Assembly (NCBI GenBank): GCA_030431255.1 | Contig: JAUIJL010000002.1 | Span: forward strand, 434,001-498,000 | Length of the DNA stretch: 64,000 nucleotides | Direction: 5' to 3' | Source: Thermoanaerobaculia bacterium | Lineage (GTDB): Bacteria > Acidobacteriota > Thermoanaerobaculia > Multivoradales > J023 | Part shown: positions 1 through 64,000 of the stretch, piece after piece | Layout: the number at the start of each line of letters is the position of its first letter | Numbering within the stretch: position 1 is the first letter of the stretch | Translations under genes and position numbers: made by a program | The notes under the pieces: model-generated | Database searches by the model: none | What the model saw: only the letters and a program-made list of their open reading frames with translations | Told to the model about the DNA's origin: nothing

Positions 1-1293
1 CACCAAAGCCATGGCCAGCTCGCCCACCACCAACATCTGCGACACCCGACGTTTTCGTCCTCCCGCAGAGCTGGCTTGGGTGCCGTCTTTCAAGGCTCCC
101 AAAAGGTCTGCTTTGAAGGTTTGGAGGGTCGGCGCGAGGCTGAACAGCACCGCTCCCAGGAGAGACACTCCCAGGTTGAAGAGCAAGACCCGATGGTCGA
201 GCACCGGAGCGTAATGCTCGGGAATCTGGGCCGCCAAAGCCTGACCGGTGACCCGGATGCCGGCCACCGCCAAGGCGAGACCGAGACCGCCGGCGATCAC
301 CGCCATCACTAGGCTTTCCGAAAAGAGCTGGCCGGCGATGTGCAGCCGTGACGCGCCTATGGAGCTGCGCACCGCCATTTCCCGTTCCCGCTTTTGGGCC
401 CGCGAGAGCAGGAGATTGGCGATGTTGGCGCAGGCGATCAGCAGCACGAAGAGCAAAGCTCCCTGCATCATCTTGAAGAAGAGACGGTTGCGCGAGTCCG
501 GCAGCTCTTCCCGCAGATTCAACACGTCGAGGGCATATCCGCGGTTGGCCTCGGGGAATTCGTCTTCCAAGGCGGTCATCAAGGTGGTCATTTCCGCTTG
601 GGCGGCCTCGTCGGACACACCGTCGTTCAGCCGACCGACCACCAGCAGGTCTCGTTGATGCCGCTTTGCCCGCTCGCGATCGATGGCGATCGGCACGTAG
701 AGCTCCGTATTCGGCACCAAGAACTCGAAGTCGCTGGGCAGCACACCCACCACGTCGTAAGGCGAGCCGTTGAGCTCGATCACCCGGCCGACGGCATCCC
801 GAGAGCTGCCGTAACGCTCCTGCCAGAATTTGTGGCTGAGCAAAACCACCTGATCTTTGCCCGGCACGCTTTCCTCTTGCAGAAAAACGCGGCCTTGGCC
901 GGCGGAAACCCCCAGAACCTCGAAAAACGACGGGGTCACCGCCGCGCCCGTGAGCTGCTCCGCGGGATCGCTTTCGGTCAACCCGAGGGGCTGTCCTCGA
1001 AACGCGCCCATGGATCGATAGGAGGTCTGGCGTTCTTGGATATCCAGAAAGTTGGCTAGGGAGGAAGGGGTGATGAAACCCTTGGGCAGGTCCTTGCCCC
1101 GCTCCCCCACCAAGGAAATCCGCTCCGGCTGCTCGTAAGGCAGCGGGCGGTAGAGAAAGCCGTTGATCAAGCTGAAGACGATGGTGTTGCCGGCGATCGC
1201 CAAGGCCAAGGATCCAATGGCCAGGACGGTCACCCCCCAGCTGCGTCGGAGAGTGCGTAGGGCAAAGCGAAGATTTTTGATCAGGTCGTACAT
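1..1293 (-). CDS. ADOP-family MacB-like ABC permease, partial (C-terminus outside window)
   Basis: The reading frame is open from an ATG at 1293 down to base 1, giving 431 codons, and continues out of the window. A GAGG sits about 10 bases upstream of the ATG. The protein starts with a hydrophobic helix (SLALAIAGNTIVFSLING), then a MacB-type periplasmic domain with the common PSFFEVLGV stretch, then an FtsX-like permease block (LLFVLLIACANIANLLLSRA) followed by a further helix. The last visible residues (VVGELAMALV) match the second permease half of ADOP proteins, the duplicated MacB-like permeases common in Acidobacteriota. ADOPs usually lack their own ATPase. Substrate unknown. The family call is secure; the missing part is inferred. 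Confidence 0.88.
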   Translation of the reverse strand, partial: MYDLIKNLRFALRTLRRSWGVTVLAIGSLALAIAGNTIVFSLINGFLYRPLPYEQPERISLVGERGKDLPKGFITPSSLANFLDIQERQTSYRSMGAFRGQPLGLTESDPAEQLTGAAVTPSFFEVLGVSAGQGRVFLQEESVPGKDQVVLLSHKFWQERYGSSRDAVGRVIELNGSPYDVVGVLPSDFEFLVPNTELYVPIAIDRERAKRHQRDLLVVGRLNDGVSDEAAQAEMTTLMTALEDEFPEANRGYALDVLNLREELPDSRNRLFFKMMQGALLFVLLIACANIANLLLSRAQKREREMAVRSSIGASRLHIAGQLFSESLVMAVIAGGLGLALAVAGIRVTGQALAAQIPEHYAPVLDHRVLLFNLGVSLLGAVLFSLAPTLQTFKADLLGALKDGTQASSAGGRKRRVSQMLVVGELAMALV

Positions 1294-1592
1294 GCTGTGC
1301 TCACCTCGATATGGAAGCCGACCGCTCGGTTGCCGGAATGGTCGAGTTGTGCGGTCCGGCTTCACGGATCGTCGAAAGTCGCTACTCACACATACGAAGA
1401 CCTGGGGCCAAAGATTCGTTCTGCCCCGCCGCCGTCCGGGATCCGGCCCGGCAGAGCCTTGGATCGTGCTATTCTGCGCCCGGACAGCCGGTCCTCGCCC
1501 CCATTTCATCCGCACCGGCTACTTGAGACTCGAGGCTCGGCTCGACCATCCAAAGACCTCGACAATTCAGAGACCTCGACACTGGAGGCTTA
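1294..1592. other. intergenic region between divergent genes
   Basis: About 300 bases separate the minus-strand permease from the plus-strand radical SAM gene, so both promoters should lie here. I see no convincing ORF. An 11-base sequence, AGACCTCGACA, is directly repeated at 1554-1564 and 1571-1581 just before the radical SAM start. It could be an operator but this is only a guess. No clear sigma-70 boxes were found. Confidence 0.4.
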
Positions 1593-2621
1593 GTGGGCTC
1601 GATCGCTCCCACCGCCCGAAATTGGGTCCGACAATCTCTCAAATCCTCCCGCCTCGGCCGCCTGGCCTTGGACGGCTACCGTGGCCTGCAGAAACGACGG
1701 GAGCTGAGCCGTCGGGCCGAGGTCTCGGAGCAGCCGTTCGGTATCTACAACATCGAGCTCACCAACCGCTGCCCGATGAAGTGCATCATGTGCGCGCGGA
1801 CCCATCACATGACCCGCGACCAAGGTCTGATGGATTTCGATCTCTTCACTCGGGTGATCGATGAGCTGGTGTCCGCCAATCCGCGATATGCGGAACGGGA
1901 TCCGAGGTACGAGGTCTGGCTCCATCACTTCGGCGAAAGCCTGGCGCACCCTGATTTCGATCGCTTCATCCACTACGCGGTGAGCAAAGACGTCTACACG
2001 GGCCTGTCGATCAATCCGATCATGCTGACCCAAGAGGTCACCGAGAAGCTGCTGGATTCGCGACCCTCCCTGCTCTTCATTTCACTCGACGGTCACGACG
2101 ACGAGTCGTTCGCGGAAATCCGTGGGTTGGAAAATGCCTGGCACCGCTCCAAGGAGCGGCTGCTCCGCTACCTCGAGCTGAAGAAGGAGCGGGGCGTGGA
2201 CACCCGCATCATCCTGTCGATGATCGACTTTCCGAAAAACGCCGGCAGTCTCGAGGCCATGCGCGACTATTGGCAGTCGGTGGACGGCATCGACGAGTTT
2301 TTGGCCAAGAAATTCGAAACCTGGGACGGTAGCGCCGATGACGTCAATGCCCTGGTGCAGCTCGGCGATGCCCCAGCCAAACCCGGCGAAAGCCGTCAGG
2401 CCACGTGCCCGGTACCCTGGGAAACCTTGACGGTGACTTGGGACGGCGATGTGGTGCCCTGTTGTTACGACTACAACAAGAAATTGATCTTGGGCAACTT
2501 AGATCGCCAGAGCCTGTCGGAGATTTGGAACGACGAGCCCATGCGCAGGCTGCGCCGGGAGATCATCGACAATCGAGTCGAGAACCCCCTGTGCAAGGGG
2601 TGCGAGAAGCTCTACGCCTAG
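1593..2621 (+). CDS. radical SAM / SPASM domain protein
   Basis: 342 residues from a GTG start preceded by GGAGG at 1584-1588. The radical SAM cluster motif CPMKCIMC gives Cys60, Cys64 and Cys67 (CX3CX2C) to hold the SAM-binding [4Fe-4S]. The C-terminal part has a SPASM-type cysteine set (CPVPW, then VVPCCYDY, then NPLCKGCEKL) that would bind auxiliary iron-sulfur clusters. The DGDVVPCC and LGN...IWN segments are typical of the SPASM family that modifies peptides or small molecules. The substrate cannot be told. It lies 42 bases before an SGNH hydrolase gene on the same strand and the two are probably co-transcribed. Confidence 0.88.
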   Translation: MGSIAPTARNWVRQSLKSSRLGRLALDGYRGLQKRRELSRRAEVSEQPFGIYNIELTNRCPMKCIMCARTHHMTRDQGLMDFDLFTRVIDELVSANPRYAERDPRYEVWLHHFGESLAHPDFDRFIHYAVSKDVYTGLSINPIMLTQEVTEKLLDSRPSLLFISLDGHDDESFAEIRGLENAWHRSKERLLRYLELKKERGVDTRIILSMIDFPKNAGSLEAMRDYWQSVDGIDEFLAKKFETWDGSADDVNALVQLGDAPAKPGESRQATCPVPWETLTVTWDGDVVPCCYDYNKKLILGNLDRQSLSEIWNDEPMRRLRREIIDNRVENPLCKGCEKLYA

Positions 2622-2663
2622 TCGCTCCGTCCGAGCCTGCCACGATCCCTGATGTGATCTCCC

Positions 2664-3845
2664 ATGAGCCCTGAACCGCGACCGGAATCCGATCCCAAGT
2701 GGTTAAGGGTCTATCGCGACGGTGCGATCCTGCTGCTCAACTTCCTCGTTCTGCTGACCATCTGCACGGCAGCGTTGGCGGTGCTGTACGGGATCCGTGA
2801 CGCGCGCAAACAAGCCCGTCGGACTCAGGTCTACTCCCAGCACTTCGACCTCGACTCCTACCTGCGGATCGATCGCCGGACGGCGTTGGAAACCGGTGCG
2901 GAATTCGATCACATGGGTGAAGCCGAGTCTTATCGGTTCTATCCCTGGACCGTCTTTACCGAACGTCCCTTTGAAGGGCGTTGGGTGACCGTCGGATCGG
3001 ACGGCACTCGGGCCGGTATCCCGCCGGAGCCCGCCAAAGGGCGAAAACCGCTCACCGTCTGGTGCTTCGGTGGCTCGACCATGTTCGGCTGGGGCCAGCC
3101 CAACGACCAAACCATCCCTTCTCATCTGCAAGCCCTGTTGCAGGAGGCTTTGCCCGATCGTGCCGTGGAGGTGCAGAACCACGGCCATTCTTATTGGTTC
3201 AGCTCCATGGAGCTCAATCACCTGCTGGCCCTGCTGCGGCACCGTCCAGCCCCGGACGCGGTGGTGATCCTCGACGGCTTGAATGACAGCAGGATGTTCT
3301 TGGAAGGTCGTCACCTTCCCTTCTTCACCCATGTGGCCGAGGGAGCCTGGGAAAAAGAGCGACAGCGACGGTATGCACCCTACGATGGCCCCTGGCTGAC
3401 CATGGGTGAGAGCTTTCCTTGGTTACGCCTGGTCCGTTCCATCCGGTCGCGTCTAGGCATGGACGGTGCGACCGCCGCCCTCGATCCCAGCCTCGGCCCT
3501 CGATTTACGCCCGTGGACGTGCCCACCGCCATGGATCGCTACGCGCTGAATCGTCGAGCTTTCAAAGGACTCGGTGAGGAGCTGGCGATTCCCGTTCGTC
3601 AATACCTGCAACCCATTCCCGGCTTCGGTCCCTATGTCGGTGAGACCCAAGACATGGGATCGGAGATCTATGGCTTCTACCAGGCCTTGGTCGACGACCC
3701 GAGCCATGGGCTTCTTCCGATCCACGACACGCTCTACGATCTGGAGCGACCGTTCGTCGATCAAACCCACTACAGCGACGAAGGCTGTCGACGGGTCGCC
3801 CGAAGCATCGCCGATGATTTGCTACCGCTGCTCCAGGAGCCTTGA
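2664..3845 (+). CDS. membrane-anchored SGNH/GDSL-type hydrolase
   Basis: 393 residues. One N-terminal membrane helix (about residues 21-44, LLLNFLVLLTICTAALAVLY) should tether the enzyme outside the inner membrane. The SGNH blocks are visible: block I GGST with the likely nucleophile Ser138, a GLND block III, and block V DQTHYSDEG with Asp366 and His369 as the Asp-x-x-His pair. Such proteins are esterases or O-acetyl hydrolases/transferases acting on glycans or lipids; the substrate here is unknown. It follows the radical SAM gene at short distance. All catalytic residues appear to be in place. Confidence 0.82.
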   Translation: MSPEPRPESDPKWLRVYRDGAILLLNFLVLLTICTAALAVLYGIRDARKQARRTQVYSQHFDLDSYLRIDRRTALETGAEFDHMGEAESYRFYPWTVFTERPFEGRWVTVGSDGTRAGIPPEPAKGRKPLTVWCFGGSTMFGWGQPNDQTIPSHLQALLQEALPDRAVEVQNHGHSYWFSSMELNHLLALLRHRPAPDAVVILDGLNDSRMFLEGRHLPFFTHVAEGAWEKERQRRYAPYDGPWLTMGESFPWLRLVRSIRSRLGMDGATAALDPSLGPRFTPVDVPTAMDRYALNRRAFKGLGEELAIPVRQYLQPIPGFGPYVGETQDMGSEIYGFYQALVDDPSHGLLPIHDTLYDLERPFVDQTHYSDEGCRRVARSIADDLLPLLQEP

Positions 3846-3859
3846 ACGAATGCTGAACG

Positions 3860-3909
3860 AAATGCCCGGCACCGCTAATGGAGTGCTCATCGACGGAGTG
3901 CCTGGCACC
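3860..3909 (+). repeat. REP-like palindromes, two copies
   Basis: AAATGCCCGGCACC at 3860-3873 and a variant AGTGCCTGGCACC at 3897-3909 lie between the SGNH and membrane-protein genes. Each is a short perfect palindrome with an odd centre (TGCC-C-GGCA; GTGCC-T-GGCAC). They belong to the same AAATGNNNGGCACC family found around the transposase at 4762-5727. Confidence 0.7.
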
Positions 3910-3991
3910 GCCCATTGCACCGCCCATTTCGCCGTCCGTCCATCCTGGAACGGAATGCTCACCGGCTCTCAACAACTCTGGGACCCCGCGC

Positions 3992-4456
3992 ATGGATGAC
4001 GTGATCAGCCTCGAGACAGCCCGAAACACGATGCTTGGAAATCCCCTAATCTGGCGCCTCGCCGTGGACATGGGATTGGTGGTGTTGATCTGGATAGTCC
4101 AGCTGATCGTCTACCCGAGCTTCCGCTACTGCGATAGACAGGAGCTGGTCCGCTGGCATGGGATCTACACCGGTCGGATCTCACTGCTCGTGGTGCCACT
4201 GATGCTCGCCCAAGCAGCGATCGTGGCGTTTCAAGCCCTGTCCAGTGGCTTCTTGTGGGATCAGACTCTCTCGGCCGTGCTGGTTCTCGGATGTTGGATA
4301 TCTACTTTCGGCCTATCCGTGCCGTTGCACAAGAGGGTTGCCGAGGGTGAGATCGGCGATGAGGTGTTGGAGGCTCTTATCGTCACGAACTGGCCGCGTA
4401 CTGTAGGCTGGACGCTGTGTTTCTTGCTGTCGTGGGTTGGGATTGCTCGAATTTGA
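3992..4456 (+). CDS. small four-helix integral membrane protein
   Basis: 154 residues if started at the ATG at 3992; the open frame upstream runs through the repeat region and is unlikely to be translated. Four hydrophobic segments are visible. The first carries WIVQLIVYPSF, followed by a WHGIYTGRIS turn. This W..Q...YP.F plus (W/Y)H pattern occurs in small uncharacterised membrane proteins. No catalytic motif is seen and the function is unknown. A later ATG at 4031 would still keep all four helices. Confidence 0.6.
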   Translation: MDDVISLETARNTMLGNPLIWRLAVDMGLVVLIWIVQLIVYPSFRYCDRQELVRWHGIYTGRISLLVVPLMLAQAAIVAFQALSSGFLWDQTLSAVLVLGCWISTFGLSVPLHKRVAEGEIGDEVLEALIVTNWPRTVGWTLCFLLSWVGIARI

Positions 4457-4475
4457 AGGCCGGCTCGCCATCACG

Positions 4476-4488
4476 GAATTGCCCACGT
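4476..4488 (+). repeat. 13-base direct repeat, left copy
   Basis: GAATTGCCCACGT here is identical to 6039-6051. The two copies bracket the transposase gene and its flanking repeat clusters, so they may mark the limits of an inserted or duplicated segment of about 1.57 kb. Confidence 0.5.
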
Positions 4489-4519
4489 GTAGAACACCAC
4501 GCTATTCAGGCTATCTTAA

Positions 4520-4602
4520 AAATGCCCGGCACCACTCGACCGCACCTGCAAAATGCCCGGCACCTTTCCTACTTTCCGACGCCTTCAAAGTGCCCCGGCA
4601 CC
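4520..4602 (+). repeat. REP-like palindromes, three copies upstream of RAYT
   Basis: AAATGCCCGGCACC at 4520-4533 and 4551-4564, and AAAGTGCCCCGGCACC at 4587-4602. The palindrome arms are TGCC/GGCA, extended to GTGCC/GGCAC in the third copy. Spacing is 31 and 36 bases. They resemble REP hairpins preceded by a short guide sequence, the usual target of REP-associated tyrosine transposases such as the one encoded at 4762. Confidence 0.75.
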
Positions 4603-4761
4603 TTTCCAGGACCCACGGCTGCAGAAAATTTAGATAAATTTTCACTAAGCTCAGAATTCGCGACCCTTCTTGCGTCCAAGGAATAAAGAAGGCGGAAAGT
4701 CTGCCTTGAGGCAGCGTGCCCAAGGAGCATTCCGCCAAATCTCATTTCCTGGAGCCCGAGC

Positions 4762-5727
4762 ATGGGAAGAAATCCGCGCTACATTCCACCCAACAGCCTC
4801 CAACACGTCACCGACGTCACCTTTCAAAACCGTCGCTTCCTTCGGCCCTCCAAGGAAGTCAACGAAAGGCTGATCGGCATTTGGGGCCGAGCGCAGAAGA
4901 AATACGACATGACTATTTGTGCCGTAGTGGCTATGTCGACACACATTCACTATTTGCTGCAACCCAAGGACGGTGCACAACTGGCTGCCTTCATGTGTTT
5001 CGTCAAAACCAATATCGCCAAAGAGATCGGCAACCGCCTTCTGGGATGGGCTGGAACCTTCTTCGACGATCGATATCACCTCACTCCGGTTTCCGAAGAA
5101 GATTTCGATCAGATCAAAGTGCTGCAATACCTATTCGCCCACGGGGTGAAGGAGCTCCTGGTCGATACCGTCGAACAATGGCCCGGGGTCCATAGCGCCA
5201 TTCCTTCCCTTGAAGGCAAAGACTTGGTCGGAAAGTGGTTCGATCGCACCGCGGAATCCAATGCCAAGCGACGATCGGAAGCCAATACGGATCCGGAAGC
5301 TTTCGCATCCGAGGAGAGGGTCGTTATTTCACCGCTTCCGTGCATGCGGCATCTGCCTGCCGCGTTTTGGCAAAAGCTCGTGGGGGAATGGATTGAGGAT
5401 ATCGACCGCGAAGCAAAGGTCATCCGTCGGGACCTCAAGAAAAGAAGTCTTGGGGTAGCGCGAATATTGGCCGTGGATCCAGAGAGCCGGGCGGACCACG
5501 TGGAGAAGTCACCCAAGCCACGATTTCACGCGCGTGATCCTGCTGTATTTCGGGCGATGTTTGCGATCTGGCAGGAGGTGATTCGGAGCTTCAGAGAAGC
5601 CTCGGAGCTGCTCCGTTCAGGTCTCCGGTCCGTCTCTTTCCCCGAAGGCACATTTCCACCAAGTCTGCCCTTCGTACAGTTCAGCCTTGATCACGCTTAT
5701 CCCACGGAGCGTGGTCAGCCTTCGTAG
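4762..5727 (+). CDS. REP-associated tyrosine transposase (RAYT, IS200-like Y1 family)
   Basis: 321 residues. The N-terminal half is a Y1 transposase fold: RNPRYIPPNSLQHVT at the start, the metal-binding His-x-His in STHIHYLLQP (HUH type), and a Tyr in VLQYLFAHGVKELLVD that is the probable catalytic tyrosine, followed by the usual WPGVHS. Such enzymes cut single-stranded DNA at REP hairpins. The C-terminal 170 residues are a basic extension seen in longer RAYTs. No TnpB is nearby. The gene seems intact. It is surrounded by short palindromes that share the core AAATGNNNGGCACC, which is the expected arrangement for a RAYT and its REPs. Confidence 0.88.
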   Translation: MGRNPRYIPPNSLQHVTDVTFQNRRFLRPSKEVNERLIGIWGRAQKKYDMTICAVVAMSTHIHYLLQPKDGAQLAAFMCFVKTNIAKEIGNRLLGWAGTFFDDRYHLTPVSEEDFDQIKVLQYLFAHGVKELLVDTVEQWPGVHSAIPSLEGKDLVGKWFDRTAESNAKRRSEANTDPEAFASEERVVISPLPCMRHLPAAFWQKLVGEWIEDIDREAKVIRRDLKKRSLGVARILAVDPESRADHVEKSPKPRFHARDPAVFRAMFAIWQEVIRSFREASELLRSGLRSVSFPEGTFPPSLPFVQFSLDHAYPTERGQPS

Positions 5728-5917
5728 GGACTGGGCATAGGATCCGTTCGTCCCTGTCGGAGGGGCACCGATCTTGCCACGAGGATCTTTGACAGCCGGG
5801 ATTTCGTCGGGGCCTCTGCCCGACCAGGAAGAGCTGTGTCCTCTGGAGCCGCCTGCAGGTCCGGGGTAGCATTCCTACGTCTCTTTTTTGAGAGATTTCA
5901 TCGGACTTGGGAGAGTT

Positions 5918-6040
5918 GCTTGAAGAGGTGGGTGGCACCTGCTTGAAGAGGTGGGTGGCACCCGAACGAGGCTGCTTGAAGAAATGGGTGGCACCCGAAC
6001 GAGGCTGCACCCGAACGAGGCTGCACTCGAACGAGGCTGA
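5918..6040 (+). repeat. direct-repeat cluster with REP-like cores
   Basis: Three copies of a 22-base unit GCTTGAAGAGGTGGGTGGCACC (third copy with AAATG in place of AGGTG) begin at 5918, 5941 and 5974. They are interleaved with four copies of a CGAACGAGGCTG unit. The GGGTG-G-CACCC palindrome in the unit corresponds to the GTGCC/GGCAC type upstream of the transposase, with three central bases changed. The cluster is intergenic and sits at the 3' end of the transposase gene. Confidence 0.75.
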
Positions 6041-6051
6041 ATTGCCCACGT
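6039..6051 (+). repeat. 13-base direct repeat, right copy
   Basis: Identical to GAATTGCCCACGT at 4476-4488. It ends five bases before the stop codon of the methyltransferase gene. Confidence 0.5.
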
Positions 6052-6056
6052 AGCGT

Positions 6057-7004
6057 TCAGGCCGTTTTCACCAGCTCGATGCACGCCACGGACCGAGCCG
6101 CCGCGGCGCCGTCCGGTTGGACGGGAAACGGCGATCGAGCTCGTTCCGCCGGTGGGCGGGAGATCCAATCGACAAACCTTCGGTCCGTACACGCTTCCGG
6201 CCCTGCAAGCTGCCACCCTTTTTCGTCATATCGATAGTGACTCAACCGGCTCTCGGCGGGTCCAAAGGCGTCCACCAGGTTCGTAAGGCCTTGCGCATCA
6301 AATACTTGATGACCGCTGAGTCTTTCAGGAACACCATAGGGCACCGTCATCAAAGCTCTCCCTCCCACCTTTAGGACCCGGGCGAGCTCGGACACTGCGC
6401 GTCGGAAATCTTCCGGACGAAACTCGAGGCGGCCGGCACCGGCAAATTCCCGATTGTCGAAACCTACGTGCTCCAGGGTTGAGATGGAAATCACTTGATC
6501 GTAGAGCCCGTCCCGTTGCGGTAGATCCCGCAAGTCCTCGAAGAGGTAAGAGATGCCCCGCTGCCAGAAGCAATTGGTTTCCGGAGCCAAGGTCAGAATA
6601 TGAAGATCGATCTGCCGCCAAAGGGGTAACTCGAGCAGATACAGAAAGTTGAGGGCGGATCCGGCATCGAGAACCCGTCCTGTTTCTCGGCTCAGCCGGC
6701 TCAGGACCCAGGGTACCTCTACACAGCGCTCGTCTAGACCATAGCCGAAACCCGCCGGCAATGGCTGCCCCCGTCGGAATACGTCCATGGCCTGCTCGTC
6801 AGCCAAGGTCGACGCGATCACACGACTACGATGGATGGCGTAGCCGTCGCTCCAGGGCACGGAGCCCGAGCGCTCGAAAGCCAGCAAGCGTTGCTCATGG
6901 GATGGGCGTTTCCACCGGCGAAAAGCGGCCCTCAGCTCGCGGGCGGCCCGGCGCCAGCTGCCCTCGGGGCCTGGAGAAAGTGCAGCTGATTCCGGCTTCA
7001 TCAT
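6057..7004 (-). CDS. class I SAM-dependent methyltransferase
   Basis: 315 residues. A Rossmann methyltransferase core is visible: motif I VLDAGSALN (a variant of DxGxG), an acidic strand end, ISTLEHVG (the usual motif after the substrate-binding strand in Methyltransf_11 proteins), and a LARVLKVGGRALMTVPYG strand typical of this fold. The first 90 residues are basic and may contact the substrate. It lies downstream of bshA on the same strand but is separated from it by a 195-base repeat block. Substrate unknown. Confidence 0.75.
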   Translation of the reverse strand: MMKPESAALSPGPEGSWRRAARELRAAFRRWKRPSHEQRLLAFERSGSVPWSDGYAIHRSRVIASTLADEQAMDVFRRGQPLPAGFGYGLDERCVEVPWVLSRLSRETGRVLDAGSALNFLYLLELPLWRQIDLHILTLAPETNCFWQRGISYLFEDLRDLPQRDGLYDQVISISTLEHVGFDNREFAGAGRLEFRPEDFRRAVSELARVLKVGGRALMTVPYGVPERLSGHQVFDAQGLTNLVDAFGPAESRLSHYRYDEKGWQLAGPEACTDRRFVDWISRPPAERARSPFPVQPDGAAAARSVACIELVKTA

Positions 7005-7021
7005 CCCCCGGATCTTAGCGG

Positions 7022-7216
7022 TTCGCGGGCACTCACGAAATGGGTGGCACCATCAAAGATCCGGTTCGCGGGCACTCACGAAATGGGTGGCACCATCAAA
7101 GATCCCGCACCATCAAAGATCCCCTTCGCGGGCACTCACGAAATGGGTGGCACCATCAAAGATCCCGCACCATCAAAGATCCCGCACCATCAAAGATCCC
7201 GCACCATCAAAGATCC
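7022..7216 (+). repeat. compound tandem repeat with REP-like core
   Basis: A 41-base unit containing GCGGGCACTCACG, AAATGGGTGGCACC and ATCAAAGATCC occurs three times (7022-7062, 7065-7105, 7125-7165). A 17-base piece of it, CGCACCATCAAAGATCC, is repeated on its own at 7106-7122 and three times in tandem at 7166-7216. The array fills the gap between bshA and the methyltransferase gene. The exact copies suggest recent expansion by slippage or unequal recombination. Confidence 0.85.
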
Positions 7217-7229
7217 CAAGATCCCAAGC

Positions 7230-8420
7230 CTAAGAAACAGCCACCTCGACCGTCCCGCCCACAGAATCGGCACCGGATCGGCAGGGTTCCTCCCCGTGGA
7301 TCAATCGGCACAGGGAATGCTCGTAACGACTGAGAATACGATCCACCGAGAACTTCTCGGCGTTCTTCCGCGAGGCCAAAGACATGGCCCGATGACGCTC
7401 GGGATCGCTCAGGATCTTCGCCGCCAGGCCACCGAGGCAGACGTTCTCACCGGCTGGGCATAGGATTCCTGTTTCGCCGTTGCGCACCACCTCCGGCAAG
7501 CCGCCCGCGTGATAGCCGATCACCGGCACTCCGCAGGCCTGGGCCTCGAGGGCCGACAATCCGAAGCTCTCTGCAAGGCTCGGCAGCAAGAAGACGTCGC
7601 TGGCCTGATAGACCCTTTCCAGATCGTTCATCTTGCCCAAGACCCGCAGGTCCTCACGGACCCCCAGCTCCTTGGCCAGCTCCAAGGCCTTGGGCAGCTC
7701 GGGACCATCACCCACCAAGACCAAGATGGCGTCGAGCTTGGTGCGCAGGGCCGCGAAACCGCGAACCACGTCTTCCACCCGCTTCACCGGCCGGAAGTTC
7801 GACACGTGGGTCAAGATGAAGCGCCCATCGGCCTGGAGATGATCCCGGATCCCCTGGTATTCGCACGGCTTGAAGCGTTCCAGGTCGACGAAGTTGGGGA
7901 TCACCTCCACGGAGCCCTCCGCCACCTGGAAGTCCCGCTCCGTCGCCTGTCCCAACCAAGCCGAAGGCGCGGTCAACAAATCTTGGCGCTGGATGGTGAA
8001 TCGGGTCAGCTCGAAGAAGCTCCGTTGGACCCCCACCAGGGTGATGTCCGTGCCGTGGAGGGTGCAGGCCAGCTTGACGTCGAGCCCCCGCTCTTCCCGC
8101 AACACCTCACGCGCCATCCACGCCGCCTGGGCATGGGGAATCGCGTAATGGCTGTGGATGACCTCAACGCCCCGCTCTTCCACCAGCTCCACCAGCTTGT
8201 TGGTCAGATTCAGGGAATACGGCGGATGGGAGAAGAGGGGATAGTCGGAGACCTCCACCTCGTGAAAGAAGAGGTTGGGCTGAAGCGGATCGTATCGAAA
8301 GGGGCGCTGATACGAGACCATGTGGATCTCGTGTCCCCGTCGAGCCAGCTGCTTGGAAAGCTCCGTCGCCACCACGCCGCTACCGCCATAGGTCGGGTGA
8401 CAAACCACCGCTAATCGCAT
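7230..8420 (-). CDS. bshA: N-acetyl-alpha-D-glucosaminyl L-malate synthase BshA
   Basis: 396 residues, GT4 glycosyltransferase. The N-terminus CHPTYGGSGVVATELSKQLA is nearly diagnostic for BshA, which joins UDP-GlcNAc to L-malate in the first step of bacillithiol synthesis. Further signs are HSHYAIPHA, LHGTDITLVG, VIPNFVD and the C-terminal nucleotide-binding SLAESFGLSALEAQACGVPV with the E-x7-E pattern. A strong AAGGAGG lies 5 bases before the ATG. The remaining bacillithiol genes (bshB, bshC) are not in this window. Cytoplasmic enzyme. Confidence 0.93.
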   Translation of the reverse strand: MRLAVVCHPTYGGSGVVATELSKQLARRGHEIHMVSYQRPFRYDPLQPNLFFHEVEVSDYPLFSHPPYSLNLTNKLVELVEERGVEVIHSHYAIPHAQAAWMAREVLREERGLDVKLACTLHGTDITLVGVQRSFFELTRFTIQRQDLLTAPSAWLGQATERDFQVAEGSVEVIPNFVDLERFKPCEYQGIRDHLQADGRFILTHVSNFRPVKRVEDVVRGFAALRTKLDAILVLVGDGPELPKALELAKELGVREDLRVLGKMNDLERVYQASDVFLLPSLAESFGLSALEAQACGVPVIGYHAGGLPEVVRNGETGILCPAGENVCLGGLAAKILSDPERHRAMSLASRKNAEKFSVDRILSRYEHSLCRLIHGEEPCRSGADSVGGTVEVAVS

Positions 8421-8524
8421 GTCGCCTCCTTAGCCGAACGAGCTCGGAAGCCGAGCCCGGAGCCCAGATGCTGCGATCGAGCTCGGATGAATAGGATCAT
8501 GCTCTCAATACGAAAAACGATCCA

Positions 8525-8542
8525 AGGGGTTCTGAGACCCCT
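8525..8542 (-). terminator. possible Rho-independent terminator after nth
   Basis: Read on the minus strand, AGGGGT-CTCAGA-ACCCCT forms a six-pair hairpin about 35 bases after the nth stop codon. A run of five T follows, but only after a seven-base gap, so the terminator is imperfect. Confidence 0.35.
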
Positions 8543-8575
8543 GCTCGTCTTGCCGAAGCTTCGTGGTGGAGCCCG

Positions 8576-9259
8576 TCAAGAGGCACGACGTTTCCGGCCC
8601 CTCGTGGAATCATTCGCTTTCTTTTCCTCGGCCTTGCGTTTTTTCGTCGCCGCCCAAGAGCAAATCGGACACGTTTCGAGATCGTGAAATCGAGCCGGGC
8701 AATATTCTCGGCCGAAGAAGATGATCTGCAAATGCAGCTTATTCCAAAGAGATTCGTCGAAGGTCTTCTTCAGATCCCGCTCCGTACGTTCCACCGAGGA
8801 CCCATTGGACAAACCCCAGCGGGCGGCCAGGCGATGGATGTGGGTATCGACGGGAAATGCCGGGAATCCAAAAGCTTGGGACATCACCACCGAGGCAGTT
8901 TTGTGCCCGACCCCGGGCAGAGCTTCCAGGCCCTCGAAAGTCCGTGGCACCTCACCACCCGCTTCCACCAGTATGCCGCTGAGCTTTTTCAGATTCTTCG
9001 CTTTCTGAGGAGCCAAGCCGATTTGACGGATGATGTCTCGGATCTCGTCCACCTCCATCTCGGCCATGGCGGCCGGCGTCGACGCCCGGCGGAAGAGATC
9101 CGGCGTCACCTCGTTGACCTTTTTGTCGGTGGTCTGAGCGGAGAGGAGCACCGCCACCAGCAGGGTGAAGGGATCGGAATGATCCAACGGTATCGGGGTT
9201 TCCGGATAGAGCTCCTCGAGCAGGGCGACGATCTTCTCGGCTTTTTCGCTACGGGTCAC
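8576..9259 (-). CDS. nth: endonuclease III (DNA glycosylase/AP lyase)
   Basis: 227 residues from a GTG start with GGAG upstream. The helix-hairpin-helix LPGVGHKTA carries the catalytic Lys120, and VDTHIHRLA carries Asp138, both at the same numbers as in the E. coli enzyme. It removes oxidised pyrimidines and nicks the abasic site in base excision repair. Unusually, the C-terminal region shows only three cysteines (Cys187, Cys197, Cys200) with CX9CX2C spacing instead of the CX6CX2CX5C that holds the [4Fe-4S] cluster. The tail is basic (KKRKAEEKKAN, RGRKRR). The enzyme call is sure; cluster binding is not. Confidence 0.93.
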   Translation of the reverse strand: MTRSEKAEKIVALLEELYPETPIPLDHSDPFTLLVAVLLSAQTTDKKVNEVTPDLFRRASTPAAMAEMEVDEIRDIIRQIGLAPQKAKNLKKLSGILVEAGGEVPRTFEGLEALPGVGHKTASVVMSQAFGFPAFPVDTHIHRLAARWGLSNGSSVERTERDLKKTFDESLWNKLHLQIIFFGREYCPARFHDLETCPICSWAATKKRKAEEKKANDSTRGRKRRAS

Positions 9260-9314
9260 GGAGGCTCCTCGACGAATGGATCAGGCAAAGGGGGGGGGCG
9301 AGCCGTCTCGCGAG

Positions 9315-9764
9315 CTATCTCAAGGGAGAGACCGCCCAAAGCTTAGAATATTTCTCGCAGTGCAGGACCAACGTTTTGAAGCCTTTGGGATCCATATTGG
9401 CCGGCAAGCGGTAGCTTTGGGCTCCACGGGCGCTTTCCAAGTTGCCGATCAGCGTCGCGCCCTCGGTGGCGTTGCGATTCGACAGCTCCGCCGCGCTCTT
9501 CTTGGATAGGAAGAGCTTCAAATCCGGTGCTTTCTTGGTGGCGAAGCCCCCGGTCAGCTCAAGGACGTATCCGCCGTTCTTTTCGACGATCCGCCATTCC
9601 CCTTCGACTTCGTAACCCTTTTTGGTCCACTTGCCACTGCTCACCGCATCTTGTGCAAATAGAGCGGATCCCCCGGTGAGGAGCAGCACGAGCATCCACA
9701 GGACCCAAGCCGGACGTGTCAAAACCCGACGTTTTATATGGGAGGCAATGATCGGCATTCGCAT
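9315..9764 (-). CDS. secreted DM13-domain protein
   Basis: 149 residues. An N-terminal signal peptide (WVLWMLVLLLTGGSALFAQ) is followed by one DM13 domain: SGKW, GEWRIVEKNGGYVLEL, APDLKLFLS, GAQSYRLP, and LHCEKYSKLWA with its conserved Cys. DM13 domains are proposed to have a redox or electron-transfer role. The start codon lies two bases beyond the stop of the preceding TPR gene, so it is the last gene of the operon that begins at 18058. Confidence 0.82.
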   Translation of the reverse strand: MRMPIIASHIKRRVLTRPAWVLWMLVLLLTGGSALFAQDAVSSGKWTKKGYEVEGEWRIVEKNGGYVLELTGGFATKKAPDLKLFLSKKSAAELSNRNATEGATLIGNLESARGAQSYRLPANMDPKGFKTLVLHCEKYSKLWAVSPLR

Positions 9765-9765
9765 A

Positions 9766-11919
9766 TCAATTCTCCGAGGTCACGTCCCGAAGGACTTGAT
9801 TCAACTTCTCGTGACTACGCCCGCCGGCGGCGGTGGGCGAGCCGTCCAAGGATCTCAAATCCGCCTGGGTGAGATCCAATCGGGGCGCGAAAGCCTCCAG
9901 CTGAAGCTCGTAGGCCAATCGACGTCCCAGCTCCTCCGCTTGCTCTCCGGCCCTTAGGCTCGCCCGAGCACAGGCCACTCGAGTGCCCTTCGGGCCCGTG
10001 AGGCAAGCTTCCGCGGATCGCTCGTCCCCCGAGACCCTGGCGGTGAAGGTCGTGCCGCGGGTCGTCAGTCGAAAGCGGGGCGAGCCCTCGAGCGCTTCCG
10101 CCGCGCTTCGACCGAGGGCGGAGCCGTCGACCTCCAAGCGCACCGGCAAAGCCAGACCCACCCTTCGGACGACCCCCGGATCGGTTTGCAAGGCGCGATC
10201 CAGAAGCTCCATCCCCTCATTCTGCCGCCCGAGGGCCAGGGCTGCCTGGGCGCCCCTGGCCGAGACCCTGGCTTGCAGCAAGACCTCGGAGCCGGGAAGG
10301 GCATCCAGAGCCTCGCTCACTCGTTCAAGAGCCTCGGTGTGGCGACCTGCTGAATAGGCCGCCTCAGCTCCGTACGCTTTGAAATACGCGGCTGCGGCTT
10401 CGAGAGATTCTTTTTCCGCCACCTGCTCCAGGGCGATCTCGATGACCCCCGCCCCGAGCAAAGGCACCAGCTCGATCTTGAGCCACTCCGGAAGCTCGAT
10501 GCCACCCGCCAGGTAGGGCCGAAGGGTAGCGAGCAAGAAGCGATGGTCCGCGAGCAAAGAGGCCGCTCTGCGTCCGGATGCCCACGACCGGAGCTGCATC
10601 TGCCAAGCCCGGGCGTAGGCAGCCCAACGGGGTCGCCAGGTGAGAGTGGCGGCTTCCTCGAGGGTCATTTCGGCCGCTACCCGATTGACCACCGAGTCCA
10701 CCAGCGCGGACGCCGCTTCCAGCTGCTCCGACTCCGAGCTGGTAAAACCCGTTCGATCCGGCCTCGCCATGGCCCGCCTAGTGATGCGAGCGGCCTCGTT
10801 GGGATGACCGGCGACCAACAAGAAAATCGCCGAGGTCATCTCGGTCTCCGCCCGATTCTGCTCGTCCATGAAGGGCGGCTGTCGCCGACGCCACTTGAAC
10901 ATATTGCGGACGGCGTCCAAGGCTTCGCCGGTCCGCCCTTGGGTCATGTAGAGAAGGGTCAGATCGAGCCACGGGTTCGACACGGTGCCGCGCATGAAAT
11001 TCCGCGAGCCTTCCAGGATATACGTCTCAGCGGCGTCGAAGAGCAGCATGCCCAGGCTCGCCTCGCCGGCGTTGGTAAAGGGGGTCGGCCCCGGGCGGCT
11101 GTGGGCGCGCTCGTGCTCCGCGGCATCTTTGCAAGCGAGATAGGACGCTTCCCGATCCTGAAGCTCCGCCTCAATGGCGCAGCGGGCGGTCAAAGCGTGG
11201 GCGACCTGATTCGGGTCGTCCATCTGCAGCGCCTCGGTCACCGCGGCCCGAGCCTCGTCGTATCGACGCAACCTCATCAGGGGCCAGCCGCGATCCGCGG
11301 TGGTGGGCGGGGAGTAGATCTCGTCGTGCTCCAAGAGCAGGCGAATCTTCTCCTCGTGACGCCCCATCTCACCGGCGATCATGGCCGTGCCGACAATCGC
11401 TTGGGCGTGCCACGGCCACGGATCGTCATCCGCCGGCCATGGGCTGTACTGCTGCTCGAAGAGCTCCCGGCTGCGGGACATGTGAAAGTAGGCCCGTGGC
11501 AGGTTGCCCTCGGCCCGGTGATAGACAATGCCCATCAAACAATGACCGACAAAAGAATCGGGATTGTTGCGCAGGATCTGCTCGGTGAGCTCCCGAGCCC
11601 GGACGTTTTTCTCCCGCGTCAGGGCATCCCGAACCGCCATCGCCCAAAGCTCCTCGTCGAAAGCATCCGCGGGCAAAGTGGCAAGATCCTCGAAGATCAG
11701 CTTCTCCGCCAGCAGCGCCCGCTCGTCGTCGAGGCTGAAGGCCGCATCGAGATCCGACACATCGGGTTCCTGAGCCCAGACCGATTGAACCCAAAGCGAT
11801 TGGGCTCCAACCGACAACCCGACCATCAAGCACCAGCCGAGGCCGCTCAGGGTGACGTTGCTCCGGGTGATGTAGCCCAGGGTGACCTTGCTAAGGGTGA
11901 TGTGGCGGCGGAGTCCCAT
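9766..11919 (-). CDS. exported TPR-rich protein of the MoxR operon
   Basis: 717 residues from the ATG at 11919, seven bases after the MoxR stop; GAGGGG lies just upstream. The frame stays open further upstream but there overlaps moxR. A signal peptide or anchor is present near residues 25-48, ending AQEPD. The rest is mainly alpha-helical with tetratricopeptide-like repeats (ALTREKNVRARELTEQILRN; QIVGTAMIAGE-type helix pairs), followed by a C-terminal part of about 150 residues rich in beta-type sequence. TPR proteins commonly accompany MoxR/DUF58 genes. No enzyme motif seen. Confidence 0.72.
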   Translation of the reverse strand: MGLRRHITLSKVTLGYITRSNVTLSGLGWCLMVGLSVGAQSLWVQSVWAQEPDVSDLDAAFSLDDERALLAEKLIFEDLATLPADAFDEELWAMAVRDALTREKNVRARELTEQILRNNPDSFVGHCLMGIVYHRAEGNLPRAYFHMSRSRELFEQQYSPWPADDDPWPWHAQAIVGTAMIAGEMGRHEEKIRLLLEHDEIYSPPTTADRGWPLMRLRRYDEARAAVTEALQMDDPNQVAHALTARCAIEAELQDREASYLACKDAAEHERAHSRPGPTPFTNAGEASLGMLLFDAAETYILEGSRNFMRGTVSNPWLDLTLLYMTQGRTGEALDAVRNMFKWRRRQPPFMDEQNRAETEMTSAIFLLVAGHPNEAARITRRAMARPDRTGFTSSESEQLEAASALVDSVVNRVAAEMTLEEAATLTWRPRWAAYARAWQMQLRSWASGRRAASLLADHRFLLATLRPYLAGGIELPEWLKIELVPLLGAGVIEIALEQVAEKESLEAAAAYFKAYGAEAAYSAGRHTEALERVSEALDALPGSEVLLQARVSARGAQAALALGRQNEGMELLDRALQTDPGVVRRVGLALPVRLEVDGSALGRSAAEALEGSPRFRLTTRGTTFTARVSGDERSAEACLTGPKGTRVACARASLRAGEQAEELGRRLAYELQLEAFAPRLDLTQADLRSLDGSPTAAGGRSHEKLNQVLRDVTSEN

Positions 11920-11926
11920 CCGCCCC

Positions 11927-13255
11927 TCAGCGACGGCGCAGGGTCGATCGGGACAAGCCTTCCACCGCACCGGCCAGGGCATCGTCGATGATCTCATCGA
12001 CGTTGGACAAACCCGGTGCCGGCTCCAGGCGATGCCCCAACACACGCGGAATCAAAGTGGCAAGATCGTCGGTCGACACGTAGTCCCTGCCGCGCAGGGC
12101 GGCCAGGGCCTGAAGCGCGGGCAGGATCAATACCAGGCTGCGGGTCGAGCAACCCTGTAAGACCCGATCATCCGCGCGAATCGTTTGGGCGATGTCGACC
12201 AACGCTTCTTTGATTCGGCCGTCGATCTTCACCCATTGATCCACCGCTGCCCGGGCGGCGAGCACCTCGTCGCGGCTGACCTTCGGCAGATCCTCACGCT
12301 CCGCATCCCGTCGGTCTCGCCAAGTCTCCAAGACCTCCAGCTCCGCCCCGCGGTCGATGTGAAACATCCGAATCTTGAAGAGGAAACGATCGAGCTGGGC
12401 GACGGGCAAGGGATACGTGCCGGCCAAATCCAGGGGGTTCTGGGTTGCGATGACGAAGAAGAGCGGATCGAGAGCGTAGGTCACGTTGTCCACCGTCACC
12501 TGCTTTTCCGCCATGGCTTCCAACATGGCGGCCTGGACCTTCGGGGAGGTCCGGTTGATCTCATCCGCCAACACCACGTGGGCGAAGATCGGCCCTTGAC
12601 GGAATTGGAAGGTGTGGTCGGTGGCGTTGAAGATGGACACGCCGGTGACGTCCGAGGGCAGCAGATCCGGGGTGAATTGGATGCGACGAAACGGTGCGAT
12701 CGGTGGTGCGTCCTCTCCGTCGACCACCGTGTCGACCTCCGTGTCGACCTCAGTGTCGACGCTGACGGCGTCGATGATCGAGGTGCCCAGGCTTTTCGCC
12801 AGGGTCGTTTTGCCCGATCCCGGAAAATCCTCCAACAACACATGGCCGTCGGCGAGCAGGGCCACCAACACCAAGTCGATGACGTCGTCGCGACCGAGCA
12901 CCTGCGCTCGGACCCGAGCGCGCAAACGCTCCAATACATCGCGGGCATGGGCCAAAGAGCCCGAGGCCGGCTCGTCGGCTTCAGGGCTCGGCTCGGCCGA
13001 CACGTCTTTGCTCCCGCCGTCCTCCGCTCGTTCAGCGGCCTGTCGCCGCAGCTCGCCGCGGACCTCTTCCCTCAGCTTGAGGATCGGCGAAATGGGGTGA
13101 CGGTCGGTTGCCGTTTGATCCTCATTCAGATCCACGACCTCTCCCACAGTCATCTCCACCGGCCCGCGCTCGACGGCCTCCGATGATTTCGCCTGCCCAT
13201 CGGCCTCGGCGGCTTCCGGGCCCAATTCCTCAGTGATCGTTTCTCGATTGCTCAT
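11927..13255 (-). CDS. MoxR-family AAA+ ATPase with long N-terminal extension
   Basis: 442 residues. The MoxR core begins near residue 125: Walker A DFPGSGKTTLAKSLG, Walker B VVLADEINRTSPKVQAAMLEAM, sensor 1 VIATQNPLDLAGTYPLPVAQLDRF, and the C-terminal lid. MoxR ATPases act as chaperones that assemble or activate partner proteins, often with DUF58 and VWA proteins. The first 120 residues are acidic, charged and low-complexity (likely disordered), which is unusual for the family (about 320 residues). A TEVDTEVDTVVD repeat interrupts the segment after Walker A. It is flanked by the transglutaminase and TPR genes. Confidence 0.9.
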   Translation of the reverse strand: MSNRETITEELGPEAAEADGQAKSSEAVERGPVEMTVGEVVDLNEDQTATDRHPISPILKLREEVRGELRRQAAERAEDGGSKDVSAEPSPEADEPASGSLAHARDVLERLRARVRAQVLGRDDVIDLVLVALLADGHVLLEDFPGSGKTTLAKSLGTSIIDAVSVDTEVDTEVDTVVDGEDAPPIAPFRRIQFTPDLLPSDVTGVSIFNATDHTFQFRQGPIFAHVVLADEINRTSPKVQAAMLEAMAEKQVTVDNVTYALDPLFFVIATQNPLDLAGTYPLPVAQLDRFLFKIRMFHIDRGAELEVLETWRDRRDAEREDLPKVSRDEVLAARAAVDQWVKIDGRIKEALVDIAQTIRADDRVLQGCSTRSLVLILPALQALAALRGRDYVSTDDLATLIPRVLGHRLEPAPGLSNVDEIIDDALAGAVEGLSRSTLRRR

Positions 13256-13305
13256 GGGATTCCATCTGGTTCTTATTCACATTCGGCCTGCCTAGCTGAT
13301 TCGAT

Positions 13306-15525
13306 TCATTTGACCCAAAGCCACGCCAGCGGATCCAGGCGCCCGACCCAGCGGCGCCATCGCGGGACTCGGGCACGAATCTGGCGAGCGACCTCATCCG
13401 ACGTCCGGCGGACCTGCTCGGCGAGACTCGGCTCGTGGCGGGCAGCGTTGCGGGAGCCGAAGGCCGCCGCTAAGTGTAAATCCGTGAGCGGAATCATGTC
13501 CTTTGACAGCTGCCCCGCCCGTCTGGCGAAAGCTTCCCTGGACTCACCCATCCGGCGGCGCAAACCGACTTCCGACAGGCGATCCAAGGTGGCACGATAT
13601 CCCACTCGCGGCAACTTTGCCTCGGGGGCCAGCCTCGGCACCCACAGCCGATAGGCTTTGATGCCATAGGCCATGGCCAGCAAAGCCGCCAGGGCCCAGA
13701 GGGCTCGACGTCCGAGCTCGCGCCAATCAAAGGGCTGGTGAGCGAGATCCGAAAAGGGATCCTCCTCGCTCTGCTGACGCATCATTTCGCCCAAAATTTG
13801 CTGCAATCTGGGATCCGGTGCCGGCTGCGCCTCGTCCAAGCTCTGCTCGGGGGTGAGGTCCACCACTACCCAACCGATACCGTCCAGATAGATCTCCGGC
13901 CAGGCATGAGCGTTGCCGCCGCGGATCAACACCGCGGATCCGCCGCCCCGATCGGATTCAGAGACCGCGTAGCCGGCCGCCACACGAGCCGGAATGCCCT
14001 GGCTGCGGAAGAGATAAGCGGCTGCGTGGGCGAAGTGCACGCAATAACCTGTGAGATCACCGAAGAGGAACGACGCGGCGGGGTCCTCGGTGTCCGCATG
14101 GCGGCTACGGCGGCTGTAGATGCCGTTGGCGTCCAGATAGGACTTGATGGTCAGCGCCTGGGCCAACGGATCGCTGCGGTGCTCGGCCTTGAGCGCCGCC
14201 ACCAATCCCGAGGCCAGCTCTCCGTAGCGCGGATCCGACGGAGCTTCCGTGTAGTGACGCCATTGCTCCGCCGTCCAGCTCGCATCTCCCGGCAGACGCC
14301 CCAATAGATCCGGGTACGGAATCACCTGAACATGGCTGCGCACCTTGAACGTGCGCTGAAAACGCATGGGATTGGGGTTCGGGCTGGGCTCGAGCAACGC
14401 CGGGGCGTCGAGGGCGAACGGTCGAACATGCTCGACCATCAGACCGACGGTGGTCGCCAGGGCTTTTCGTCCGCCCCGAGCCGGTGGCGCCTCGGCCACC
14501 ACCATCCGCTGAAACGGGAAACGACGGACAATGTCCGCGTCCACGTCGTCACGGGTGGATTGCACGAGACGGCGACCGTTGTATTGGGAGAACGCGGATT
14601 GGCGAAAGTAATAGACCCCCGGGGGCGGAGAATAGTCGTCGTGTAAGAGCACCACGGCGATCGGCGCCTGCTCCCCGGAGTCTCCGTAGTCGTCCTTGAA
14701 TTCAAGGTCGCCGAGGTCGTGCTGCCCCTGTCCCCCGCTCTCCCCCCGGTCCTGCTGCTGATCACCCTCGGAGCTGCCCTCCCCGCCTTCGCCCTGCTCC
14801 GGCTCTCCCGTCAGCCCCAAATCCCCCGCGGGATCGGGCTTGGGCAAGCCTTCGAAACGCACGAACGTCATCAGCAGGGCGGCGACCAGGATCAAACCGC
14901 CGAAGTGCAGGGGTAGGCGGCGAGCACGCCCTTCTTGGATCAGCAGGCCGGCCAGCAACAGGGTGCCCAAACCGCCGAGAAATAGAAAAATCAACGCGGG
15001 ATCGAGCCCCCTGGACCAAGCCCAATCCCCCACCGCTAAGGGCCTATGCACCATGCCGTCACGGTGGGCGGCAAAACCGGCAGCGCCGGCGCCGGCGACC
15101 GCCACGACCTCCAGAATCGCCATGGAAGGGCGGCGAGCCGCCGCGAAACGAATGACGAATACCACGGTAGCCACCACCACCCACCATAGGGTCATCTCAC
15201 CGACGTGCAGGGCGGCTACGGGGCCCAAGGCTGCGGCGATCCACGACCAACCCACCCAAGTCCGAGCGAGCTGGGAGCCGAGCAGCAGAAAGACCGCGGC
15301 CAGGAGCATCGCGCTGCCCGCGCGCAGGCGAGAGCGACCCGCCGGCTCCCCGAATAGGGCTCCGCTGACGGCGCCAAGGGCCGCGGCGACCAATCCCGCA
15401 TTATTGGTCAGCGGCCAACAAAGCACCACCGCGGCCGTCGCCAACACCACCGCGCGCAACGCGGCGATCAGCCAACGCCGGTGTGTTCTACCCGCGGTGC
15501 CCTTTTGTCGGCTCTGTCGGCTCAA
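13306..15525 (-). CDS. TgpA-like membrane transglutaminase
   Basis: 739 residues from a TTG start with GGGAGG five bases upstream; the start overlaps the DUF58 stop by TTGA. About six membrane helices occupy residues 15-220. A Gly/Glu/Gln-rich linker (230-275) leads to the periplasmic transglutaminase core with the triad Cys495 (LTGYCVHFAH), His540 (GGNAHAWPEIY) and Asp556 (VVVDLTPE). One more helix (LWALAALLAMAYG) and a DUF4129-like tail follow. The layout matches TgpA-type transglutaminases that are encoded beside DUF58 and MoxR genes. It probably cross-links or cleaves envelope proteins; the target is unknown. Confidence 0.9.
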   Translation of the reverse strand: MSRQSRQKGTAGRTHRRWLIAALRAVVLATAAVVLCWPLTNNAGLVAAALGAVSGALFGEPAGRSRLRAGSAMLLAAVFLLLGSQLARTWVGWSWIAAALGPVAALHVGEMTLWWVVVATVVFVIRFAAARRPSMAILEVVAVAGAGAAGFAAHRDGMVHRPLAVGDWAWSRGLDPALIFLFLGGLGTLLLAGLLIQEGRARRLPLHFGGLILVAALLMTFVRFEGLPKPDPAGDLGLTGEPEQGEGGEGSSEGDQQQDRGESGGQGQHDLGDLEFKDDYGDSGEQAPIAVVLLHDDYSPPPGVYYFRQSAFSQYNGRRLVQSTRDDVDADIVRRFPFQRMVVAEAPPARGGRKALATTVGLMVEHVRPFALDAPALLEPSPNPNPMRFQRTFKVRSHVQVIPYPDLLGRLPGDASWTAEQWRHYTEAPSDPRYGELASGLVAALKAEHRSDPLAQALTIKSYLDANGIYSRRSRHADTEDPAASFLFGDLTGYCVHFAHAAAYLFRSQGIPARVAAGYAVSESDRGGGSAVLIRGGNAHAWPEIYLDGIGWVVVDLTPEQSLDEAQPAPDPRLQQILGEMMRQQSEEDPFSDLAHQPFDWRELGRRALWALAALLAMAYGIKAYRLWVPRLAPEAKLPRVGYRATLDRLSEVGLRRRMGESREAFARRAGQLSKDMIPLTDLHLAAAFGSRNAARHEPSLAEQVRRTSDEVARQIRARVPRWRRWVGRLDPLAWLWVK

Positions 15526-17024
15526 CCGGTCCTCCCGAGGGGCGTGCGTGCATCCGCCATGGGTTTAACGGCTCCCGCGGCCAGGGATTGGGCGTCAATC
15601 CGGCCATGGGTCCTACCGCTTGTACGGTCCACGACCATCACCGGGTTTCCGGCGGCGTGGAAGGTCGCCATCAAAGCGGTGAGATCCTCGAAGGTCGTGG
15701 GACGTCGCGACCGTCGAAAGGACGCGACTTCAGACGGGTTGCCTGGTGTCCCTTTATCCAGAGCTTCTGTGCCCCGGGCCGCCTCCCCTCCGACCTCTTC
15801 GTCTCGGAATAGAAAACGGCTCCACCAGCCGCGTCGATTTCCGCTCGACACCCCATCCGTGCCCAAAATGAAGGACGTCACCCCGGAAAAGGTCCTGGCT
15901 GCCGCCATCGCCTCTGCTACCCAAGGTCCCGGCTCGGCCGGCGCAAAGACCACGCAATGGGTTTGGTCGGCGATCTCCGGTCGGGCGAGGAAGGCCCGCA
16001 AGCCGTCCGCAGGCCGCACCCTGGCAGGCCGGACCTCGGCAGGCCGGACCCCAGAACCGGCAATGGCCAATAGGCTCTGCTCCAAATCGTCCGTGGGCTC
16101 GGGAAAGCCGTCCGCGGCGAACAGCCAATCCGCGCCCAACAGCTCGTTTTGCAGGGCCATTCTCGCCGCCCCCGCGGCGGCGCCGTCGCCATCGCCGGTG
16201 AGCAAATACGCGACGATGCGCTGGGATCGATCGATCGCTTTCTCCGGCACCCGAACATTGAGCTGCCGGGTGCGAGCGTAGACCTTCCACAGAATGTGCC
16301 GGATCGGATCCCCCGGCACATAACGGCGAATCTCCATGCGATCGCCCTCGGGCGCCCCCGAGGGATGGGGCAATCCTTCGTCCGAAGCCATGGACGTCAC
16401 CCTGGGCATGGTTCCCAATCGGCCGACATGGGGCAAGATCGTCAGCGGGCCGGATTGGCGAAAGCGCCAGGCCAGACGGGACAGGCCGAAAGCATCCCGG
16501 GTTTCGATCTCGCGCACGCAGTCTTGAACGTGGCAGCGGCGGTCGGCGACGATCTCCTCCACCAACATGCCTTCGCGCCAACGGTTGCGGCAACGGATAT
16601 TTCCGGGAGACACCATTCGCCAGCTGACTTTGACCAACGGAATACGCCCCAGGGAAGGGAGCGCGAACCCCGTTTCCGTGGGCGAGCCGGTCGACGCAAC
16701 CGGTAGCGGAGTCGTCAGCAACTCGGGGTGCCGGTGCAAATACCGACGCAAATAGAGGGCTGAGCCAGTGGTAAAGAGACTGCCGAGACCCAGGAGCGCC
16801 AGGCCCGACAAGCTGAAGACGAAGATCAAAAGATCCATCTTGCCGTAGCCCCACCGCCACAGCGCGAGGCCCGAAAGCACACCGACCAGGCTGCCCATCC
16901 AGGTGGGCGGCACCAAGCTCGCCAGACGGTGCCAGCCGTCCGCCAGACGACGACGGCGAGCCGACGGGAGCTCCGGGAGCTTGATCAGGAGTCGCATGGA
17001 TCCGGCACCGACAAGAGCGATCAA
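15522..17024 (-). CDS. DUF58-domain membrane protein (cluster 1)
   Basis: 500 residues if started at the TTG at 17024 that overlaps the upstream stop; an ATG at 16997 is an equally good start. Two membrane helices near the N-terminus (WMGSLVGVLSGLALWRWGYG; LIFVFSLSGLALLGLGSLF) are followed by the DUF58 signature RRYVPGDPIRHILWKVYART and VRVPEK. The remainder resembles a von Willebrand factor A-type fold without an obvious MIDAS. DUF58 proteins work with MoxR ATPases. Its end overlaps the transglutaminase start, so translation is probably coupled. Confidence 0.85.
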   Translation of the reverse strand: MIALVGAGSMRLLIKLPELPSARRRRLADGWHRLASLVPPTWMGSLVGVLSGLALWRWGYGKMDLLIFVFSLSGLALLGLGSLFTTGSALYLRRYLHRHPELLTTPLPVASTGSPTETGFALPSLGRIPLVKVSWRMVSPGNIRCRNRWREGMLVEEIVADRRCHVQDCVREIETRDAFGLSRLAWRFRQSGPLTILPHVGRLGTMPRVTSMASDEGLPHPSGAPEGDRMEIRRYVPGDPIRHILWKVYARTRQLNVRVPEKAIDRSQRIVAYLLTGDGDGAAAGAARMALQNELLGADWLFAADGFPEPTDDLEQSLLAIAGSGVRPAEVRPARVRPADGLRAFLARPEIADQTHCVVFAPAEPGPWVAEAMAAARTFSGVTSFILGTDGVSSGNRRGWWSRFLFRDEEVGGEAARGTEALDKGTPGNPSEVASFRRSRRPTTFEDLTALMATFHAAGNPVMVVDRTSGRTHGRIDAQSLAAGAVKPMADARTPLGRTG

Positions 17025-18058
17025 TCCTCGGCCGGCTTCTCAGCGCCGGCGGCTTTCCGGATCACTTCTCCGAGGGATACGTTCGAAACCGGCTCCGGTC
17101 CTTGGGCAAAGGGCGTGATCTTGGCGTCTTCTTTCTGCTGATAGCGGTAGGCGAGCTCGGGTTTGCGCTCGATCAACGGACCGAATGGATCGCCTTTCGG
17201 TGCCATCATCCTGAGATTCGGCCCGGCGACGATATCCGTCAGCTCGAGCTCGAAGAGCGCGGTCTTATGCCGGGTGGAAACCAGCGCCCCACTCCCAAGG
17301 GTCATCCAATCGTCCCAGGTCGCCTCAACACCGCCGAAGGGCAAGATAGAGGTCCACATTTTCCATCGGTTGGGTTTGCCGTCGGAATCGACGAACCAGA
17401 GGTAGGCATCTCCCGGCGTCACGCCCCCGGAGTCGTAGCGCACCAAAAGCGCCGTCTCTCCATCGACCTCCACCAATCCCCGGCTGGTGCCTTCATCAAA
17501 CACTTTGGCGATCGGGTTGAGCCAGAAGGAATCGTTGCACCAATGGGACCAAGCCATCTTCTCCAATCGGCTCCGCTCCGGTCCGCGGAGCTCACCCTCG
17601 GGAGTCACGGCAACCCCCAAACGTGTTTCTAGGTCCAGCAGCACCAGATTGTCTTCCCAAATGACCCTCGCCAGCTGCCGCTGGCGATCCCACAAATGCT
17701 GTCGACGATCACCGAAATTCCAAGATATGGCGCCCACGGACTGCCAAGCGTCGACATTGACCGCGGCCATCATCTTGCGCGCCAATTGGTCCGCCTCCCG
17801 GCTCGGCCGCAGCTCGGGAAGCGGCTCGTTCAGCCAGCGGATCACCGCCACAAAGAGGATCATGACGACCACCAGAGCGATACCGAGACGAAGCCCCCAG
17901 CGCTCCAAACGTTGGACCCAAGGGTTCATCGAGGCCTCGAATCGCTCCAGGTCGGCGGCTGAAGCCGACTCAGGATCCGGCGATGTCTCAGTGTCCGGGG
18001 TTTCGGTGTCCGTAGATTCGGCTTTCGTCAAATCGACCCGTGGTGATTCCTGATCCAT
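17021..18058 (-). CDS. single-pass membrane protein of unknown function, first gene of the MoxR operon
   Basis: 345 residues from an ATG. An acidic Thr/Glu/Asp-rich N-terminus (residues 1-45), one membrane helix (about 56-78, GIALVVVMILFVAVIRWL), then an exported domain with a recurring pattern of paired Trp and short beta strands (AISWNFGDRRQHLWDRQR, WKMWTSILPFGGVEATW). This resembles LolA-like half-barrel proteins, but that is inference. It overlaps the DUF58 gene by four bases. No family could be named. Confidence 0.65.
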   Translation of the reverse strand: MDQESPRVDLTKAESTDTETPDTETSPDPESASAADLERFEASMNPWVQRLERWGLRLGIALVVVMILFVAVIRWLNEPLPELRPSREADQLARKMMAAVNVDAWQSVGAISWNFGDRRQHLWDRQRQLARVIWEDNLVLLDLETRLGVAVTPEGELRGPERSRLEKMAWSHWCNDSFWLNPIAKVFDEGTSRGLVEVDGETALLVRYDSGGVTPGDAYLWFVDSDGKPNRWKMWTSILPFGGVEATWDDWMTLGSGALVSTRHKTALFELELTDIVAGPNLRMMAPKGDPFGPLIERKPELAYRYQQKEDAKITPFAQGPEPVSNVSLGEVIRKAAGAEKPAED

Positions 18059-18292
18059 GTCCCGGCTCCGTCTCGTCCGTTCGCGCTCGTGTCGGCAACT
18101 CGCCCTCGGGCCTCATCTTGCCGCCATCGAGCGCGCCTCGCAACCCCCGCGTCCGCGACCGACCCCGCCGGACCGACCTTTTGATAGAACAATCCAAATA
18201 AACGTTTGTCGACTCCTGCCGTAAAATGAGTCTAGACAGATCCTCGACGCCGAGCCGCACTTGACCTGATGTCCTGACCTGATGCCCCTGAC
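18059..18292. promoter_or_regulatory. divergent promoter region between MoxR and HlyD operons
   Basis: About 234 bases between two divergent operons. An AT-rich island at 18181-18235 stands out. On the minus strand a TCGACA box (18207-18212) lies 17 bases before TTCTAT (18184-18189), a poor match to sigma-70 spacing. No convincing pair was found for the plus strand. Confidence 0.3.
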
Positions 18293-19537
18293 ATGATGTT
18301 TCTAAAGCCACGCTTTCAGCCGAGCTCCCGCCATCTTCGTTTCGTTCTTCGTCTTTTCCTCATCTCGCTGTTGGGCCCCATCGCGCTGACCGGGTGCACC
18401 CCGAAAACCGAGGCGGAAACCGATCCTGGAGCCCCCCTGCAGGTCCACACCGGCACGTTCCAAAAACGCCTCTTACTCACCGGTGAAATCGCCGCGGAGA
18501 GCGCCATCGAGCTGACCGTGCCCAATGCCAATATCTGGCCCGTGCCGATCCGCTGGCTGGCCGAGGACGGCGTCGAGGTCCGGGCCGGGGAGACGGTGGT
18601 CGAATTCGACAGCAGCCAAATCCTCACCACCCTCGACAATCTCAGCTCCCAGAGCATCGAAGCCCAAAATCAGCTCTTGTCCCTGCGCTCCGAGCTCGCC
18701 AATGAAATCGGCCAAGCCCGATTCACCCGCGAGCAACGACTGGCAGACTTCCAAAAGGCGGAGATCGCCGCTGCCATTCCCGAGGATCTGAGCTCACGCC
18801 AGGACTTCGAACGGAGACGTCTGGAGCTGGAAAAAGCTCGCCTCGAGCTGCAAGCCGCGGAGGAAAAAGCCGCTGCTCAGGTGCGCATCGCCGAAAGCAA
18901 GCTCGAAGCTCAACGTCTGAAGGTCGAGCAGACCCAGGAGGGGGTCAACCGTGCCCGCGGAAGCATCGAGCTGCTGACCCTGACCGCGCCCAAGGACGGA
19001 ATCGTTCTCTTGGCCAACAACCGAAACGAAGGCCGCCCCTACCAAGCCGCCGATTCCGTCTTTCCCGGCTGGACCATAGCTTCCCTGCCGGATCTCTCCA
19101 CTCTGATCGTGGAAGCCTCTCTCTTCGACGTCGACGACGGCAAGCTCGAGCCCGGCACGGAGGTGATCGCCACCCTCGACGCGTTCCCGGACGCCTCGAT
19201 CCCCGGCACCGTGCGGGAAATCGACACCATCGCCGACCAAACCGACTTGTCCAGCACCCGTCGGGTGTTCAAAGTGCGGATCGACCTGGAGCAAACCGAT
19301 CCCGAGCGCATGCGACCCGGGATGTCGGTGAAAATCGAGGTCAAAGCCGAAGATGCCGGCGAGCAGCAGCTCCTGATTCCCCGGGCGGCGGTGCACTCCC
19401 GAGATTCTGAATACCTAGCCGTGTTGCGCGACGGTTCCCGCGTGCCCATTGAGCTGGGTGCGTGCAATCCCACCGTTTGTGTCTTGCGCGGTGGTCTAAC
19501 CGAAGGGACTGAGCTCAGCCCGGGGGTGCTGCGATGA
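18293..19537 (+). CDS. HlyD-family periplasmic adaptor, lipoprotein (adaptor 1 of 3)
   Basis: 414 residues. A lipobox IALTGC near residue 34 makes it a lipoprotein. The membrane-fusion layout follows: a lipoyl-like half (VPIRWLAEDGVEVRAGETVVEFD), a coiled-coil hairpin of about 130 residues rich in Glu/Lys/Ala (roughly 110-220), the second lipoyl half (LTAPKDGIVLLANN), and a beta-barrel ending (ERMRPGMSVKIEV, LLIPRAAV). Adaptors of this kind link an inner-membrane pump to an outer-membrane channel. It is the first of three consecutive adaptors followed by a MacB-like permease and ATPase; stop and start codons overlap by ATGA. Confidence 0.87.
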   Translation: MMFLKPRFQPSSRHLRFVLRLFLISLLGPIALTGCTPKTEAETDPGAPLQVHTGTFQKRLLLTGEIAAESAIELTVPNANIWPVPIRWLAEDGVEVRAGETVVEFDSSQILTTLDNLSSQSIEAQNQLLSLRSELANEIGQARFTREQRLADFQKAEIAAAIPEDLSSRQDFERRRLELEKARLELQAAEEKAAAQVRIAESKLEAQRLKVEQTQEGVNRARGSIELLTLTAPKDGIVLLANNRNEGRPYQAADSVFPGWTIASLPDLSTLIVEASLFDVDDGKLEPGTEVIATLDAFPDASIPGTVREIDTIADQTDLSSTRRVFKVRIDLEQTDPERMRPGMSVKIEVKAEDAGEQQLLIPRAAVHSRDSEYLAVLRDGSRVPIELGACNPTVCVLRGGLTEGTELSPGVLR

Positions 19538-20748
19538 GCGCCAAACGCCGCCGGTGGATCGGCGTAGTGATCCTGACCCTGGTCCTCGCCGCCGGCTCAC
19601 GGGCCCTGCAGGACGATCCCAACGGCCGTTGGCTGCCCGTCGAGCGTCGCGACTTGGTGATGGGAGTGCCCTTGGAAGGTGAGCTCAAAGCCGTGCGCAC
19701 GGTGTCCTTGGGCCCTCCGCCGATCCAAAATCACTGGAATTTCAAAATCTCCCACCTGGCACCGGACGGCAAAGACGTGCGCGAGGGGCAAACGGTGATT
19801 CGCTTCGACACCACGGAGCTACAACAGAATCTGCAGCGCAAGACCAGCGAACGAGATTCCGCCGAAAAAGAGCTCGAAAAGCTCGTGACCGATCTCAAAA
19901 TCGAGCGACGGGAGCTCGAGCTCCGGCTGTCCGAGGCCGAAGCCGATCTGCGGCGCGCGACGTTCAGCACCGAGATGCCGCAGGACGTGGTGGCCGCCAA
20001 GGATTTGGAGACGGCGCTCATCGATCAGCGCATGGCCCAGCTGCAAATCGATCAGCTGAAGAGCAACCTCGAATACATGGACGCCCGCGAGGCCTCACAA
20101 ATCGGCAGCCTCGAGCAACGCCGCCAACGAGCCGCGGCCGAGGTCGGGGAGCTGGAGGCCGCCATCGAGGCCATGAACGTCAAAGCTCCACGCAACGGTA
20201 CCGTGATTCTCGACGCCGATCGCCGTCGTCAGAAGGTCAAAGTCGGGGATCAGGTTTGGCGCGCTCGCAAAGTGCTTGAGATCCCGGATCTCTCGAGCAT
20301 GCAAGTGGAGGCACAAATCGCCGAGGCCGACGCCGGAAGGTTGGCGGTCGGCCAGAAGGTGACCTTCCGCCTCGACGCCCATCCCGACTTCGAATACGAA
20401 GGACGGGTGGAGACCATTCGCAAAGCGGTGCAAAGCAAATCCGCCGGCAATCCCGAGAAGGTGATTCGGGCGGTAATCGCTTTGAGCTCCACCGACACCG
20501 AGCGCATGCGACCAGGCATGCGCCTGCGTGGCACGGTCGAAATCGAGCGCTTGCCGGACGTGGTGGTCGTGCCCCAAGAAGCGGTTTTTGCCGACACCGG
20601 CGACGCGTGGGTGTGGTCCCGCGGGTTGTTCGGCACCCACAAAGTGGAGCCCGAGCTGGGGCAACGTAACGATCGTTTCTATCAAGTGATTTCGGGCCTC
20701 GAGCCGGGTGATTCGGTGCTGGCCCAGAGCGGAGGAGAAGCGCCTTGA
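19534..20748 (+). CDS. HlyD-family periplasmic adaptor (adaptor 2 of 3)
   Basis: 404 residues with an N-terminal membrane helix (WIGVVILTLVLAAGS). Lipoyl half KISHLAPDGKDVREGQTVIRFD, a long coiled coil (about residues 90-215, QQNLQRKTSERDSAEKELEK onward), second half VKAPRNGTVILDADRRR, then barrel and proximal domains with TERMRPGMRLRGTVEIE and VVVPQEAVF. It overlaps both neighbours by four bases. It differs clearly from adaptors 1 and 3, so this is not a recent duplication. Confidence 0.87.
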   Translation: MSAKRRRWIGVVILTLVLAAGSRALQDDPNGRWLPVERRDLVMGVPLEGELKAVRTVSLGPPPIQNHWNFKISHLAPDGKDVREGQTVIRFDTTELQQNLQRKTSERDSAEKELEKLVTDLKIERRELELRLSEAEADLRRATFSTEMPQDVVAAKDLETALIDQRMAQLQIDQLKSNLEYMDAREASQIGSLEQRRQRAAAEVGELEAAIEAMNVKAPRNGTVILDADRRRQKVKVGDQVWRARKVLEIPDLSSMQVEAQIAEADAGRLAVGQKVTFRLDAHPDFEYEGRVETIRKAVQSKSAGNPEKVIRAVIALSSTDTERMRPGMRLRGTVEIERLPDVVVVPQEAVFADTGDAWVWSRGLFGTHKVEPELGQRNDRFYQVISGLEPGDSVLAQSGGEAP

Positions 20749-22097
20749 GCCTCAACCGTCGAGCCCGAGACGTCGGGGCTCCCGATCCGAGATCGAAGAT
20801 CGCCAAATGGGTGGCAACAGCAGCCGTTCTCACGGCCGTCGCCCTCGGCGGCGCCTGTGCCGCGCCCCCCAACGCCTCGGTGCCGGTCTACGAGGTCGAA
20901 AGCCGCCCCTTCCAACATCGAGTGACTGCTGACGGCAGGCTCCAAGCCACCCACAGCACCAAGCTCTCGGTGCCGTCGGAGGTCGAGCGGGCGGTTCGCC
21001 TGGCTTGGCTGGCCAACGAAGGCACCCATTTGCAGACGGGGGATGTGGTCGCCCGCTTCGACGCCAAAGCCATGACCGAGAAGCTCGAAGACGGCGAGCG
21101 CGACCTGCGGGGATCCAACCTGGAGATCGAACGGTCCGACATCGAGAGCGGGCTCGCCCTCACGGATCTTGGAAAGGACCTCAAGGTCGCCACTATCGAG
21201 CTCGACCACGCCCAAAACTTTCAAAAGGTGGATTCTCAAGTCTTCTCGCGGAGAGACATTCAGGACGACGCCATCGACGAGCTCTTGGCCCAAGATCGCA
21301 AACAACACGCCGAGCTCTCGGCCGAGACCCAACGCAGCCTGTCCAAAACGGAGCGGGAGATTTTGGAGATCCAGCGACGCCAAGCCCAAATCACCATCGA
21401 TCAGGCTCGAACCGGCTTGCAGGCGCTTGAAATCGTCGCTCCCCATGACGGCGTCTTGACCTTGACCCGCAATTGGCGCGGCGAGCCGCCGCGCGTGGGC
21501 CTGGAGATGTGGCGGGGCCAAGAGCTCGGCGAGATTCCGGATTTATCCCAAATGGAGGCCCAGGTCTATGTGCTCGAAGCCGACGCCGGAGGCTTGGCCG
21601 AGGGCAAACGGGCCGAGGTGGTGGTGGAGGCGTTTCCGGATCGGATCTTCCCCGCTGAGATCAAGAGCGTGGAGGCGGTGGCCCAACCCCGGTTCAGGGG
21701 CTCACCGGTGCAATATTTCGGTGTCGTCCTGGCCTTTGAGCAGACCGACCCCGAGATCATGAAGCCGGGTGCGCGGGTCCGCGCCAGGCTCTTCCTGGAG
21801 CAGCGGGACGAAGCGGTGGTGGTGCCCCGCCAAGCGATTTTCCGCAATGGATCCGATGCCCGCGTCTTCGTCCGCAAGGGACGGGAATTCGAGCCGCGAA
21901 CGGTGCAAGTCGGCGCGACCTCCCTCGGCTCGGTGGTGGTGGAAGCCGGCTTGGAGCCCGGCGATGTGGTCGCCCTGGCCGAGCCGGCCGCGATCGACAA
22001 CGGCCACCAAGACTCCACCCCCGCGGAATCCGCTGCATCCCCAAGCGCCGGCCCCGAGCCGGCTGGATCCGCCAACCTCGCGGCCGGAGATCATTGA
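20745..22097 (+). CDS. HlyD-family periplasmic adaptor, probable lipoprotein (adaptor 3 of 3)
   Basis: 450 residues from a TTG start with GGAGGAG eight bases upstream, overlapping the stop of adaptor 2. A signal segment VATAAVLTAVALGGACAAPP has a lipobox-like GGAC. Then come the lipoyl half (WLANEGTHLQTGDVVARFDA), a coiled coil (about 105-215), a second half with APHDGVLTLTRN, and IMKPGARVRARLFLE with VVVPRQAIFRNG. The last 45 residues are Ser/Pro/Ala-rich. It stands one base before the MacB-like permease gene. Confidence 0.87.
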   Translation: MSLNRRARDVGAPDPRSKIAKWVATAAVLTAVALGGACAAPPNASVPVYEVESRPFQHRVTADGRLQATHSTKLSVPSEVERAVRLAWLANEGTHLQTGDVVARFDAKAMTEKLEDGERDLRGSNLEIERSDIESGLALTDLGKDLKVATIELDHAQNFQKVDSQVFSRRDIQDDAIDELLAQDRKQHAELSAETQRSLSKTEREILEIQRRQAQITIDQARTGLQALEIVAPHDGVLTLTRNWRGEPPRVGLEMWRGQELGEIPDLSQMEAQVYVLEADAGGLAEGKRAEVVVEAFPDRIFPAEIKSVEAVAQPRFRGSPVQYFGVVLAFEQTDPEIMKPGARVRARLFLEQRDEAVVVPRQAIFRNGSDARVFVRKGREFEPRTVQVGATSLGSVVVEAGLEPGDVVALAEPAAIDNGHQDSTPAESAASPSAGPEPAGSANLAAGDH

Positions 22098-22098
22098 C

Positions 22099-23343
22099 AT
22101 GAAGTGGGTTGAAGCCCTCGATATCGCGGTGGAGAATATCGCCGCCCACAAGCTCCGTTCCGGTCTGACCATGTTGGGTATCGTCTTCGGCGTGGGAGCG
22201 GTCATCGCCATGTTGTCGATCGGCGCCGGCGCCGAGCGCCAAGCCATGGAGACCATCTCCCGCTTGGGTTTGCACAACGTGGTGGTGCGTGCCAAGTCCG
22301 GCCTGCGGGACGATCAGCTGGAAGAGATTCGGGCCCAAAGCCTCGGCGTCTCCTTGCGGGACGCAGAAGCGATCCTCGACGCCGTGCCCGGGGTCGAAAG
22401 CGTCTCGCCCAAGGCCAAGATCGAGCCGTACAAGATCTTGTCCGCCGAAGGCACCACCGACGCAGCCGTCTTCGGCGTCTCCCACGAGCACGCCCGGCTG
22501 GTGAGCCTGGAAGTCGCCGAAGGACGATTCCTCGATGCCCTCGATGTGCGCGACCACGCCCAGGTGGCGGTGATCGGAGATCGCGTCCGGCGGGACCTCT
22601 TCGGCCACTCCCCCGCCCTCGGACGCCACGTCAAAATCAACGATGTCTGGCTCGAGGTAGTGGGTGTGTTGAGGTCCGCGGGGGTCGACGGGGAAACCGA
22701 GTCGTTCCAAGGCGTCGCCCTGGGCTCCGCCGGCACCTCCATCTTCCTGCCCGTGTCCACGGTGCTGCGTAAATTCGATCGGCGCCCCCTGGAATCCCCC
22801 CTGAGCGAAATCGTCGTGCGCCTGGAAGAAGCGGAATCCGGCACCCGCGCGGCGGCGGCCATCGGCACCTTGCTCGAGCACCTGCACGGTGGTGCCGAAG
22901 ACTACGAGCTGGTGGTGCCGGAAGCCCTGCTCGCCGAGAGCCGGCGCACCCAACAAATGTTCAATTTGGTGATGGGTTGCATTGCCGGCATCTCGCTCTT
23001 GGTGGGCGGCATCGGCATCATGAACATCATGCTCGCCAGTGTGCTCGAACGCACCCGGGAAATCGGCGTGCGACGCGCCGTCGGCGCCCGTCGACGCGAT
23101 ATCTTGGTCCAGTTCATCCTGGAAAGCTTCGCGCTCTCCGCAATCGGCGGCCTGGCCGGAGTGCTGATGGGCATCTTGATCGCCAAGGCGGTCGCTGCTT
23201 CCGCCGGCTGGCCCACCCTGGTCCAAGTCTGGTCGATCTTGCTCGCCACCGGGGTGGCGGTCACGGTGGGCATCGTCTCCGGCCTCTACCCCGCGGTGCG
23301 CGCTTCCCAGCTGGATCCCATTGAATCTCTGAGGTACGAATGA
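22099..23343 (+). CDS. MacB-like ABC transporter permease
   Basis: 414 residues from the ATG at 22099, two bases after the stop of adaptor 3; the open frame upstream lies inside that gene. Four membrane helices: one N-terminal (LRSGLTMLGIVFGVGAVIAM) and three C-terminal (from MFNLVMGCIAGISLLVGGIG), with a MacB-type periplasmic domain between them. The conserved NIMLASVLERTREIGVRRAVGAR loop typical of FtsX/MacB permeases is present. It should form the inner-membrane part of a tripartite exporter with the next gene as ATPase and the preceding adaptors. No outer-membrane channel gene is seen nearby. Confidence 0.92.
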   Translation: MKWVEALDIAVENIAAHKLRSGLTMLGIVFGVGAVIAMLSIGAGAERQAMETISRLGLHNVVVRAKSGLRDDQLEEIRAQSLGVSLRDAEAILDAVPGVESVSPKAKIEPYKILSAEGTTDAAVFGVSHEHARLVSLEVAEGRFLDALDVRDHAQVAVIGDRVRRDLFGHSPALGRHVKINDVWLEVVGVLRSAGVDGETESFQGVALGSAGTSIFLPVSTVLRKFDRRPLESPLSEIVVRLEEAESGTRAAAAIGTLLEHLHGGAEDYELVVPEALLAESRRTQQMFNLVMGCIAGISLLVGGIGIMNIMLASVLERTREIGVRRAVGARRRDILVQFILESFALSAIGGLAGVLMGILIAKAVAASAGWPTLVQVWSILLATGVAVTVGIVSGLYPAVRASQLDPIESLRYE

Positions 23344-24056
23344 CCGACTCCCGCCCCAGCTCCGAGAGTGCTCTGATCGAGCTCAAAGACATCGAGCGCC
23401 ACTACCACGTGGGCGGTGAAACCGTGCGCGCCCTGGCGGGGGTCGACTTACGGGTCTCCGACGGCGAATACCTGGCGATCATGGGCCACTCCGGCAGCGG
23501 AAAATCCACCCTCATGTCCCTGCTCGGCTGCCTGGACAGCCCCACCCGCGGCTCTTACCACCTCTCCGGAGAAGCCGTGCACAGCCTCGACGACGACCGC
23601 TTGGCGGACGTCCGCAACCGACGCATCGGCTTCGTTTTTCAAACCTTCAACCTGCTGCCCCGACTCGACGCCCTATCCAACGTCGGCCTGCCCCTGCTCT
23701 ACCGCGACATGAGCCGGGTCGACCGCGACGCTCGCGCCGCCCAAGCCCTGAAACAAGTGGGTCTCGAGCACCGGGCCAAGCACCGCCCCAACGAAATGTC
23801 CGGCGGCCAATGCCAACGGGTCGCCATCGCCCGAGCCCTGGTCACCGACCCGACCCTGCTGCTCGCCGACGAGCCCACCGGCAACCTCGACTCCAGCACC
23901 TCCCACGAAATCATGGACCTCTTCGACCAGCTCCACCAAGGCGGCCGCACCGTGGTCCTAGTCACTCACGAAGACGACATCGCCGAGCGGGCTGAACGCC
24001 AAATCCGCCTGCAGGACGGGAAAATCGTCGAGGATCGCCAGACTGCGGCTGCTTGA
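23340..24056 (+). CDS. MacB/LolD-type ABC transporter ATP-binding protein
   Basis: 238 residues, start overlapping the permease stop (ATGA). Walker [11 protein letters not shown]-loop [12 protein letters not shown], signature [15 protein letters not shown] (LSGGQ variant with Met), Walker [11 protein letters not shown]-loop NLDSSTS and switch His in LVTHED. It matches the LolD/MacB ATPase branch in length and motifs. It is the last gene of the five-gene export operon and converges on the large kinase gene with only 15 bases between the stops. Confidence 0.95.
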
Positions 24057-24071
24057 CCGCTTCGGGATAGC

Positions 24072-27000
24072 TCAACGCTTGAGCCAAAGCTCTTCGTAGG
24101 CCACGGCCGGCCAGCCGTAGCGGAGGCGCAGACCCTCGACTCCGGGTCGGGCCAGCCAGCAGACTTGCTCGTGGAAGAGTGGCACGACGAGGGCTTCTTG
24201 GCCGAGGATTTGCTCTAGCTCGCGGTAGATGCCTTGACGGGCGCGCAGGTCGGTTTCGCCGCGCCCACGCTCGATCAACCGATCCAGGCGCTCGTGACAG
24301 AGCAGGCGGCCGAGGATGCCGTCGTCGCTGTGGAAGATGTCGGCGAAGGAGGACGGATCCGGGGCGTCGGCGTTCCAACGGGTGGCGACGACGTCGACGG
24401 TTCGGCGGGCGGCGGCTTCGAGCATTTCGGCGGTGTTGGTGTGTCTCACCACCAACTCGGCCCCGCTGCGGGTGAGGTCGTCGGAAAGGGCCTGCCAGAA
24501 GCCGTAGAATTGATCGAGAAAGAGTGGATGCAGGGCGATTTCGAGGCGCAGGCCTTCGAAGCGCTCGCCGCCGATGGAGTCCGATGGCTGCGGCACCGGC
24601 TCGCGGATCAGCAGGCCGGGCGGGATGAATCCCGCGGCCGGCACGCCCATGCGCCCGAGCTTGGCCAGGCTGAGGGCGGCGGTCAAGCGAATCCGTCGAT
24701 CCAAGGCGGTTCGCAAGGTGGGGTCGGCGAGCGGGCCTTGGAGCCGGTTGAAGGCCAAGAAGTGGGTGGCAAAGGCCGGATGCTCGCGGAGATTTGCGGC
24801 GTAGGACGGCATACGGCTGAAGTGCTCGAGATCCGCGGGGCTCATATGACCGACCACTTGGAAGCGGCCGGACTCGAAGTCCTTGGGCACCCGGCTCGGC
24901 GACACGCCGAGCTCGAAGACGAGGCGCTCACTGCGGGGCAGCTCCGGACGCCAATAGTCGGGATTGGCCGCCAGCTCCACCCGCGCTCCAGGCTCCAACC
25001 CGACCAAACAAAACGGCCCCGTGCCCACACAGCCGTCGCGCCAGGTGCCGTCGAAGCGGGTGGCACCTTCGGGCACGATGGCCGTCGACGGATCCGACAT
25101 CAAGGATGGGAAATAGGCCAAAGATTGGGTCAACCGGATCAGCAGCTCCCGATCCGAGAGAATGACGATGCCCTCGAGATCCTCCACTTGGCCCACCTGG
25201 TAGGCCAATGCCCCTTCGATGTACAACAACGTGGATTCCACATCCGTACGACCGCTGCGCAGCAAGCGGCAGAAGGAATAGCGCACGTCCCGGGGGGTCA
25301 AGCGACGGCCGTCGTGGAAACGGACCTCGCGCAGGGTGATGCGGAACTCCCGCGCCTCGTCGTCGGCGGTGATCGATTCCGCCAGATGGGGCACGATCGC
25401 CGCTCCCTCGTCGATACACGTCAGGGTCTCGAAGACCGTGGTCACCACCTCGGCGTTGTCGGAGACGAAGCAATCTGCCGGGTCGAGGGTGTCGAAGCGA
25501 GACGGCAGCGGAATGTGCAATCGCCCGGATCGGTTAGCCCCGGGTCGCGCCCGTCGAACCGCGCCTTCAGGTAGCCAGCCCATGGACCGGTAGCTCACGA
25601 AGGGCGGCCTGGGTGACGTCTCCAAGCCGTCGACCCGCGGCGAATGGACCCGATATTCCACGTCGTGAAAAAGGGGCAGCATCAAGTGCTCGTGCACCAA
25701 AAGCCGCTGCAATCGGCGGTAGAAACGCTCTCGCACCGCGATGCGTGTTTCCCGACGCGCTTGCTCGATCAGCTTGTCGAGCTCGGGAAAACCCACCAGA
25801 TCCGCGAATTCTCCGGCTTGGGAGTGGAACGCGCCGAAGCAATAGGCGTCCGGATCGAAGTAGTCCGGCAGCCAGCGGGAAAACACCAGGTCGAAACCGC
25901 TCCAGTCCCGGTCCGCCGGCACGGAGGACACCTTCTCCACCTCGATATCGACCCCGAGCAGCGACCACTCCGAAAAAATCGCCTCGGTGACCTGCCGGTA
26001 AACGTCGGCAAAGACGGGATCGAGGGCCACCTTCAGGCGAACCGGCAAGGGTGTAAAGTCCTGCATGGACGCGATGGCGTCGAATCGATCCACCGGCCTC
26101 GGCCGTTGAGGCTCGGCGTCGTGACCCGGTAGGCCGGGCGGGATCCAGCTCATGGCCGGCAAAGCGAACCGCGCCATGCGACGCCAAACCAGCTCCCGGC
26201 TGTCGATCACCCCGGCCAGAATCCGGCGCAGACCCCGCTCGTGGCTTCGCGGTCCACGGGCATTGAAGAGCACGAAGGCGATGCTCGGTAGGGTCGTTTC
26301 ACTGATGCAATTCCGGAATCTGCCGCTGTGAAAGAAGTCCTCCAAATCCGACGGCATCAAACCCCGAGCCACCTCGATTTCGTTGGCTCGCAACGCGTCG
26401 GCCATCAGGCGAGAGTCCGCGAATGCCTGGACCCAAAGCCGGCTGGGTTTGACTTTGTCCCGATTCCTGCCGTGCTCGTTGGGCTCCAAAACCCAAGCGG
26501 TTTCGTCGCGCTTGAGGACAAAGGGCCCTGTTCCCAGCACTTGATTGCCCAGCCGCAGCGCAATGCTGAGGCTGAATGACGACAAGAGAGCGGGGAAAAT
26601 ATTGTGCGCTTCCTTGAGCTGAACCGCCAAGTCCCGCTCTCCCGCCAGGGTGAGCCCGGTGATCTCTTCCGCCTCTTCACGCACGAACTCGGTGCCGCCC
26701 ACCACCAATTCGAGGACCGCCGCCGTGCGCCGGGGTCCCCGTCGGGCCGACTCCTCCAAGGACGCTTTGACCAGCTCGGCAGTGACCGGCGTGCCGTCGG
26801 AAAAGCGCAGGTCTTGACGCAGCTGAAAGGTGTAGACCAGGCCATCCTCGGAGCTCGACAACGCCCGGCACAAGCGCGGCACATAGTTGCCGTCACCGTC
26901 GACTTGGAGCAAGGGCTCGAAAACCTGGGACAAGATCTCCTTGTCGCGGCGAAAGAGCGCCACCGCCGGATCGGTGGTGGTGATTTCCGCCAGCTGGCCG

Positions 27001-29687
27001 ATGCGCAGCTCGGCGCCGACTTCCGGCTCCAAGAGCGGTTCTTCCACGTCGTCTTTGGTGGCAAGACTCCGGGCTTCGATCAAATATTGATTTGCTTCGT
27101 GGTAGCTGCCGCGCAGGTTGGCCGAGGTGGCTGCCAAGGTCAGCAAAGAGGCCAAGCTTTCGTCCGACCCGCCGTTGCGAGCCAGCTTCAGGCCCTCTTC
27201 CAGCCAACGCTGCATCTCCGTCAGGCGACGGCTCTTCCAAGCGGTCTCCGCCAGCAGCAGGGTGGCTCGGGCCGCTTTATCGATTTGATTCGCGCGTTCA
27301 AAGGCGCGGGCCGCCCGGCCCGCCTCTTTGACCGCCGCGTCCGGCTTGCCCTTGGCGCTTTGCGCCTCCGCCAGAATGAGCCGCAGATCCCCTTCCGTGG
27401 AGTCGGCGGAAAGATCGTCCTCGGCAAAGTCCAGCGCAACTTGGGCGGCTCGGATGGCGTCGTCCCAACAATAGGCATCCAAGGACTGACGGGCTAACAT
27501 CTGTCCGTATTGGATGGTCTTGTCGACCACATCGCCTTCCGAGAAGTGGTGCACCAGCTGGGAAAGCACCCGTTCCGGACGCTCGCCGTATCTCGCCTCC
27601 AATCGCTCGGCGTGGGTACGGTGCAAACGGCGTCGGCGCCGGCGGGGCAATCGCGCGTAAACCACCTCCCGAACCAGGGCGCTCGAGAACCGCAGCCAAT
27701 CCCCACGGGAGCGATGGTCCTCCTCCAATAGCTCCCGGGAGATCAAGGCGTCGACCGCGTCCTCGAGGTCGTTGCGACCATCCCAAAGGTTTTCCAAATC
27801 TTTGAAATCGAATCGTCGGCCGAGCACCGAGGCGGTGCCCAGGACCTTTTGCAGACCGTCATCCAGACGCTCCAAGCGCGTCTCCACCGCCTGCTGAATG
27901 GTCTCCGGCAGCTCTCCTGAAAGACGGCTGTCGCGGATCAGATCCCAACGGTCCGCCAGCCGTCCGGCATTCAGCTCGCCGCTGTCGGTGAGGGTTCGAA
28001 CCAGCTCTTGGACGAAGAAAGGGTTGCCCTCGGTGGCATCGTAAAGCCTTTCCGCCAGCTCGTCGGTCAGCGCGGGACCGGGGATCAAATATTCCAGCAG
28101 CTCCCGATGAGCCTCCGTATCCAGGGCCTTCAGCTCCAGGTGTAAGGCCGCCTGATCTCCCTCCAAGCCGCGGACCAACGATCTCAAGGGATGGCGCTTG
28201 CCGGTGGCGCTGGGACGATAGGTGCCGATGATCAGGGTCGGCGTGGGGCCCAATCGTCGGAAGAGGTATTGAATGAGCCGGATCGACGCATCCGCCGCAT
28301 GCAGCTGCTCCACCATCAGGATCAACGGCTCGCCCCCGGACATGCGGGTCATGGTGCGGGCGATCAGCTCATAGAGGTGGTTCGGGTCCTCGAGATTGCG
28401 CTCCGCGAGACCCCGGTCGTCGTCGAGGGCGGCGCCGCATAGCTCGGGAATCTCTCCCAACGCGGGAAAGAGGGTCAGCAGCTCGGAGGCGACGTCGGAA
28501 AAATCAGGGGTCTTCGGAGCCGCTACGTGGCTTCCCGTGGAGCTGGTACCGTGCAACCGACGGAAGTAGTCCTGAATCAGCTCGCCGAAAGCTTCGTAGG
28601 CGTACCCCCCTTCGCGGGTCGAGAATCTGCCGTGAAGCACTCGAATCCGCTTGAGACGGGCTTCGTTTTCGAGCTCCCGTAGCAATCTAGACTTGCCCAT
28701 GCCCCGCTCGCCGGAAAGCAGCACCAGCTGGCAATCACCGCCGATCGCCGCCTCGAGGCGGACGCGAAGGGCATCGAGATCCACGGTCCGACCCACGAGC
28801 GGCATCTCTCCCGGGCGCTCGGCACGGCGGCCGATTCGCGGCAGGCGGCGGTCCTCGGTATCGCTCTGGCTCAGGTCCCGCATGTATTCCCGCAGGGCGA
28901 CGGCTAGGTCCTGCCCTCGCTCGATCCGCTCCTCGGGATATTTCGCCATGCAAGCTTGGACCAAAGCCTCGAGCCGAGGGTCGACCCCTTGGGCTTCCAA
29001 GCTTTCGGGCTTTTCATGCACGATGCGATAGAGCACCGTGGCCGGCGAGCCTTCAAAAGGCGGTGAGCCGCTCAGGCACTCATAGAGAATCGTTCCGAGG
29101 GAATAGAGGTCGCTTCGGCCGTCGAGCTCCGACGAGAGAATCTGCTCCGGGCTCAGGTAGGAAAGGGTGCCGGGCAAGTTGCCGGTTTTGGTCAGCCGGG
29201 AGGACGTTCGCGGCAGGGCGAGGCCGAAGTCCATGACCCAAACCCGCGAGACTTTGCCCCGTTCCAGGGACACCATGATGTTCTCGGGTTTGATGTCCCG
29301 ATGCACCACGTGATTGGCGGAGCTGTAATCCAACGCTTCCGCCACTTGGGCGATGATCTCTAGGGTTTCGTCGAGGGGTAAGCGACGCTCCCGCAGGAGC
29401 TGGTGCAGGGTGCGGCCGTGCAAGACCGGCATGACGAAGAAGAGCCAGGTCTCGTGACGACCGAAATCGTAGATCGGAGCGATGGCGGGGTGGTCCAATC
29501 CCGCGACCACTTGCGCCTCCCGCTGAAAACGCTCGACGGCCGCTTCCACCAAGCCGTCGGTGGAGATCATCTTGACCGCGACCTCGCGACCCAAGCGGGG
29601 GTCTTTAGCCCGATAAACGACAGCCATGCCGCCTTTGCCGAGCTCCCCCACCAACTCATAGCGATCCAACAGACGGGTGCCGATCAT
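24072..29687 (-). CDS. Ser/Thr kinase fused to STAND-like ATPase and two family-5 solute-binding domains
   Basis: 1871 residues in one uninterrupted frame. Residues 10-270: Hanks-type kinase with GELGKGGMAVVY, Lys39, HRDIKPEN (Asp131, Asn136) and DFG (Asp153), so probably active. Residues about 297-500: AAA_16/STAND-like ATPase with Walker A GERGMGKS (326-333) and a Walker B-like LILMVEQLHAAD, as in PknK-type proteins. Residues about 600-880: helical, TPR-like. Residues about 890-1375 and 1385-1870: two SBP_bac_5 (DppA/OppA-type) domains, each with the FE(P/T)L start, a YTFQLR.../FRITLR strand followed by F.DG..(V/L)T, and GTGPF. I see no signal peptide or membrane helix, so the binding domains should be cytoplasmic. 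The likely role is sensing a ligand inside the cell and controlling the kinase; this is inference. Confidence 0.9.
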   Translation of the reverse strand: MIGTRLLDRYELVGELGKGGMAVVYRAKDPRLGREVAVKMISTDGLVEAAVERFQREAQVVAGLDHPAIAPIYDFGRHETWLFFVMPVLHGRTLHQLLRERRLPLDETLEIIAQVAEALDYSSANHVVHRDIKPENIMVSLERGKVSRVWVMDFGLALPRTSSRLTKTGNLPGTLSYLSPEQILSSELDGRSDLYSLGTILYECLSGSPPFEGSPATVLYRIVHEKPESLEAQGVDPRLEALVQACMAKYPEERIERGQDLAVALREYMRDLSQSDTEDRRLPRIGRRAERPGEMPLVGRTVDLDALRVRLEAAIGGDCQLVLLSGERGMGKSRLLRELENEARLKRIRVLHGRFSTREGGYAYEAFGELIQDYFRRLHGTSSTGSHVAAPKTPDFSDVASELLTLFPALGEIPELCGAALDDDRGLAERNLEDPNHLYELIARTMTRMSGGEPLILMVEQLHAADASIRLIQYLFRRLGPTPTLIIGTYRPSATGKRHPLRSLVRGLEGDQAALHLELKALDTEAHRELLEYLIPGPALTDELAERLYDATEGNPFFVQELVRTLTDSGELNAGRLADRWDLIRDSRLSGELPETIQQAVETRLERLDDGLQKVLGTASVLGRRFDFKDLENLWDGRNDLEDAVDALISRELLEEDHRSRGDWLRFSSALVREVVYARLPRRRRRRLHRTHAERLEARYGERPERVLSQLVHHFSEGDVVDKTIQYGQMLARQSLDAYCWDDAIRAAQVALDFAEDDLSADSTEGDLRLILAEAQSAKGKPDAAVKEAGRAARAFERANQIDKAARATLLLAETAWKSRRLTEMQRWLEEGLKLARNGGSDESLASLLTLAATSANLRGSYHEANQYLIEARSLATKDDVEEPLLEPEVGAELRIGQLAEITTTDPAVALFRRDKEILSQVFEPLLQVDGDGNYVPRLCRALSSSEDGLVYTFQLRQDLRFSDGTPVTAELVKASLEESARRGPRRTAAVLELVVGGTEFVREEAEEITGLTLAGERDLAVQLKEAHNIFPALLSSFSLSIALRLGNQVLGTGPFVLKRDETAWVLEPNEHGRNRDKVKPSRLWVQAFADSRLMADALRANEIEVARGLMPSDLEDFFHSGRFRNCISETTLPSIAFVLFNARGPRSHERGLRRILAGVIDSRELVWRRMARFALPAMSWIPPGLPGHDAEPQRPRPVDRFDAIASMQDFTPLPVRLKVALDPVFADVYRQVTEAIFSEWSLLGVDIEVEKVSSVPADRDWSGFDLVFSRWLPDYFDPDAYCFGAFHSQAGEFADLVGFPELDKLIEQARRETRIAVRERFYRRLQRLLVHEHLMLPLFHDVEYRVHSPRVDGLETSPRPPFVSYRSMGWLPEGAVRRARPGANRSGRLHIPLPSRFDTLDPADCFVSDNAEVVTTVFETLTCIDEGAAIVPHLAESITADDEAREFRITLREVRFHDGRRLTPRDVRYSFCRLLRSGRTDVESTLLYIEGALAYQVGQVEDLEGIVILSDRELLIRLTQSLAYFPSLMSDPSTAIVPEGATRFDGTWRDGCVGTGPFCLVGLEPGARVELAANPDYWRPELPRSERLVFELGVSPSRVPKDFESGRFQVVGHMSPADLEHFSRMPSYAANLREHPAFATHFLAFNRLQGPLADPTLRTALDRRIRLTAALSLAKLGRMGVPAAGFIPPGLLIREPVPQPSDSIGGERFEGLRLEIALHPLFLDQFYGFWQALSDDLTRSGAELVVRHTNTAEMLEAAARRTVDVVATRWNADAPDPSSFADIFHSDDGILGRLLCHERLDRLIERGRGETDLRARQGIYRELEQILGQEALVVPLFHEQVCWLARPGVEGLRLRYGWPAVAYEELWLKR

Positions 29688-29814
29688 AATTTTTCCAAAC
29701 GGGTACGCCTCTCTGGAATCACTCTAACATGTCCGCCTCCTAAGGCCTGTCGGGCTTCTCGGCCCCAGCCCACCCTATTCTCAGGAGGAAAAGCGTTCTC
29801 GAATGGGGACGACG

Positions 29815-29871
29815 TTCCCAAGAGGAGACAATCTTCCCGAGAAGAGACGACGTTCCCGAGAAGAGACGGGC
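29815..29871 (+). repeat. three tandem 19-base repeats
   Basis: TTCCCGAGAAGAGACGACG-type units at 29815-29833, 29834-29852 and 29853-29871; the first has a few changes. They stand directly before the plus-strand terminator-like hairpin. Confidence 0.75.
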
Positions 29872-29884
29872 CCAAACGAGAACA

Positions 29885-29939
29885 GCCCGCCCCGGCTGGC
29901 GATCCCACATTGGATCGATCACCGGGGCGGGCATTTTTT
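29885..29939 (+). terminator. plus-strand Rho-independent terminator-like hairpin
   Basis: An 11-pair stem GCCCGCCCCGG / CCGGGGCGGGC (29885-29895 with 29922-29932) is followed by six T (29934-29939). The 26-base loop contains its own GATCC/GGATC hairpin. Both flanking genes are on the minus strand, so a plus-strand terminator here has no evident gene to serve. Confidence 0.6.
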
Positions 29940-29974
29940 ACCCCGAGCCCCCCTCGTGGTAAACCCTATAACTT

Positions 29975-30051
29975 GTTTAGACGACTCGTGAGAGTCGAGT
30001 GTTTAGGCGACTCGTGAGAGTCGAGTGTTTAGGCGACTCGTGAGAGTCGAG
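29975..30051 (+). repeat. three tandem 26-base repeats, each a CGACTC-GTGA-GAGTCG hairpin
   Basis: Units at 29975-30000, 30001-30026 and 30027-30051. The unit is GTTTAG(A/G) followed by CGACTCGTGAGAGTCGAG(T). Each unit holds a perfect six-pair inverted repeat with a GTGA loop, and the hairpins are set at constant 26-base spacing. Confidence 0.85.
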
Positions 30052-30058
30052 CGGGAAG

Positions 30059-30089
30059 CACCCAGACCGGGTGTCGGCTCCTGAGAGCC
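30059..30089 (+). repeat. two further hairpins next to the 26-base array
   Basis: CACCC-AGACC-GGGTG at 30059-30073 and GGCTC-CTGA-GAGCC at 30076-30089. They continue the row of hairpins right after the 26-base repeats and the second has a similar tetraloop (CTGA). Confidence 0.6.
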
Positions 30090-30347
30090 ATTGTAGGTAT
30101 CGAGCTTGGTCTGAGCGCGGCCCCACTAAAGGACATCATTTAGCTAAAGCAGATTCCATGCCGGCTCTTCGACCTGGGCTGAAAAATCCAGGAGAGGCCC
30201 CAGAACAGGGGCTGCTTGCGTTTCGGAGAAGCGCTCCGCCCTTCGTCGACAGTCCCAGACGGCGCTCGAACCCGAGGAGATTCTCCACCCCCGGGGAAAA
30301 TTTCCCGGTCTGAGGATGCCCCCACCAAAGCAGCGAGGCGGTCCGGG

Positions 30348-32834
30348 TCAGATATATCCCAACGCTTCGAGGCTCTTGCGGGTTTCCTCGTCGAATTCCA
30401 CCTCGGTTTCCGGTCCCGAAGCGCCCCTGGCCAGCCTTTGCCGCAACAGGCTTTTGAATCGACCGGCTCGCACCGGGTATCGGTCGATCACATCCACCAT
30501 TTCCTTGGAGTCGTTGCGGAGGTCGAAAAGTCGACACCAGACGGGCTCCCCTCCTCGAATCACCGCGATCAGCTTGAACGAGCCGTCGGAGACCGACATC
30601 CGCTCGTCACCGTCGAGGTGCAAGTGGGAGTAGATCAGCCGGTCCGCCGCCGGACGTTGGACGGCGCCGTCGGCTGTGATCCACGCATGTCCCTCCAGAC
30701 CCTGGGGCGGCGACATGTCTAGAGCGGCCAAGAGCGTGGGTAAGACGTCCATATGCTGTGCCTGCTCCGTGAGCCTCTGGGCCGACACCCCGGGGCCGCG
30801 GATCATCCACGGAACGTCCAACGATTCCACATGCAACGCCCTGCCGTGCTCCAGATTTCCGTGCTCCAAAAACTCCTCGCCGTGATCGGAAATCACGGTG
30901 ACCAGGGATCGCGCCAGTCCGAATCGTTCCAGGATCTCGAGGAATCGAGCGAAGGAGGCGTCGGAATAGGCGATTTCCGTGTGGTAGAGCGCCAAGAGCT
31001 GATCCATCAGCTGATCTTCCGCCGGCAACCGACCGGAGCGAATATCGTTGACCACATCCAAGGAAGACGCTGCCAGCTCCTCGGGCACCTCCGGCAATCG
31101 ACGGCGTCTGAAGTCCGCCGGCGGGTCATAGGGCGAGTGGGGATCCAAGATGTGGACCCACAAAAACAACGGTCGATCGTCTTGCCGTTGGCTGAGGAAG
31201 CGCTCCACGACCTGGTTGACCTCTTGAGCCGGAGCCGTCTCCCCCAAATATTCGAAAAATTCGAAACCCTGATCGAAACCGAATGTTTCGGTGATGTTCG
31301 GATTGGTGACGATGGCCGCCGTCGCCCATCCCGAGGCATGCAGGAGCTCGGCCAGGGTCACGAGCCGATCGTCCAACAGATGTTTACGATTCACCGCACC
31401 GTGAACCCGTGGCCAGAGGCCGGTGAAGATCGAAGCCATCGATGCTTTCGTCCACGGCGATTGAGCGGTGAGCTGCTCAAAGACCACTGACTCTTCGGCG
31501 AATTGATCGAAGGTCGGGGTGGCGACCGGGCCCCCTCGGTATCCCAAGCGATCCGCCCGCAGGGTGTCGATGGAATACACCACCAAGGCCTCGGGCGCCG
31601 CTTCACGGTCCGAATCGGAAGGTTCAGCGTCTGATGCCACTGTAGATTCCGCTGCGGCGAGGTCGTCTGTGAAGCCGTCCTCGGCGGCATCTACGTCCGA
31701 GGCACCCTCCGAGACTGTCCGGGCGATCACCGGTAATTCGAGCCGAGCCCCACCTTGCTCCCCTTGCTCACCCAACGCCACCAGCCTCAGCCTCACCCAG
31801 CCGGGATCGGCGCCCAAGAAGACGCGGATCGGGCCAGATTCAGACCAGCCCTTGGCGCGAACGAGGGGCGACCCCGTCTGAGGCGACCCCGTCTCAGGCG
31901 ACCCCGTCTGAGGCGACCCCGTCTCAGGCGACCCCGTCTGAGGCGACCCCGTCTCAGACGACCCCGTCTCGGGCGACCCCGTCTGCGGTAGTTCCGTCTG
32001 CGGTAATACAGTGAGACTCAGCCTACCTTTGCCACGAATCCCCAGATCCGTCTGCAACCAGGCATTCGCCGGCAGCTCAACGAAGAAGTCGGCCCGGCTT
32101 CCCCAAGGCATCCAAATTCGATCGCCCTGGGCTCGCACCCGGCGATCGTCGCCCGGGCTTTTCACGGCTCCCCCCGGTCCGCAATCCGTCTGGGTCGCCT
32201 CACACAACCAGGCACCGTGCAGGGCCGCCGCCAATTGGCGCGCATCTCGCGCTCCGAGGGCCTCTTGCGGGGATCGGCTCCACTGCCAGTGGAGCTTGAG
32301 CAAGCTCGGGCCCTCCTTCAACCGTTCCTCGGGCAGAGCCAAGCGCACCGGACCACGGCTACCGGGCTCGAGGGTGAATTCGTGGATCCGCTCGCCGTTG
32401 AGCTCGACGGTGGCCTGCTGCGGCGGTGAGGAGGGATAGGTGAAAGGCCGAAGATCCAACACCAATACCAAATCTCGGCGTTGGGCGATGGGCAAGCTGA
32501 GCTCGGAAGTCTGCCCGATGCCCCACACAAATCGATCTTGATCCGGTCCCTCGTTCGCCCACCAACCCGAGCCCAGGAATTGTCGGCCGGCCTCGCTACC
32601 GATGCCGAGATTCGCGGGCTCGACCACCGACTCGGCCCATTGCAGCGCGGGCACCAGGTCCAAAGCCGTCTCGAGCTCTACCGGCTCCGGAGATCCGCAA
32701 CCCGTAGGGAGCAACAAACCGACGGCCAACAGGCCATTCAAGGGGCTGAGGTAGGAAGCCAAATGCGAAACGAGCCGTGACCCCGAGGGACCACGGCCGT
32801 TGAGAATTCGGAAGAACCATCGGACGTACGCCAT
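30348..32834 (-). CDS. sulfatase-like hydrolase, lipoprotein with internal repeat
   Basis: 828 residues. An N-terminal hydrophobic segment ends in the lipobox LLPTGC (Cys46). Residues 60-360 are a beta-rich region of unknown role that holds ten or so (E/Q)TGSP repeats (about 279-323). The alkaline-phosphatase-superfamily sulfatase domain begins near 415: YSIDTLRADRLGY (metal Asp), SPWTKASMASIFTG and VISDHGEEFLEHG (metal Asp/His). The position of the formylglycine Cys is a Thr (Thr462), as in many sulfatase-like proteins of unknown substrate, so true sulfatase activity is unlikely. It ends in SLEALGYI, a tail common in this class in Acidobacteriota. Confidence 0.85.
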   Translation of the reverse strand: MAYVRWFFRILNGRGPSGSRLVSHLASYLSPLNGLLAVGLLLPTGCGSPEPVELETALDLVPALQWAESVVEPANLGIGSEAGRQFLGSGWWANEGPDQDRFVWGIGQTSELSLPIAQRRDLVLVLDLRPFTYPSSPPQQATVELNGERIHEFTLEPGSRGPVRLALPEERLKEGPSLLKLHWQWSRSPQEALGARDARQLAAALHGAWLCEATQTDCGPGGAVKSPGDDRRVRAQGDRIWMPWGSRADFFVELPANAWLQTDLGIRGKGRLSLTVLPQTELPQTGSPETGSSETGSPQTGSPETGSPQTGSPETGSPQTGSPLVRAKGWSESGPIRVFLGADPGWVRLRLVALGEQGEQGGARLELPVIARTVSEGASDVDAAEDGFTDDLAAAESTVASDAEPSDSDREAAPEALVVYSIDTLRADRLGYRGGPVATPTFDQFAEESVVFEQLTAQSPWTKASMASIFTGLWPRVHGAVNRKHLLDDRLVTLAELLHASGWATAAIVTNPNITETFGFDQGFEFFEYLGETAPAQEVNQVVERFLSQRQDDRPLFLWVHILDPHSPYDPPADFRRRRLPEVPEELAASSLDVVNDIRSGRLPAEDQLMDQLLALYHTEIAYSDASFARFLEILERFGLARSLVTVISDHGEEFLEHGNLEHGRALHVESLDVPWMIRGPGVSAQRLTEQAQHMDVLPTLLAALDMSPPQGLEGHAWITADGAVQRPAADRLIYSHLHLDGDERMSVSDGSFKLIAVIRGGEPVWCRLFDLRNDSKEMVDVIDRYPVRAGRFKSLLRQRLARGASGPETEVEFDEETRKSLEALGYI
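31867..32001 (-). repeat. coding 15-base minisatellite, nine units
   Basis: Eight near-identical 15-base units (plus-strand form GGCGACCCCGTCTSA) at 31867-31986 and a degenerate ninth at 31987-32001. They keep the frame and encode alternating ETGSP and QTGSP. Alternation of the GA and CA forms suggests the true repeating unit is 30 bases. Confidence 0.9.
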
Positions 32835-32888
32835 GGGCGTATCTTAACCCGCCCGAAGCCCTAGATCTCCGCTAGCTCAGCTCAGCGA

Positions 32889-33485
32889 TCAAGATCCAGC
32901 GGCGGCTTTTACAGCTTCTAGGAGCTCTTCCGTTTTCGGACGTTTGGCGTAGTTCTCATCGACCCGCACATAGGTCGCGGTGCCGGACGGATCCACCACG
33001 ATCGCGGTGGGGTGGGGCAAATCAGCTCCCGGCTTCTTGATGCCGTAGCGGCGGGTCACCTCGAGGTCAGGATCCATCAGGGTCGGGAATTCCAACCCTT
33101 TTTTGGCCCGCATCTTTTCGAGCTTGTCGGCAGGATCGTTGCTGATCACCCAGATTTCCGCATTGAGGTCTTGGAAGGATTTCAGTTGTTCTTGCAGCTT
33201 CCCGAGCTGCGATCTACAGAATGGTCACCAAGTGCCGCGAAAGAAGATCATCACCAGAGATTTCTTATCCTTGAGGTCTTCCAGGCGATAGACCTCTCCG
33301 TCACTGCCGGTGAGCTCAAAGCTGGGCGCCGCTTGGCCCGGGGCGATGCGCTCGGCCTGCTCATCCCCTTCGGCCCAGGCGTGGCCCACACCCAAGGTGC
33401 ATACCAGCAAAGCCGTGACCAGCAGCCACCGGGAAGCGGTGCCCAATCCCGGGCTCGAGCCGCTGGGTTTCAATGGATTCAACAT
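32889..33485 (-). CDS. secreted peroxiredoxin-like selenoprotein (in-frame UGA as Sec)
   Basis: 198 residues if the TGA at 33225-33227 is read as selenocysteine (residue 87). Start at the ATG at 33485, six bases after AAGGAGG; the ATG at 33491 touches the GGAGG and is unlikely. A signal peptide (WLLVTALLVCTLGVGHAWA) precedes an AhpC/TSA-type redoxin domain: APGQAAPSFELTGSDGEVY, LVMIFFRGTW-U-PFC-RSQLGKLQ, EIWVISNDP, FPTLMDPDLEVTRRYGI and HPTAIVVDPSGTATYVR. The TGA replaces the first Cys of the family's WCP(F/Y)C redox motif, the second Cys is kept, and the same frame codes a normal domain end for 86 more residues. A SECIS-like hairpin follows the TGA. Predicted thiol or peroxide redox function in the periplasm. 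A nonsense mutation is the alternative. Confidence 0.87.
33194..33210 (-). promoter_or_regulatory. candidate bacterial SECIS hairpin
   Basis: In the mRNA, 14 bases after the UGA, GCAGCU-CGGGA-AGCUGC forms a perfect six-pair stem with a five-base loop. The loop begins 21 bases after the UGA and has G at its second position. As I recall it, the published bacterial SECIS model asks for a loop 16-37 bases downstream of UGA with a G in its first two positions, which this fits. The bases are also coding (SQLGKLQ). Confidence 0.65.
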
Positions 33486-33740
33486 CAACATCCTCCTTGT
33501 TCAACGTTCCCGCCGACCCGCGACGGGGCGGTTTGCTCACATGCTACGCATCCCATCATACGTCGAAGGATCGAAATCGGTTGTGGGCGGCCGACAGATC
33601 CAGCTGCCGTGCCCAGCTCGATGAAATTTCTGTAAAGCGTCTCTGCCCGCATGGGCCGACCGATAAACTCGGCTTCCATCTCGGGCGCGATGCCCGGGCT
33701 CCCCGCTACCCCCTCTCCCCTGCCCTTGGAGCTTCCAGCC

Positions 33741-34841
33741 ATGGATTTGCACCGTCAACTTCCGCCTCTCCGATTTCCGCGCCTCCAACTATTCCGCCTC
33801 CGATTCCAGCACTTGGGGCTCACCTCCCTCGCGTTGCTCGGGCTGATGGTCGTCTTCACCACCAGCCTCTCGGCCCAAACATCGACCGCCCACCCGACCC
33901 TCGCGGGTGTCCTGGACATGCTCGAAGCCGACATCTCGGATCCGGTCATCATTCGCTGGCTGCACACTGCGGAGCCCTTGAATCGCGCCCTCAGCGCCAC
34001 GGAAATGGTGGCGCTGAGGAAAGCGGGCGCCGGCGACCCCCTGCTCAATGCCCTCTTGGACTTTGCTGCAGAACCACCCAGAGCAGCGTCCGAGCCTTCC
34101 TCCGGAGCCGGCTCCCCGTCATCGGCTTCCGCGACGCAGGCTACGACCCCCGCATCGAATTCAGTGTCCGAGCCCGTGGCGCGACCGTCGGGCTCGTCGG
34201 CAGCCGATAGGTCCCCGAGCTCGGGCACCCCGGTCGACGGCCACGCTGAGGTGACCTTCACCCTCTCTTACTCGCCCTATTTCCTAGAGGATGAGGAGGA
34301 ATGGCAGCTCTATCTCTACCTCAACAGCGAGCCCTTGACCTACGTGCCGTCCTCCGGGCTGACCGGCAAGACCCTCAGCTTCACCCGCTCCCTTCCCGCC
34401 GGTGATCACGAGCTGAGGCTGACCCGAGAGCTGCACGAGCCGGCCAAGAAGGGCAGCACCAAACACCGGGCCCGAGTCGCCGACGTAAAGATTCCTCTTT
34501 CGCTCCAGGCATCCAATCCGGTCGACGTCGAGGTGAAATTCCGCCAAACGTTGCTGAAATCCTACGATCCCATCTCCTACCGGATTTCCCAGGGCGGAAA
34601 AACCGACCTGCGCGAGCAGGTGGGAGGAAATCCCGATCGTTGGCAGGAGGTCTGTGAGGACATCCAGCTGAGCCTCGGAGACGACTCCAAAATAGGTCGA
34701 TCCACCAAACGCCGTTTGAACCAATGCGCTGAGTGGAAAAGTCTTTGGACCGGCTCGACGGTGATCGACAGAGCGCAGGTGCTCAAAGGTCTGGCGCTCT
34801 TCGACTACCGACCTATTCCCCGCGAGCAGGATCTACATTGA
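33741..34841 (+). CDS. exported protein of unknown function
   Basis: 366 residues from the ATG at 33741 (GGAG 10 bases upstream); an earlier ATG at 33651 would add 30 residues before the signal peptide and is less likely. The signal peptide LALLGLMVVFTTSLSAQ is followed by a helical segment (PTLAGVLDMLEADISDPVIIRWL...), a Ser/Pro/Ala-rich linker (about residues 112-165), and a C-terminal beta-rich domain with an acidic patch (LEDEEEWQLYLYLN) and two Cys. It diverges from the selenoprotein gene. I do not recognise the family. Confidence 0.65.
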   Translation: MDLHRQLPPLRFPRLQLFRLRFQHLGLTSLALLGLMVVFTTSLSAQTSTAHPTLAGVLDMLEADISDPVIIRWLHTAEPLNRALSATEMVALRKAGAGDPLLNALLDFAAEPPRAASEPSSGAGSPSSASATQATTPASNSVSEPVARPSGSSAADRSPSSGTPVDGHAEVTFTLSYSPYFLEDEEEWQLYLYLNSEPLTYVPSSGLTGKTLSFTRSLPAGDHELRLTRELHEPAKKGSTKHRARVADVKIPLSLQASNPVDVEVKFRQTLLKSYDPISYRISQGGKTDLREQVGGNPDRWQEVCEDIQLSLGDDSKIGRSTKRRLNQCAEWKSLWTGSTVIDRAQVLKGLALFDYRPIPREQDLH

Positions 34842-34862
34842 GAATCTGGCCCGACCTTACCG

Positions 34863-35864
34863 TTACCTGTCCATCAGCTGGCTGGCGGTGACGAACTCGA
34901 ATCCATCAGTCACGGCTTGGGGAACCGTCTCCGCAAGGATACTGAGGGTTTCGTCGTAGGGGTGGGCGATGGCGATCGCTCCGCCTCGGCTGCGGGCGGA
35001 GGCCAGCAGAGCCTCGAATTGCTTGCGGATGAAGGCGCTGTCGCGATGGGTATCCAAGAAGACTTGACGCTCGGCGGTGGGAATTCCGCGCTTGCGGGCC
35101 AAGCTATAGCCCACCGTGTCGGCGGTGGTCCGGGAATCGAGGAAGAACAGCCCTCGATCGCCCAGGACTTCCAGGACCGCCTCGATGGAAGCCACGTCCG
35201 ACATGACCGCCGAGCCCATGTGATTGTTCAAACCAACCGCGCCCGGAACGGCATTGAGCGCCGCCTCCGTGGCTTGTCGCAGCTCATCCGGGTCCATGGA
35301 CATCAGAAGCGCGCCGGGTCCAGGGTTGTTGCCTCCCTTCGCCTCCATCGGCAGGTGGCAAAGCACCTCCTCCCCCTGCTTGCGGAGGGCAGCTACCACC
35401 TCCGAGGTGCGGGTCTCGAAGGGCAGCACGGCGTAGCTGATGGGAATCCCGAGAGCTTTCAACGTGCGTACATCCTGGAGACTACGGCCGAGATCGTCGA
35501 TCACCAACGCGATCCGCGGCTTGCCGCTACCCCCGGTCGGCGGGGGCTGGCGGCGCATTTCCAGGTCGATGGCGGCCGGATCCGGGGTCGTCTCAGCGTT
35601 CGGGTCGGGCGCCGGAGCGGACACGCCGAAAGCATCCCCAGTCGCTGGGACCGGCTCGGAAAGCGTGCGCGTTTCTGCGGGCTGAAAACCCGGCGCATCG
35701 GGGATGTTGCCACCGGCCCGCAGACTCTCGAAATCCGGTGGCGGTGGAGGTTGCGCGGCCCGAAAACCGGCATAAAAACCCGCACCGAGCAACACCAAAG
35801 CTGCCACCAGGAGAGCGTGTTTTCCCCATGACGCCCCACCTTGGGAGCGAGATTTTCGGCTCAA
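34863..35864 (-). CDS. divergent polysaccharide deacetylase (YibQ family)
   Basis: 333 residues from a TTG start with AAGG about 10 bases upstream. One N-terminal helix (LLVAALVLLGAGFYAGF), a Pro-rich linker (to about 110), then a NodB-like barrel: PRIALVIDDLGRS, YAVLPFETRTSEVV, VLCHLPMEA, GLNNHMGS, LFFLDSRTT and GAIAIAHPYDETL. This is the YibQ-type deacetylase family with the Asp pair and His residues of a metal site. The gene often follows envC and a C-terminal protease gene, as it does here. Substrate unproven, presumably an envelope glycan. Confidence 0.88.
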   Translation of the reverse strand: MSRKSRSQGGASWGKHALLVAALVLLGAGFYAGFRAAQPPPPPDFESLRAGGNIPDAPGFQPAETRTLSEPVPATGDAFGVSAPAPDPNAETTPDPAAIDLEMRRQPPPTGGSGKPRIALVIDDLGRSLQDVRTLKALGIPISYAVLPFETRTSEVVAALRKQGEEVLCHLPMEAKGGNNPGPGALLMSMDPDELRQATEAALNAVPGAVGLNNHMGSAVMSDVASIEAVLEVLGDRGLFFLDSRTTADTVGYSLARKRGIPTAERQVFLDTHRDSAFIRKQFEALLASARSRGGAIAIAHPYDETLSILAETVPQAVTDGFEFVTASQLMDR

Positions 35865-35955
35865 TCCAACGTACCTTCGATGTTCTGATTCGTATCCGGT
35901 CTTGCGCGGACCGTTGGAACGCGGCCCTGGCGCCGGTGGGGCCGAGGTTTCCGCC

Positions 35956-37311
35956 TCAGGCGGCGAGCTCCTCTTCCTCCACTTCTTGCTCTTCGAGCAA
36001 GAAGTCTACCCCGCGTTCCAGCACTGGATCGAGTATTTCCGTGGAATCGGCCCCGTCCTCGGTTTCATCCGTGGCCTCAGGAACCGTAGGCTGCCGGACC
36101 GTGGACTCTTGAGCCGTGGTTTCTCGGTCCGTCACGTCTTGATCCGCGGAGTCCACCTCTTGATCCGTGGCGTCGTCCGAATCAGCCACCTCCGAGGTCT
36201 GAGTGATTCGAGCCCGAACCCTGACGTCGGCCTTCAAGCTCTGATCCAAGGGTTTGCCGTCGGGCCCGGTATAGAACGCGCTGGTGAGCCTCACCCTGCC
36301 GCCGTTGGAAAGCGGAACCAGGTCGTGGCGACCGCTGTGGCCGAAGGTGCCTTCACCGACCAGGGTCGCTTCCAAGGATTGCTGCAGGACGGACACCATG
36401 ATCTCCGCCGCCCCCTGGGTGCCGCGATCCACCAGCAGGGCCAAACGCCCCTGCCACAACGGGGTCTCTCCACCCTCGAAGGTCTGGAGCTCACCGCTAC
36501 GGCCGGAGAGCGCGCCGAGGTTGCCGGTGGCGAAAAGGCCCGCAGTGGCGTAGGCCGCGGCGTGGTTGCCGCCGGCCACACCGCGAAGGTCGATCACCAG
36601 CTTCTCCACCTCGGTCAAACCCGGCAAAGCGTCCGGCTCGCCGGTCAGAACCTTGAGGGAAGCTTGAACGTCCGCGACGGTGCCGTCGTGAAAGCTGGGG
36701 ATGCGAAGCACCGGCACGCCTTTGTGGGCCTTGAGCTTGACGCTCGCCGGCTCGAATTCACCCAAGGTCAACTCAACGATGCTCTTGGACCCCTGGCGCA
36801 ACCTCTCGATCGAGAGCTTGGTGCCCGGTGGACCCGCCATCAGCTCTTGGATGTGGTGTAGGGGCATGCTGCGGGTGGATTTCCCTTCGATGATCGAAAG
36901 GATGTCACCCGGCGCCAAATCCGCCTCCTCGGCCGGTCCACCCTCAGACACGGCCACCGCGTAGGCCACTCCTTGCTCCTTGAGGATCAGCACGCCGGAG
37001 CGCTGGGTGCCGATCTCTTTGATCGCGCCGTATCGCTCCACATCCTCCGCCGGGATGTATTGGGAGAAGGGATCCAAGGCGTCGAGAGTGCCTTCCAAAG
37101 CACCGTTCATCAGCGCGGTGGATTCGGGCTCGTCCACATAGGCCTTATTCACCAGGCCGAAGACTTCCATGAAGACGGAAAGATATTTGTACAGCGAGTC
37201 GCCGCCATCGGTTTGCTGGCGATTAGCAGCGGCGGTCATGGTGCCGGCGGCCATCAGCAGCACGGTGAGGAAAGAAACCAAGGTGAAAACCAAGCGACCT
37301 TTGCTGATCAT
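35956..37311 (-). CDS. S41 C-terminal-processing-peptidase homologue with degenerate active site
   Basis: 451 residues. Signal segment at residues 7-28; a Ctp-type N-terminal region with ALDALDPFSQYIPAEDV; PDZ domain about 95-175 (GGPAEEADLAPGDILSIIEG); then the S41 fold (LVIDLRGVAGGNHAAAYA, ALLVDRGTQGAAEI, LVGEGTFGHSGRHDLVPL). In active Ctps the catalytic Ser stands in SASEI and a Lys stands 25 residues later in FGKG. Here the aligned positions are Gly300 and His325, with the 25-residue spacing kept, so both catalytic residues are gone. The C-terminus is a long acidic Thr/Glu/Asp tail. It is probably a non-catalytic scaffold, in one cluster with the EnvC-like and YibQ-like genes. Confidence 0.87.
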   Translation of the reverse strand: MISKGRLVFTLVSFLTVLLMAAGTMTAAANRQQTDGGDSLYKYLSVFMEVFGLVNKAYVDEPESTALMNGALEGTLDALDPFSQYIPAEDVERYGAIKEIGTQRSGVLILKEQGVAYAVAVSEGGPAEEADLAPGDILSIIEGKSTRSMPLHHIQELMAGPPGTKLSIERLRQGSKSIVELTLGEFEPASVKLKAHKGVPVLRIPSFHDGTVADVQASLKVLTGEPDALPGLTEVEKLVIDLRGVAGGNHAAAYATAGLFATGNLGALSGRSGELQTFEGGETPLWQGRLALLVDRGTQGAAEIMVSVLQQSLEATLVGEGTFGHSGRHDLVPLSNGGRVRLTSAFYTGPDGKPLDQSLKADVRVRARITQTSEVADSDDATDQEVDSADQDVTDRETTAQESTVRQPTVPEATDETEDGADSTEILDPVLERGVDFLLEEQEVEEEELAA

Positions 37312-37448
37312 CTATTGTGCTCCGGAGAAATCATCATGGCGAGGCCCTACCCAAGATGGAAAAGCCACTTGAACCCAGTATACGCACCGGGCCAACCCAC
37401 GGTTGTGGTGATGAGTCGTTCGGTCGGGGGAAGGGCTAAAAGGAAGTG

Positions 37449-38624
37449 TCAACGCAACCACTGGCGAGGATTCTGAGGCTCATTTTCGACTCGGATCTCG
37501 AAGTAGAGCAGCTCGGCGCTGAGCCCCACCACGTCCCCCAAAGATAACATAACCCCCTTGTCCACGTTCACCAGCTCCAGGCCCGCGTAGAGGGTGAACA
37601 CCCGGCCCGGATGGTGGACCACCACCATGGGTCCGTAGCCCTCGAACTCGGAGGCGTAAACCACCTCACCCGGAAAGACCGCCCGCACCTTGGTGCCTTG
37701 GTCGAGCTTCAAATCAATGCCGTGATGGGGCACCTCGGTCTTATATCGAGGATCCTTGCGCGGTCCGAATTCCGCCACCACCTCGCCTCGGGCCGGCCAG
37801 TCGAGCACCCCCCGGAACTCTTGCACCGGCGCACCGTCCAGCGGCGGGGCCTCAGAGCCCACCAAATCGTTCATGAAGCGCAGCAGCTTGCGCTCTTTTT
37901 CCTGCAAGGCATCCGTGCGAGCCATCAGGTTGCGTCGTTCTTCGGCCACCTGCTTCAAAAGCTTCTGGCGACGGCGCTCGATCTTCTTCAGCTCGTCTCG
38001 GCGCTCAACCTCTTGTCCCCGCCAAGCCTCGGCCTCCGCCAGCTGCTGCTCCAAGACCTCCCGCTGCTCGGAAAGCTGATCCCGCACCTGCACATAGCGA
38101 TCGATGGTCAAGCGATCTCGCCGCACCAAAAAGCGCAGCTGGCGAATCGACGGCAAGAGGTTCTCCCGCCCTTCCATCGCCAAGAACAGCCGCAGGAACC
38201 CTTGACCGCCAAGGCGATAAAGACCCACCAAACGACGGCGCAAATCCCCGCGCACACCGTCGAGCTGCGCTTCCAAAGAAGAAATCTTAGTGCGAGCCTC
38301 CTCGACCCGAGCATCGGCCAGGGCCAGAGCCTGATCCGCCTCCGACACCTTCGCCTGCTGCAACGCCAGCTCCGCCCGCGCCACATTCAAGCGGTCCTCC
38401 AAGGAGTCCTCACGGGAACGGACCACCTCGAGATCGGTTTGCAAGCGCACGATGTCCTGTCGCAGCGTGCCCAGCTCCTGCTCCCGGGTCTCCAAGCTCT
38501 GGGGCACGACCTGGCCGACCGTCAGCAAGAGCGCAGCGCCCAAGAGTCCCAGCAACGCCCATCGTCCCACTCTCAGTCTAGAGACTGGTCGGCAATGGGT
38601 CTGGGATTGGGGCGTCCGGGACAT
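37449..38624 (-). CDS. EnvC-like murein hydrolase activator (LytM/M23 domain)
   Basis: 391 residues. An N-terminal membrane anchor or signal (WALLGLLGAALLLTVGQ), two coiled-coil segments (about 45-130 and 165-250), and a C-terminal LytM domain with EFGPRKDP, HHGIDLKLDQGTKVRAVFPG and VHHPGRVFTLYAGL. The first metal pair His300-x3-Asp304 remains, but the His of the final HxFE motif is Tyr374 (LLYFEIR) and the YAHL His is Gly348. EnvC itself lacks metal ligands and activates amidases at the division septum, so a regulatory role is likely. First gene of the envC-ctp-yibQ set. Confidence 0.87.
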   Translation of the reverse strand: MSRTPQSQTHCRPVSRLRVGRWALLGLLGAALLLTVGQVVPQSLETREQELGTLRQDIVRLQTDLEVVRSREDSLEDRLNVARAELALQQAKVSEADQALALADARVEEARTKISSLEAQLDGVRGDLRRRLVGLYRLGGQGFLRLFLAMEGRENLLPSIRQLRFLVRRDRLTIDRYVQVRDQLSEQREVLEQQLAEAEAWRGQEVERRDELKKIERRRQKLLKQVAEERRNLMARTDALQEKERKLLRFMNDLVGSEAPPLDGAPVQEFRGVLDWPARGEVVAEFGPRKDPRYKTEVPHHGIDLKLDQGTKVRAVFPGEVVYASEFEGYGPMVVVHHPGRVFTLYAGLELVNVDKGVMLSLGDVVGLSAELLYFEIRVENEPQNPRQWLR

Positions 38625-38792
38625 GGCCGAACCCTATCAGAGGACGGGGCTTATGGCTGGATAGGTCTGTCCGTAGAAGCCGAAGTGGAACCGGCTGGCC
38701 ACCTCGTCATCATGCCGGAAAACGAAGCAACGTTTGGGCGGGCTTGTCCGCGTCGGGGCCTGCGTCGGCTCGGCATAGCCTCGCCTCACGGC

Positions 38793-38814
38793 CGGGGGCA
38801 AGCCCCGACCCTAC
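38793..38814 (+). repeat. dispersed GC-rich palindrome GTAGGGTCGGGGCTTG type
   Basis: CGGGGGCAAGCCCCGACCCTAC lies in the gap between the EnvC-like and DUF4129 genes. A second copy with nearly the same sequence is at 52312-52334. The CGGGG/CCCCG arms form a hairpin. Confidence 0.65.
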
Positions 38815-38845
38815 GCCCGGAAGGGCTGATTCGTGGGTTGGAGCG

Positions 38846-40687
38846 TTAGCTCTCTCGGGAGCCCATCCACGTTCGCAGCTGCTGAAGCTGGACGATCACC
38901 TGCTGTCGATCCGACGCGGGGGTCGGTTGATCGCCGAAGGCGCTTCGAAGGTAGATCTCCGTCAGCTTTCCGCAGGGCTCTCGCATGCCCTTGAGGGATC
39001 CGGGCAGGCTGGCGACTTTTTCGGTGGGGGTGAGGTTCTCGGCCGGCTCGAAGCCGGCGAGGGCCCAGGCGTTGAGCATTCTGCCGTAGGCGTTGAGCAC
39101 TGCTTCTTGGGGCGCCAATTGGGCCAGTCCTTCCAAGCCCTCGAAGGAGACGCCGATTTTGGCCCTGGATCCCTTGGCGCCCGCGCTTCCGGAGCGGCTT
39201 TTGAAGGTCGGCAGTAGGTTGGCCAGAAGCCGGCGCAAGCCATCGAGCAGGGAGCTGAACATGGCCCCGAGCTTGCCGTCTTTCCACAGGGCCAGGAGCG
39301 TCGGGGTCAGACGCCAGATGGCGAAGAGGATCAGGAGCGCCGCAAGAAATAGGACAGGCCAGCGCAGGTAGCTACCGAGGGAGCCCATGGTTTGCACCAC
39401 CGCGGACGCGCTTTGGGCTTGGGATCCCGAGGCGGCCTCGGTCTCTCCTCCTTGGGCCTGATTCTCCTGAAAATCCTGGGATCTCTGGGCTTCGGTGTCG
39501 CGGGTCACGTCTTCCGACGGCGAGTCCTCGGCGGATCCACGGTCGTCGCCGCCTTCGACCCCCGGCCCTTCGGCTTCGAGCGCGATGATCTGACCGCTGC
39601 CGGTGAAGCTCAGGCCGGGGGTGGTCAGGGTCACCGCGAGCAGGACCACCATGAACACGGCCGTGGCCATCAAGCGGCCTCCGATGCCGGCCAAAGACGC
39701 CTTGGTGCCCAAGGCTCGGAGCCGGCTGATGTTGCGCATGGAGGAAGCGGCCGAGAGCAAAAGGGCCGACGAAAGCAGGAAGAGGATCATGGCCCCGAGG
39801 GCGTGTTGTGCGGCAGCCGGGTGGCCGGCCAGCAGGATCGGCTCGCCCAGGGCGAAGAGCAAGAGACCGACCAAGATCAGAGCGATAACCGAACGGATGG
39901 CTTGCTCGGGATCTCCGCTTTTCTTTCGTTCGGCCCGACGTCGCCGGCGACCCAGCTCGTAGACCGAGACGGGACCGGCGGCGTGGGATTTCTTGAGCCG
40001 CTCCATCTCCAACCGCTCGAGACCGAAGAGCCGACGCTCGGGCTCGTCGTGGGGATCCAGATCGCCGGAGAGCGAGATCGTGAGCCGCCGGGAGAATCGC
40101 CAGATCACCGCGATGATCAGCAGATTCGTGATCGGGCCGAGCAGCCCCACCTCGGGAGCCTCCCAGGGTGAGATGCTCATGGTGACCACCGTGGCCACCA
40201 CCAAGCCGCCCGAGTAGAGGGACGGAGGGATGGCACCGCCGGCCATGCGGCCGTAGCGAGCGATGAGCACCGCGGCGAAGACGAAGCAAAAACCCACCCA
40301 TTTGAGCTGGTTGGAGCCGGGCAAATAGACGGAGCGCAGGTCGTAGAAGAAGAAAAGCAGCGACGACACCATGGCGATGGCCGCCGCCGGGATCACCAAG
40401 TGGCCGATCAACACCGCGGAGGCGGAAGCCGCCTCCGCGTCGGTCCGGTCTCGGGCCACGGACCCGGCTCGATGCCCCGCGACCGGCTCGTCACGGGTTT
40501 CGATGCCGCCATAGACCAGCTCCAACTCCCCGGGATCCGACTCCAAATCGGGTGGGGCTTCCGCATCCATCGCCGCATCGGGCTCGGCGCCGTCCCAAAC
40601 GTCGGGCATGGCGTCACCGTTCCACACCTCGGGAAGCGCGGACGAGGCAAGATCGTCAGGAGCGGAATCGTCTCGGTGCACCGTCAA
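38846..40687 (-). CDS. multi-pass membrane protein with DUF4129-like tail
   Basis: 613 residues from a TTG start. An acidic N-terminus of about 80 residues, seven or so membrane helices between 90 and 345 (VIPAAAIAMVSSLLFFFYDL, WVGFCFVFAAVLIARYG and others), a Ser/Glu/Gln-rich external segment (about 370-430), one more helix (LRWPVLFLAALLILFAIW), and a cytoplasmic C-terminal domain (EAVLNAYGRMLNAWALAGF; LTPTEKVASLP) of DUF4129 type. Such proteins are encoded with MoxR and DUF58 genes. The DUF58 gene lies 44 bases upstream on the same strand. No catalytic transglutaminase residues are present. Confidence 0.75.
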   Translation of the reverse strand: MTVHRDDSAPDDLASSALPEVWNGDAMPDVWDGAEPDAAMDAEAPPDLESDPGELELVYGGIETRDEPVAGHRAGSVARDRTDAEAASASAVLIGHLVIPAAAIAMVSSLLFFFYDLRSVYLPGSNQLKWVGFCFVFAAVLIARYGRMAGGAIPPSLYSGGLVVATVVTMSISPWEAPEVGLLGPITNLLIIAVIWRFSRRLTISLSGDLDPHDEPERRLFGLERLEMERLKKSHAAGPVSVYELGRRRRRAERKKSGDPEQAIRSVIALILVGLLLFALGEPILLAGHPAAAQHALGAMILFLLSSALLLSAASSMRNISRLRALGTKASLAGIGGRLMATAVFMVVLLAVTLTTPGLSFTGSGQIIALEAEGPGVEGGDDRGSAEDSPSEDVTRDTEAQRSQDFQENQAQGGETEAASGSQAQSASAVVQTMGSLGSYLRWPVLFLAALLILFAIWRLTPTLLALWKDGKLGAMFSSLLDGLRRLLANLLPTFKSRSGSAGAKGSRAKIGVSFEGLEGLAQLAPQEAVLNAYGRMLNAWALAGFEPAENLTPTEKVASLPGSLKGMREPCGKLTEIYLRSAFGDQPTPASDRQQVIVQLQQLRTWMGSRES

Positions 40688-40731
40688 TTCCTCTAAATCC
40701 TTGCGTCGACACGCTGCTCACCCCCCGGACC

Positions 40732-42156
40732 TCAAAGCCTTTGGTTGGCCAGGGTTTCAAGATCGGAAGCTTGATGAATTCGGTAGAGCGGCACGTTTTG
40801 GGGCAGCGGGACCGGCAGGGGTGCGCCCCTCTCCGTCTCGTCTCCTTGGCCGCGATATCGCACCCAAATCACTCCCAGCTCGAAACCGGATCTCTTGAGT
40901 GCCGCCAAGGCCGAGGCCAAGGGCCGGTCGAGCTGCGGGGTGATCACCATCAGCACCAACGAGCGGGGCAGGCGAGGCAGCTCCATGGACAGGAGCTCGC
41001 CTAGACCGACGCCGTCGCCTGGGGTCAGCCTCGCCAAGGCCAAACGCAGCCGATGCCATTGACGGGGTCCCTTGGCCGATTCCAGCTCCATGGGGCGGGC
41101 GCCCACCAGACGACGTCCCGAAGCGGCGTTCTCCAACGCGTCGGCCAATCGACGGAAGCTGCCCCCCTGCCAATCCGCGGGAAAGCGCTCCGCGGCGTCG
41201 GCGCCGTTGGCCAGCAAGCCGACGGCCTGGCCGCCGTCCAAGACGTATTTACCGATCGAGGCGGCAGTGGTGATCACCAGCTCCTCGGTGGGATCGATGC
41301 CGGCGTCCAAGCTGTCTCCCAAGCCTGCATCCGAAGCCTTGAGTTTTCGACGGTAGTGCCCCCGGTACATGTCGACGGCGAGCAAGGCGCCGTCGAGCAC
41401 CGACGGCTCGAAGACCTTGACTTGGAGGTCGCCGGTGCGGGCAGTGGCGCGCCAATGCACCCGGCGCAGGCTGTCTCCCGGGCGGTAGTCTCGAATGCCG
41501 CTGAATCGGGTCGGATCCTCGAAAAGGCTGCGGCGTCGGGGCACTTGATGGATCGGTTTGTGGCCCAGGGGCCATCCTTGACCGAGGGGCACCGCCCGCG
41601 GCAAGACGGTGAGGAACGAGGCCCGATCGTCGACCCGATAACGTCGGATCAGACCGAGGGGATCACTCGCTTCCACCACCAATGGACCGATGCGAAAGAG
41701 CCCTCGACGCAGGGTGTGCAATGTGTAGGAGAGGTGGTCTTTGGCCTCGGGCTCCAGGGTGCGGAATCCGCCGCGCTCCCCCTCCGGATCGAGCCCGGAG
41801 TCCACCCGATCCTGCCAGAACAACCAGAGGGCGGGCAAGCTCTTGCGATTCTGTAGCACCACCCGAGCTTTCACTCGGGCCCCGAGCTCGACTTCTTCCG
41901 CCGAAAGGTGGCGCCAAATCAGAAGGTCCTGTTGGATCAGAATCGTCGCCACGATCGCCAGGAGATAGACCGCGCCGACCACCACCACCGCGTAGAGGAA
42001 GAGGCCACCGGAATAGATGGAGACCAGGAGCAGCACGATCAGCAGCACCACGAGCCAGGCCCGGTGGATGCGCCGTTGATCGCTGGAGATCTCTGCCCGC
42101 AAAGCGTCGGCTTGCGGATTCGAAACGCCTCCGGCGGCGATGGCGTCGGGGGTCAT
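40732..42156 (-). CDS. DUF58-domain membrane protein (cluster 2)
   Basis: 474 residues from the ATG at 42156, which overlaps the MoxR stop (ATGA); the frame stays open upstream inside the MoxR gene. Two hydrophobic helices (LVVLLIVLLLVSIYSGGLFLYAVVVVGAVYLLAIVATILI) are followed by a beta sandwich (LGARVKARVVLQNRKSLPALWLF) and the DUF58 signature RDYRPGDSLRRVHWRATART with LQVKVFEP. The C-terminal VWA-like region follows. Second DUF58 protein of the window; the similarity to the one at 15522-17024 is limited to the domain core. Confidence 0.9.
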   Translation of the reverse strand: MTPDAIAAGGVSNPQADALRAEISSDQRRIHRAWLVVLLIVLLLVSIYSGGLFLYAVVVVGAVYLLAIVATILIQQDLLIWRHLSAEEVELGARVKARVVLQNRKSLPALWLFWQDRVDSGLDPEGERGGFRTLEPEAKDHLSYTLHTLRRGLFRIGPLVVEASDPLGLIRRYRVDDRASFLTVLPRAVPLGQGWPLGHKPIHQVPRRRSLFEDPTRFSGIRDYRPGDSLRRVHWRATARTGDLQVKVFEPSVLDGALLAVDMYRGHYRRKLKASDAGLGDSLDAGIDPTEELVITTAASIGKYVLDGGQAVGLLANGADAAERFPADWQGGSFRRLADALENAASGRRLVGARPMELESAKGPRQWHRLRLALARLTPGDGVGLGELLSMELPRLPRSLVLMVITPQLDRPLASALAALKRSGFELGVIWVRYRGQGDETERGAPLPVPLPQNVPLYRIHQASDLETLANQRL

Positions 42157-43121
42157 GGCCCGGTGGGCACCACCGACGCGGCATCGATCACCGGGGCCGG
42201 CACGAGACCGACCGCTTGATCCACCGCTTGCCCCACGGTGCGCCGGCTGAGCCGTCCCTCGGGACCGAGGATCACCCGGTGATAGAGGATGCTCGGGAAC
42301 AGCCGTTTGACGTCTTCCGGCAGCACGAAGGTCCGTCCCGACATGGCCGCGGCCACTTGGCAGGCGCGAAATAGCCCTTTGGTGGCCCGGGGCCCAGCGC
42401 CGAGCGCGAAGTCTTTGGAGGTGCGGGTGGCCGCCACCAGCTGCACCAAATATTTGCGCACCTCGTCGTGGACATGCACGGATCGGGTCTTCTGCTGAAG
42501 CTCGATCAACCGCTCGAGGCTGAGCACGGGCTGGACGGACTCCAGTGGATCTGCTCGCTCGCTGCCGGCGAGCATTTCGAGCTCCGCCTCCAACCCGGGA
42601 TAACCGATGGACAGGCGCATCAAGAAGCGGTCGAGCTGGGCCTCGGGTAGGGCGAAGGTGCCTTCGTGATCGACCGGATTCTGGGTGGCGATGACGAAGA
42701 AGGGGCGGGCCAATCGATAGGTGCGATTCTCGACCGAGACCTGACCTTCGGCCATGCACTCGAGCAAGGCGGCCTGGGCGCGGGGCGTAGCGCGATTGAT
42801 TTCGTCCGCCAGGAGAATCTGGGTGAACACCGGCCCGGGATGGAAATCGAAGTCACCGGTTTTTTGATTGAAGACACTGGAGCCCGTCACGTCGCCGGGC
42901 AACAAATCCGGGGTGCATTGGAGACGACGAAAGTTGCCGCCCAGGGTCCGCGCCAAGGCCTTAGCCAAGAGGGTCTTGGCGGTGCCGGGCACATCTTCCA
43001 GGAGCAGGTGCCCTTCGGCCAGCAGGCAACAAAAAATCAGCTCCAATTTCGGCCGCTTGCCGAAAATGACCTTAGAAACTTCTCCCAAGACGGCATTGGC
43101 CGCGGCCTGAACTTCTCTCAT
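42153..43121 (-). CDS. MoxR-family AAA+ ATPase (cluster 2)
   Basis: 322 residues, the normal family length. Walker A DVPGTAKTLLAKAL (a GTAKT variant common in MoxR), Walker B ILLADEINRATPRAQAALLECM, sensor 1 VIATQNPVDHEGTFALPEAQLDRF, then the lid domain with LGAGPRATKGLFRACQVAAAM. It is the first gene of a MoxR-DUF58-DUF4129 operon (43121 to 38846). It lacks the long N-terminal extension of the cluster 1 MoxR. Confidence 0.93.
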   Translation of the reverse strand: MREVQAAANAVLGEVSKVIFGKRPKLELIFCCLLAEGHLLLEDVPGTAKTLLAKALARTLGGNFRRLQCTPDLLPGDVTGSSVFNQKTGDFDFHPGPVFTQILLADEINRATPRAQAALLECMAEGQVSVENRTYRLARPFFVIATQNPVDHEGTFALPEAQLDRFLMRLSIGYPGLEAELEMLAGSERADPLESVQPVLSLERLIELQQKTRSVHVHDEVRKYLVQLVAATRTSKDFALGAGPRATKGLFRACQVAAAMSGRTFVLPEDVKRLFPSILYHRVILGPEGRLSRRTVGQAVDQAVGLVPAPVIDAASVVPTGP

Positions 43122-43190
43122 TCGCCTGACTCTCCCCTTTTTGCTCGACCTCGAAAGGTATACGGAGCCGACGCGCTGTTGTCATTGGCA

Positions 43191-43241
43191 GCCGTGACTC
43201 GCTGCCACCACTCGCGGCCGTCACTCGCGGCCGTCACTCGC
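43191..43241 (+). repeat. short GCCGTSACTCGC repeats
   Basis: Three copies of GCCGT(G/C)ACTCGC at 43191-43202, 43217-43228 and 43230-43241, in the 140-base gap between the phosphatase-like gene and the MoxR operon start. It may be a slippage-prone spacer; no function is evident. Confidence 0.5.
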
Positions 43242-43262
43242 CGCCGGGCGAGATCGCTGGGG

Positions 43263-45161
43263 CTAGAGATACCCCAAGGACTTGAGGTTTTCGAGGTATT
43301 CCTCGCTCTCTTCGTCCCCGGCGGGCACCGAGCTCGGGCGCAGACCGTAGGAATCCACCTTCATCGAAGCCTTGGGCCAGCCACAGCCGGCCATGGGTTC
43401 CGGCAGTCGGCGGCTTTGGGGTAAGCCGAGAGCTCGTGCTGCCGACGCCGCGATCGCTTCGGGCTCGATCACCTGCTGCTCATCCTCGCAGCCCGAGGGT
43501 CGGTAGACCATGACTTTGCCGCGCTGCCCTCCGCGACGCCCGGGGTCCGCCACCAAAAAGATCGAGATCGGCCCTTCGCCGACCTCCGCGGCAACGGGCT
43601 CCATCAAGCTGCCCACCAACTCGTCCACGGCCTTGAGCTGACGGCGCACCAAGTCTCCGTGGGCAACGCTCCCCAAGTCGGCTTTGGCGGCGGCGATATC
43701 GAGACCCGCGAGGTAGAGCACCGCGGCCCTGGGGTTTTGTCGCAAGTTTCGTCGGAAGACCTCGAGATAGAAGCTGTCCGAGCGGACCACCTCGTCCACC
43801 AGCTCTTGCCGCAGGTCCGACGGCAACGTTTCGCTCAAGCCGGCCACTAGGGATGCCGGGGCCTCGATGCTTGCGGCCAAGGCTTGAAGCGCGTCGCTTT
43901 CGCTCGCGGGATGCACCGCCATCGGTGCGCCGTCGGTCAACAGCTGATATCCGCCGTGGGCCACCACCAAACCGGGCAGGGGCTCCACGGGATAAGTGCC
44001 CCACCAACCGACCACCAACGACTTCGCCCCGCCCCGGCTGGCCAGCTCCCAAAAGCTCCAGGCGTTGCGGCTGTTGGCCAAGATCGGACGGTATTCCACC
44101 CACCCCATGTCCGCGCCGAAGGCCCAATAGTGGCGTGCCCATCCGCTCACCCTCAGGGGGCTGGAAACTCCGATCGGCCGAAAGGTGTCCAAGGACTGCA
44201 AGCCGTGGACCGAGCTCGGCCGGCCGGTGGCCACGGTGGCCCAAAACGCAATCGGGGCTTCGTCCGGACGTTCATAGACGGCGGTCGTTCCTCGGTGGCT
44301 CAGGCGCTCGATCGACGGCAGCTCACCGGCGGCGAGCAAATAATCCAGCTCCTGGGGCAGGACTCCATCGAGGCCGATCAACACCACCCGCTCTCCCCCG
44401 GCGACCGGCAACGCGGACGGGCCGACGTCGACCTCTTTTTCCACCTCCAAGACCGCCGGCACCATCAACAAAAAGGTCGCCAGCAGCACCGCCAGCACCA
44501 CCCAACGGCCGTTCGAGCTGGGCTGCTCCGGGGTCAGGTCGGTCAATCGAATCGCCAGGGTCAGCAGGCCACCGTGCACCACCTTGAACACCAAATAGGC
44601 AAAGAGCGGCAATAACGCGACCAACGAGGCCAGCTGCCAATGGGGAAGATCGAATAGAGACGACCATCCCACCTGTTGGATGGCGGTCAGCACGGCGATC
44701 GAGGCCGCCACCATGGCTAAGCCCAGGCTGGCGGCTTCAATGCGACGGAGATGGGTCCAGCGGAGAAAGAGGGCGAAAAGCCCGGCCAAGGCGAGAAAGC
44801 TCAGGGACGGCCCGAGCACCGTCACCGGCACCAGGTGCGCGAAGAGGGGTAGGACGTCGAAAGGGCTGGTGTGCAGGAAGCCGTTGGCGCCGGCCAGCAC
44901 CAAGGCCCCCAGGAGCGCCGACGGCAGGCCGATCAACAACCCGACTTTGGCCGCCAGATGGGCCAATGTTTCGAGCGGCCGCTCCGGCTTGAGCACGTCT
45001 TGGAGCAGGTAGCGCTCCACTTGATGGTCGAGATATCCGAGTCGACGCAGCTCGGAGCGCACCTCCGGCAAGCTCGCCGCCGCCTCGGCGCTGGAAGCGG
45101 CCTCCTCCTGGACCGAGGGCGTCCCTTCTCGTCGCCCGAAAGATCCTTCCCCGGCGCTCAT
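43263..45161 (-). CDS. membrane protein with alkaline-phosphatase-superfamily domain, likely degenerate
   Basis: 632 residues from the ATG at 45161, overlapping the polyprenyl synthase stop (ATGA). The first 55 residues are soluble, then about six membrane helices (roughly 80-270), then a phosphodiesterase/alkaline-phosphatase-like domain with VVLIGLDGVLPQELDYLL (metal Asp), PIAFWATVATGRPSSVHGL and a LYLAGLDIAAAKADL segment. At the usual nucleophile (Trp-Thr/Ser) the residue is Ala, the D..H pair near AGLD lacks His, and the usual SDHG is ADPG. Activity is therefore doubtful. It ends in YLENLKSLGYL, like the sulfatase-like protein at 30348. Confidence 0.78.
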   Translation of the reverse strand: MSAGEGSFGRREGTPSVQEEAASSAEAAASLPEVRSELRRLGYLDHQVERYLLQDVLKPERPLETLAHLAAKVGLLIGLPSALLGALVLAGANGFLHTSPFDVLPLFAHLVPVTVLGPSLSFLALAGLFALFLRWTHLRRIEAASLGLAMVAASIAVLTAIQQVGWSSLFDLPHWQLASLVALLPLFAYLVFKVVHGGLLTLAIRLTDLTPEQPSSNGRWVVLAVLLATFLLMVPAVLEVEKEVDVGPSALPVAGGERVVLIGLDGVLPQELDYLLAAGELPSIERLSHRGTTAVYERPDEAPIAFWATVATGRPSSVHGLQSLDTFRPIGVSSPLRVSGWARHYWAFGADMGWVEYRPILANSRNAWSFWELASRGGAKSLVVGWWGTYPVEPLPGLVVAHGGYQLLTDGAPMAVHPASESDALQALAASIEAPASLVAGLSETLPSDLRQELVDEVVRSDSFYLEVFRRNLRQNPRAAVLYLAGLDIAAAKADLGSVAHGDLVRRQLKAVDELVGSLMEPVAAEVGEGPISIFLVADPGRRGGQRGKVMVYRPSGCEDEQQVIEPEAIAASAARALGLPQSRRLPEPMAGCGWPKASMKVDSYGLRPSSVPAGDEESEEYLENLKSLGYL

Positions 45162-46036
45162 AGTCGTCCTCGGCGTCGAACCACCTCGGCCAAGAGTCGC
45201 AGGGAGTCGGCACGCCGCCCCAAGGGCTCCACGGACTCCACCGCAAAGCTCAACAGCTCGGCGAGCAGGGCCTCGGCACCGTCGACCCCCAACAGGGAGA
45301 CGAAGGTCAGCTTGCCCTGGTCTTGATGGCCGTCCTTGCCCGTTTCCTCCGGCGTGGCTTGCACGTCGAGCAGGTCGTCGGCGATTTGGAAGGCCAAGCC
45401 CAAATTTTTGGCGTAGCGGGTGATGCCGCTCAGATGCCGACGGCGCGCGTCGACGGCCATGGCCCCGAGCTCTGCGGCGGCGGTGAAGAGGGCGCCGGTC
45501 TTGTGGCTGTGAATGAACTCCAAGCGCTCGAGATCCATGGCCTCCGGGGGCATGCCGGCGCTCTCCAAATCCAACGCTTGTCCACCGACCAGACCGCGGC
45601 TGCCCACCGCCTCGGTCAGCAGGTGCACCAGATCCTCCGGCGTATAGCGATCCAGGCTCATGTGCAGCGCTCGTTCGACCACCACCGCATAGGCTCGATT
45701 GAGCAATCCGTAGGAGGCCAAGATCGCCACATCCTCGCCGTAAACCTTGTGGGTCGTGACTCGGCCCCGGCGCAGGGAGGCGTCGTCCATCATCGGCATG
45801 TCGTCGAGGATCAAAGAGCAGGCGTGGACCATCTCGATGGTGCACGCCAGATCCACCACCGGCCGGGTGACCTCACCGAAGATTTCGGCGACGCTCATGC
45901 ACAGCACCGGCCGCAGGCGTTTGCCCGGTCCGGTGAGCGCATACAGCATGGCCTCGTGGACTTTTTCCGGCCGCTCGTCGACGGCAGGCATCAGCTCCGG
46001 CAGTCGCTGGTCCACCTTTTGGACCCACTGCTTCAT
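45158..46036 (-). CDS. short-chain polyprenyl diphosphate synthase (IspA/GGPPS type)
   Basis: 292 residues from the ATG at 46036; a TTG at 46087 would add 17 residues but has no ribosome site. Motifs: GPGKRLRP, first Asp-rich motif DDMPMMDD, RRGRVTTHKVYG, GLVGGQALDLE, HSHKTGALF and second Asp-rich motif IADDLLDV. It condenses isopentenyl diphosphate with allylic diphosphates to make farnesyl or geranylgeranyl diphosphate for quinones and lipid carriers. The product length cannot be told. The stop overlaps the start of the membrane phosphatase-like gene. Confidence 0.92.
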   Translation of the reverse strand: MKQWVQKVDQRLPELMPAVDERPEKVHEAMLYALTGPGKRLRPVLCMSVAEIFGEVTRPVVDLACTIEMVHACSLILDDMPMMDDASLRRGRVTTHKVYGEDVAILASYGLLNRAYAVVVERALHMSLDRYTPEDLVHLLTEAVGSRGLVGGQALDLESAGMPPEAMDLERLEFIHSHKTGALFTAAAELGAMAVDARRRHLSGITRYAKNLGLAFQIADDLLDVQATPEETGKDGHQDQGKLTFVSLLGVDGAEALLAELLSFAVESVEPLGRRADSLRLLAEVVRRRGRL

Positions 46037-46138
46037 GCGCTCGCGGGTGGCGGCGCCCCGGTCCCGGGGCTGGGGTCGAAAAATCAAGATGAAGGGAGGT
46101 CGGAGCCGAGCTCCGGCAGCTTGAAGGGATTCGGAGGA

Positions 46139-46474
46139 TTAGAAGGAGGCCAGGGCTTCGGGCTCGTCGTCATAGACCTCGAAGACCGTGATCAATTGAG
46201 TGATCTGCAAAATATCCGACACTTTGGCCGGTAGGCTGACCAATTTGAGCTGACCACCCCGATTGGTCACCGTGGTGTAGGCATTGACCATCTCGCCGAT
46301 GCCCGAGGAATCGACGGTGGTCACTCCCGAGAGCTCGAGCAGAATATTGCGCGCGCCGGCTTCGAGGGCCTCGTTGACCGCCGTCCGCAAAGCTACGTCG
46401 CCCACGCCGATGGTGATTTTCCCTTTCAGGCTGAGGACGGTAATACCCTGTTGGTTGCGAACCAAGATCTTCAT
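46139..46474 (-). CDS. STAS-domain anti-sigma factor antagonist
   Basis: 111 residues covering exactly one STAS domain of the SpoIIAA/RsbV type. The phosphorylation loop TTVDSSGIGEMV has adjacent Ser56 and Ser57. GGAG precedes the ATG by about 10 bases. Such proteins are phosphorylated by a partner kinase like the HATPase protein encoded 184 bases upstream on the same strand (46658-47128), and control a sigma factor or other effector by partner switching. Confidence 0.93.
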   Translation of the reverse strand: MKILVRNQQGITVLSLKGKITIGVGDVALRTAVNEALEAGARNILLELSGVTTVDSSGIGEMVNAYTTVTNRGGQLKLVSLPAKVSDILQITQLITVFEVYDDEPEALASF

Positions 46475-46657
46475 TGGCGCGTTGCTCCTTTTGTGAACAC
46501 TCGTCTCCTCAATCTCGAAGAGCTCGGAGGTCTCTGACCAAAATTTTGGAGGGGGAACGGGCCGATTCGAAAGCCCGTGTGTGCTCGCGGCTCAGTCGAT
46601 CTCCCGGGAGGCGCTCCCCAATCCGGAAGCCCCCGCGTCGGGGCGCCGCTTGCTGCT

Positions 46658-47128
46658 CTAGGCTCCACTCGGCGCCTCGTCTGCATCGGCGCTGTCGAGC
46701 TCCGGCAGACGCTTGCGCATGGTGACGACCGTACCACCGCCCGGTCGGCACTGGTAGTCGATCTCGTCCATGAAATTCTTCATGTAGAAAATCCCCCGGC
46801 CATTCGGCTTCAGGAGATTTTCCGGTGCCAGCGGATCGCCGACGGTGCTGGGATCGAAACCCTGACCATCGTCGTGCACCCGGATGATCGCATGGCCTTC
46901 CCTCAAAGCCAGCTCCACATCCACTCGTTTAGACGGATCTTGTTGATTGCCGTGTTTGATGGCGTTGGCCACGGCTTCACGGATCGCAATGCCCACCCAA
47001 TGACGCGAATCCTCGTCGAGGCCCAGTCGCGACAGCGCATCGTCGACCACCACTTGGATCAGATCGATGTGGTCGTATCTGCTACCGATCGAGATCTTGA
47101 CCTGTGGCTCTTCTTCTGGGGTCGGCAT
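46658..47128 (-). CDS. RsbW/SpoIIAB-type serine kinase (HATPase_c_2)
   Basis: 156 residues. GHKL ATPase signs: N-box IREAVANAIKHGN, G1 box VHDDGQGFDP, and a G2-like NGRGIFYMKNFMDE. The length and layout match anti-sigma-factor kinases of the RsbW family. It likely phosphorylates the STAS protein next to it. No sigma factor and no PP2C phosphatase gene is present near, so the output of the switch is not visible here. Confidence 0.9.
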   Translation of the reverse strand: MPTPEEEPQVKISIGSRYDHIDLIQVVVDDALSRLGLDEDSRHWVGIAIREAVANAIKHGNQQDPSKRVDVELALREGHAIIRVHDDGQGFDPSTVGDPLAPENLLKPNGRGIFYMKNFMDEIDYQCRPGGGTVVTMRKRLPELDSADADEAPSGA

Positions 47129-47267
47129 GGTGGAAATTAGCTTAACAGAGATAGTTCGCCTGAAACTCGTCTTGGGACGGACAGTTGCGACAGCCGGTGG
47201 GATGGACCGCTGGTGCCGTGCAAACAGGTCTCGGACGCTCGAGGCCTCGATATGGATGCAACCGGTC

Positions 47268-47540
47268 TTAGATTCGCCTTTTCTGCCGATAGGCTCTCAA
47301 CATTCTCAACGACGACGTCAATCGTTGCAAGCGCCGATTCCGTCGTTGCAGCTCCAGGGTCTCTTCCGGGGGTAGCGGAGGCTCGGATCGAATCTCCCGC
47401 ATGCGTTTATCCATCTCAAAAGCGAGCTTGTCCAGCTCGGCTCTTCCCATGCGCTTGAACGTCCGTTCGGAAACCAACAGAAATCCCTCGGAAATCTGCT
47501 GGACCATCCCGTAGGCGCTGCCACCCGCAAAATTGCTCAT
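47268..47540 (-). CDS. small conserved-looking protein of unknown function
   Basis: 90 residues from the ATG at 47540 (the open frame begins seven codons earlier). It is charged and mostly helical: an N-terminal part SNFAGGSAYGMVQQISEGF, then a basic/acidic coiled segment (KRMGRAELDKLAFEMDKRMREIR), and a very basic end (RRLQRLTSSLRMLRAYRQKRR). No known motif. The ribosome site is weak. It lies upstream of the RsbW-like gene on the same strand. Confidence 0.5.
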   Translation of the reverse strand: MSNFAGGSAYGMVQQISEGFLLVSERTFKRMGRAELDKLAFEMDKRMREIRSEPPLPPEETLELQRRNRRLQRLTSSLRMLRAYRQKRRI

Positions 47541-47798
47541 GGCTCGATAATAACAAGGCAATCCTGCCGTGGACAGTCCGACATGTTATGATCGCGACAT
47601 CGGCCCGCTACCTAATTCCGGGCTTGAGCAGCCCCCCGCGCCTCCGGTGACACGAGCGCTCGACGACAATCGATCGTCGCTCTTGTCTCGGCGAAGCAGA
47701 GATCCTCGGCAACGGGCGCACCTCCCGCTAGATTCAAGAAGCATTCAGGTCCATATCAGCCTTCCAACCCCGCTCAACCCGAATGGAGGAGCATTTCC

Positions 47799-49022
47799 AT
47801 GCGTTTCCCCGGCGTAGATTTCATTGATACCGAGTCCATGCTCAACGAAGAGCAGCGGATGGTTCGAGACACGGTCCGCGAGTTCGTCGACGATTTGGTG
47901 ATGCCGATCATCGAGGAATGCCACCGCGACTGCCGCACCCCCCTGGAGCTGGTGCCCAAGATGGGCGAGCTCAACCTCTTCGGCGCCACCATCGACGGAT
48001 ACGGCCTGCCCGGCCTGGACAACGTGTCCTACGGCCTGATCATGCAAGAGCTCGAACGGGCCGACTCCGGCCTGCGCAGCTTCGTCTCGGTGCAAAGCTC
48101 GTTGGTGATGTATCCGATTTGGGCTTTCGGCTCCGACGCTCAGAAGGAGCGCTGGCTGCCGGCCATGGGCGCCGGAGAGGCGATCGGCTGTTTCGGCTTG
48201 ACCGAGCCCGATTTCGGCTCGAATCCCGGCGGCATGCGCACCACCGCCCGTCGCGACGGTGACGAGTGGGTGCTCAACGGCTCCAAGCAGTGGATCACCA
48301 ACGGCACCCTGGCCGACGTCGCGGTGGTTTGGGCGCAAACCGAGGACGGTGTCCGCGGCTTCCTGGTGGAAAAAGGCACCCCCGGATTCACCTCGTCCGA
48401 CCAACACGGCAAATTCAGCCTGCGGGCGTCCACGACCTCCGAGCTCGGCTTCCAAGATTGCCGCATCCCCGCCGACGCCATGCTGCCCAAAACCGTCGGT
48501 CTCAAAAACGCTCTGATGTGCCTCAACCAAGCCCGCTACGGCATCGCTTGGGGCGGCATCGGCTCCGCCATGGCGACCTACCATTGCGCCCTCGAATACT
48601 CCAAAGAGCGGATCCAATTCAATGGTCAACCCATCGCCTGCCACCAATTGGTGCAAGACAAGCTGGTGTGGATGATCAGCGAGATCACCAAGGGTCAGCT
48701 TCTGGCCTTCCAGCTCGGACAGATGAAAGACGCGGGCAAAATCAAGCCGCAACACATCTCTCTGGGCAAGCGCAACAATGTTTGGGTCGCCCGGGAATGC
48801 GCCAAGCTGGCGCGCGAGATCCTCGGCGCCAACGGCATCGTCGACGACTATCCGGTCATCCGCCACATGCTGAACATCGAGTCGGTCTACACCTATGAAG
48901 GCACCCACGACATCCACGCCTTGGTGATCGGTCAAAGCGTGACCGGCATCCCGGCGTTCAACGCTCCTCAGGAGTCGGTCAAGAAGCCGAAAGCGGCCGC
49001 CGTCGCCCAGGAGGCTCGCTAA
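47799..49022 (+). CDS. gcdH: glutaryl-CoA dehydrogenase-like acyl-CoA dehydrogenase
   Basis: 407 residues, GGAGGAG seven bases before the ATG. It has the acyl-CoA dehydrogenase fold with [43 protein letters not shown] (FAD and substrate binding), WITNG and the C-terminal [14 protein letters not shown] whose Glu is the catalytic base position of glutaryl-CoA dehydrogenases. It would convert glutaryl-CoA to crotonyl-CoA in lysine/tryptophan or benzoyl-CoA breakdown. Its stop overlaps the start of glpX by one base. In the promoter region a TATGAT hexamer at 47587-47592 stands out but has no good -35. Confidence 0.9.
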
Positions 49023-50005
49023 TGTCCAGGGATACGGCCATCGAGCAAGACCTGGTCAGGGTGACGGAAAACGCCGCCCTGGCCGCCGCCCAAACCATGG
49101 GATTCGGCGAGAAGATGCACTCCGATCACGTGGCGGTGGAGGCCATGCGCGCCACCCTCGATGAGATCGACATCGCCGGCCGGGTGGTGATCGGCGAGGG
49201 CGAGCGGGACGAAGCTCCCATGCTCTATGTGGGCGAGGAAGTGGGCGGGCGCAAAGGCGACCCGGACGCCCCGCAAATCGACATCGCGGTGGATCCCCTC
49301 GAAGGCACCAACCTCTGTGCCTCCGGAGCCCCGGGCTCGGTCGCGGTGCTGGCGGCGGCGGAGCGCGGCGGGCTGTTGCACGCCCCCGACACCTACATGG
49401 AAAAAATCGTCGTCGGTCCTACCGCCCGCGGCTCGATTCACCTCGACGCCCCGGTGCCCGAGAACCTGCGCAACATCGCCCGCGCCTTCAAGCGGGAAGT
49501 GTCCGACCTCACCATCGTGGTCCTTGAGCGGGATCGTCACGCTCAGCTGATCAACGACATCCGTACCGCCGGCGCGCGCATTCGGCTCATTCCCGACGGT
49601 GACCTGGCCGGTGGCATCTCCGCCGCCGTCCGCGGCACTGGCGTGCACGCGGTGATGGGCACCGGAGGTGCGCCGGAGGGCGTGATCACCGCCGCGGCCA
49701 TGCGCTGCCTCGGGGGTGAGATTCAAGCTCGCTTGGTGGCCCTCGATGACGGCCAGAAGGAACGCTTGGCGGGTCTCGGTTATAAGGATCTCAGCAAGAT
49801 CTACACCACCGTCGACCTCGCCCAAGGGGACAACATCGTCTTCAGCTGCTCGGGAGTCACCGACGGTGAGCTGCTCCGGGGCGTTCGATTCTTCGGCGGC
49901 GGCACGCGGACCTCTACCCTCTTCATGTCGCTGAGGGCAGGCATCATTCGTTTCGTCGACACCATCCATCGGGAAGCCCCGACCACTCCGGTCTACTTCC
50001 ACTAG
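49022..50005 (+). CDS. glpX: class II fructose-1,6-bisphosphatase GlpX
   Basis: 327 residues. Family signs: [55 protein letters not shown] (metal and substrate loop) and [20 protein letters not shown]. It hydrolyses fructose-1,6-bisphosphate to fructose-6-phosphate in gluconeogenesis. The ATG overlaps the stop of gcdH (TAATG), so the two are translationally coupled, an unusual pairing of acyl-CoA catabolism with gluconeogenesis. Confidence 0.95.
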
Positions 50006-50032
50006 CATCCCTTCCGCTGAGCCTTGCCCAGA

Positions 50033-50067
50033 CCGATGCAGGCGACCGACCTATCGGGCCGCATCGG
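50033..50067 (+). repeat. inverted repeat in the glpX-dcd gap
   Basis: CCGATGC at 50033-50039 pairs with GCATCGG at 50061-50067 around a 21-base loop. No T run follows, so it is not an intrinsic terminator; it may be an RNA structure or an operator. Confidence 0.4.
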
Positions 50068-50102
50068 CCCTGGACTAGGCGTATTTCGCTGAGGAGCGAA
50101 CC

Positions 50103-50591
50103 ATGATCAAACCCGACACTTGGATTCGTCAATGGGGCCGGAGTGGTGGCGTAGCTCCCTTCAGCGAAGCCCAGGTCAACTCCGCCAGCTACGACGTATG
50201 CGTCAGCGACCATTGGATCTGTCCAACCCGCGACCCCCAGGAGTTTCACGCGCCTTCGATCAAGCTATTCCCCGGCCAAGTCGTGCTGGCGTGCACGAAG
50301 GAATTCGTCAAAATTCCCCATGACGTGGCCTGCGACCTCAAGCTGAAGTCGACCCTCGGCCGATTGTGGATCAACCACTCCTTGGCGGGCTGGTGCGACC
50401 CCGGCTTCGAAGGCGACATCACCCTCGAGCTGCAAAATCTGGGACCCGAGCCGTTCGTGCTCGAAGCGGGTCGCCGGATCGCCCAGCTGATCTTCATCCG
50501 CATGGAGTCGGTTCCTGAGGTGCCGTACGGATCTCCGGATTCCTCTAGCCATTACCAAGGTCAGAGAGGCACGACTCCGGCCCGCTCTTGA
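50103..50591 (+). CDS. dCTP deaminase/dUTPase-family protein
   Basis: 162 residues, GAGGAG just upstream. It has the trimeric dUTPase/dCTP deaminase fold: SEAQVNSASYDVCV, KSTLGRLWINHSLAGWCDPGFEGDITLELQNLG, RIAQLIF, and a C-terminal HYQGQRGTTPARS. The Arg of STLGR and the Glu of LELQN correspond to Arg115 and Glu138 of E. coli Dcd, favouring dCTP deaminase over dUTPase. It is about 30 residues shorter than E. coli Dcd. Role: dUTP/dUMP supply for thymidylate. A terminator follows 33 bases after the stop. Confidence 0.82.
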   Translation: MIKPDTWIRQWGRSGGVAPFSEAQVNSASYDVCVSDHWICPTRDPQEFHAPSIKLFPGQVVLACTKEFVKIPHDVACDLKLKSTLGRLWINHSLAGWCDPGFEGDITLELQNLGPEPFVLEAGRRIAQLIFIRMESVPEVPYGSPDSSSHYQGQRGTTPARS

Positions 50592-50623
50592 GCTCGGTCT
50601 TGGCGAGCTGCGGGATTGACAGA

Positions 50624-50654
50624 CCCAGGAAGAAGCTTTTATCCTGGCTTTTTT
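50624..50654 (+). terminator. Rho-independent terminator after the dCTP deaminase-like gene
   Basis: CCAGGA (50625-50630) pairs with TCCTGG (50642-50647) across an 11-base loop, followed by C and six T. It lies on the plus strand 33 bases beyond the stop codon and should end the gcdH-glpX-dcd transcript. Confidence 0.75.
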
Positions 50655-50695
50655 AACCGAAGTGAGAATGCCGAAGCGATCCCCCCCGGTTCGGC

Positions 50696-50701
50696 TATAA
50701 T
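50696..50701 (+). promoter_or_regulatory. TATAAT -10 hexamer upstream of the DUF4388 gene
   Basis: A perfect TATAAT lies between the terminator and the DUF4388 gene, 180 bases before its start. No clear -35 box stands at 16-18 bases upstream, so this is a weak or activator-dependent promoter at best. Confidence 0.35.
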
Positions 50702-50880
50702 CGATCTTCGTCTATTTCTCGGGGCGCGGCTTGGAAATCATCTGAGCTCCAAATGCCGGACACCTGAGAGACAGTCGATTGTCTCCCGAACCGCCGGCAA
50801 GGCGCCGAAGACCGAGCAAGCCCCCAGGCTCGTCGGCAATCGTCAAAGCCGTGCTCTGAGGCCGAGCAAACGAGATCAGG

Positions 50881-52302
50881 ATGGGCATTTCCGGCAACCT
50901 CAAGACCATGCAGCTCGCCGAGCTCCTTCAATGGCTCTCCATGGGCCAGAAGGTCGGTACGCTGGTGATCGAAAAAGGCCCCCCATCGAACGTCGTCAAA
51001 CGCATCTTCTTCGATGAGGGAGTGATCATCTCCTCTGCATCGACTGACCCCGGCGAGTATCTCGGTCGGTTCCTCGTAAGCCATGGCTATCTGGCGGAGG
51101 ACGCGGTCAACGAGGCTATCTCGCGACAAAAAGAAGAGCAGCAGATGCTCGGCAGAATTCTGGTCGGCATGAATCTGATCCAGGAGGAAGACCTGCATCA
51201 GATGCTCCGTCTCAAAGCCGAAGAGAGCATCTACGATATTTTCACTTGGGACGAAGGGGCTTTCGAGTTTTTCGATAGCGATCTGCCGTCCGAAAACATG
51301 GTCAGGATGGAGCTGGACGTCCAATGGATCGTGCTAGAAGGCACCCGGCGGACCGATGAGTGGAAACGCATTCAGGCCATCATTCCGTCCCCGCTCTGCG
51401 TGCCCGTCACCGTGACCGACCTCGCTCAGGTCGAGCTCGAAGAATTCGATCGCAGCATCCTCGCCTGGATCAATGACGATCGAACCGTGGAAGAGATCTC
51501 CCAAGGCACTATGACCAATCTCTTCCAAGTCTCCGACATCTTGGCCAAACAGGTTCAAGCGGGCTTGATCAAAGTGGTTCGCCCTCGGATTATCGAAACC
51601 GAGGTACCCGTGATCCAGACGGATGAGGAAGAAGCGGTTCAAGAAGAGGCCGCCCCGACCAAAATCGACCCCAACGAAAGCGGAGCCTTCTTCCTGCCGA
51701 TGATGCAGCAGATGATGGCTCAATACCAACAGCAGCAAATGCAGATGATGGGTCAGCCCGGTCAAGTGCCGGCCCAGCCGGTGGCGATCAACCCTCCACA
51801 ACCCGCCGCCGCACCGCCGGTAGATCTCGGCGGGGGACGACAGCTGAGCTTCGCGAGGCCGGCGGCGCCCATGGACAGCAGCGGTTCTTTCGATCGCGCC
51901 CCCATTGCCGCCCAGCCCGCTTCCATGTCGGTGGCGGAAGGTATTTTGCAGGAGGGCGAGGCGGCTCTCAAACGAGGCGATCTAGTGGCCGCGGTCACCG
52001 CTTTCCGCAAAGCTCCCACCGCGATCGGCGGCGATGCCGTGAAATCCAGAGCCGAGCAGGGGGAGGAGAAAGTCGTCCAGGCCCTGGAATCTAGAGGGGT
52101 CAACCTCAGCCGAGTGCCTCGTCTGAAATGCGGCATGGACGAGCTGACCAAGCTCGACATCTCTCCCCAAGAAGGTTTCATGTTGACCCGGGTCGACGGC
52201 TCCTACGACATCAAGTCGATCCTGCGCATCAGCCCTCTGCCCAAGGTCGATGCCCTGCTCCTGTTCTGGAAGCTGAGGGAAGCCGGCCACGTGGCCCTCT
52301 GA
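50881..52302 (+). CDS. DUF4388 (PATAN-like) domain protein
   Basis: 473 residues. Residues 1-100 form a DUF4388 domain (GNLKTMQLAELLQWLSMGQKVGTLVIE, IFFDEGVIISSAS, GRFLVSHGYL), a module known from gliding and two-component signalling proteins. A middle part (about 150-235) looks like a winged helix (FDRSILAWINDDRTVEEIS). A Gln/Met/Pro-rich linker (MQQMMAQYQQQQMQMM) leads to a C-terminal segment with another DUF4388-like or winged-helix portion (TKLDISPQEGFMLTRVDGSYDIKSI). No enzyme motif. Probably a signalling adaptor. Confidence 0.82.
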   Translation: MGISGNLKTMQLAELLQWLSMGQKVGTLVIEKGPPSNVVKRIFFDEGVIISSASTDPGEYLGRFLVSHGYLAEDAVNEAISRQKEEQQMLGRILVGMNLIQEEDLHQMLRLKAEESIYDIFTWDEGAFEFFDSDLPSENMVRMELDVQWIVLEGTRRTDEWKRIQAIIPSPLCVPVTVTDLAQVELEEFDRSILAWINDDRTVEEISQGTMTNLFQVSDILAKQVQAGLIKVVRPRIIETEVPVIQTDEEEAVQEEAAPTKIDPNESGAFFLPMMQQMMAQYQQQQMQMMGQPGQVPAQPVAINPPQPAAAPPVDLGGGRQLSFARPAAPMDSSGSFDRAPIAAQPASMSVAEGILQEGEAALKRGDLVAAVTAFRKAPTAIGGDAVKSRAEQGEEKVVQALESRGVNLSRVPRLKCGMDELTKLDISPQEGFMLTRVDGSYDIKSILRISPLPKVDALLLFWKLREAGHVAL

Positions 52303-52311
52303 GCTTGGCGG

Positions 52312-52362
52312 GCGGGGACAAGCCCCGACCCTACACCCACCTCTGGGCTGGGACGAGCCCCA
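52312..52362 (+). repeat. dispersed GC-rich palindrome, second locus
   Basis: GCGGGGACAAGCCCCGACCCTAC (from 52312) repeats the element of 38793-38814 and is followed by a degenerate partner GGCTGGGACGAGCCCCACC. It lies between convergent DUF4388 and porin-like genes. Confidence 0.6.
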
Positions 52363-52383
52363 CCATCCAACCTCCTCTCGGAA

Positions 52384-53682
52384 TCAGAATCGATAGCTCG
52401 TCCAGAGCATGAATTTCTCGGTATCTACCGAAAACGCATCCGCTTCATACAAAGCCGCCTTGAATCCGAAGGCCTGCTTCCAAGGGGCGGTGTATTTGAG
52501 CTCGGCATCCCACTCCGTGCCGTAATCCACGTCACCGAAGTCGCTGGTGAATTGATGAAAGATCACCGTCCATTGGACCGCCTGTGCTTTGCCCTTGAGC
52601 CGAAGATAGAGGGTCTCTAAGCCGAAGGACGGAGTGTTGAGGAATTTGTCGGCCCAACCATTGAATTTGTGCAGGGTTGCAAGGGGGGTGGTAAAGCGCC
52701 CCTTGCTCGGCTCTCCGCCCAACACTTCCCAGGTCACATCGAAACCGATCGCCGGCGAGCCGGCCCCCAGTGACGCCAAGTAATATTGGGCATCCACCGT
52801 GCGGGGATTGTCGCCCGCGTCGTCTTGCTGGGCCAGCTCAGCCTCCCAATGCCATTTCCAGGGACCGCCGCCGACGGCGGCAGACCCCTTCAGCTCGACG
52901 CCGTAGGTCAGGGTCGACAATAGGGAATCCCCAGGCCGCTCGTAGTCGATCAAGAAGCCGTAGGGCGTCACCGTAGACTTGGCCACCTCGCAACGGATCG
53001 GCACGAGCAGGAAATGGCTCGACATATCCTTGTTGTCGCCGAAAATTCGGTTGGCATTCTCGGCAAAGGAATAGTCGAGATGGGCTCGGTCGGAGAGCTC
53101 GGTGGTCAAGCGAATGGCATCGAAGCTTTGATGGTTTTGGCGCCAGCCCACAGCCCCGACGAACCGCTGATCTCCCAGATTGATTTCCTGGCGACCGAAA
53201 ATCCCCTTGAATCCACCGCGAGAGAATTGCAAATAAGCCTGATTCATTTCCGTCAGCTGGGGATCGGCCACCACCGAGACCCCTCTGACCCCATTGTCGA
53301 ATCCGCCCGCGCCCGCGTTGCGATACTCATCGTCGTCGATGACCGCGGTCACATCTTCCGCTTCCAGAAAAAGGCTCCAACCGCGATATTCCCCACTGCG
53401 GTAGGCGAGGGTGGTTCGCAACGTAGAGGCCCACGCGCTTTCATTATTGTTGTCTTCGTCCACCCATTCGGATCGATATCGGAGACTGACCGTCACCTTC
53501 CCGGTTTTCAGCGCCTCCGTCAAACCGATTTCCTCGGTTTCGCCGCCTTCCGAGGCGAGCGCCGACGGGGCGAAAGGCACCGCGAAGACCCCCGCGAGCA
53601 AAAGGATCGCCAACGCGGAAATAGAGCGGCCGCCAAACCGGCTCGCCCGTGAACGAGAAGGTGTTGTTTCAAGTTGTCTCAT
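52384..53682 (-). CDS. outer-membrane porin-like protein (alginate-export/porin family)
   Basis: 432 residues with signal peptide (ALAILLLAGVFAVPFAPSALA). The rest alternates as amphipathic beta strands: VTVSLRYRSEWVDE, STLRTTLAYRSG, AYLQFSRGGFKGIFGRQEINLGDQRFVG, FHQFTSDFGD. It ends in WTSYRF, a terminal aromatic residue as expected for BAM-assembled beta-barrels. The GRQEI.LGDQR.VG pattern is typical of alginate-export-type porins. The substrate is unknown. On the minus strand a TACAAT lies only six bases before the ATG, and AAGGA 12 bases before, so the mRNA may have a very short leader. Confidence 0.82.
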   Translation of the reverse strand: MRQLETTPSRSRASRFGGRSISALAILLLAGVFAVPFAPSALASEGGETEEIGLTEALKTGKVTVSLRYRSEWVDEDNNNESAWASTLRTTLAYRSGEYRGWSLFLEAEDVTAVIDDDEYRNAGAGGFDNGVRGVSVVADPQLTEMNQAYLQFSRGGFKGIFGRQEINLGDQRFVGAVGWRQNHQSFDAIRLTTELSDRAHLDYSFAENANRIFGDNKDMSSHFLLVPIRCEVAKSTVTPYGFLIDYERPGDSLLSTLTYGVELKGSAAVGGGPWKWHWEAELAQQDDAGDNPRTVDAQYYLASLGAGSPAIGFDVTWEVLGGEPSKGRFTTPLATLHKFNGWADKFLNTPSFGLETLYLRLKGKAQAVQWTVIFHQFTSDFGDVDYGTEWDAELKYTAPWKQAFGFKAALYEADAFSVDTEKFMLWTSYRF

Positions 53683-53821
53683 GTTTACATTGTATCCTTA
53701 TCGGAGAGAAAAAGGCGTTTCAGAAAGAGATCACGGTAAGATCCTTTCTCCTTGCTCAGCCGGCCGAAAACCACTTCAAGACTGCGAGAAAACCCTGGAA
53801 CATCAGCCCAATTTCCGTCCC

Positions 53822-55261
53822 GTGACCGCCTTGAGCCGTCGTCGTCTCACCTCGCCCAAAGCCGGTGTCATCGCCGGCTTGGTATGGATGCTCTCAGCCT
53901 GTGGAAATCCCTCGTCGCCGCCGGCAGAGCTGTCTTCGCCCCCTCCGGACGAGAACGTGGGAGCCTCCGGGCCGAGCCCGGCCGACCAGGACTCGATCAT
54001 CGGCTTCGATCCTCCTCGGGCCCGGGCGCTGACGGTGGAGGCGATGGACAAAGGTGAGGATCCAGAGCAGGCCTTGGAGTTGCTGAATCGAGCCCTCCGG
54101 CATCGCCCCAACTACTTGGATCCACTGCTGTTGAAAGCGGGCCTCCAGCTGACCCTGGGCGACGAGCAAGCCGCATTGGCGACCGTGGCGACCGTGAGCA
54201 CCTTCGGCCACGATCTCCCCTTAGACCAGGATCCCCGGTTGGAAGCGATTTGGCAGCACCCGAAGCTGCGAGAAGCGTTGACGGCGCAAAGGGAATCCGC
54301 CACTCGGGTATTGGCCCCCTCGACTCCGGCTTTTCGTTTACAACAACCCGACTTGATCCCCGAATCCGTGGTTTTCGACCCCGAAACCGAGGACTTTTAT
54401 ATTTCCAGTGTTCGGCAACGCAAGATCCTGCGCTACACCCGTTTGGGTGGGGTCGCCGACGTGTTGGGTCCCGATTCTGGAGGGATCGACCCCGAGGAGG
54501 CGCCGATCTTCTCCATCCTGGGCATGGCGATCGATCCGGAGCGTCGTGCTCTGTGGGCGGTGTCGGCGGCGCTTCCCCAGACCTCGGGCTACACGGACGC
54601 CTGGCAGAATAGGAGCGAGCTGCTAAGGATCGACCTCGATTCCGGCTCGTTGGTGGGGCGCCTTCAGCCGCCGACGGATTCCCCGAGCCGGCTCAACGAC
54701 GTTGCCGTGGCACCCGACGGCACGGTCTACACCACCAGCTCCTTGCCGCCGGGTCGGATCTTCCGCTCCGGCGAAGGCGCCTTGGAGCCACTGGGTGAGG
54801 CGGTCTGGCGAAGCCCCCAGGGTCTTGCCGTTTCAGCGGATGGCAGCACCCTTTTCGTCGCCGACTACAGCTACGGAATTGCCGCCGTCGACTTGCCAAC
54901 CGGCAAGAGGGCTTGGCTCGCAGAGCCCGAGGGATTCTTTCTCTCGGGCATCGACGGCTTGGCCCGCGTCGGCGAGGATTTGATCGCTATTCAAAACGGT
55001 ATCCGCCCCCACCGAGTCCTGCGCTTGGCCCCGGATGTGGCCGGCCAAAGAATCCGTCGTGCCGAGGTCCTGGAGCAGAACCACCCGGAATACTCCGAGC
55101 CCACCCTGGGTGTCGGCATTCCCGGTCCCGACGGTCATCGATTCACCTACGTCGCCAACAGTCAATGGAATCGATTTGACGAGGACCAGAATCTGCCCCC
55201 TTTGGATCAGCTCGACGCACCGCTTTTCTTGAGCCTAGACCTTGGGGCCTGGGCCGACTGA
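53822..55261 (+). CDS. lipoprotein with six-bladed beta-propeller (SMP-30/NHL-like)
   Basis: 479 residues if started at the GTG at 53822, which places the lipobox LSAC 27 residues from the start. An ATG at 53681 opens the same frame but would put the signal peptide 70 residues in. A Ser/Pro-rich linker and two TPR-like helices (NRALRHRPNYLDPLLLKAGLQ) precede a beta-propeller with strands such as ESVVFDPETEDFYISSVRQRKILRY, LNDVAVAPDGTVYTTSSLPPG and GLAVSADGSTLFVADYSYGI, of the SMP-30/gluconolactonase or strictosidine-synthase type. Ligand unknown. Confidence 0.75.
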   Translation: MTALSRRRLTSPKAGVIAGLVWMLSACGNPSSPPAELSSPPPDENVGASGPSPADQDSIIGFDPPRARALTVEAMDKGEDPEQALELLNRALRHRPNYLDPLLLKAGLQLTLGDEQAALATVATVSTFGHDLPLDQDPRLEAIWQHPKLREALTAQRESATRVLAPSTPAFRLQQPDLIPESVVFDPETEDFYISSVRQRKILRYTRLGGVADVLGPDSGGIDPEEAPIFSILGMAIDPERRALWAVSAALPQTSGYTDAWQNRSELLRIDLDSGSLVGRLQPPTDSPSRLNDVAVAPDGTVYTTSSLPPGRIFRSGEGALEPLGEAVWRSPQGLAVSADGSTLFVADYSYGIAAVDLPTGKRAWLAEPEGFFLSGIDGLARVGEDLIAIQNGIRPHRVLRLAPDVAGQRIRRAEVLEQNHPEYSEPTLGVGIPGPDGHRFTYVANSQWNRFDEDQNLPPLDQLDAPLFLSLDLGAWAD

Positions 55262-55280
55262 GGACATCGGTGGACATCGG

Positions 55281-55454
55281 TCAAGAGACCGATGATGGAG
55301 GGGCGGCAACAGCAGAGGATTCTCCGGTCCGTTCCGCTTCCTGCTCCTCCACCTCACCGGGGCATCGCCACAAGAGCAGCAGGAACAATCCGACCACGAA
55401 CAGAAAAGGGGCCTTCCGGAATCGGCGGCCCGCAGGATCTGGGTTTCGGCTCAT
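55281..55454 (-). CDS. possible small membrane protein
   Basis: 57 codons on the minus strand opposite an otherwise empty stretch. It has a basic N-terminus, one strong hydrophobic segment (APFLFVVGLFLLLLW) and an acidic, then Ser/Ala-rich tail. There is no ribosome site, so it is only a candidate. It is divergent from the N-acetyltransferase gene. Confidence 0.4.
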   Translation of the reverse strand: MSRNPDPAGRRFRKAPFLFVVGLFLLLLWRCPGEVEEQEAERTGESSAVAAPPSSVS

Positions 55455-55499
55455 GGGCTGAGACTACACCCACCCACTCGCGACGCAAAGGACATCGCC

Positions 55500-55976
55500 A
55501 TGCCGCCCACCCAATTTGAATCGTCGCCGGCCCAGGCCGAGCCCATTTCCGCCGAGCAAACCCATTCCCTTCGCCACCGGGTATTGCGCCCCCATCAACC
55601 ACCCGAGGCCTGCTTTTACCCTCTCGATCAGGAACCGTCTTCCGGCCACTACGGCGTCTCCCCGGACGGTCGAATCGTGGCGGTCGGCTCTATCTTTCTG
55701 GAAGCGCGCCCCGACGCCGAGGATCCCACGGCTTGGCGCATTCGCGGCATGGCCACGGATCCAGACCATCGAGGATCCGGATTCGGCGGAAAGGTCTTGG
55801 CGGCCTTGGTCGAGCATGCCCGTGAACGGGGCGGCCGAGAGGTCTGGTGCAACGGACGGACCACGGTGGAAGGCTTCTATGGGCGCTTCGGCTTCGAAGC
55901 TCACGGCGAGGTCTTTGATCTACCCGGCCTCGGCCCTCATCTGGTGATGGTGCGGCGGCTCGAACGGCGGCAATAA
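55500..55976 (+). CDS. GNAT-family N-acetyltransferase
   Basis: 158 residues, AAGGA about eight bases upstream. The acetyl-CoA binding segment WRIRGMATDPDHRGSGFGGK contains the Q/RxxGxG/A pattern (RGSGFG), followed by ALVEHARERGGREVWCNGRT and the C-terminal FYGRFGFEAHGE typical of GNATs. Substrate unknown. It stands alone between two unrelated genes. Confidence 0.88.
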   Translation: MPPTQFESSPAQAEPISAEQTHSLRHRVLRPHQPPEACFYPLDQEPSSGHYGVSPDGRIVAVGSIFLEARPDAEDPTAWRIRGMATDPDHRGSGFGGKVLAALVEHARERGGREVWCNGRTTVEGFYGRFGFEAHGEVFDLPGLGPHLVMVRRLERRQ

Positions 55977-56055
55977 TGCAGGTCGTAATACTCAAGGTTT
56001 ATCTTATCGCCTGTCCGACAGACCACGACGACCGCCATCTTTGAGGAGCCGCCCC

Positions 56056-59000
56056 ATGTCTCCATGCCCCCGAGCCCGAAGCTCGTCGCAGGCCTCACCG
56101 AGATTTTCAACCCTCACGATCTTATTGCTGCTCTCGCCGATTACCTTGGCCGAGAGAGGCTGGGCTGTGGATCTACCATGGGGCATGGCCCAAACCCTTG
56201 ACGGCTCGGTGCAGGATTTGACGGCTCTGGTGGTGGCGGATCTCGACCAAAACGGCGCGGACGACGTGATCGGTGTCGGTCCCGGTGGGCTTCGATGGTG
56301 GCCGAGCTCCCAGGCGAGCATCACGATTGACGCCGGCACCAGTGATTGGACGGACCTCATCGTCCGAGACCTCGACGGCGACGGCGACCTCGATCTGGCC
56401 GCAGTCTCCCCCACAGACGGCCTGTGCTGGTGGCAGAGCTCGACCGGCGACGCCTCGACCTGGAGCGCCTCCACCATCGATGGAACGGTGGTGGGCCGAG
56501 GCCTCGCCGCCGCCGACCTCAACCTCGACGGCACCATCGACTTGATCGCGGGTCTCGGAGGAGCGGGCGGCTCGGTGGAATGGTGGAGCAATACCGCGGG
56601 CGACGGCTCCAGCTGGTCCCGCGCCGCCATCGACGCTTCCGTGGCCGACAGCTCGTCCGTGGCGGTGGTGGACTTGGACCGCGATGGGGATCCTGACGTC
56701 GTCGCCACCGCCGACGGCGCCACCGACGTGCTGGCTTGGTGGGAGAACCTCGACGGCAGTGCCGGATCCTGGACCCGACACGATGTCGGCACCGGTCTGG
56801 CGAACCCCGACGCCCTGGCGGTCGGTGACCTCAACCAGGACGGCTTTCAAGATTTGATTTCGGTCGGCGATTCCGGCCTGACCTGGTGGCTCTCCGACGG
56901 CTCTCCGTCTTCCGGCTGGACCACAGGCGACCTGCCGGCGGCCGGAGCCGTTGGCGCCGAGCCCTTTGACCTGGACCGGGACGGTGATTTGGATGTGGTC
57001 AGCGGCGCCGGGAACCACGTGCTCTGGTGGGAGAACGACGGCTCCGGCGCTTCCTGGACCGCCAGGACCGGCCCGGCGGTGGACGGCGTGGGTCCGGTGG
57101 CGGTCCTGCTCTTGGATCCGGACGACGATCCGGACCTCTTGGCCGCCGGCTTCACCGATGATGACCTGCTCGCTTGGTCGAACGAGTCCATCCACCGCAG
57201 CTTGACCCTTGACCGAGAAATCCCCCTCGACGGCGCCTTCGACGGCGCCCGTGCCGTGCACGCGGCCGACCTGGACGGTGACGGAGATCTCGATGTCGCC
57301 GGGGTTGCCTACGACCAAGGCGAGATCGCCTGGTGGGAAAATACCGGCCTAGGCGGTTCTTGGACTCGCCACAGCATCGAAACCGGCCTTCCCTACGCTT
57401 TTGCCGTGCGCACCGCTGATCTGGACGCTGACGGCGACCTCGATTTGGTCGCATCCTTCAGCCGCCTGAGCTTCGACGTCGGCACCAACCGCCTCTACTG
57501 GTGGCGCAACGACGGCTTGCCGACCGCCCAATCGGGATCCGGTCCCCCCGCCGCCGACCCTGCCGCCGAAACTGCCGTCGGCAGCATCACCTGGACCCGT
57601 CAAACCGTGGCCTCTCCCTTCGGCGCCGCCGACGTTTGGCCGGTGGACATGGACCGTGACGGCGATGTGGACCTGCTGAGCGCCGCCGCCGGCGCCGACG
57701 AAATCGCCTGGTATGCCAACAACGGATCCGGTGGTGGCTGGACTGCCACCGTCATCGACACCCTTTTCGACCGGGTGCATTCCGTGGTCGGTGTCGACAT
57801 CGACAATGACGGCGACACGGACATCCTGGCCGCGGGCGAAACCGCCGACGAGGTCGCTTGGTGGGAGAACACCAGCGGTGACGGCTCCCTACCCTGGTCC
57901 AAACATTCGATCATCACGTCCTGGGACGGCGCCTACGACGTGTGGGCCGCGGACCTCGATGCGGACGGTGATCAGGATGTGATCGCCGCCTCGCAAATCG
58001 AGGATCGCATCTCTTGGTGGGAGAACACCGACGGCGAAGGGTCGTTCGGCAGCGAGAAGACCCTGGGCGACCCGTTCAGCACGTCCGAGGGTTTCTTCAA
58101 CCAGGCCTATGGTGTGGAAACCGCCGATATGGACGGTGACGGCACCCTCGACATCGTCGGCGCCGCGTATAAGGACGGCGGCCATTTGGCCGTCTGGCGC
58201 AATGTCGCCGGCGACGGCAACACATGGCAGAAATTCGACATCACCATGACCTACGACGGCGCCGCCGCGGTCCACATCGTCGACCTGAATCAGGACGGCC
58301 TCCCGGACTTGCTGACCACCGCCCAGGTGGACGATCAGCTGACGTTTTGGCCCAACGGCGGGGGGCAGGTCGCGTTCACCACGGTGAGCCTGGCACCACT
58401 GGAGCCGGCCCCGTCCGCCGAGGTTCCGATTCTCGACGTCCTGGTCAGTCATCGGGGCCAAACCGGCGAATCCGATATTGAGCTGGTGGCTCTGGTGTTA
58501 CGCCTGGAGGACGGCAACGGCACGCCGTTGACCGACACCCAAGCCAACGGTTTGATCGAGCGTCTGCGGATCTTTCGCGACGAGGAGCTCTCGGGCAGCC
58601 CGGGGACCTACGACGCCGGTGACGCGGAGCTCGCCGTGCTCGAAACCTTGGCCCCGGACGCCCAGGGATTCCAAGAGCTGCCCGTGGCCGACGATGCCGC
58701 CGCCGCCGCGGTGGCCGAAGGCGCCCCCGGTCGATTTTTCGTGGTGTTGGACACCACCGCCGACTACGACCAACAGCCCGTCGCCGGCCTGAAGGTCACC
58801 CACGCTACCGAGCCTTCGAATCCGGCTTCGAGCCGAGCCGAGGACCGAGACGCCGACACCACCCTGCGGACGGAATTCGCCGAGGATGTGGATTCCGGGA
58901 TCATGGTGGTGGGAGATTTGGCGGATCTCGAGCTGACCTTGATGGCGAGCACGGGAACCCCCACTGCCGGCGACATGCTCACCTGGACCGCGACCATCGA

Positions 59001-59715
59001 AAATCTCGGGCCCGACGCCGCCGAGTCGGTGGTTCTGACCCTTGCTCCGTCCTCGGACATCACCTTGATCTCGACCACGGGATGTACGGAGGATCCCACG
59101 GGTCTCCCCACTTGCACCGTGGGCAATCTGGCGGCGTCAAGCTCCGCGCAGGTGATGATTTCCGCCATGGTGAATGCCGACGCCTCCGGAACGCAACAGC
59201 TGGCCGGCATGGTGGAGTCGGCCACCACCGACGCCGACATGCTCAACAACGGGAGCAGCTCGGAGGTCGACGTCACGTCCGTGGCCGACCTCAACATCCA
59301 AGTCGTTGCCCCGGCCGCCTACGCGAGCGGCGCCCCTCTGAGCTACTCGGTGTGGGTCACCAACAGCGGTCCGGGACCCGCCGAAACCGTGGTCGACGGC
59401 CCGCTACCGATGGTCCTGAGCTCGGCGAGCTGGACCTGCGCGGCTTTCGACGGCGCCGCCTGTGGCTCGGCATCGGGCTCGGGCGCCTTGGACGACACCC
59501 CTGCCGTGCCGAGCGGTGGTCGGATCGAATATGTAATCACCGCGGACGTCGACGGCGCCGCATCGGCCCCCATCGAGGTCACGGCTACGGTCCAAGCCGG
59601 CGCCGGCTCCTCGGATCCGAGCCTCTCCGACAACAGCGATTCAGCCACCAGCTACAACGCCGGCCAGAGCATCTTCGTCGACGGCTTCGAGAGCGGTGAC
59701 ACCAGCTCTTGGTAG
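56056..59715 (+). CDS. secreted FG-GAP/VCBS-repeat protein with DUF11 domains and DGFESGDTSSW tail
   Basis: 1219 residues from the ATG at 56056 (GAGGAG seven bases upstream). After a signal peptide (LTILLLLSPITLA) come about 14 VCBS/FG-GAP repeats, each with a calcium-type DLDxDGDxD loop (for example RDLDGDGDLDLAAV, VDLDRDGDPDVVA) and an AWWEN strand. Residues about 790-960 form a separate domain (LDVLVSHRGQTGESDIEL), then two DUF11 repeats (TWTATIENLGPDAAE, YSVWVTNSGPGPAE). The C-terminus is IFVDGFESGDTSSW, a tail seen on many exported proteins of Acidobacteriota, as I recall. Probably a beta-propeller adhesin or surface protein. It abuts the convergent esterase gene with no gap. Confidence 0.9.
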   Translation: MSPCPRARSSSQASPRFSTLTILLLLSPITLAERGWAVDLPWGMAQTLDGSVQDLTALVVADLDQNGADDVIGVGPGGLRWWPSSQASITIDAGTSDWTDLIVRDLDGDGDLDLAAVSPTDGLCWWQSSTGDASTWSASTIDGTVVGRGLAAADLNLDGTIDLIAGLGGAGGSVEWWSNTAGDGSSWSRAAIDASVADSSSVAVVDLDRDGDPDVVATADGATDVLAWWENLDGSAGSWTRHDVGTGLANPDALAVGDLNQDGFQDLISVGDSGLTWWLSDGSPSSGWTTGDLPAAGAVGAEPFDLDRDGDLDVVSGAGNHVLWWENDGSGASWTARTGPAVDGVGPVAVLLLDPDDDPDLLAAGFTDDDLLAWSNESIHRSLTLDREIPLDGAFDGARAVHAADLDGDGDLDVAGVAYDQGEIAWWENTGLGGSWTRHSIETGLPYAFAVRTADLDADGDLDLVASFSRLSFDVGTNRLYWWRNDGLPTAQSGSGPPAADPAAETAVGSITWTRQTVASPFGAADVWPVDMDRDGDVDLLSAAAGADEIAWYANNGSGGGWTATVIDTLFDRVHSVVGVDIDNDGDTDILAAGETADEVAWWENTSGDGSLPWSKHSIITSWDGAYDVWAADLDADGDQDVIAASQIEDRISWWENTDGEGSFGSEKTLGDPFSTSEGFFNQAYGVETADMDGDGTLDIVGAAYKDGGHLAVWRNVAGDGNTWQKFDITMTYDGAAAVHIVDLNQDGLPDLLTTAQVDDQLTFWPNGGGQVAFTTVSLAPLEPAPSAEVPILDVLVSHRGQTGESDIELVALVLRLEDGNGTPLTDTQANGLIERLRIFRDEELSGSPGTYDAGDAELAVLETLAPDAQGFQELPVADDAAAAAVAEGAPGRFFVVLDTTADYDQQPVAGLKVTHATEPSNPASSRAEDRDADTTLRTEFAEDVDSGIMVVGDLADLELTLMASTGTPTAGDMLTWTATIENLGPDAAESVVLTLAPSSDITLISTTGCTEDPTGLPTCTVGNLAASSSAQVMISAMVNADASGTQQLAGMVESATTDADMLNNGSSSEVDVTSVADLNIQVVAPAAYASGAPLSYSVWVTNSGPGPAETVVDGPLPMVLSSASWTCAAFDGAACGSASGSGALDDTPAVPSGGRIEYVITADVDGAASAPIEVTATVQAGAGSSDPSLSDNSDSATSYNAGQSIFVDGFESGDTSSW

Positions 59716-60768
59716 CTATGTGAGCAGGTCAGCGAACGCTGAGAGGCTCTGGTCGAGGGCCGAGCGGCATTGGGGCAGACCCGTCATATTGGCGAAGCTG
59801 TGGATGAGGTCTGGGAATAGCAGACACTCGACGGGCACCTCGGCGGCGCGGAGCGCGTCCGCGTAGGCCAAACCCTCGTCGCGCAGGACATCAAAGCCGG
59901 CCAACGACAGCAAGGTCGGTGGTAGGCCGCGGAAATCGTCGGCCGTGATCGGCGAAATGCTCGGGTCCATGGGATCGTGCTCGGAGCCGCAGTAGCAATG
60001 GTAGAACCAATCCATGGTGGCCCGGGAGAGGCCGAATCCTTCGGCGAAGAGCTCGTAGGATCGAGTCGTGCGGGCGCCGTCGATGACCGGGTAAAAGAGC
60101 AATTGGGCGCTGGGTCGATCGGCATCGGGCATGCCGCCCAGAGCGCTGACCACCGCCGCCAAATTCGCTCCGGCGCTATCCCCGGCCACCGCTACCCGGT
60201 GCGGATCCAATCCCCATCGAGCAGCTTCCTGCTTGGCCCAGGAAAAGGCGGTGCGGGCGTCGTCCACCGCCGCGGGAAAGGGATGCTCGGGTGCCAGCCG
60301 ATAATCCACCGCCACCACCTTGACGCCCAGCCGGGCAGCGATCACCGCGCAAAGGGAATCGTGAGAGTCCAATCCCCCCAGCACCCAACCCCCACCGTGA
60401 AAATAGACCACCACGCTGCTGTCCTGTCCAAGGCCCAAAGGCGAGTAGATCCTCGCCCCAATCCCCCCACCCCAAGGGATCGTGACGTCCTCCACCGACT
60501 CCAAAGCGGGTCTTCCACGGCTCAAAAGGGCCGAGGTCTTCCGCAGCCGAAGCCGAGCTTGCTCGGGAGGCAGCTCATGGAGCTTGAGGGTTTTGGACAC
60601 GTAGCGACACAGCCAGGCCAAGCCCGGATCCAGCCGGACGCCGTCCACCTCCAGCGGCCCGGGCCATAGAGGACCCAACAGCCGAGGAGGTCGATGCAAG
60701 AGAGCACACACCCCGGCCCTCAGCCAACTCGGGCTCAAGGAGGGGCTATTTGCAGAAGAAGATTTCAT
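59716..60768 (-). CDS. alpha/beta-hydrolase, hormone-sensitive-lipase (acetyl esterase) family
   Basis: 350 residues. The oxyanion HGGGW (VVVYFHGGGWVLGG), YRLAPEHPFPAAVDD, nucleophile elbow GDSAGANLA (Ser of GDSAG), and FPDLIHSF with the His of the triad are typical of the HSL/Aes family. The N-terminal 60 residues form a cap-like region. Acyl-ester hydrolase of small substrates; natural substrate unknown. Its stop codon touches that of the convergent VCBS gene. Confidence 0.93.
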   Translation of the reverse strand: MKSSSANSPSLSPSWLRAGVCALLHRPPRLLGPLWPGPLEVDGVRLDPGLAWLCRYVSKTLKLHELPPEQARLRLRKTSALLSRGRPALESVEDVTIPWGGGIGARIYSPLGLGQDSSVVVYFHGGGWVLGGLDSHDSLCAVIAARLGVKVVAVDYRLAPEHPFPAAVDDARTAFSWAKQEAARWGLDPHRVAVAGDSAGANLAAVVSALGGMPDADRPSAQLLFYPVIDGARTTRSYELFAEGFGLSRATMDWFYHCYCGSEHDPMDPSISPITADDFRGLPPTLLSLAGFDVLRDEGLAYADALRAAEVPVECLLFPDLIHSFANMTGLPQCRSALDQSLSAFADLLT

Positions 60769-60843
60769 GGATTATCCAATGGTGACGTAGATCTGATGAA
60801 ATAGATCCACACGATTTGTCATTGTTTCATGAGAGAGACTCTA

Positions 60844-61788
60844 ATGACTGGGTTAAACTTCCATCCCATGCCCGCTGTCTCGCCAAAGCTTCCGGAAAGG
60901 ATCGGCTCGTACCGCATCCTCCGTTTGATCGCCACTGGTGGAATGGGCCAAGTCCTGCTCGCCCACGACGAAGGCTTGGACCGTCCCGTTGCCATTAAGC
61001 GACTGCGGCCCGACGCGCGAATCAGCGAGGAGCGACGCCAACGCTTTCGGCGCGAAGCCCGCTTGGCGGCAGGGCTCGACCATCCTGCCATCGTGCGGGT
61101 TTACGACTTGCTGCACGACGACGGTGTCGAATGCATCGTGATGGAGTACGTGGAAGGCTCGACCGTCCGCAAGCTGGTCAAGAAAGGGCCTATTCCGATT
61201 CGATTCGTGCTCGAAATCGGCATGTCGATCGCCGGCGCGCTCACCCTGGCCCATGAAAGCGGCATCGTGCACCGGGATCTGAAGAGCGAGAACATTCTGA
61301 TCATGCCCACCGGCCAGCCCAAGGTCACGGATTTCGGCATTGCCAAGCAGCTGCTGACCGATGAGGGGTCCCTGACCAAATCCGCCGTCCTCTTGGGCAC
61401 CTGCCGCGCCATGGCTCCGGAACAGGCCCTCGCCAAGGAAATCGACCACCGCTCGGACCTCTTTTCGTTCGGCATCCTGCTGTACGAGATGCTGGCGGCC
61501 CAATCCCCGTTTGAAGACAAGAATGATTTGGTGACACTGCAACGCATCACCACCAAACCTCATCCTCCCCTCAGGGAGTTTTGCCCCAAGGCCCCCAAGG
61601 AGCTGTGCGCTCTGGTGGACGACCTTTTGGCCAAGAGCCCCGAAGATCGGCCGCAAACGGCCCAAGACGCCATGAGCCGCCTCAGCGGAATCGCCATTCA
61701 GGCCGAGGATAACGATCCCACCGGCTCCAAGGGATTCAGCGGTCTCGGGGAAAAAATCCGACGGCTCTCGCAGAAGCTTCGAGGCTAG
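60844..61788 (+). CDS. Ser/Thr protein kinase (small, soluble)
   Basis: 314 residues from the ATG at 60844 (AGAGA upstream); an ATG at 60829 would add five residues. A complete Hanks kinase: YRILRLIATGGMGQVLLA, Lys in VAIKRL, HRDLKSEN, VTDFGIAK, GTCRAMAPEQ. The APE-type activation segment is kept as MAPEQ. No membrane helix and no sensor domain follow the kinase, so it is a free cytoplasmic kinase. A sirtuin gene follows seven bases after its stop. Confidence 0.93.
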   Translation: MTGLNFHPMPAVSPKLPERIGSYRILRLIATGGMGQVLLAHDEGLDRPVAIKRLRPDARISEERRQRFRREARLAAGLDHPAIVRVYDLLHDDGVECIVMEYVEGSTVRKLVKKGPIPIRFVLEIGMSIAGALTLAHESGIVHRDLKSENILIMPTGQPKVTDFGIAKQLLTDEGSLTKSAVLLGTCRAMAPEQALAKEIDHRSDLFSFGILLYEMLAAQSPFEDKNDLVTLQRITTKPHPPLREFCPKAPKELCALVDDLLAKSPEDRPQTAQDAMSRLSGIAIQAEDNDPTGSKGFSGLGEKIRRLSQKLRG

Positions 61789-61794
61789 CGCGCC

Positions 61795-62556
61795 TTGGCC
61801 ACGAGTGCGATCGCTGATCTGTCGGCGGCTTGGTCTCGGGCGAAGCAGGTCGTGGTGCTGACCGGAGCGGGTATCTCCACCGCCTCGGGCATTCCGGATT
61901 TCCGCTCCCCTGGAGGTCGCTGGACTCACTACCAACCCGTGAGCATCCAGGATTTCCAGAACAGCCACGATTCCAGAATCGAATATTGGCGCTACAAGGG
62001 CGAAACCTGGCAGGTCATCCAAGCATCCTCCCCCAATCCCGCGCACCTGGCGTTGGTCGAGCTGGCCGCCATGGGACGATTGGATCTCTTGGTGACCCAA
62101 AATGTGGATGGGCTCCACGAGCGCAGCGGTTTTCCGTCGGAACGGCTGATTCAAATTCACGGTACCGACAGCTGGGTGGAGTGCTTGAGCTGCGGTGACC
62201 GTTCGCCGCGCGCGACCTCTCAAGAGCTTTGGGAGCAAGGGGTCGAGGTACCGACTTGCGACTGCGGTGGTTGGTTGAAACCGGCCACCATTTCCTTCGG
62301 TCAAAGCCTGGTGATGAGCGACCTGCAACGTGCTTTTCGTGCCGCCGAGGCCTGCGATCTCTGGATCGCCATCGGCACCTCGCTGGCGGTCAGCCCCATC
62401 AACCACATGTTTTCACTCGCCGACAAAAGTGGTGCCGAAACGGCGATCCTCACCGCCTCGGAGACTCCCTTCGACGCCTGGGCCACCTGGAAAATCGAGC
62501 AGCCGGTGGAGCAAGTCCTGCCGCAAATCACCGCATTCTGCAGGGATGCGGCTTAG
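61795..62556 (+). CDS. Sir2-family NAD-dependent protein deacylase
   Basis: 253 residues from a TTG start with GAGG 10 bases upstream. Sirtuin motifs: VVLTGAGISTASGIPDFRSPGG (NAD site), TQNVDGLHERSG, catalytic His in QIHGTDSW, zinc ligands CLSC and CDC, FGQSLV and IGTSLAVSP. It removes acyl groups from lysines using NAD. Its start lies seven bases behind the kinase stop, suggesting co-transcription. Confidence 0.94.
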   Translation: MATSAIADLSAAWSRAKQVVVLTGAGISTASGIPDFRSPGGRWTHYQPVSIQDFQNSHDSRIEYWRYKGETWQVIQASSPNPAHLALVELAAMGRLDLLVTQNVDGLHERSGFPSERLIQIHGTDSWVECLSCGDRSPRATSQELWEQGVEVPTCDCGGWLKPATISFGQSLVMSDLQRAFRAAEACDLWIAIGTSLAVSPINHMFSLADKSGAETAILTASETPFDAWATWKIEQPVEQVLPQITAFCRDAA

Positions 62557-62557
62557 C

Positions 62558-63523
62558 TCAAGCCTCGACGCTGACGCGATTGCGGCCTTCCCGCTTGGAA
62601 CGGTACATGGCTTGGTCGGCGAGGTCGTAGATGTCCTCGGGCCGTTTCATGTCCTCGCGCAGCTGAGCGACCCCGAATGAGCAAGTCAGGTTGAGGTCGA
62701 CGTCGGCATAGTGGAAGCTCTCGGCTTCGATTTGTGCCCGCAGCTTTTCCGCCAACACGCCCGCCCCTTGCGCCGTGGTCTCCGGGCAGAGAATGGCGAA
62801 TTCCTCGCCGCCGATGCGGGCGATGAATTGCTCGGGACGGACAAAAGATTTTGCCACCCGGGCGATCTGTTGCAAGACGTAATCACCGCAGAGATGGCCG
62901 TGGTTGTCGTTGACGTTTTTGAAATGGTCGATGTCGAAAAAGATCAGCGACAGCGGACGCATGTGGCGCTGGGCACGGTGGAACTCCCGCCGCATCTCTT
63001 CGTCGAATTTCCGTTTGTTGAAAATGCCGGTCAAGCCGTCACAGGTCACGAGCTGGTAGATCGCCTCATGGTAGGCGTTTTCCGGATCCTTCTCGTGCAG
63101 GAATTTGAAGTGGAGAGCACCCACTTGAAAGCGATCCCCGCTACGCAGTCGCCGCGGCCCGCTGATCCTCTGATCGTTGACGTAGGTGCCGTTGGTGGAG
63201 CCCAAGTCTTCGATGCGAACCACCGGGCCGTGATGCTCTAAGCGAGCGTGTCGTCGGGAGAGGGACCGGATCCCCGGCATGCTGATATCCGCCGACGAAG
63301 AACGTCCGATTTCGAGAGTGCGTTGGGGAGGCAGGCGAAAGCGATTGCCGAGCATTTGATCTTCGGGATGGGCGAAGAGGATCAAATGGGCTTCGAATTC
63401 CAGATCTCGATGCTCGGAGACCAGGGCGGATAGCTCGCCCGTGTCGAATTCCGAGAAAACCGTCTGCTCGAGCTTGGTCTTCAGATCGGTCGTTGTTGCT
63501 TCGCTGGTTTTTTCGTCACCCAC
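62558..63523 (-). CDS. FHA-GGDEF diguanylate cyclase
   Basis: 321 residues from a GTG start with GAGG seven bases upstream. FHA domain about 60-140 (RTLEIGRSSSADI, SLSRRHARLEH, DLGSTNGTYVND) and a GGDEF domain about 155-321 with the active-site motif GGEEF (RIGGEEFAIL) and the FFDIDHFKNVND metal site. It should make c-di-GMP under control of phosphothreonine binding by the FHA domain, so it may receive signals from the Ser/Thr kinases of the cell. The stop codon is one base away from that of the convergent sirtuin gene. Confidence 0.93.
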   Translation of the reverse strand: MGDEKTSEATTTDLKTKLEQTVFSEFDTGELSALVSEHRDLEFEAHLILFAHPEDQMLGNRFRLPPQRTLEIGRSSSADISMPGIRSLSRRHARLEHHGPVVRIEDLGSTNGTYVNDQRISGPRRLRSGDRFQVGALHFKFLHEKDPENAYHEAIYQLVTCDGLTGIFNKRKFDEEMRREFHRAQRHMRPLSLIFFDIDHFKNVNDNHGHLCGDYVLQQIARVAKSFVRPEQFIARIGGEEFAILCPETTAQGAGVLAEKLRAQIEAESFHYADVDLNLTCSFGVAQLREDMKRPEDIYDLADQAMYRSKREGRNRVSVEA

Positions 63524-63721
63524 CTGGCTACCTCAACGGTTGCGGCCCGCCGATATCGGCCATTCTAACGCCGCAGCATACTACCAGACCCTCGGCTCAG
63601 ACCCTTGGCCCAGTCCCTCGGCTCAGACCCTCGACGGACACGCAGCGGGCGCTCCAACTCGGTCCGCCCCGCCCGCCCCGGCTTCGGCACCGCCGGCCCG
63701 GCACAGCTCGGCACGGACCGG

Positions 63722-64000
63722 TTAGTCCACCAGCTCCGCCGCCCGTCGCCTGGCTTCCACCACGGCGTTGATCAGGGTCACTCGCAAGCCACCCGCTTCG
63801 AGGGCCAGGATCCCGTCCATGGTGCAGCCCGCCGGCGTGGTGACCTCATCTTTGAGCAGGGCGGGGTGATCACCGGTTTCGAGCACCATCTTGCCGGCAC
63901 CGAGGCAGGTTTGAGCGGCCAGCTCCGTCGCCACCTTGCGCGGCAGACCGACCTTGACGCCACCTTCGGCCAATGCCTCGATCACAATGTAGATGAAGGC
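63722..64000 (-). CDS. proC: pyrroline-5-carboxylate reductase, partial (N-terminus outside window)
   Basis: Only the last 92 residues are in the window; the frame remains open to base 64000. AFIYIVIEALAEGGVKVGLPR, TCLGAGKMVLETGDHPALLKDEVTTPAGCT and ALEAGGLRVTLINAVVEA match the dimerisation domain of ProC, which makes L-proline from pyrroline-5-carboxylate. The 198 bases between this gene and the FHA-GGDEF gene hold only a degenerate CCTCGGCTCAGACCC-type repeat. Confidence 0.92.
   Translation of the reverse strand, partial: AFIYIVIEALAEGGVKVGLPRKVATELAAQTCLGAGKMVLETGDHPALLKDEVTTPAGCTMDGILALEAGGLRVTLINAVVEARRRAAELVD

Follow-up and report, generated by a model that had tools for sequence, protein, structure and literature searches.

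An open reading frame that stops at its presumed active site and resumes at once in the same frame raises the question of whether it is a decayed gene, two short genes, or one gene in which the stop is read as an amino acid. Such a frame lies on the minus strand of the window, by which we mean the whole 64,000-nucleotide stretch of DNA analysed here. In translation, the frame 33485-32889 contains a single internal stop, TGA 33227-33225, at residue 87 of 198 (FFRGTW-U-PFCRSQL), and its terminal stop, at 32891-32889, is also TGA. A standard ORF list splits the gene into 33225-33491 and 32889-33149. The preliminary description of this DNA had proposed that these two ORFs are one frame broken by a single TGA, placed at the first Cys position of a WCP(F/Y)C-type motif, and both points hold: the stop falls at 33227-33225 and the motif reads W-U-P-F-C. 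The analysis confirmed that this apparently broken gene is one intact gene, in which UGA stands for selenocysteine (Sec) at the active site. The features of the locus are collected in Table 1.

Table 1. Features of the selenoprotein locus (window coordinates).
Feature	Position	Strand	Remarks and basis
Whole selenoprotein gene	32889..33485	(-)	198 aa with UGA as Sec; translation and Pfam
In-frame TGA = Sec87, motif W-U-P-F-C	33225..33227	(-)	Column conservation in relatives
Putative Shine-Dalgarno-like AAGGAGG	33492..33498	(-)	6 nt 5' of ATG 33485; read from the sequence
Probable signal peptide, residues 1-38	33372..33485	(-)	Hydrophobic segment; likely cleavage after A-W-A
Thioredoxin/AhpC-TSA-fold domain, residues 49-198	32892..33341	(-)	AlphaFold2 model and invariant columns
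Bacterial SECIS hairpin GCAGCT-CGGGA-AGCTGC	33194..33210	(-)	Folding; conserved and covarying in homologues

The whole product, translated with Sec, matches the Pfam family AhpC-TSA (PF00578) with 107.1 bits against a gathering score of 26 over residues 49-172, and Redoxin with 76 bits, also over the cut-off. A single domain thus spans the TGA and continues beyond it, as had been claimed. These matches bear on the reading of the locus as two separate short genes, or as a functional truncated protein, which could appeal to the GTG-started downstream ORF 32889-33149. That ORF, however, begins only at residue 113, without the active site; one domain, with a confidently predicted single fold, covers both halves, and the interrupted column is unbroken in 71 Cys homologues. 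We regard this reading as extremely improbable. A second ATG, at 33491, directly abuts the Shine-Dalgarno-like sequence. A sigma-70 promoter search found none, and a single terminator-like site did not exceed chance expectation. The gene is overlapped in antisense by a 207-aa open frame, 33012-33635 (+), which is longer than either half and has no Pfam match; similar antisense shadow frames are present in relatives. Gene callers can be expected to break up or shorten the Sec gene, or they may choose the antisense frame instead.

The preliminary description had judged a random stop at just this codon to be very improbable, and two observations bear this out. When the window was scanned for TGA codons flanked on either side by an in-frame open stretch with coding-like codon usage, TGA 33227-33225 ranked first of the two that passed, the other being where a 1871-aa gene normally ends. 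Moreover, 14 of the 17 AhpC-TSA matches in the host genome (16 over the cut-off) have no internal stop. The 1871-aa gene, 24072-29687 (-), is itself an odd fusion of a protein kinase, AAA_16 and two SBP_bac_5 solute-binding stretches. The remaining three AhpC-TSA matches carry TGA, at a WUPFC motif in the window gene and in a paralogue on contig C45 (L050:1483-1989 (-)), and at GUMFC in a very divergent paralogue on contig C32 (L053:1453-1920 (+)).

The position of the TGA is conserved in relatives. Matches at E <= 0.001 were found in 146 of 147 genomes (the host and 146 relatives), many of them to remote thioredoxin-fold proteins. All 31 best matches among the 147 genomes, window gene included, contain an internal TGA, and two of them also a TAA. 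Residue-level inspection covered 29 of these 31 loci (L020-L048, L020 being the window gene) and, beyond them, L049-L056; the TGA occupied the motif column in 29 of the 29. The TAA of L047 is the end of the gene, and that of L033 (genome G031) lies two codons past the TGA in a copy that has Ser for the second Cys and looks degenerate. In an alignment of 21 rows (A1; L020-L041 without the degenerate L033), residues 87, TGA in all, and 90 are invariant in 21 of 21, the window gene included, as are R83, G84, W86, R91, Q93, L94, L97 and P159. Stops scattered elsewhere in the gene among close relatives, which the preliminary description had named as evidence against its proposal, are absent from the best homologues, with L033 as the degenerate case.

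The contigs of the named genomes were also scanned with A1 under a Cys-only pattern, which could return Cys forms alone and served as the Cys control. It yielded 71 Cys loci with at most 37% identity over the matched segment, all 71 reading unbroken through the residue-87 column; Sec forms in relatives reach up to 52% identity. A tree of 101 rows (30 Sec and 71 Cys, the Cys forms of the phylum search left out) groups the 21 A1 rows in one clade with support 96/95 and no Cys member, to be read with the caveat that the bootstrap values are unsettled and some long branches unsure. At the level of the phylum, a profile search of 297 genomes placed TGA-bearing loci in the first 17 positions (own included), the 18th being the first without. 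At residue level, 30 loci from this search had Sec in 24 and Cys in 6 at the residue-87 column, so that the in-frame UGA, found at 29 of 29 best loci, stands where more distant homologues, those 71 and these 6, have Cys. Locus L175 was listed with a TGA in the phylum search and yet has Cys at the motif column; its TGA lies elsewhere, and a listed TGA is thus not always at the motif. Weaker matches listed in this search contain TAA (G387), TAG (G403) or two TGA (G217 and G349). The presence of the Sec gene is patchy: in G001, the only genus mate sampled, the best match (E 4.3e-9) is not a close homologue, although selA and tRNA-Sec are there. A scan of viral contigs for relatives gave three pattern matches, none of which was confirmed.

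These comparisons weigh on the possibility that this is an ordinary Cys protein whose codon 87 has been hit by a chance nonsense mutation or altered by a sequencing error. Formally the frame does have an interruption, and L033, with its TAA and lost second Cys, demonstrates what looks like degeneration in a relative. Against this stand the TGA at the same column in all 29 best loci, the window gene among them, the intact coding 3' of the TGA, the constrained and covarying hairpin described below, and the complete Sec machinery of the genome. A pseudogene is consequently a reading to which we give next to no credence. Both it and the two-gene reading were rejected, each on the grounds given for it.

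The preliminary description had named beforehand a genome lacking the Sec decoding genes as grounds for abandoning the proposal. The host genome (10.19 Mb in 54 contigs, 98.8% complete) holds the full selA/selB/selC/selD set: the tRNA-Sec scores 72.7 bits (gathering score 47) and has the anticodon tca, and SelA (458.7 bits), SelB (358.7 bits) and SelD (359.6 bits) are all over their cut-offs. The selD gene (L018:1501-2424 (-)) contains an in-frame UGA within its own GUAAK motif, and the host SelD is probably itself a selenoprotein. Among the 147 genomes, selA exceeds the cut-off in 131 and tRNA-Sec is found in 128; selenocysteine use looks near-general in the sampled class, compared with 21.5% of sequenced bacteria reported in a 2006 survey (PMC1794560). 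Cys forms are not restricted to genomes without Sec decoding, as selA was over the cut-off in 4 of the 16 genomes searched out of the 71 with a Cys form. A wholesale reassignment of UGA was rejected as the cause of the readthrough, since the Sec gene itself ends with UGA.

The preliminary description had further pointed to a six-pair hairpin 14 bases after the UGA, with G in the second loop position. The sequence reads as claimed: the hairpin starts exactly 14 nt past the UGA, its apical loop starts after 20 nt, and six pairs enclose the 5-nt loop CGGGA with G at position 2. Folding of the 37 nt that follow the UGA gives a minimum free energy (MFE) of -9.1 kcal/mol, and the hairpin by itself gives -7.6. 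The published rules for bacterial SECIS elements call for a loop of 3-9 nt, a stem of 4-16 bp, G in loop positions 1-2, a spacing of 16-37 nt and MFE <= -7.5 (PMC13188914), and the hairpin conforms to them: its loop has 5 nt with G in second place, its stem has 6 pairs and its spacing is 20 nt. As evidence taken alone it is unremarkable: the fold of 33180-33230 is no more stable than its shuffles (z -0.11), and resampling of synonymous codons under the same protein gives P 0.107. Its significance thus comes from comparison, and in the homologues it is both conserved and covarying.

In the A1 clade, a stem of at least six pairs occurs in 21 of 21 rows, against 3.08 expected from synonymous resampling. 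The innermost pair, C-G in most relatives, is C-A in the window, which leaves the 5-nt loop CGGGA. Stems of at least six pairs were found in 26 of the 30 Sec rows versus 12 of the 71 Cys rows (Fisher P 4e-11, the rows not being independent); the Sec rows with fewer pairs, L043, L045, L047 and L053, all lie beyond the 21-row clade. The Cys forms from the phylum search have stems of 2-4. These figures also concern the possibility that a standard amino acid such as Cys or Trp is inserted at the UGA, through near-cognate decoding or a partial code change. Readthrough at UGA is known to happen in bacteria, but here the genome has a tRNA-Sec with the anticodon tca, the SECIS-type hairpin is much commoner with the UGA forms than with the Cys forms of either search, and the gene terminates at UGA. 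We hold insertion of a standard amino acid to be very unlikely. A second group of Sec paralogues (L043, L045, L047 and L048) has another hairpin, CTCCGAGTTACGGAG-like, with the loop AGTTA and the Leu codon TTA at the loop; it is perhaps a second SECIS type, fixed independently.

The codons under the stem are almost frozen in A1. Q93 is CAG in 21 of 21 rows, E96 GAG in 20 of 20 and L97 CTG in 21 of 21, and L94 is CTC in 16, CTA in 5 and CTG in none, whereas codon choice varies at the other Leu, Pro, Gly and Arg positions that are invariant. The L94 codon goes with the residue after it: the 16 rows with Gly95 all have CTC and the 5 with Val95 all have CTA, which benefits the loop and not the protein. 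The G of the loop is supplied by the GGN codon of Gly95.

Covariation was assessed on 36 sequences, the 21 A1 rows and 15 of the 30 phylum loci (L151-L164 and L166); left out were L148-L150 (repeats of earlier loci), L165 (Cys) and the lower-scoring L167-L177 (5 Cys, 6 Sec), among which L167 has a best stem of 3. Among the 252 cells, 96.0% are paired, and both sides have changed at 4 of the 7 pairs, in 13 cells. Shuffles reached the observed values in 0 of 500 cases for double-changed cells, 0 of 500 for the covariation score and 2 of 500 for the number of pairs; the measure "further pair types", one of five, did not separate from the shuffles (194 of 500). Sliding the partner strand by 1-3 columns lowered pairing to 17.5-50.8%. 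Where Leu94 has become Phe (L163 and L164), a compensating base is found on the opposite strand of the stem. Gly95 is present in 30 of the 36 Sec rows and in 2 of the 71 Cys rows. One may ask whether an old, phylum-wide, Sec-only subclade of exported UxxC oxidoreductases exists in which the hairpin has fixed the overlapped residues (QLGEL) as well as the codons. We consider the chances of this to be even: the Cys rows sit on other branches, and common descent is a rival reason for the Gly95 contrast. If it is true, an RNA signal would dictate protein sequence beside the active site.

The product was described as secreted; "exported, probably periplasmic" is the better wording, judged from the hydrophobic N-terminus. 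Its hydrophobic segment has a mean Kyte-Doolittle value of 2.52 over 12 residues, and a segment of at least 2.0 is present in 29 of the 30 Sec rows, own included. The AlphaFold2 model (mean pLDDT 86.8) places Sec87 just ahead of the helix 88-99, the usual place of the active site in the thioredoxin fold, and its Foldseek matches in the PDB include Bcp, ResA and AhpE.

The term "peroxiredoxin-like", also used in the preliminary description, fits the fold but not the catalytic site. When the protein is aligned to a Bcp-type peroxiredoxin (2cx3), Cys90 corresponds to the peroxidatic Cys and Sec87 to the Ser that precedes it; an alignment to ResA matches both residues of the motif and also the proline (Pro159). 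A classical peroxidase chemistry of the Bcp/AhpE type, in what would be the same selenoprotein, can draw on the AhpC-TSA and Redoxin matches, on the best Foldseek matches being peroxiredoxins of this type alongside ResA, and on the placement of Cys90. A peroxiredoxin proper, however, has Thr or Ser three residues before the peroxidatic Cys, where Sec stands here, and a conserved catalytic Arg, whose aligned position, residue 160, is Thr in 11, Ala in 9 and Arg in 1 of the 21 rows; Pro159, aligned with the ResA proline, is invariant. Peroxidase chemistry is therefore a possible but rather unlikely alternative. The position of Sec at the first, thioredoxin-like site of the motif favours a UxxC thiol-disulfide oxidoreductase in which Sec makes the attack, and this function appears likelier from the sequence than that of a classical peroxidase.

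The surroundings of the gene were compared in 21 stretches, 15 kb of the window and 20 stretches from relatives. A given neighbour family is shared by 3 of the 21 at most, the sulfatase-like cluster being one such case, so no operon is inferred. The two largest clusters of neighbours (11 and 5 stretches) were discarded, most or all of their members being, from where they lie, antisense shadows of the Sec gene. In the window, the downstream neighbour is a sulfatase-domain gene, 30348-32834 (-), and the upstream one a divergent frame without a Pfam match. The sulfatase-domain gene contains a 15-bp tandem repeat (31867-31984, 7.9 copies) that encodes ETGSP/QTGSP repeats.

Taken together, the selenoprotein interpretation is supported. 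The best explanation, to which we assign a probability of about 0.94, is a genuine selenoprotein gene with an exported UxxC product of the AhpC-TSA fold, its UGA being read by means of tRNA-Sec, SelB and the hairpin. What was directly observed is the frame itself, together with decoding genes in the genome, a conserved column and a covarying RNA. In the mechanism that we infer, UGA 33227-33225 would be decoded as Sec by tRNA-Sec and SelB, with SelB presumably recruited by the in-gene hairpin 14 nt 3' of the UGA. The signal peptide would export the product, which is predicted to fold as a thioredoxin/AhpC-TSA domain with the active site Sec87/Cys90 and the invariant proline aligned with that of ResA. 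Most likely, Sec87 would attack and Cys90 resolve, and disulfides would be reduced or exchanged, or peroxides reduced, via a selenenylsulfide; the same conditional sense attaches to which substrate and electron donor the enzyme uses and to which way its reaction runs.

Several known systems resemble this protein, and none of the NCBIfam models scored over its cut-off. Selenocysteine-containing peroxiredoxins (TxxU; PrxU, NF040737) share the AhpC/TSA fold and a Sec in the active site, but the Sec of the window protein lies at the T position of TxxC and is not peroxidatic, and NF040737 gives 26.4 bits against 270. The SelL-related model NF040769 matches at 56.5 bits, under its cut-off of 120, which places the protein outside that family; the SelL motif, moreover, is UxxU, as opposed to UxxC here. 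With the exported oxidoreductases of the TlpA/ResA type it has in common the probable export signal, a WCxxC-type site, the proline aligned with that of ResA and a similar fold. It differs from them in having Sec for the first Cys and in scoring 64.7 bits against 170 with the ResA model (NF002854).

The closest likeness is to the Prx-like thiol:disulfide oxidoreductase selenoproteins (PF00578, UxxC; Prx-like or Prx-like 1), which have been reported since 2005 (PMC1088965, PMC1794560, PMC2398784, PMC9312934, PMC13188914) and for which Cys homologues are known. The window protein has the same PF00578 domain and the same Sec-first UxxC motif (U87-P-F-C90) as published examples such as WP_010940744.1, kinship here being set by the definition of domain and motif. 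What sets it apart is its subclade, FFRGxWUPxCRxQLGELQ, whose hairpin is strongly conserved and which has no Cys members in the sample. The window gene is thus a real new member of an already described kind. Less expected are the covarying SECIS and a class with nearly general Sec use. Bacterial SECIS elements of different genes are reported to show no mutual sequence resemblance, even though a common stem-loop model exists (PMC13188914). Because these sequences differ between genes, a family in which compensatory changes can be counted is useful, and it is in this conserved, covarying SECIS that the finding is of most use.
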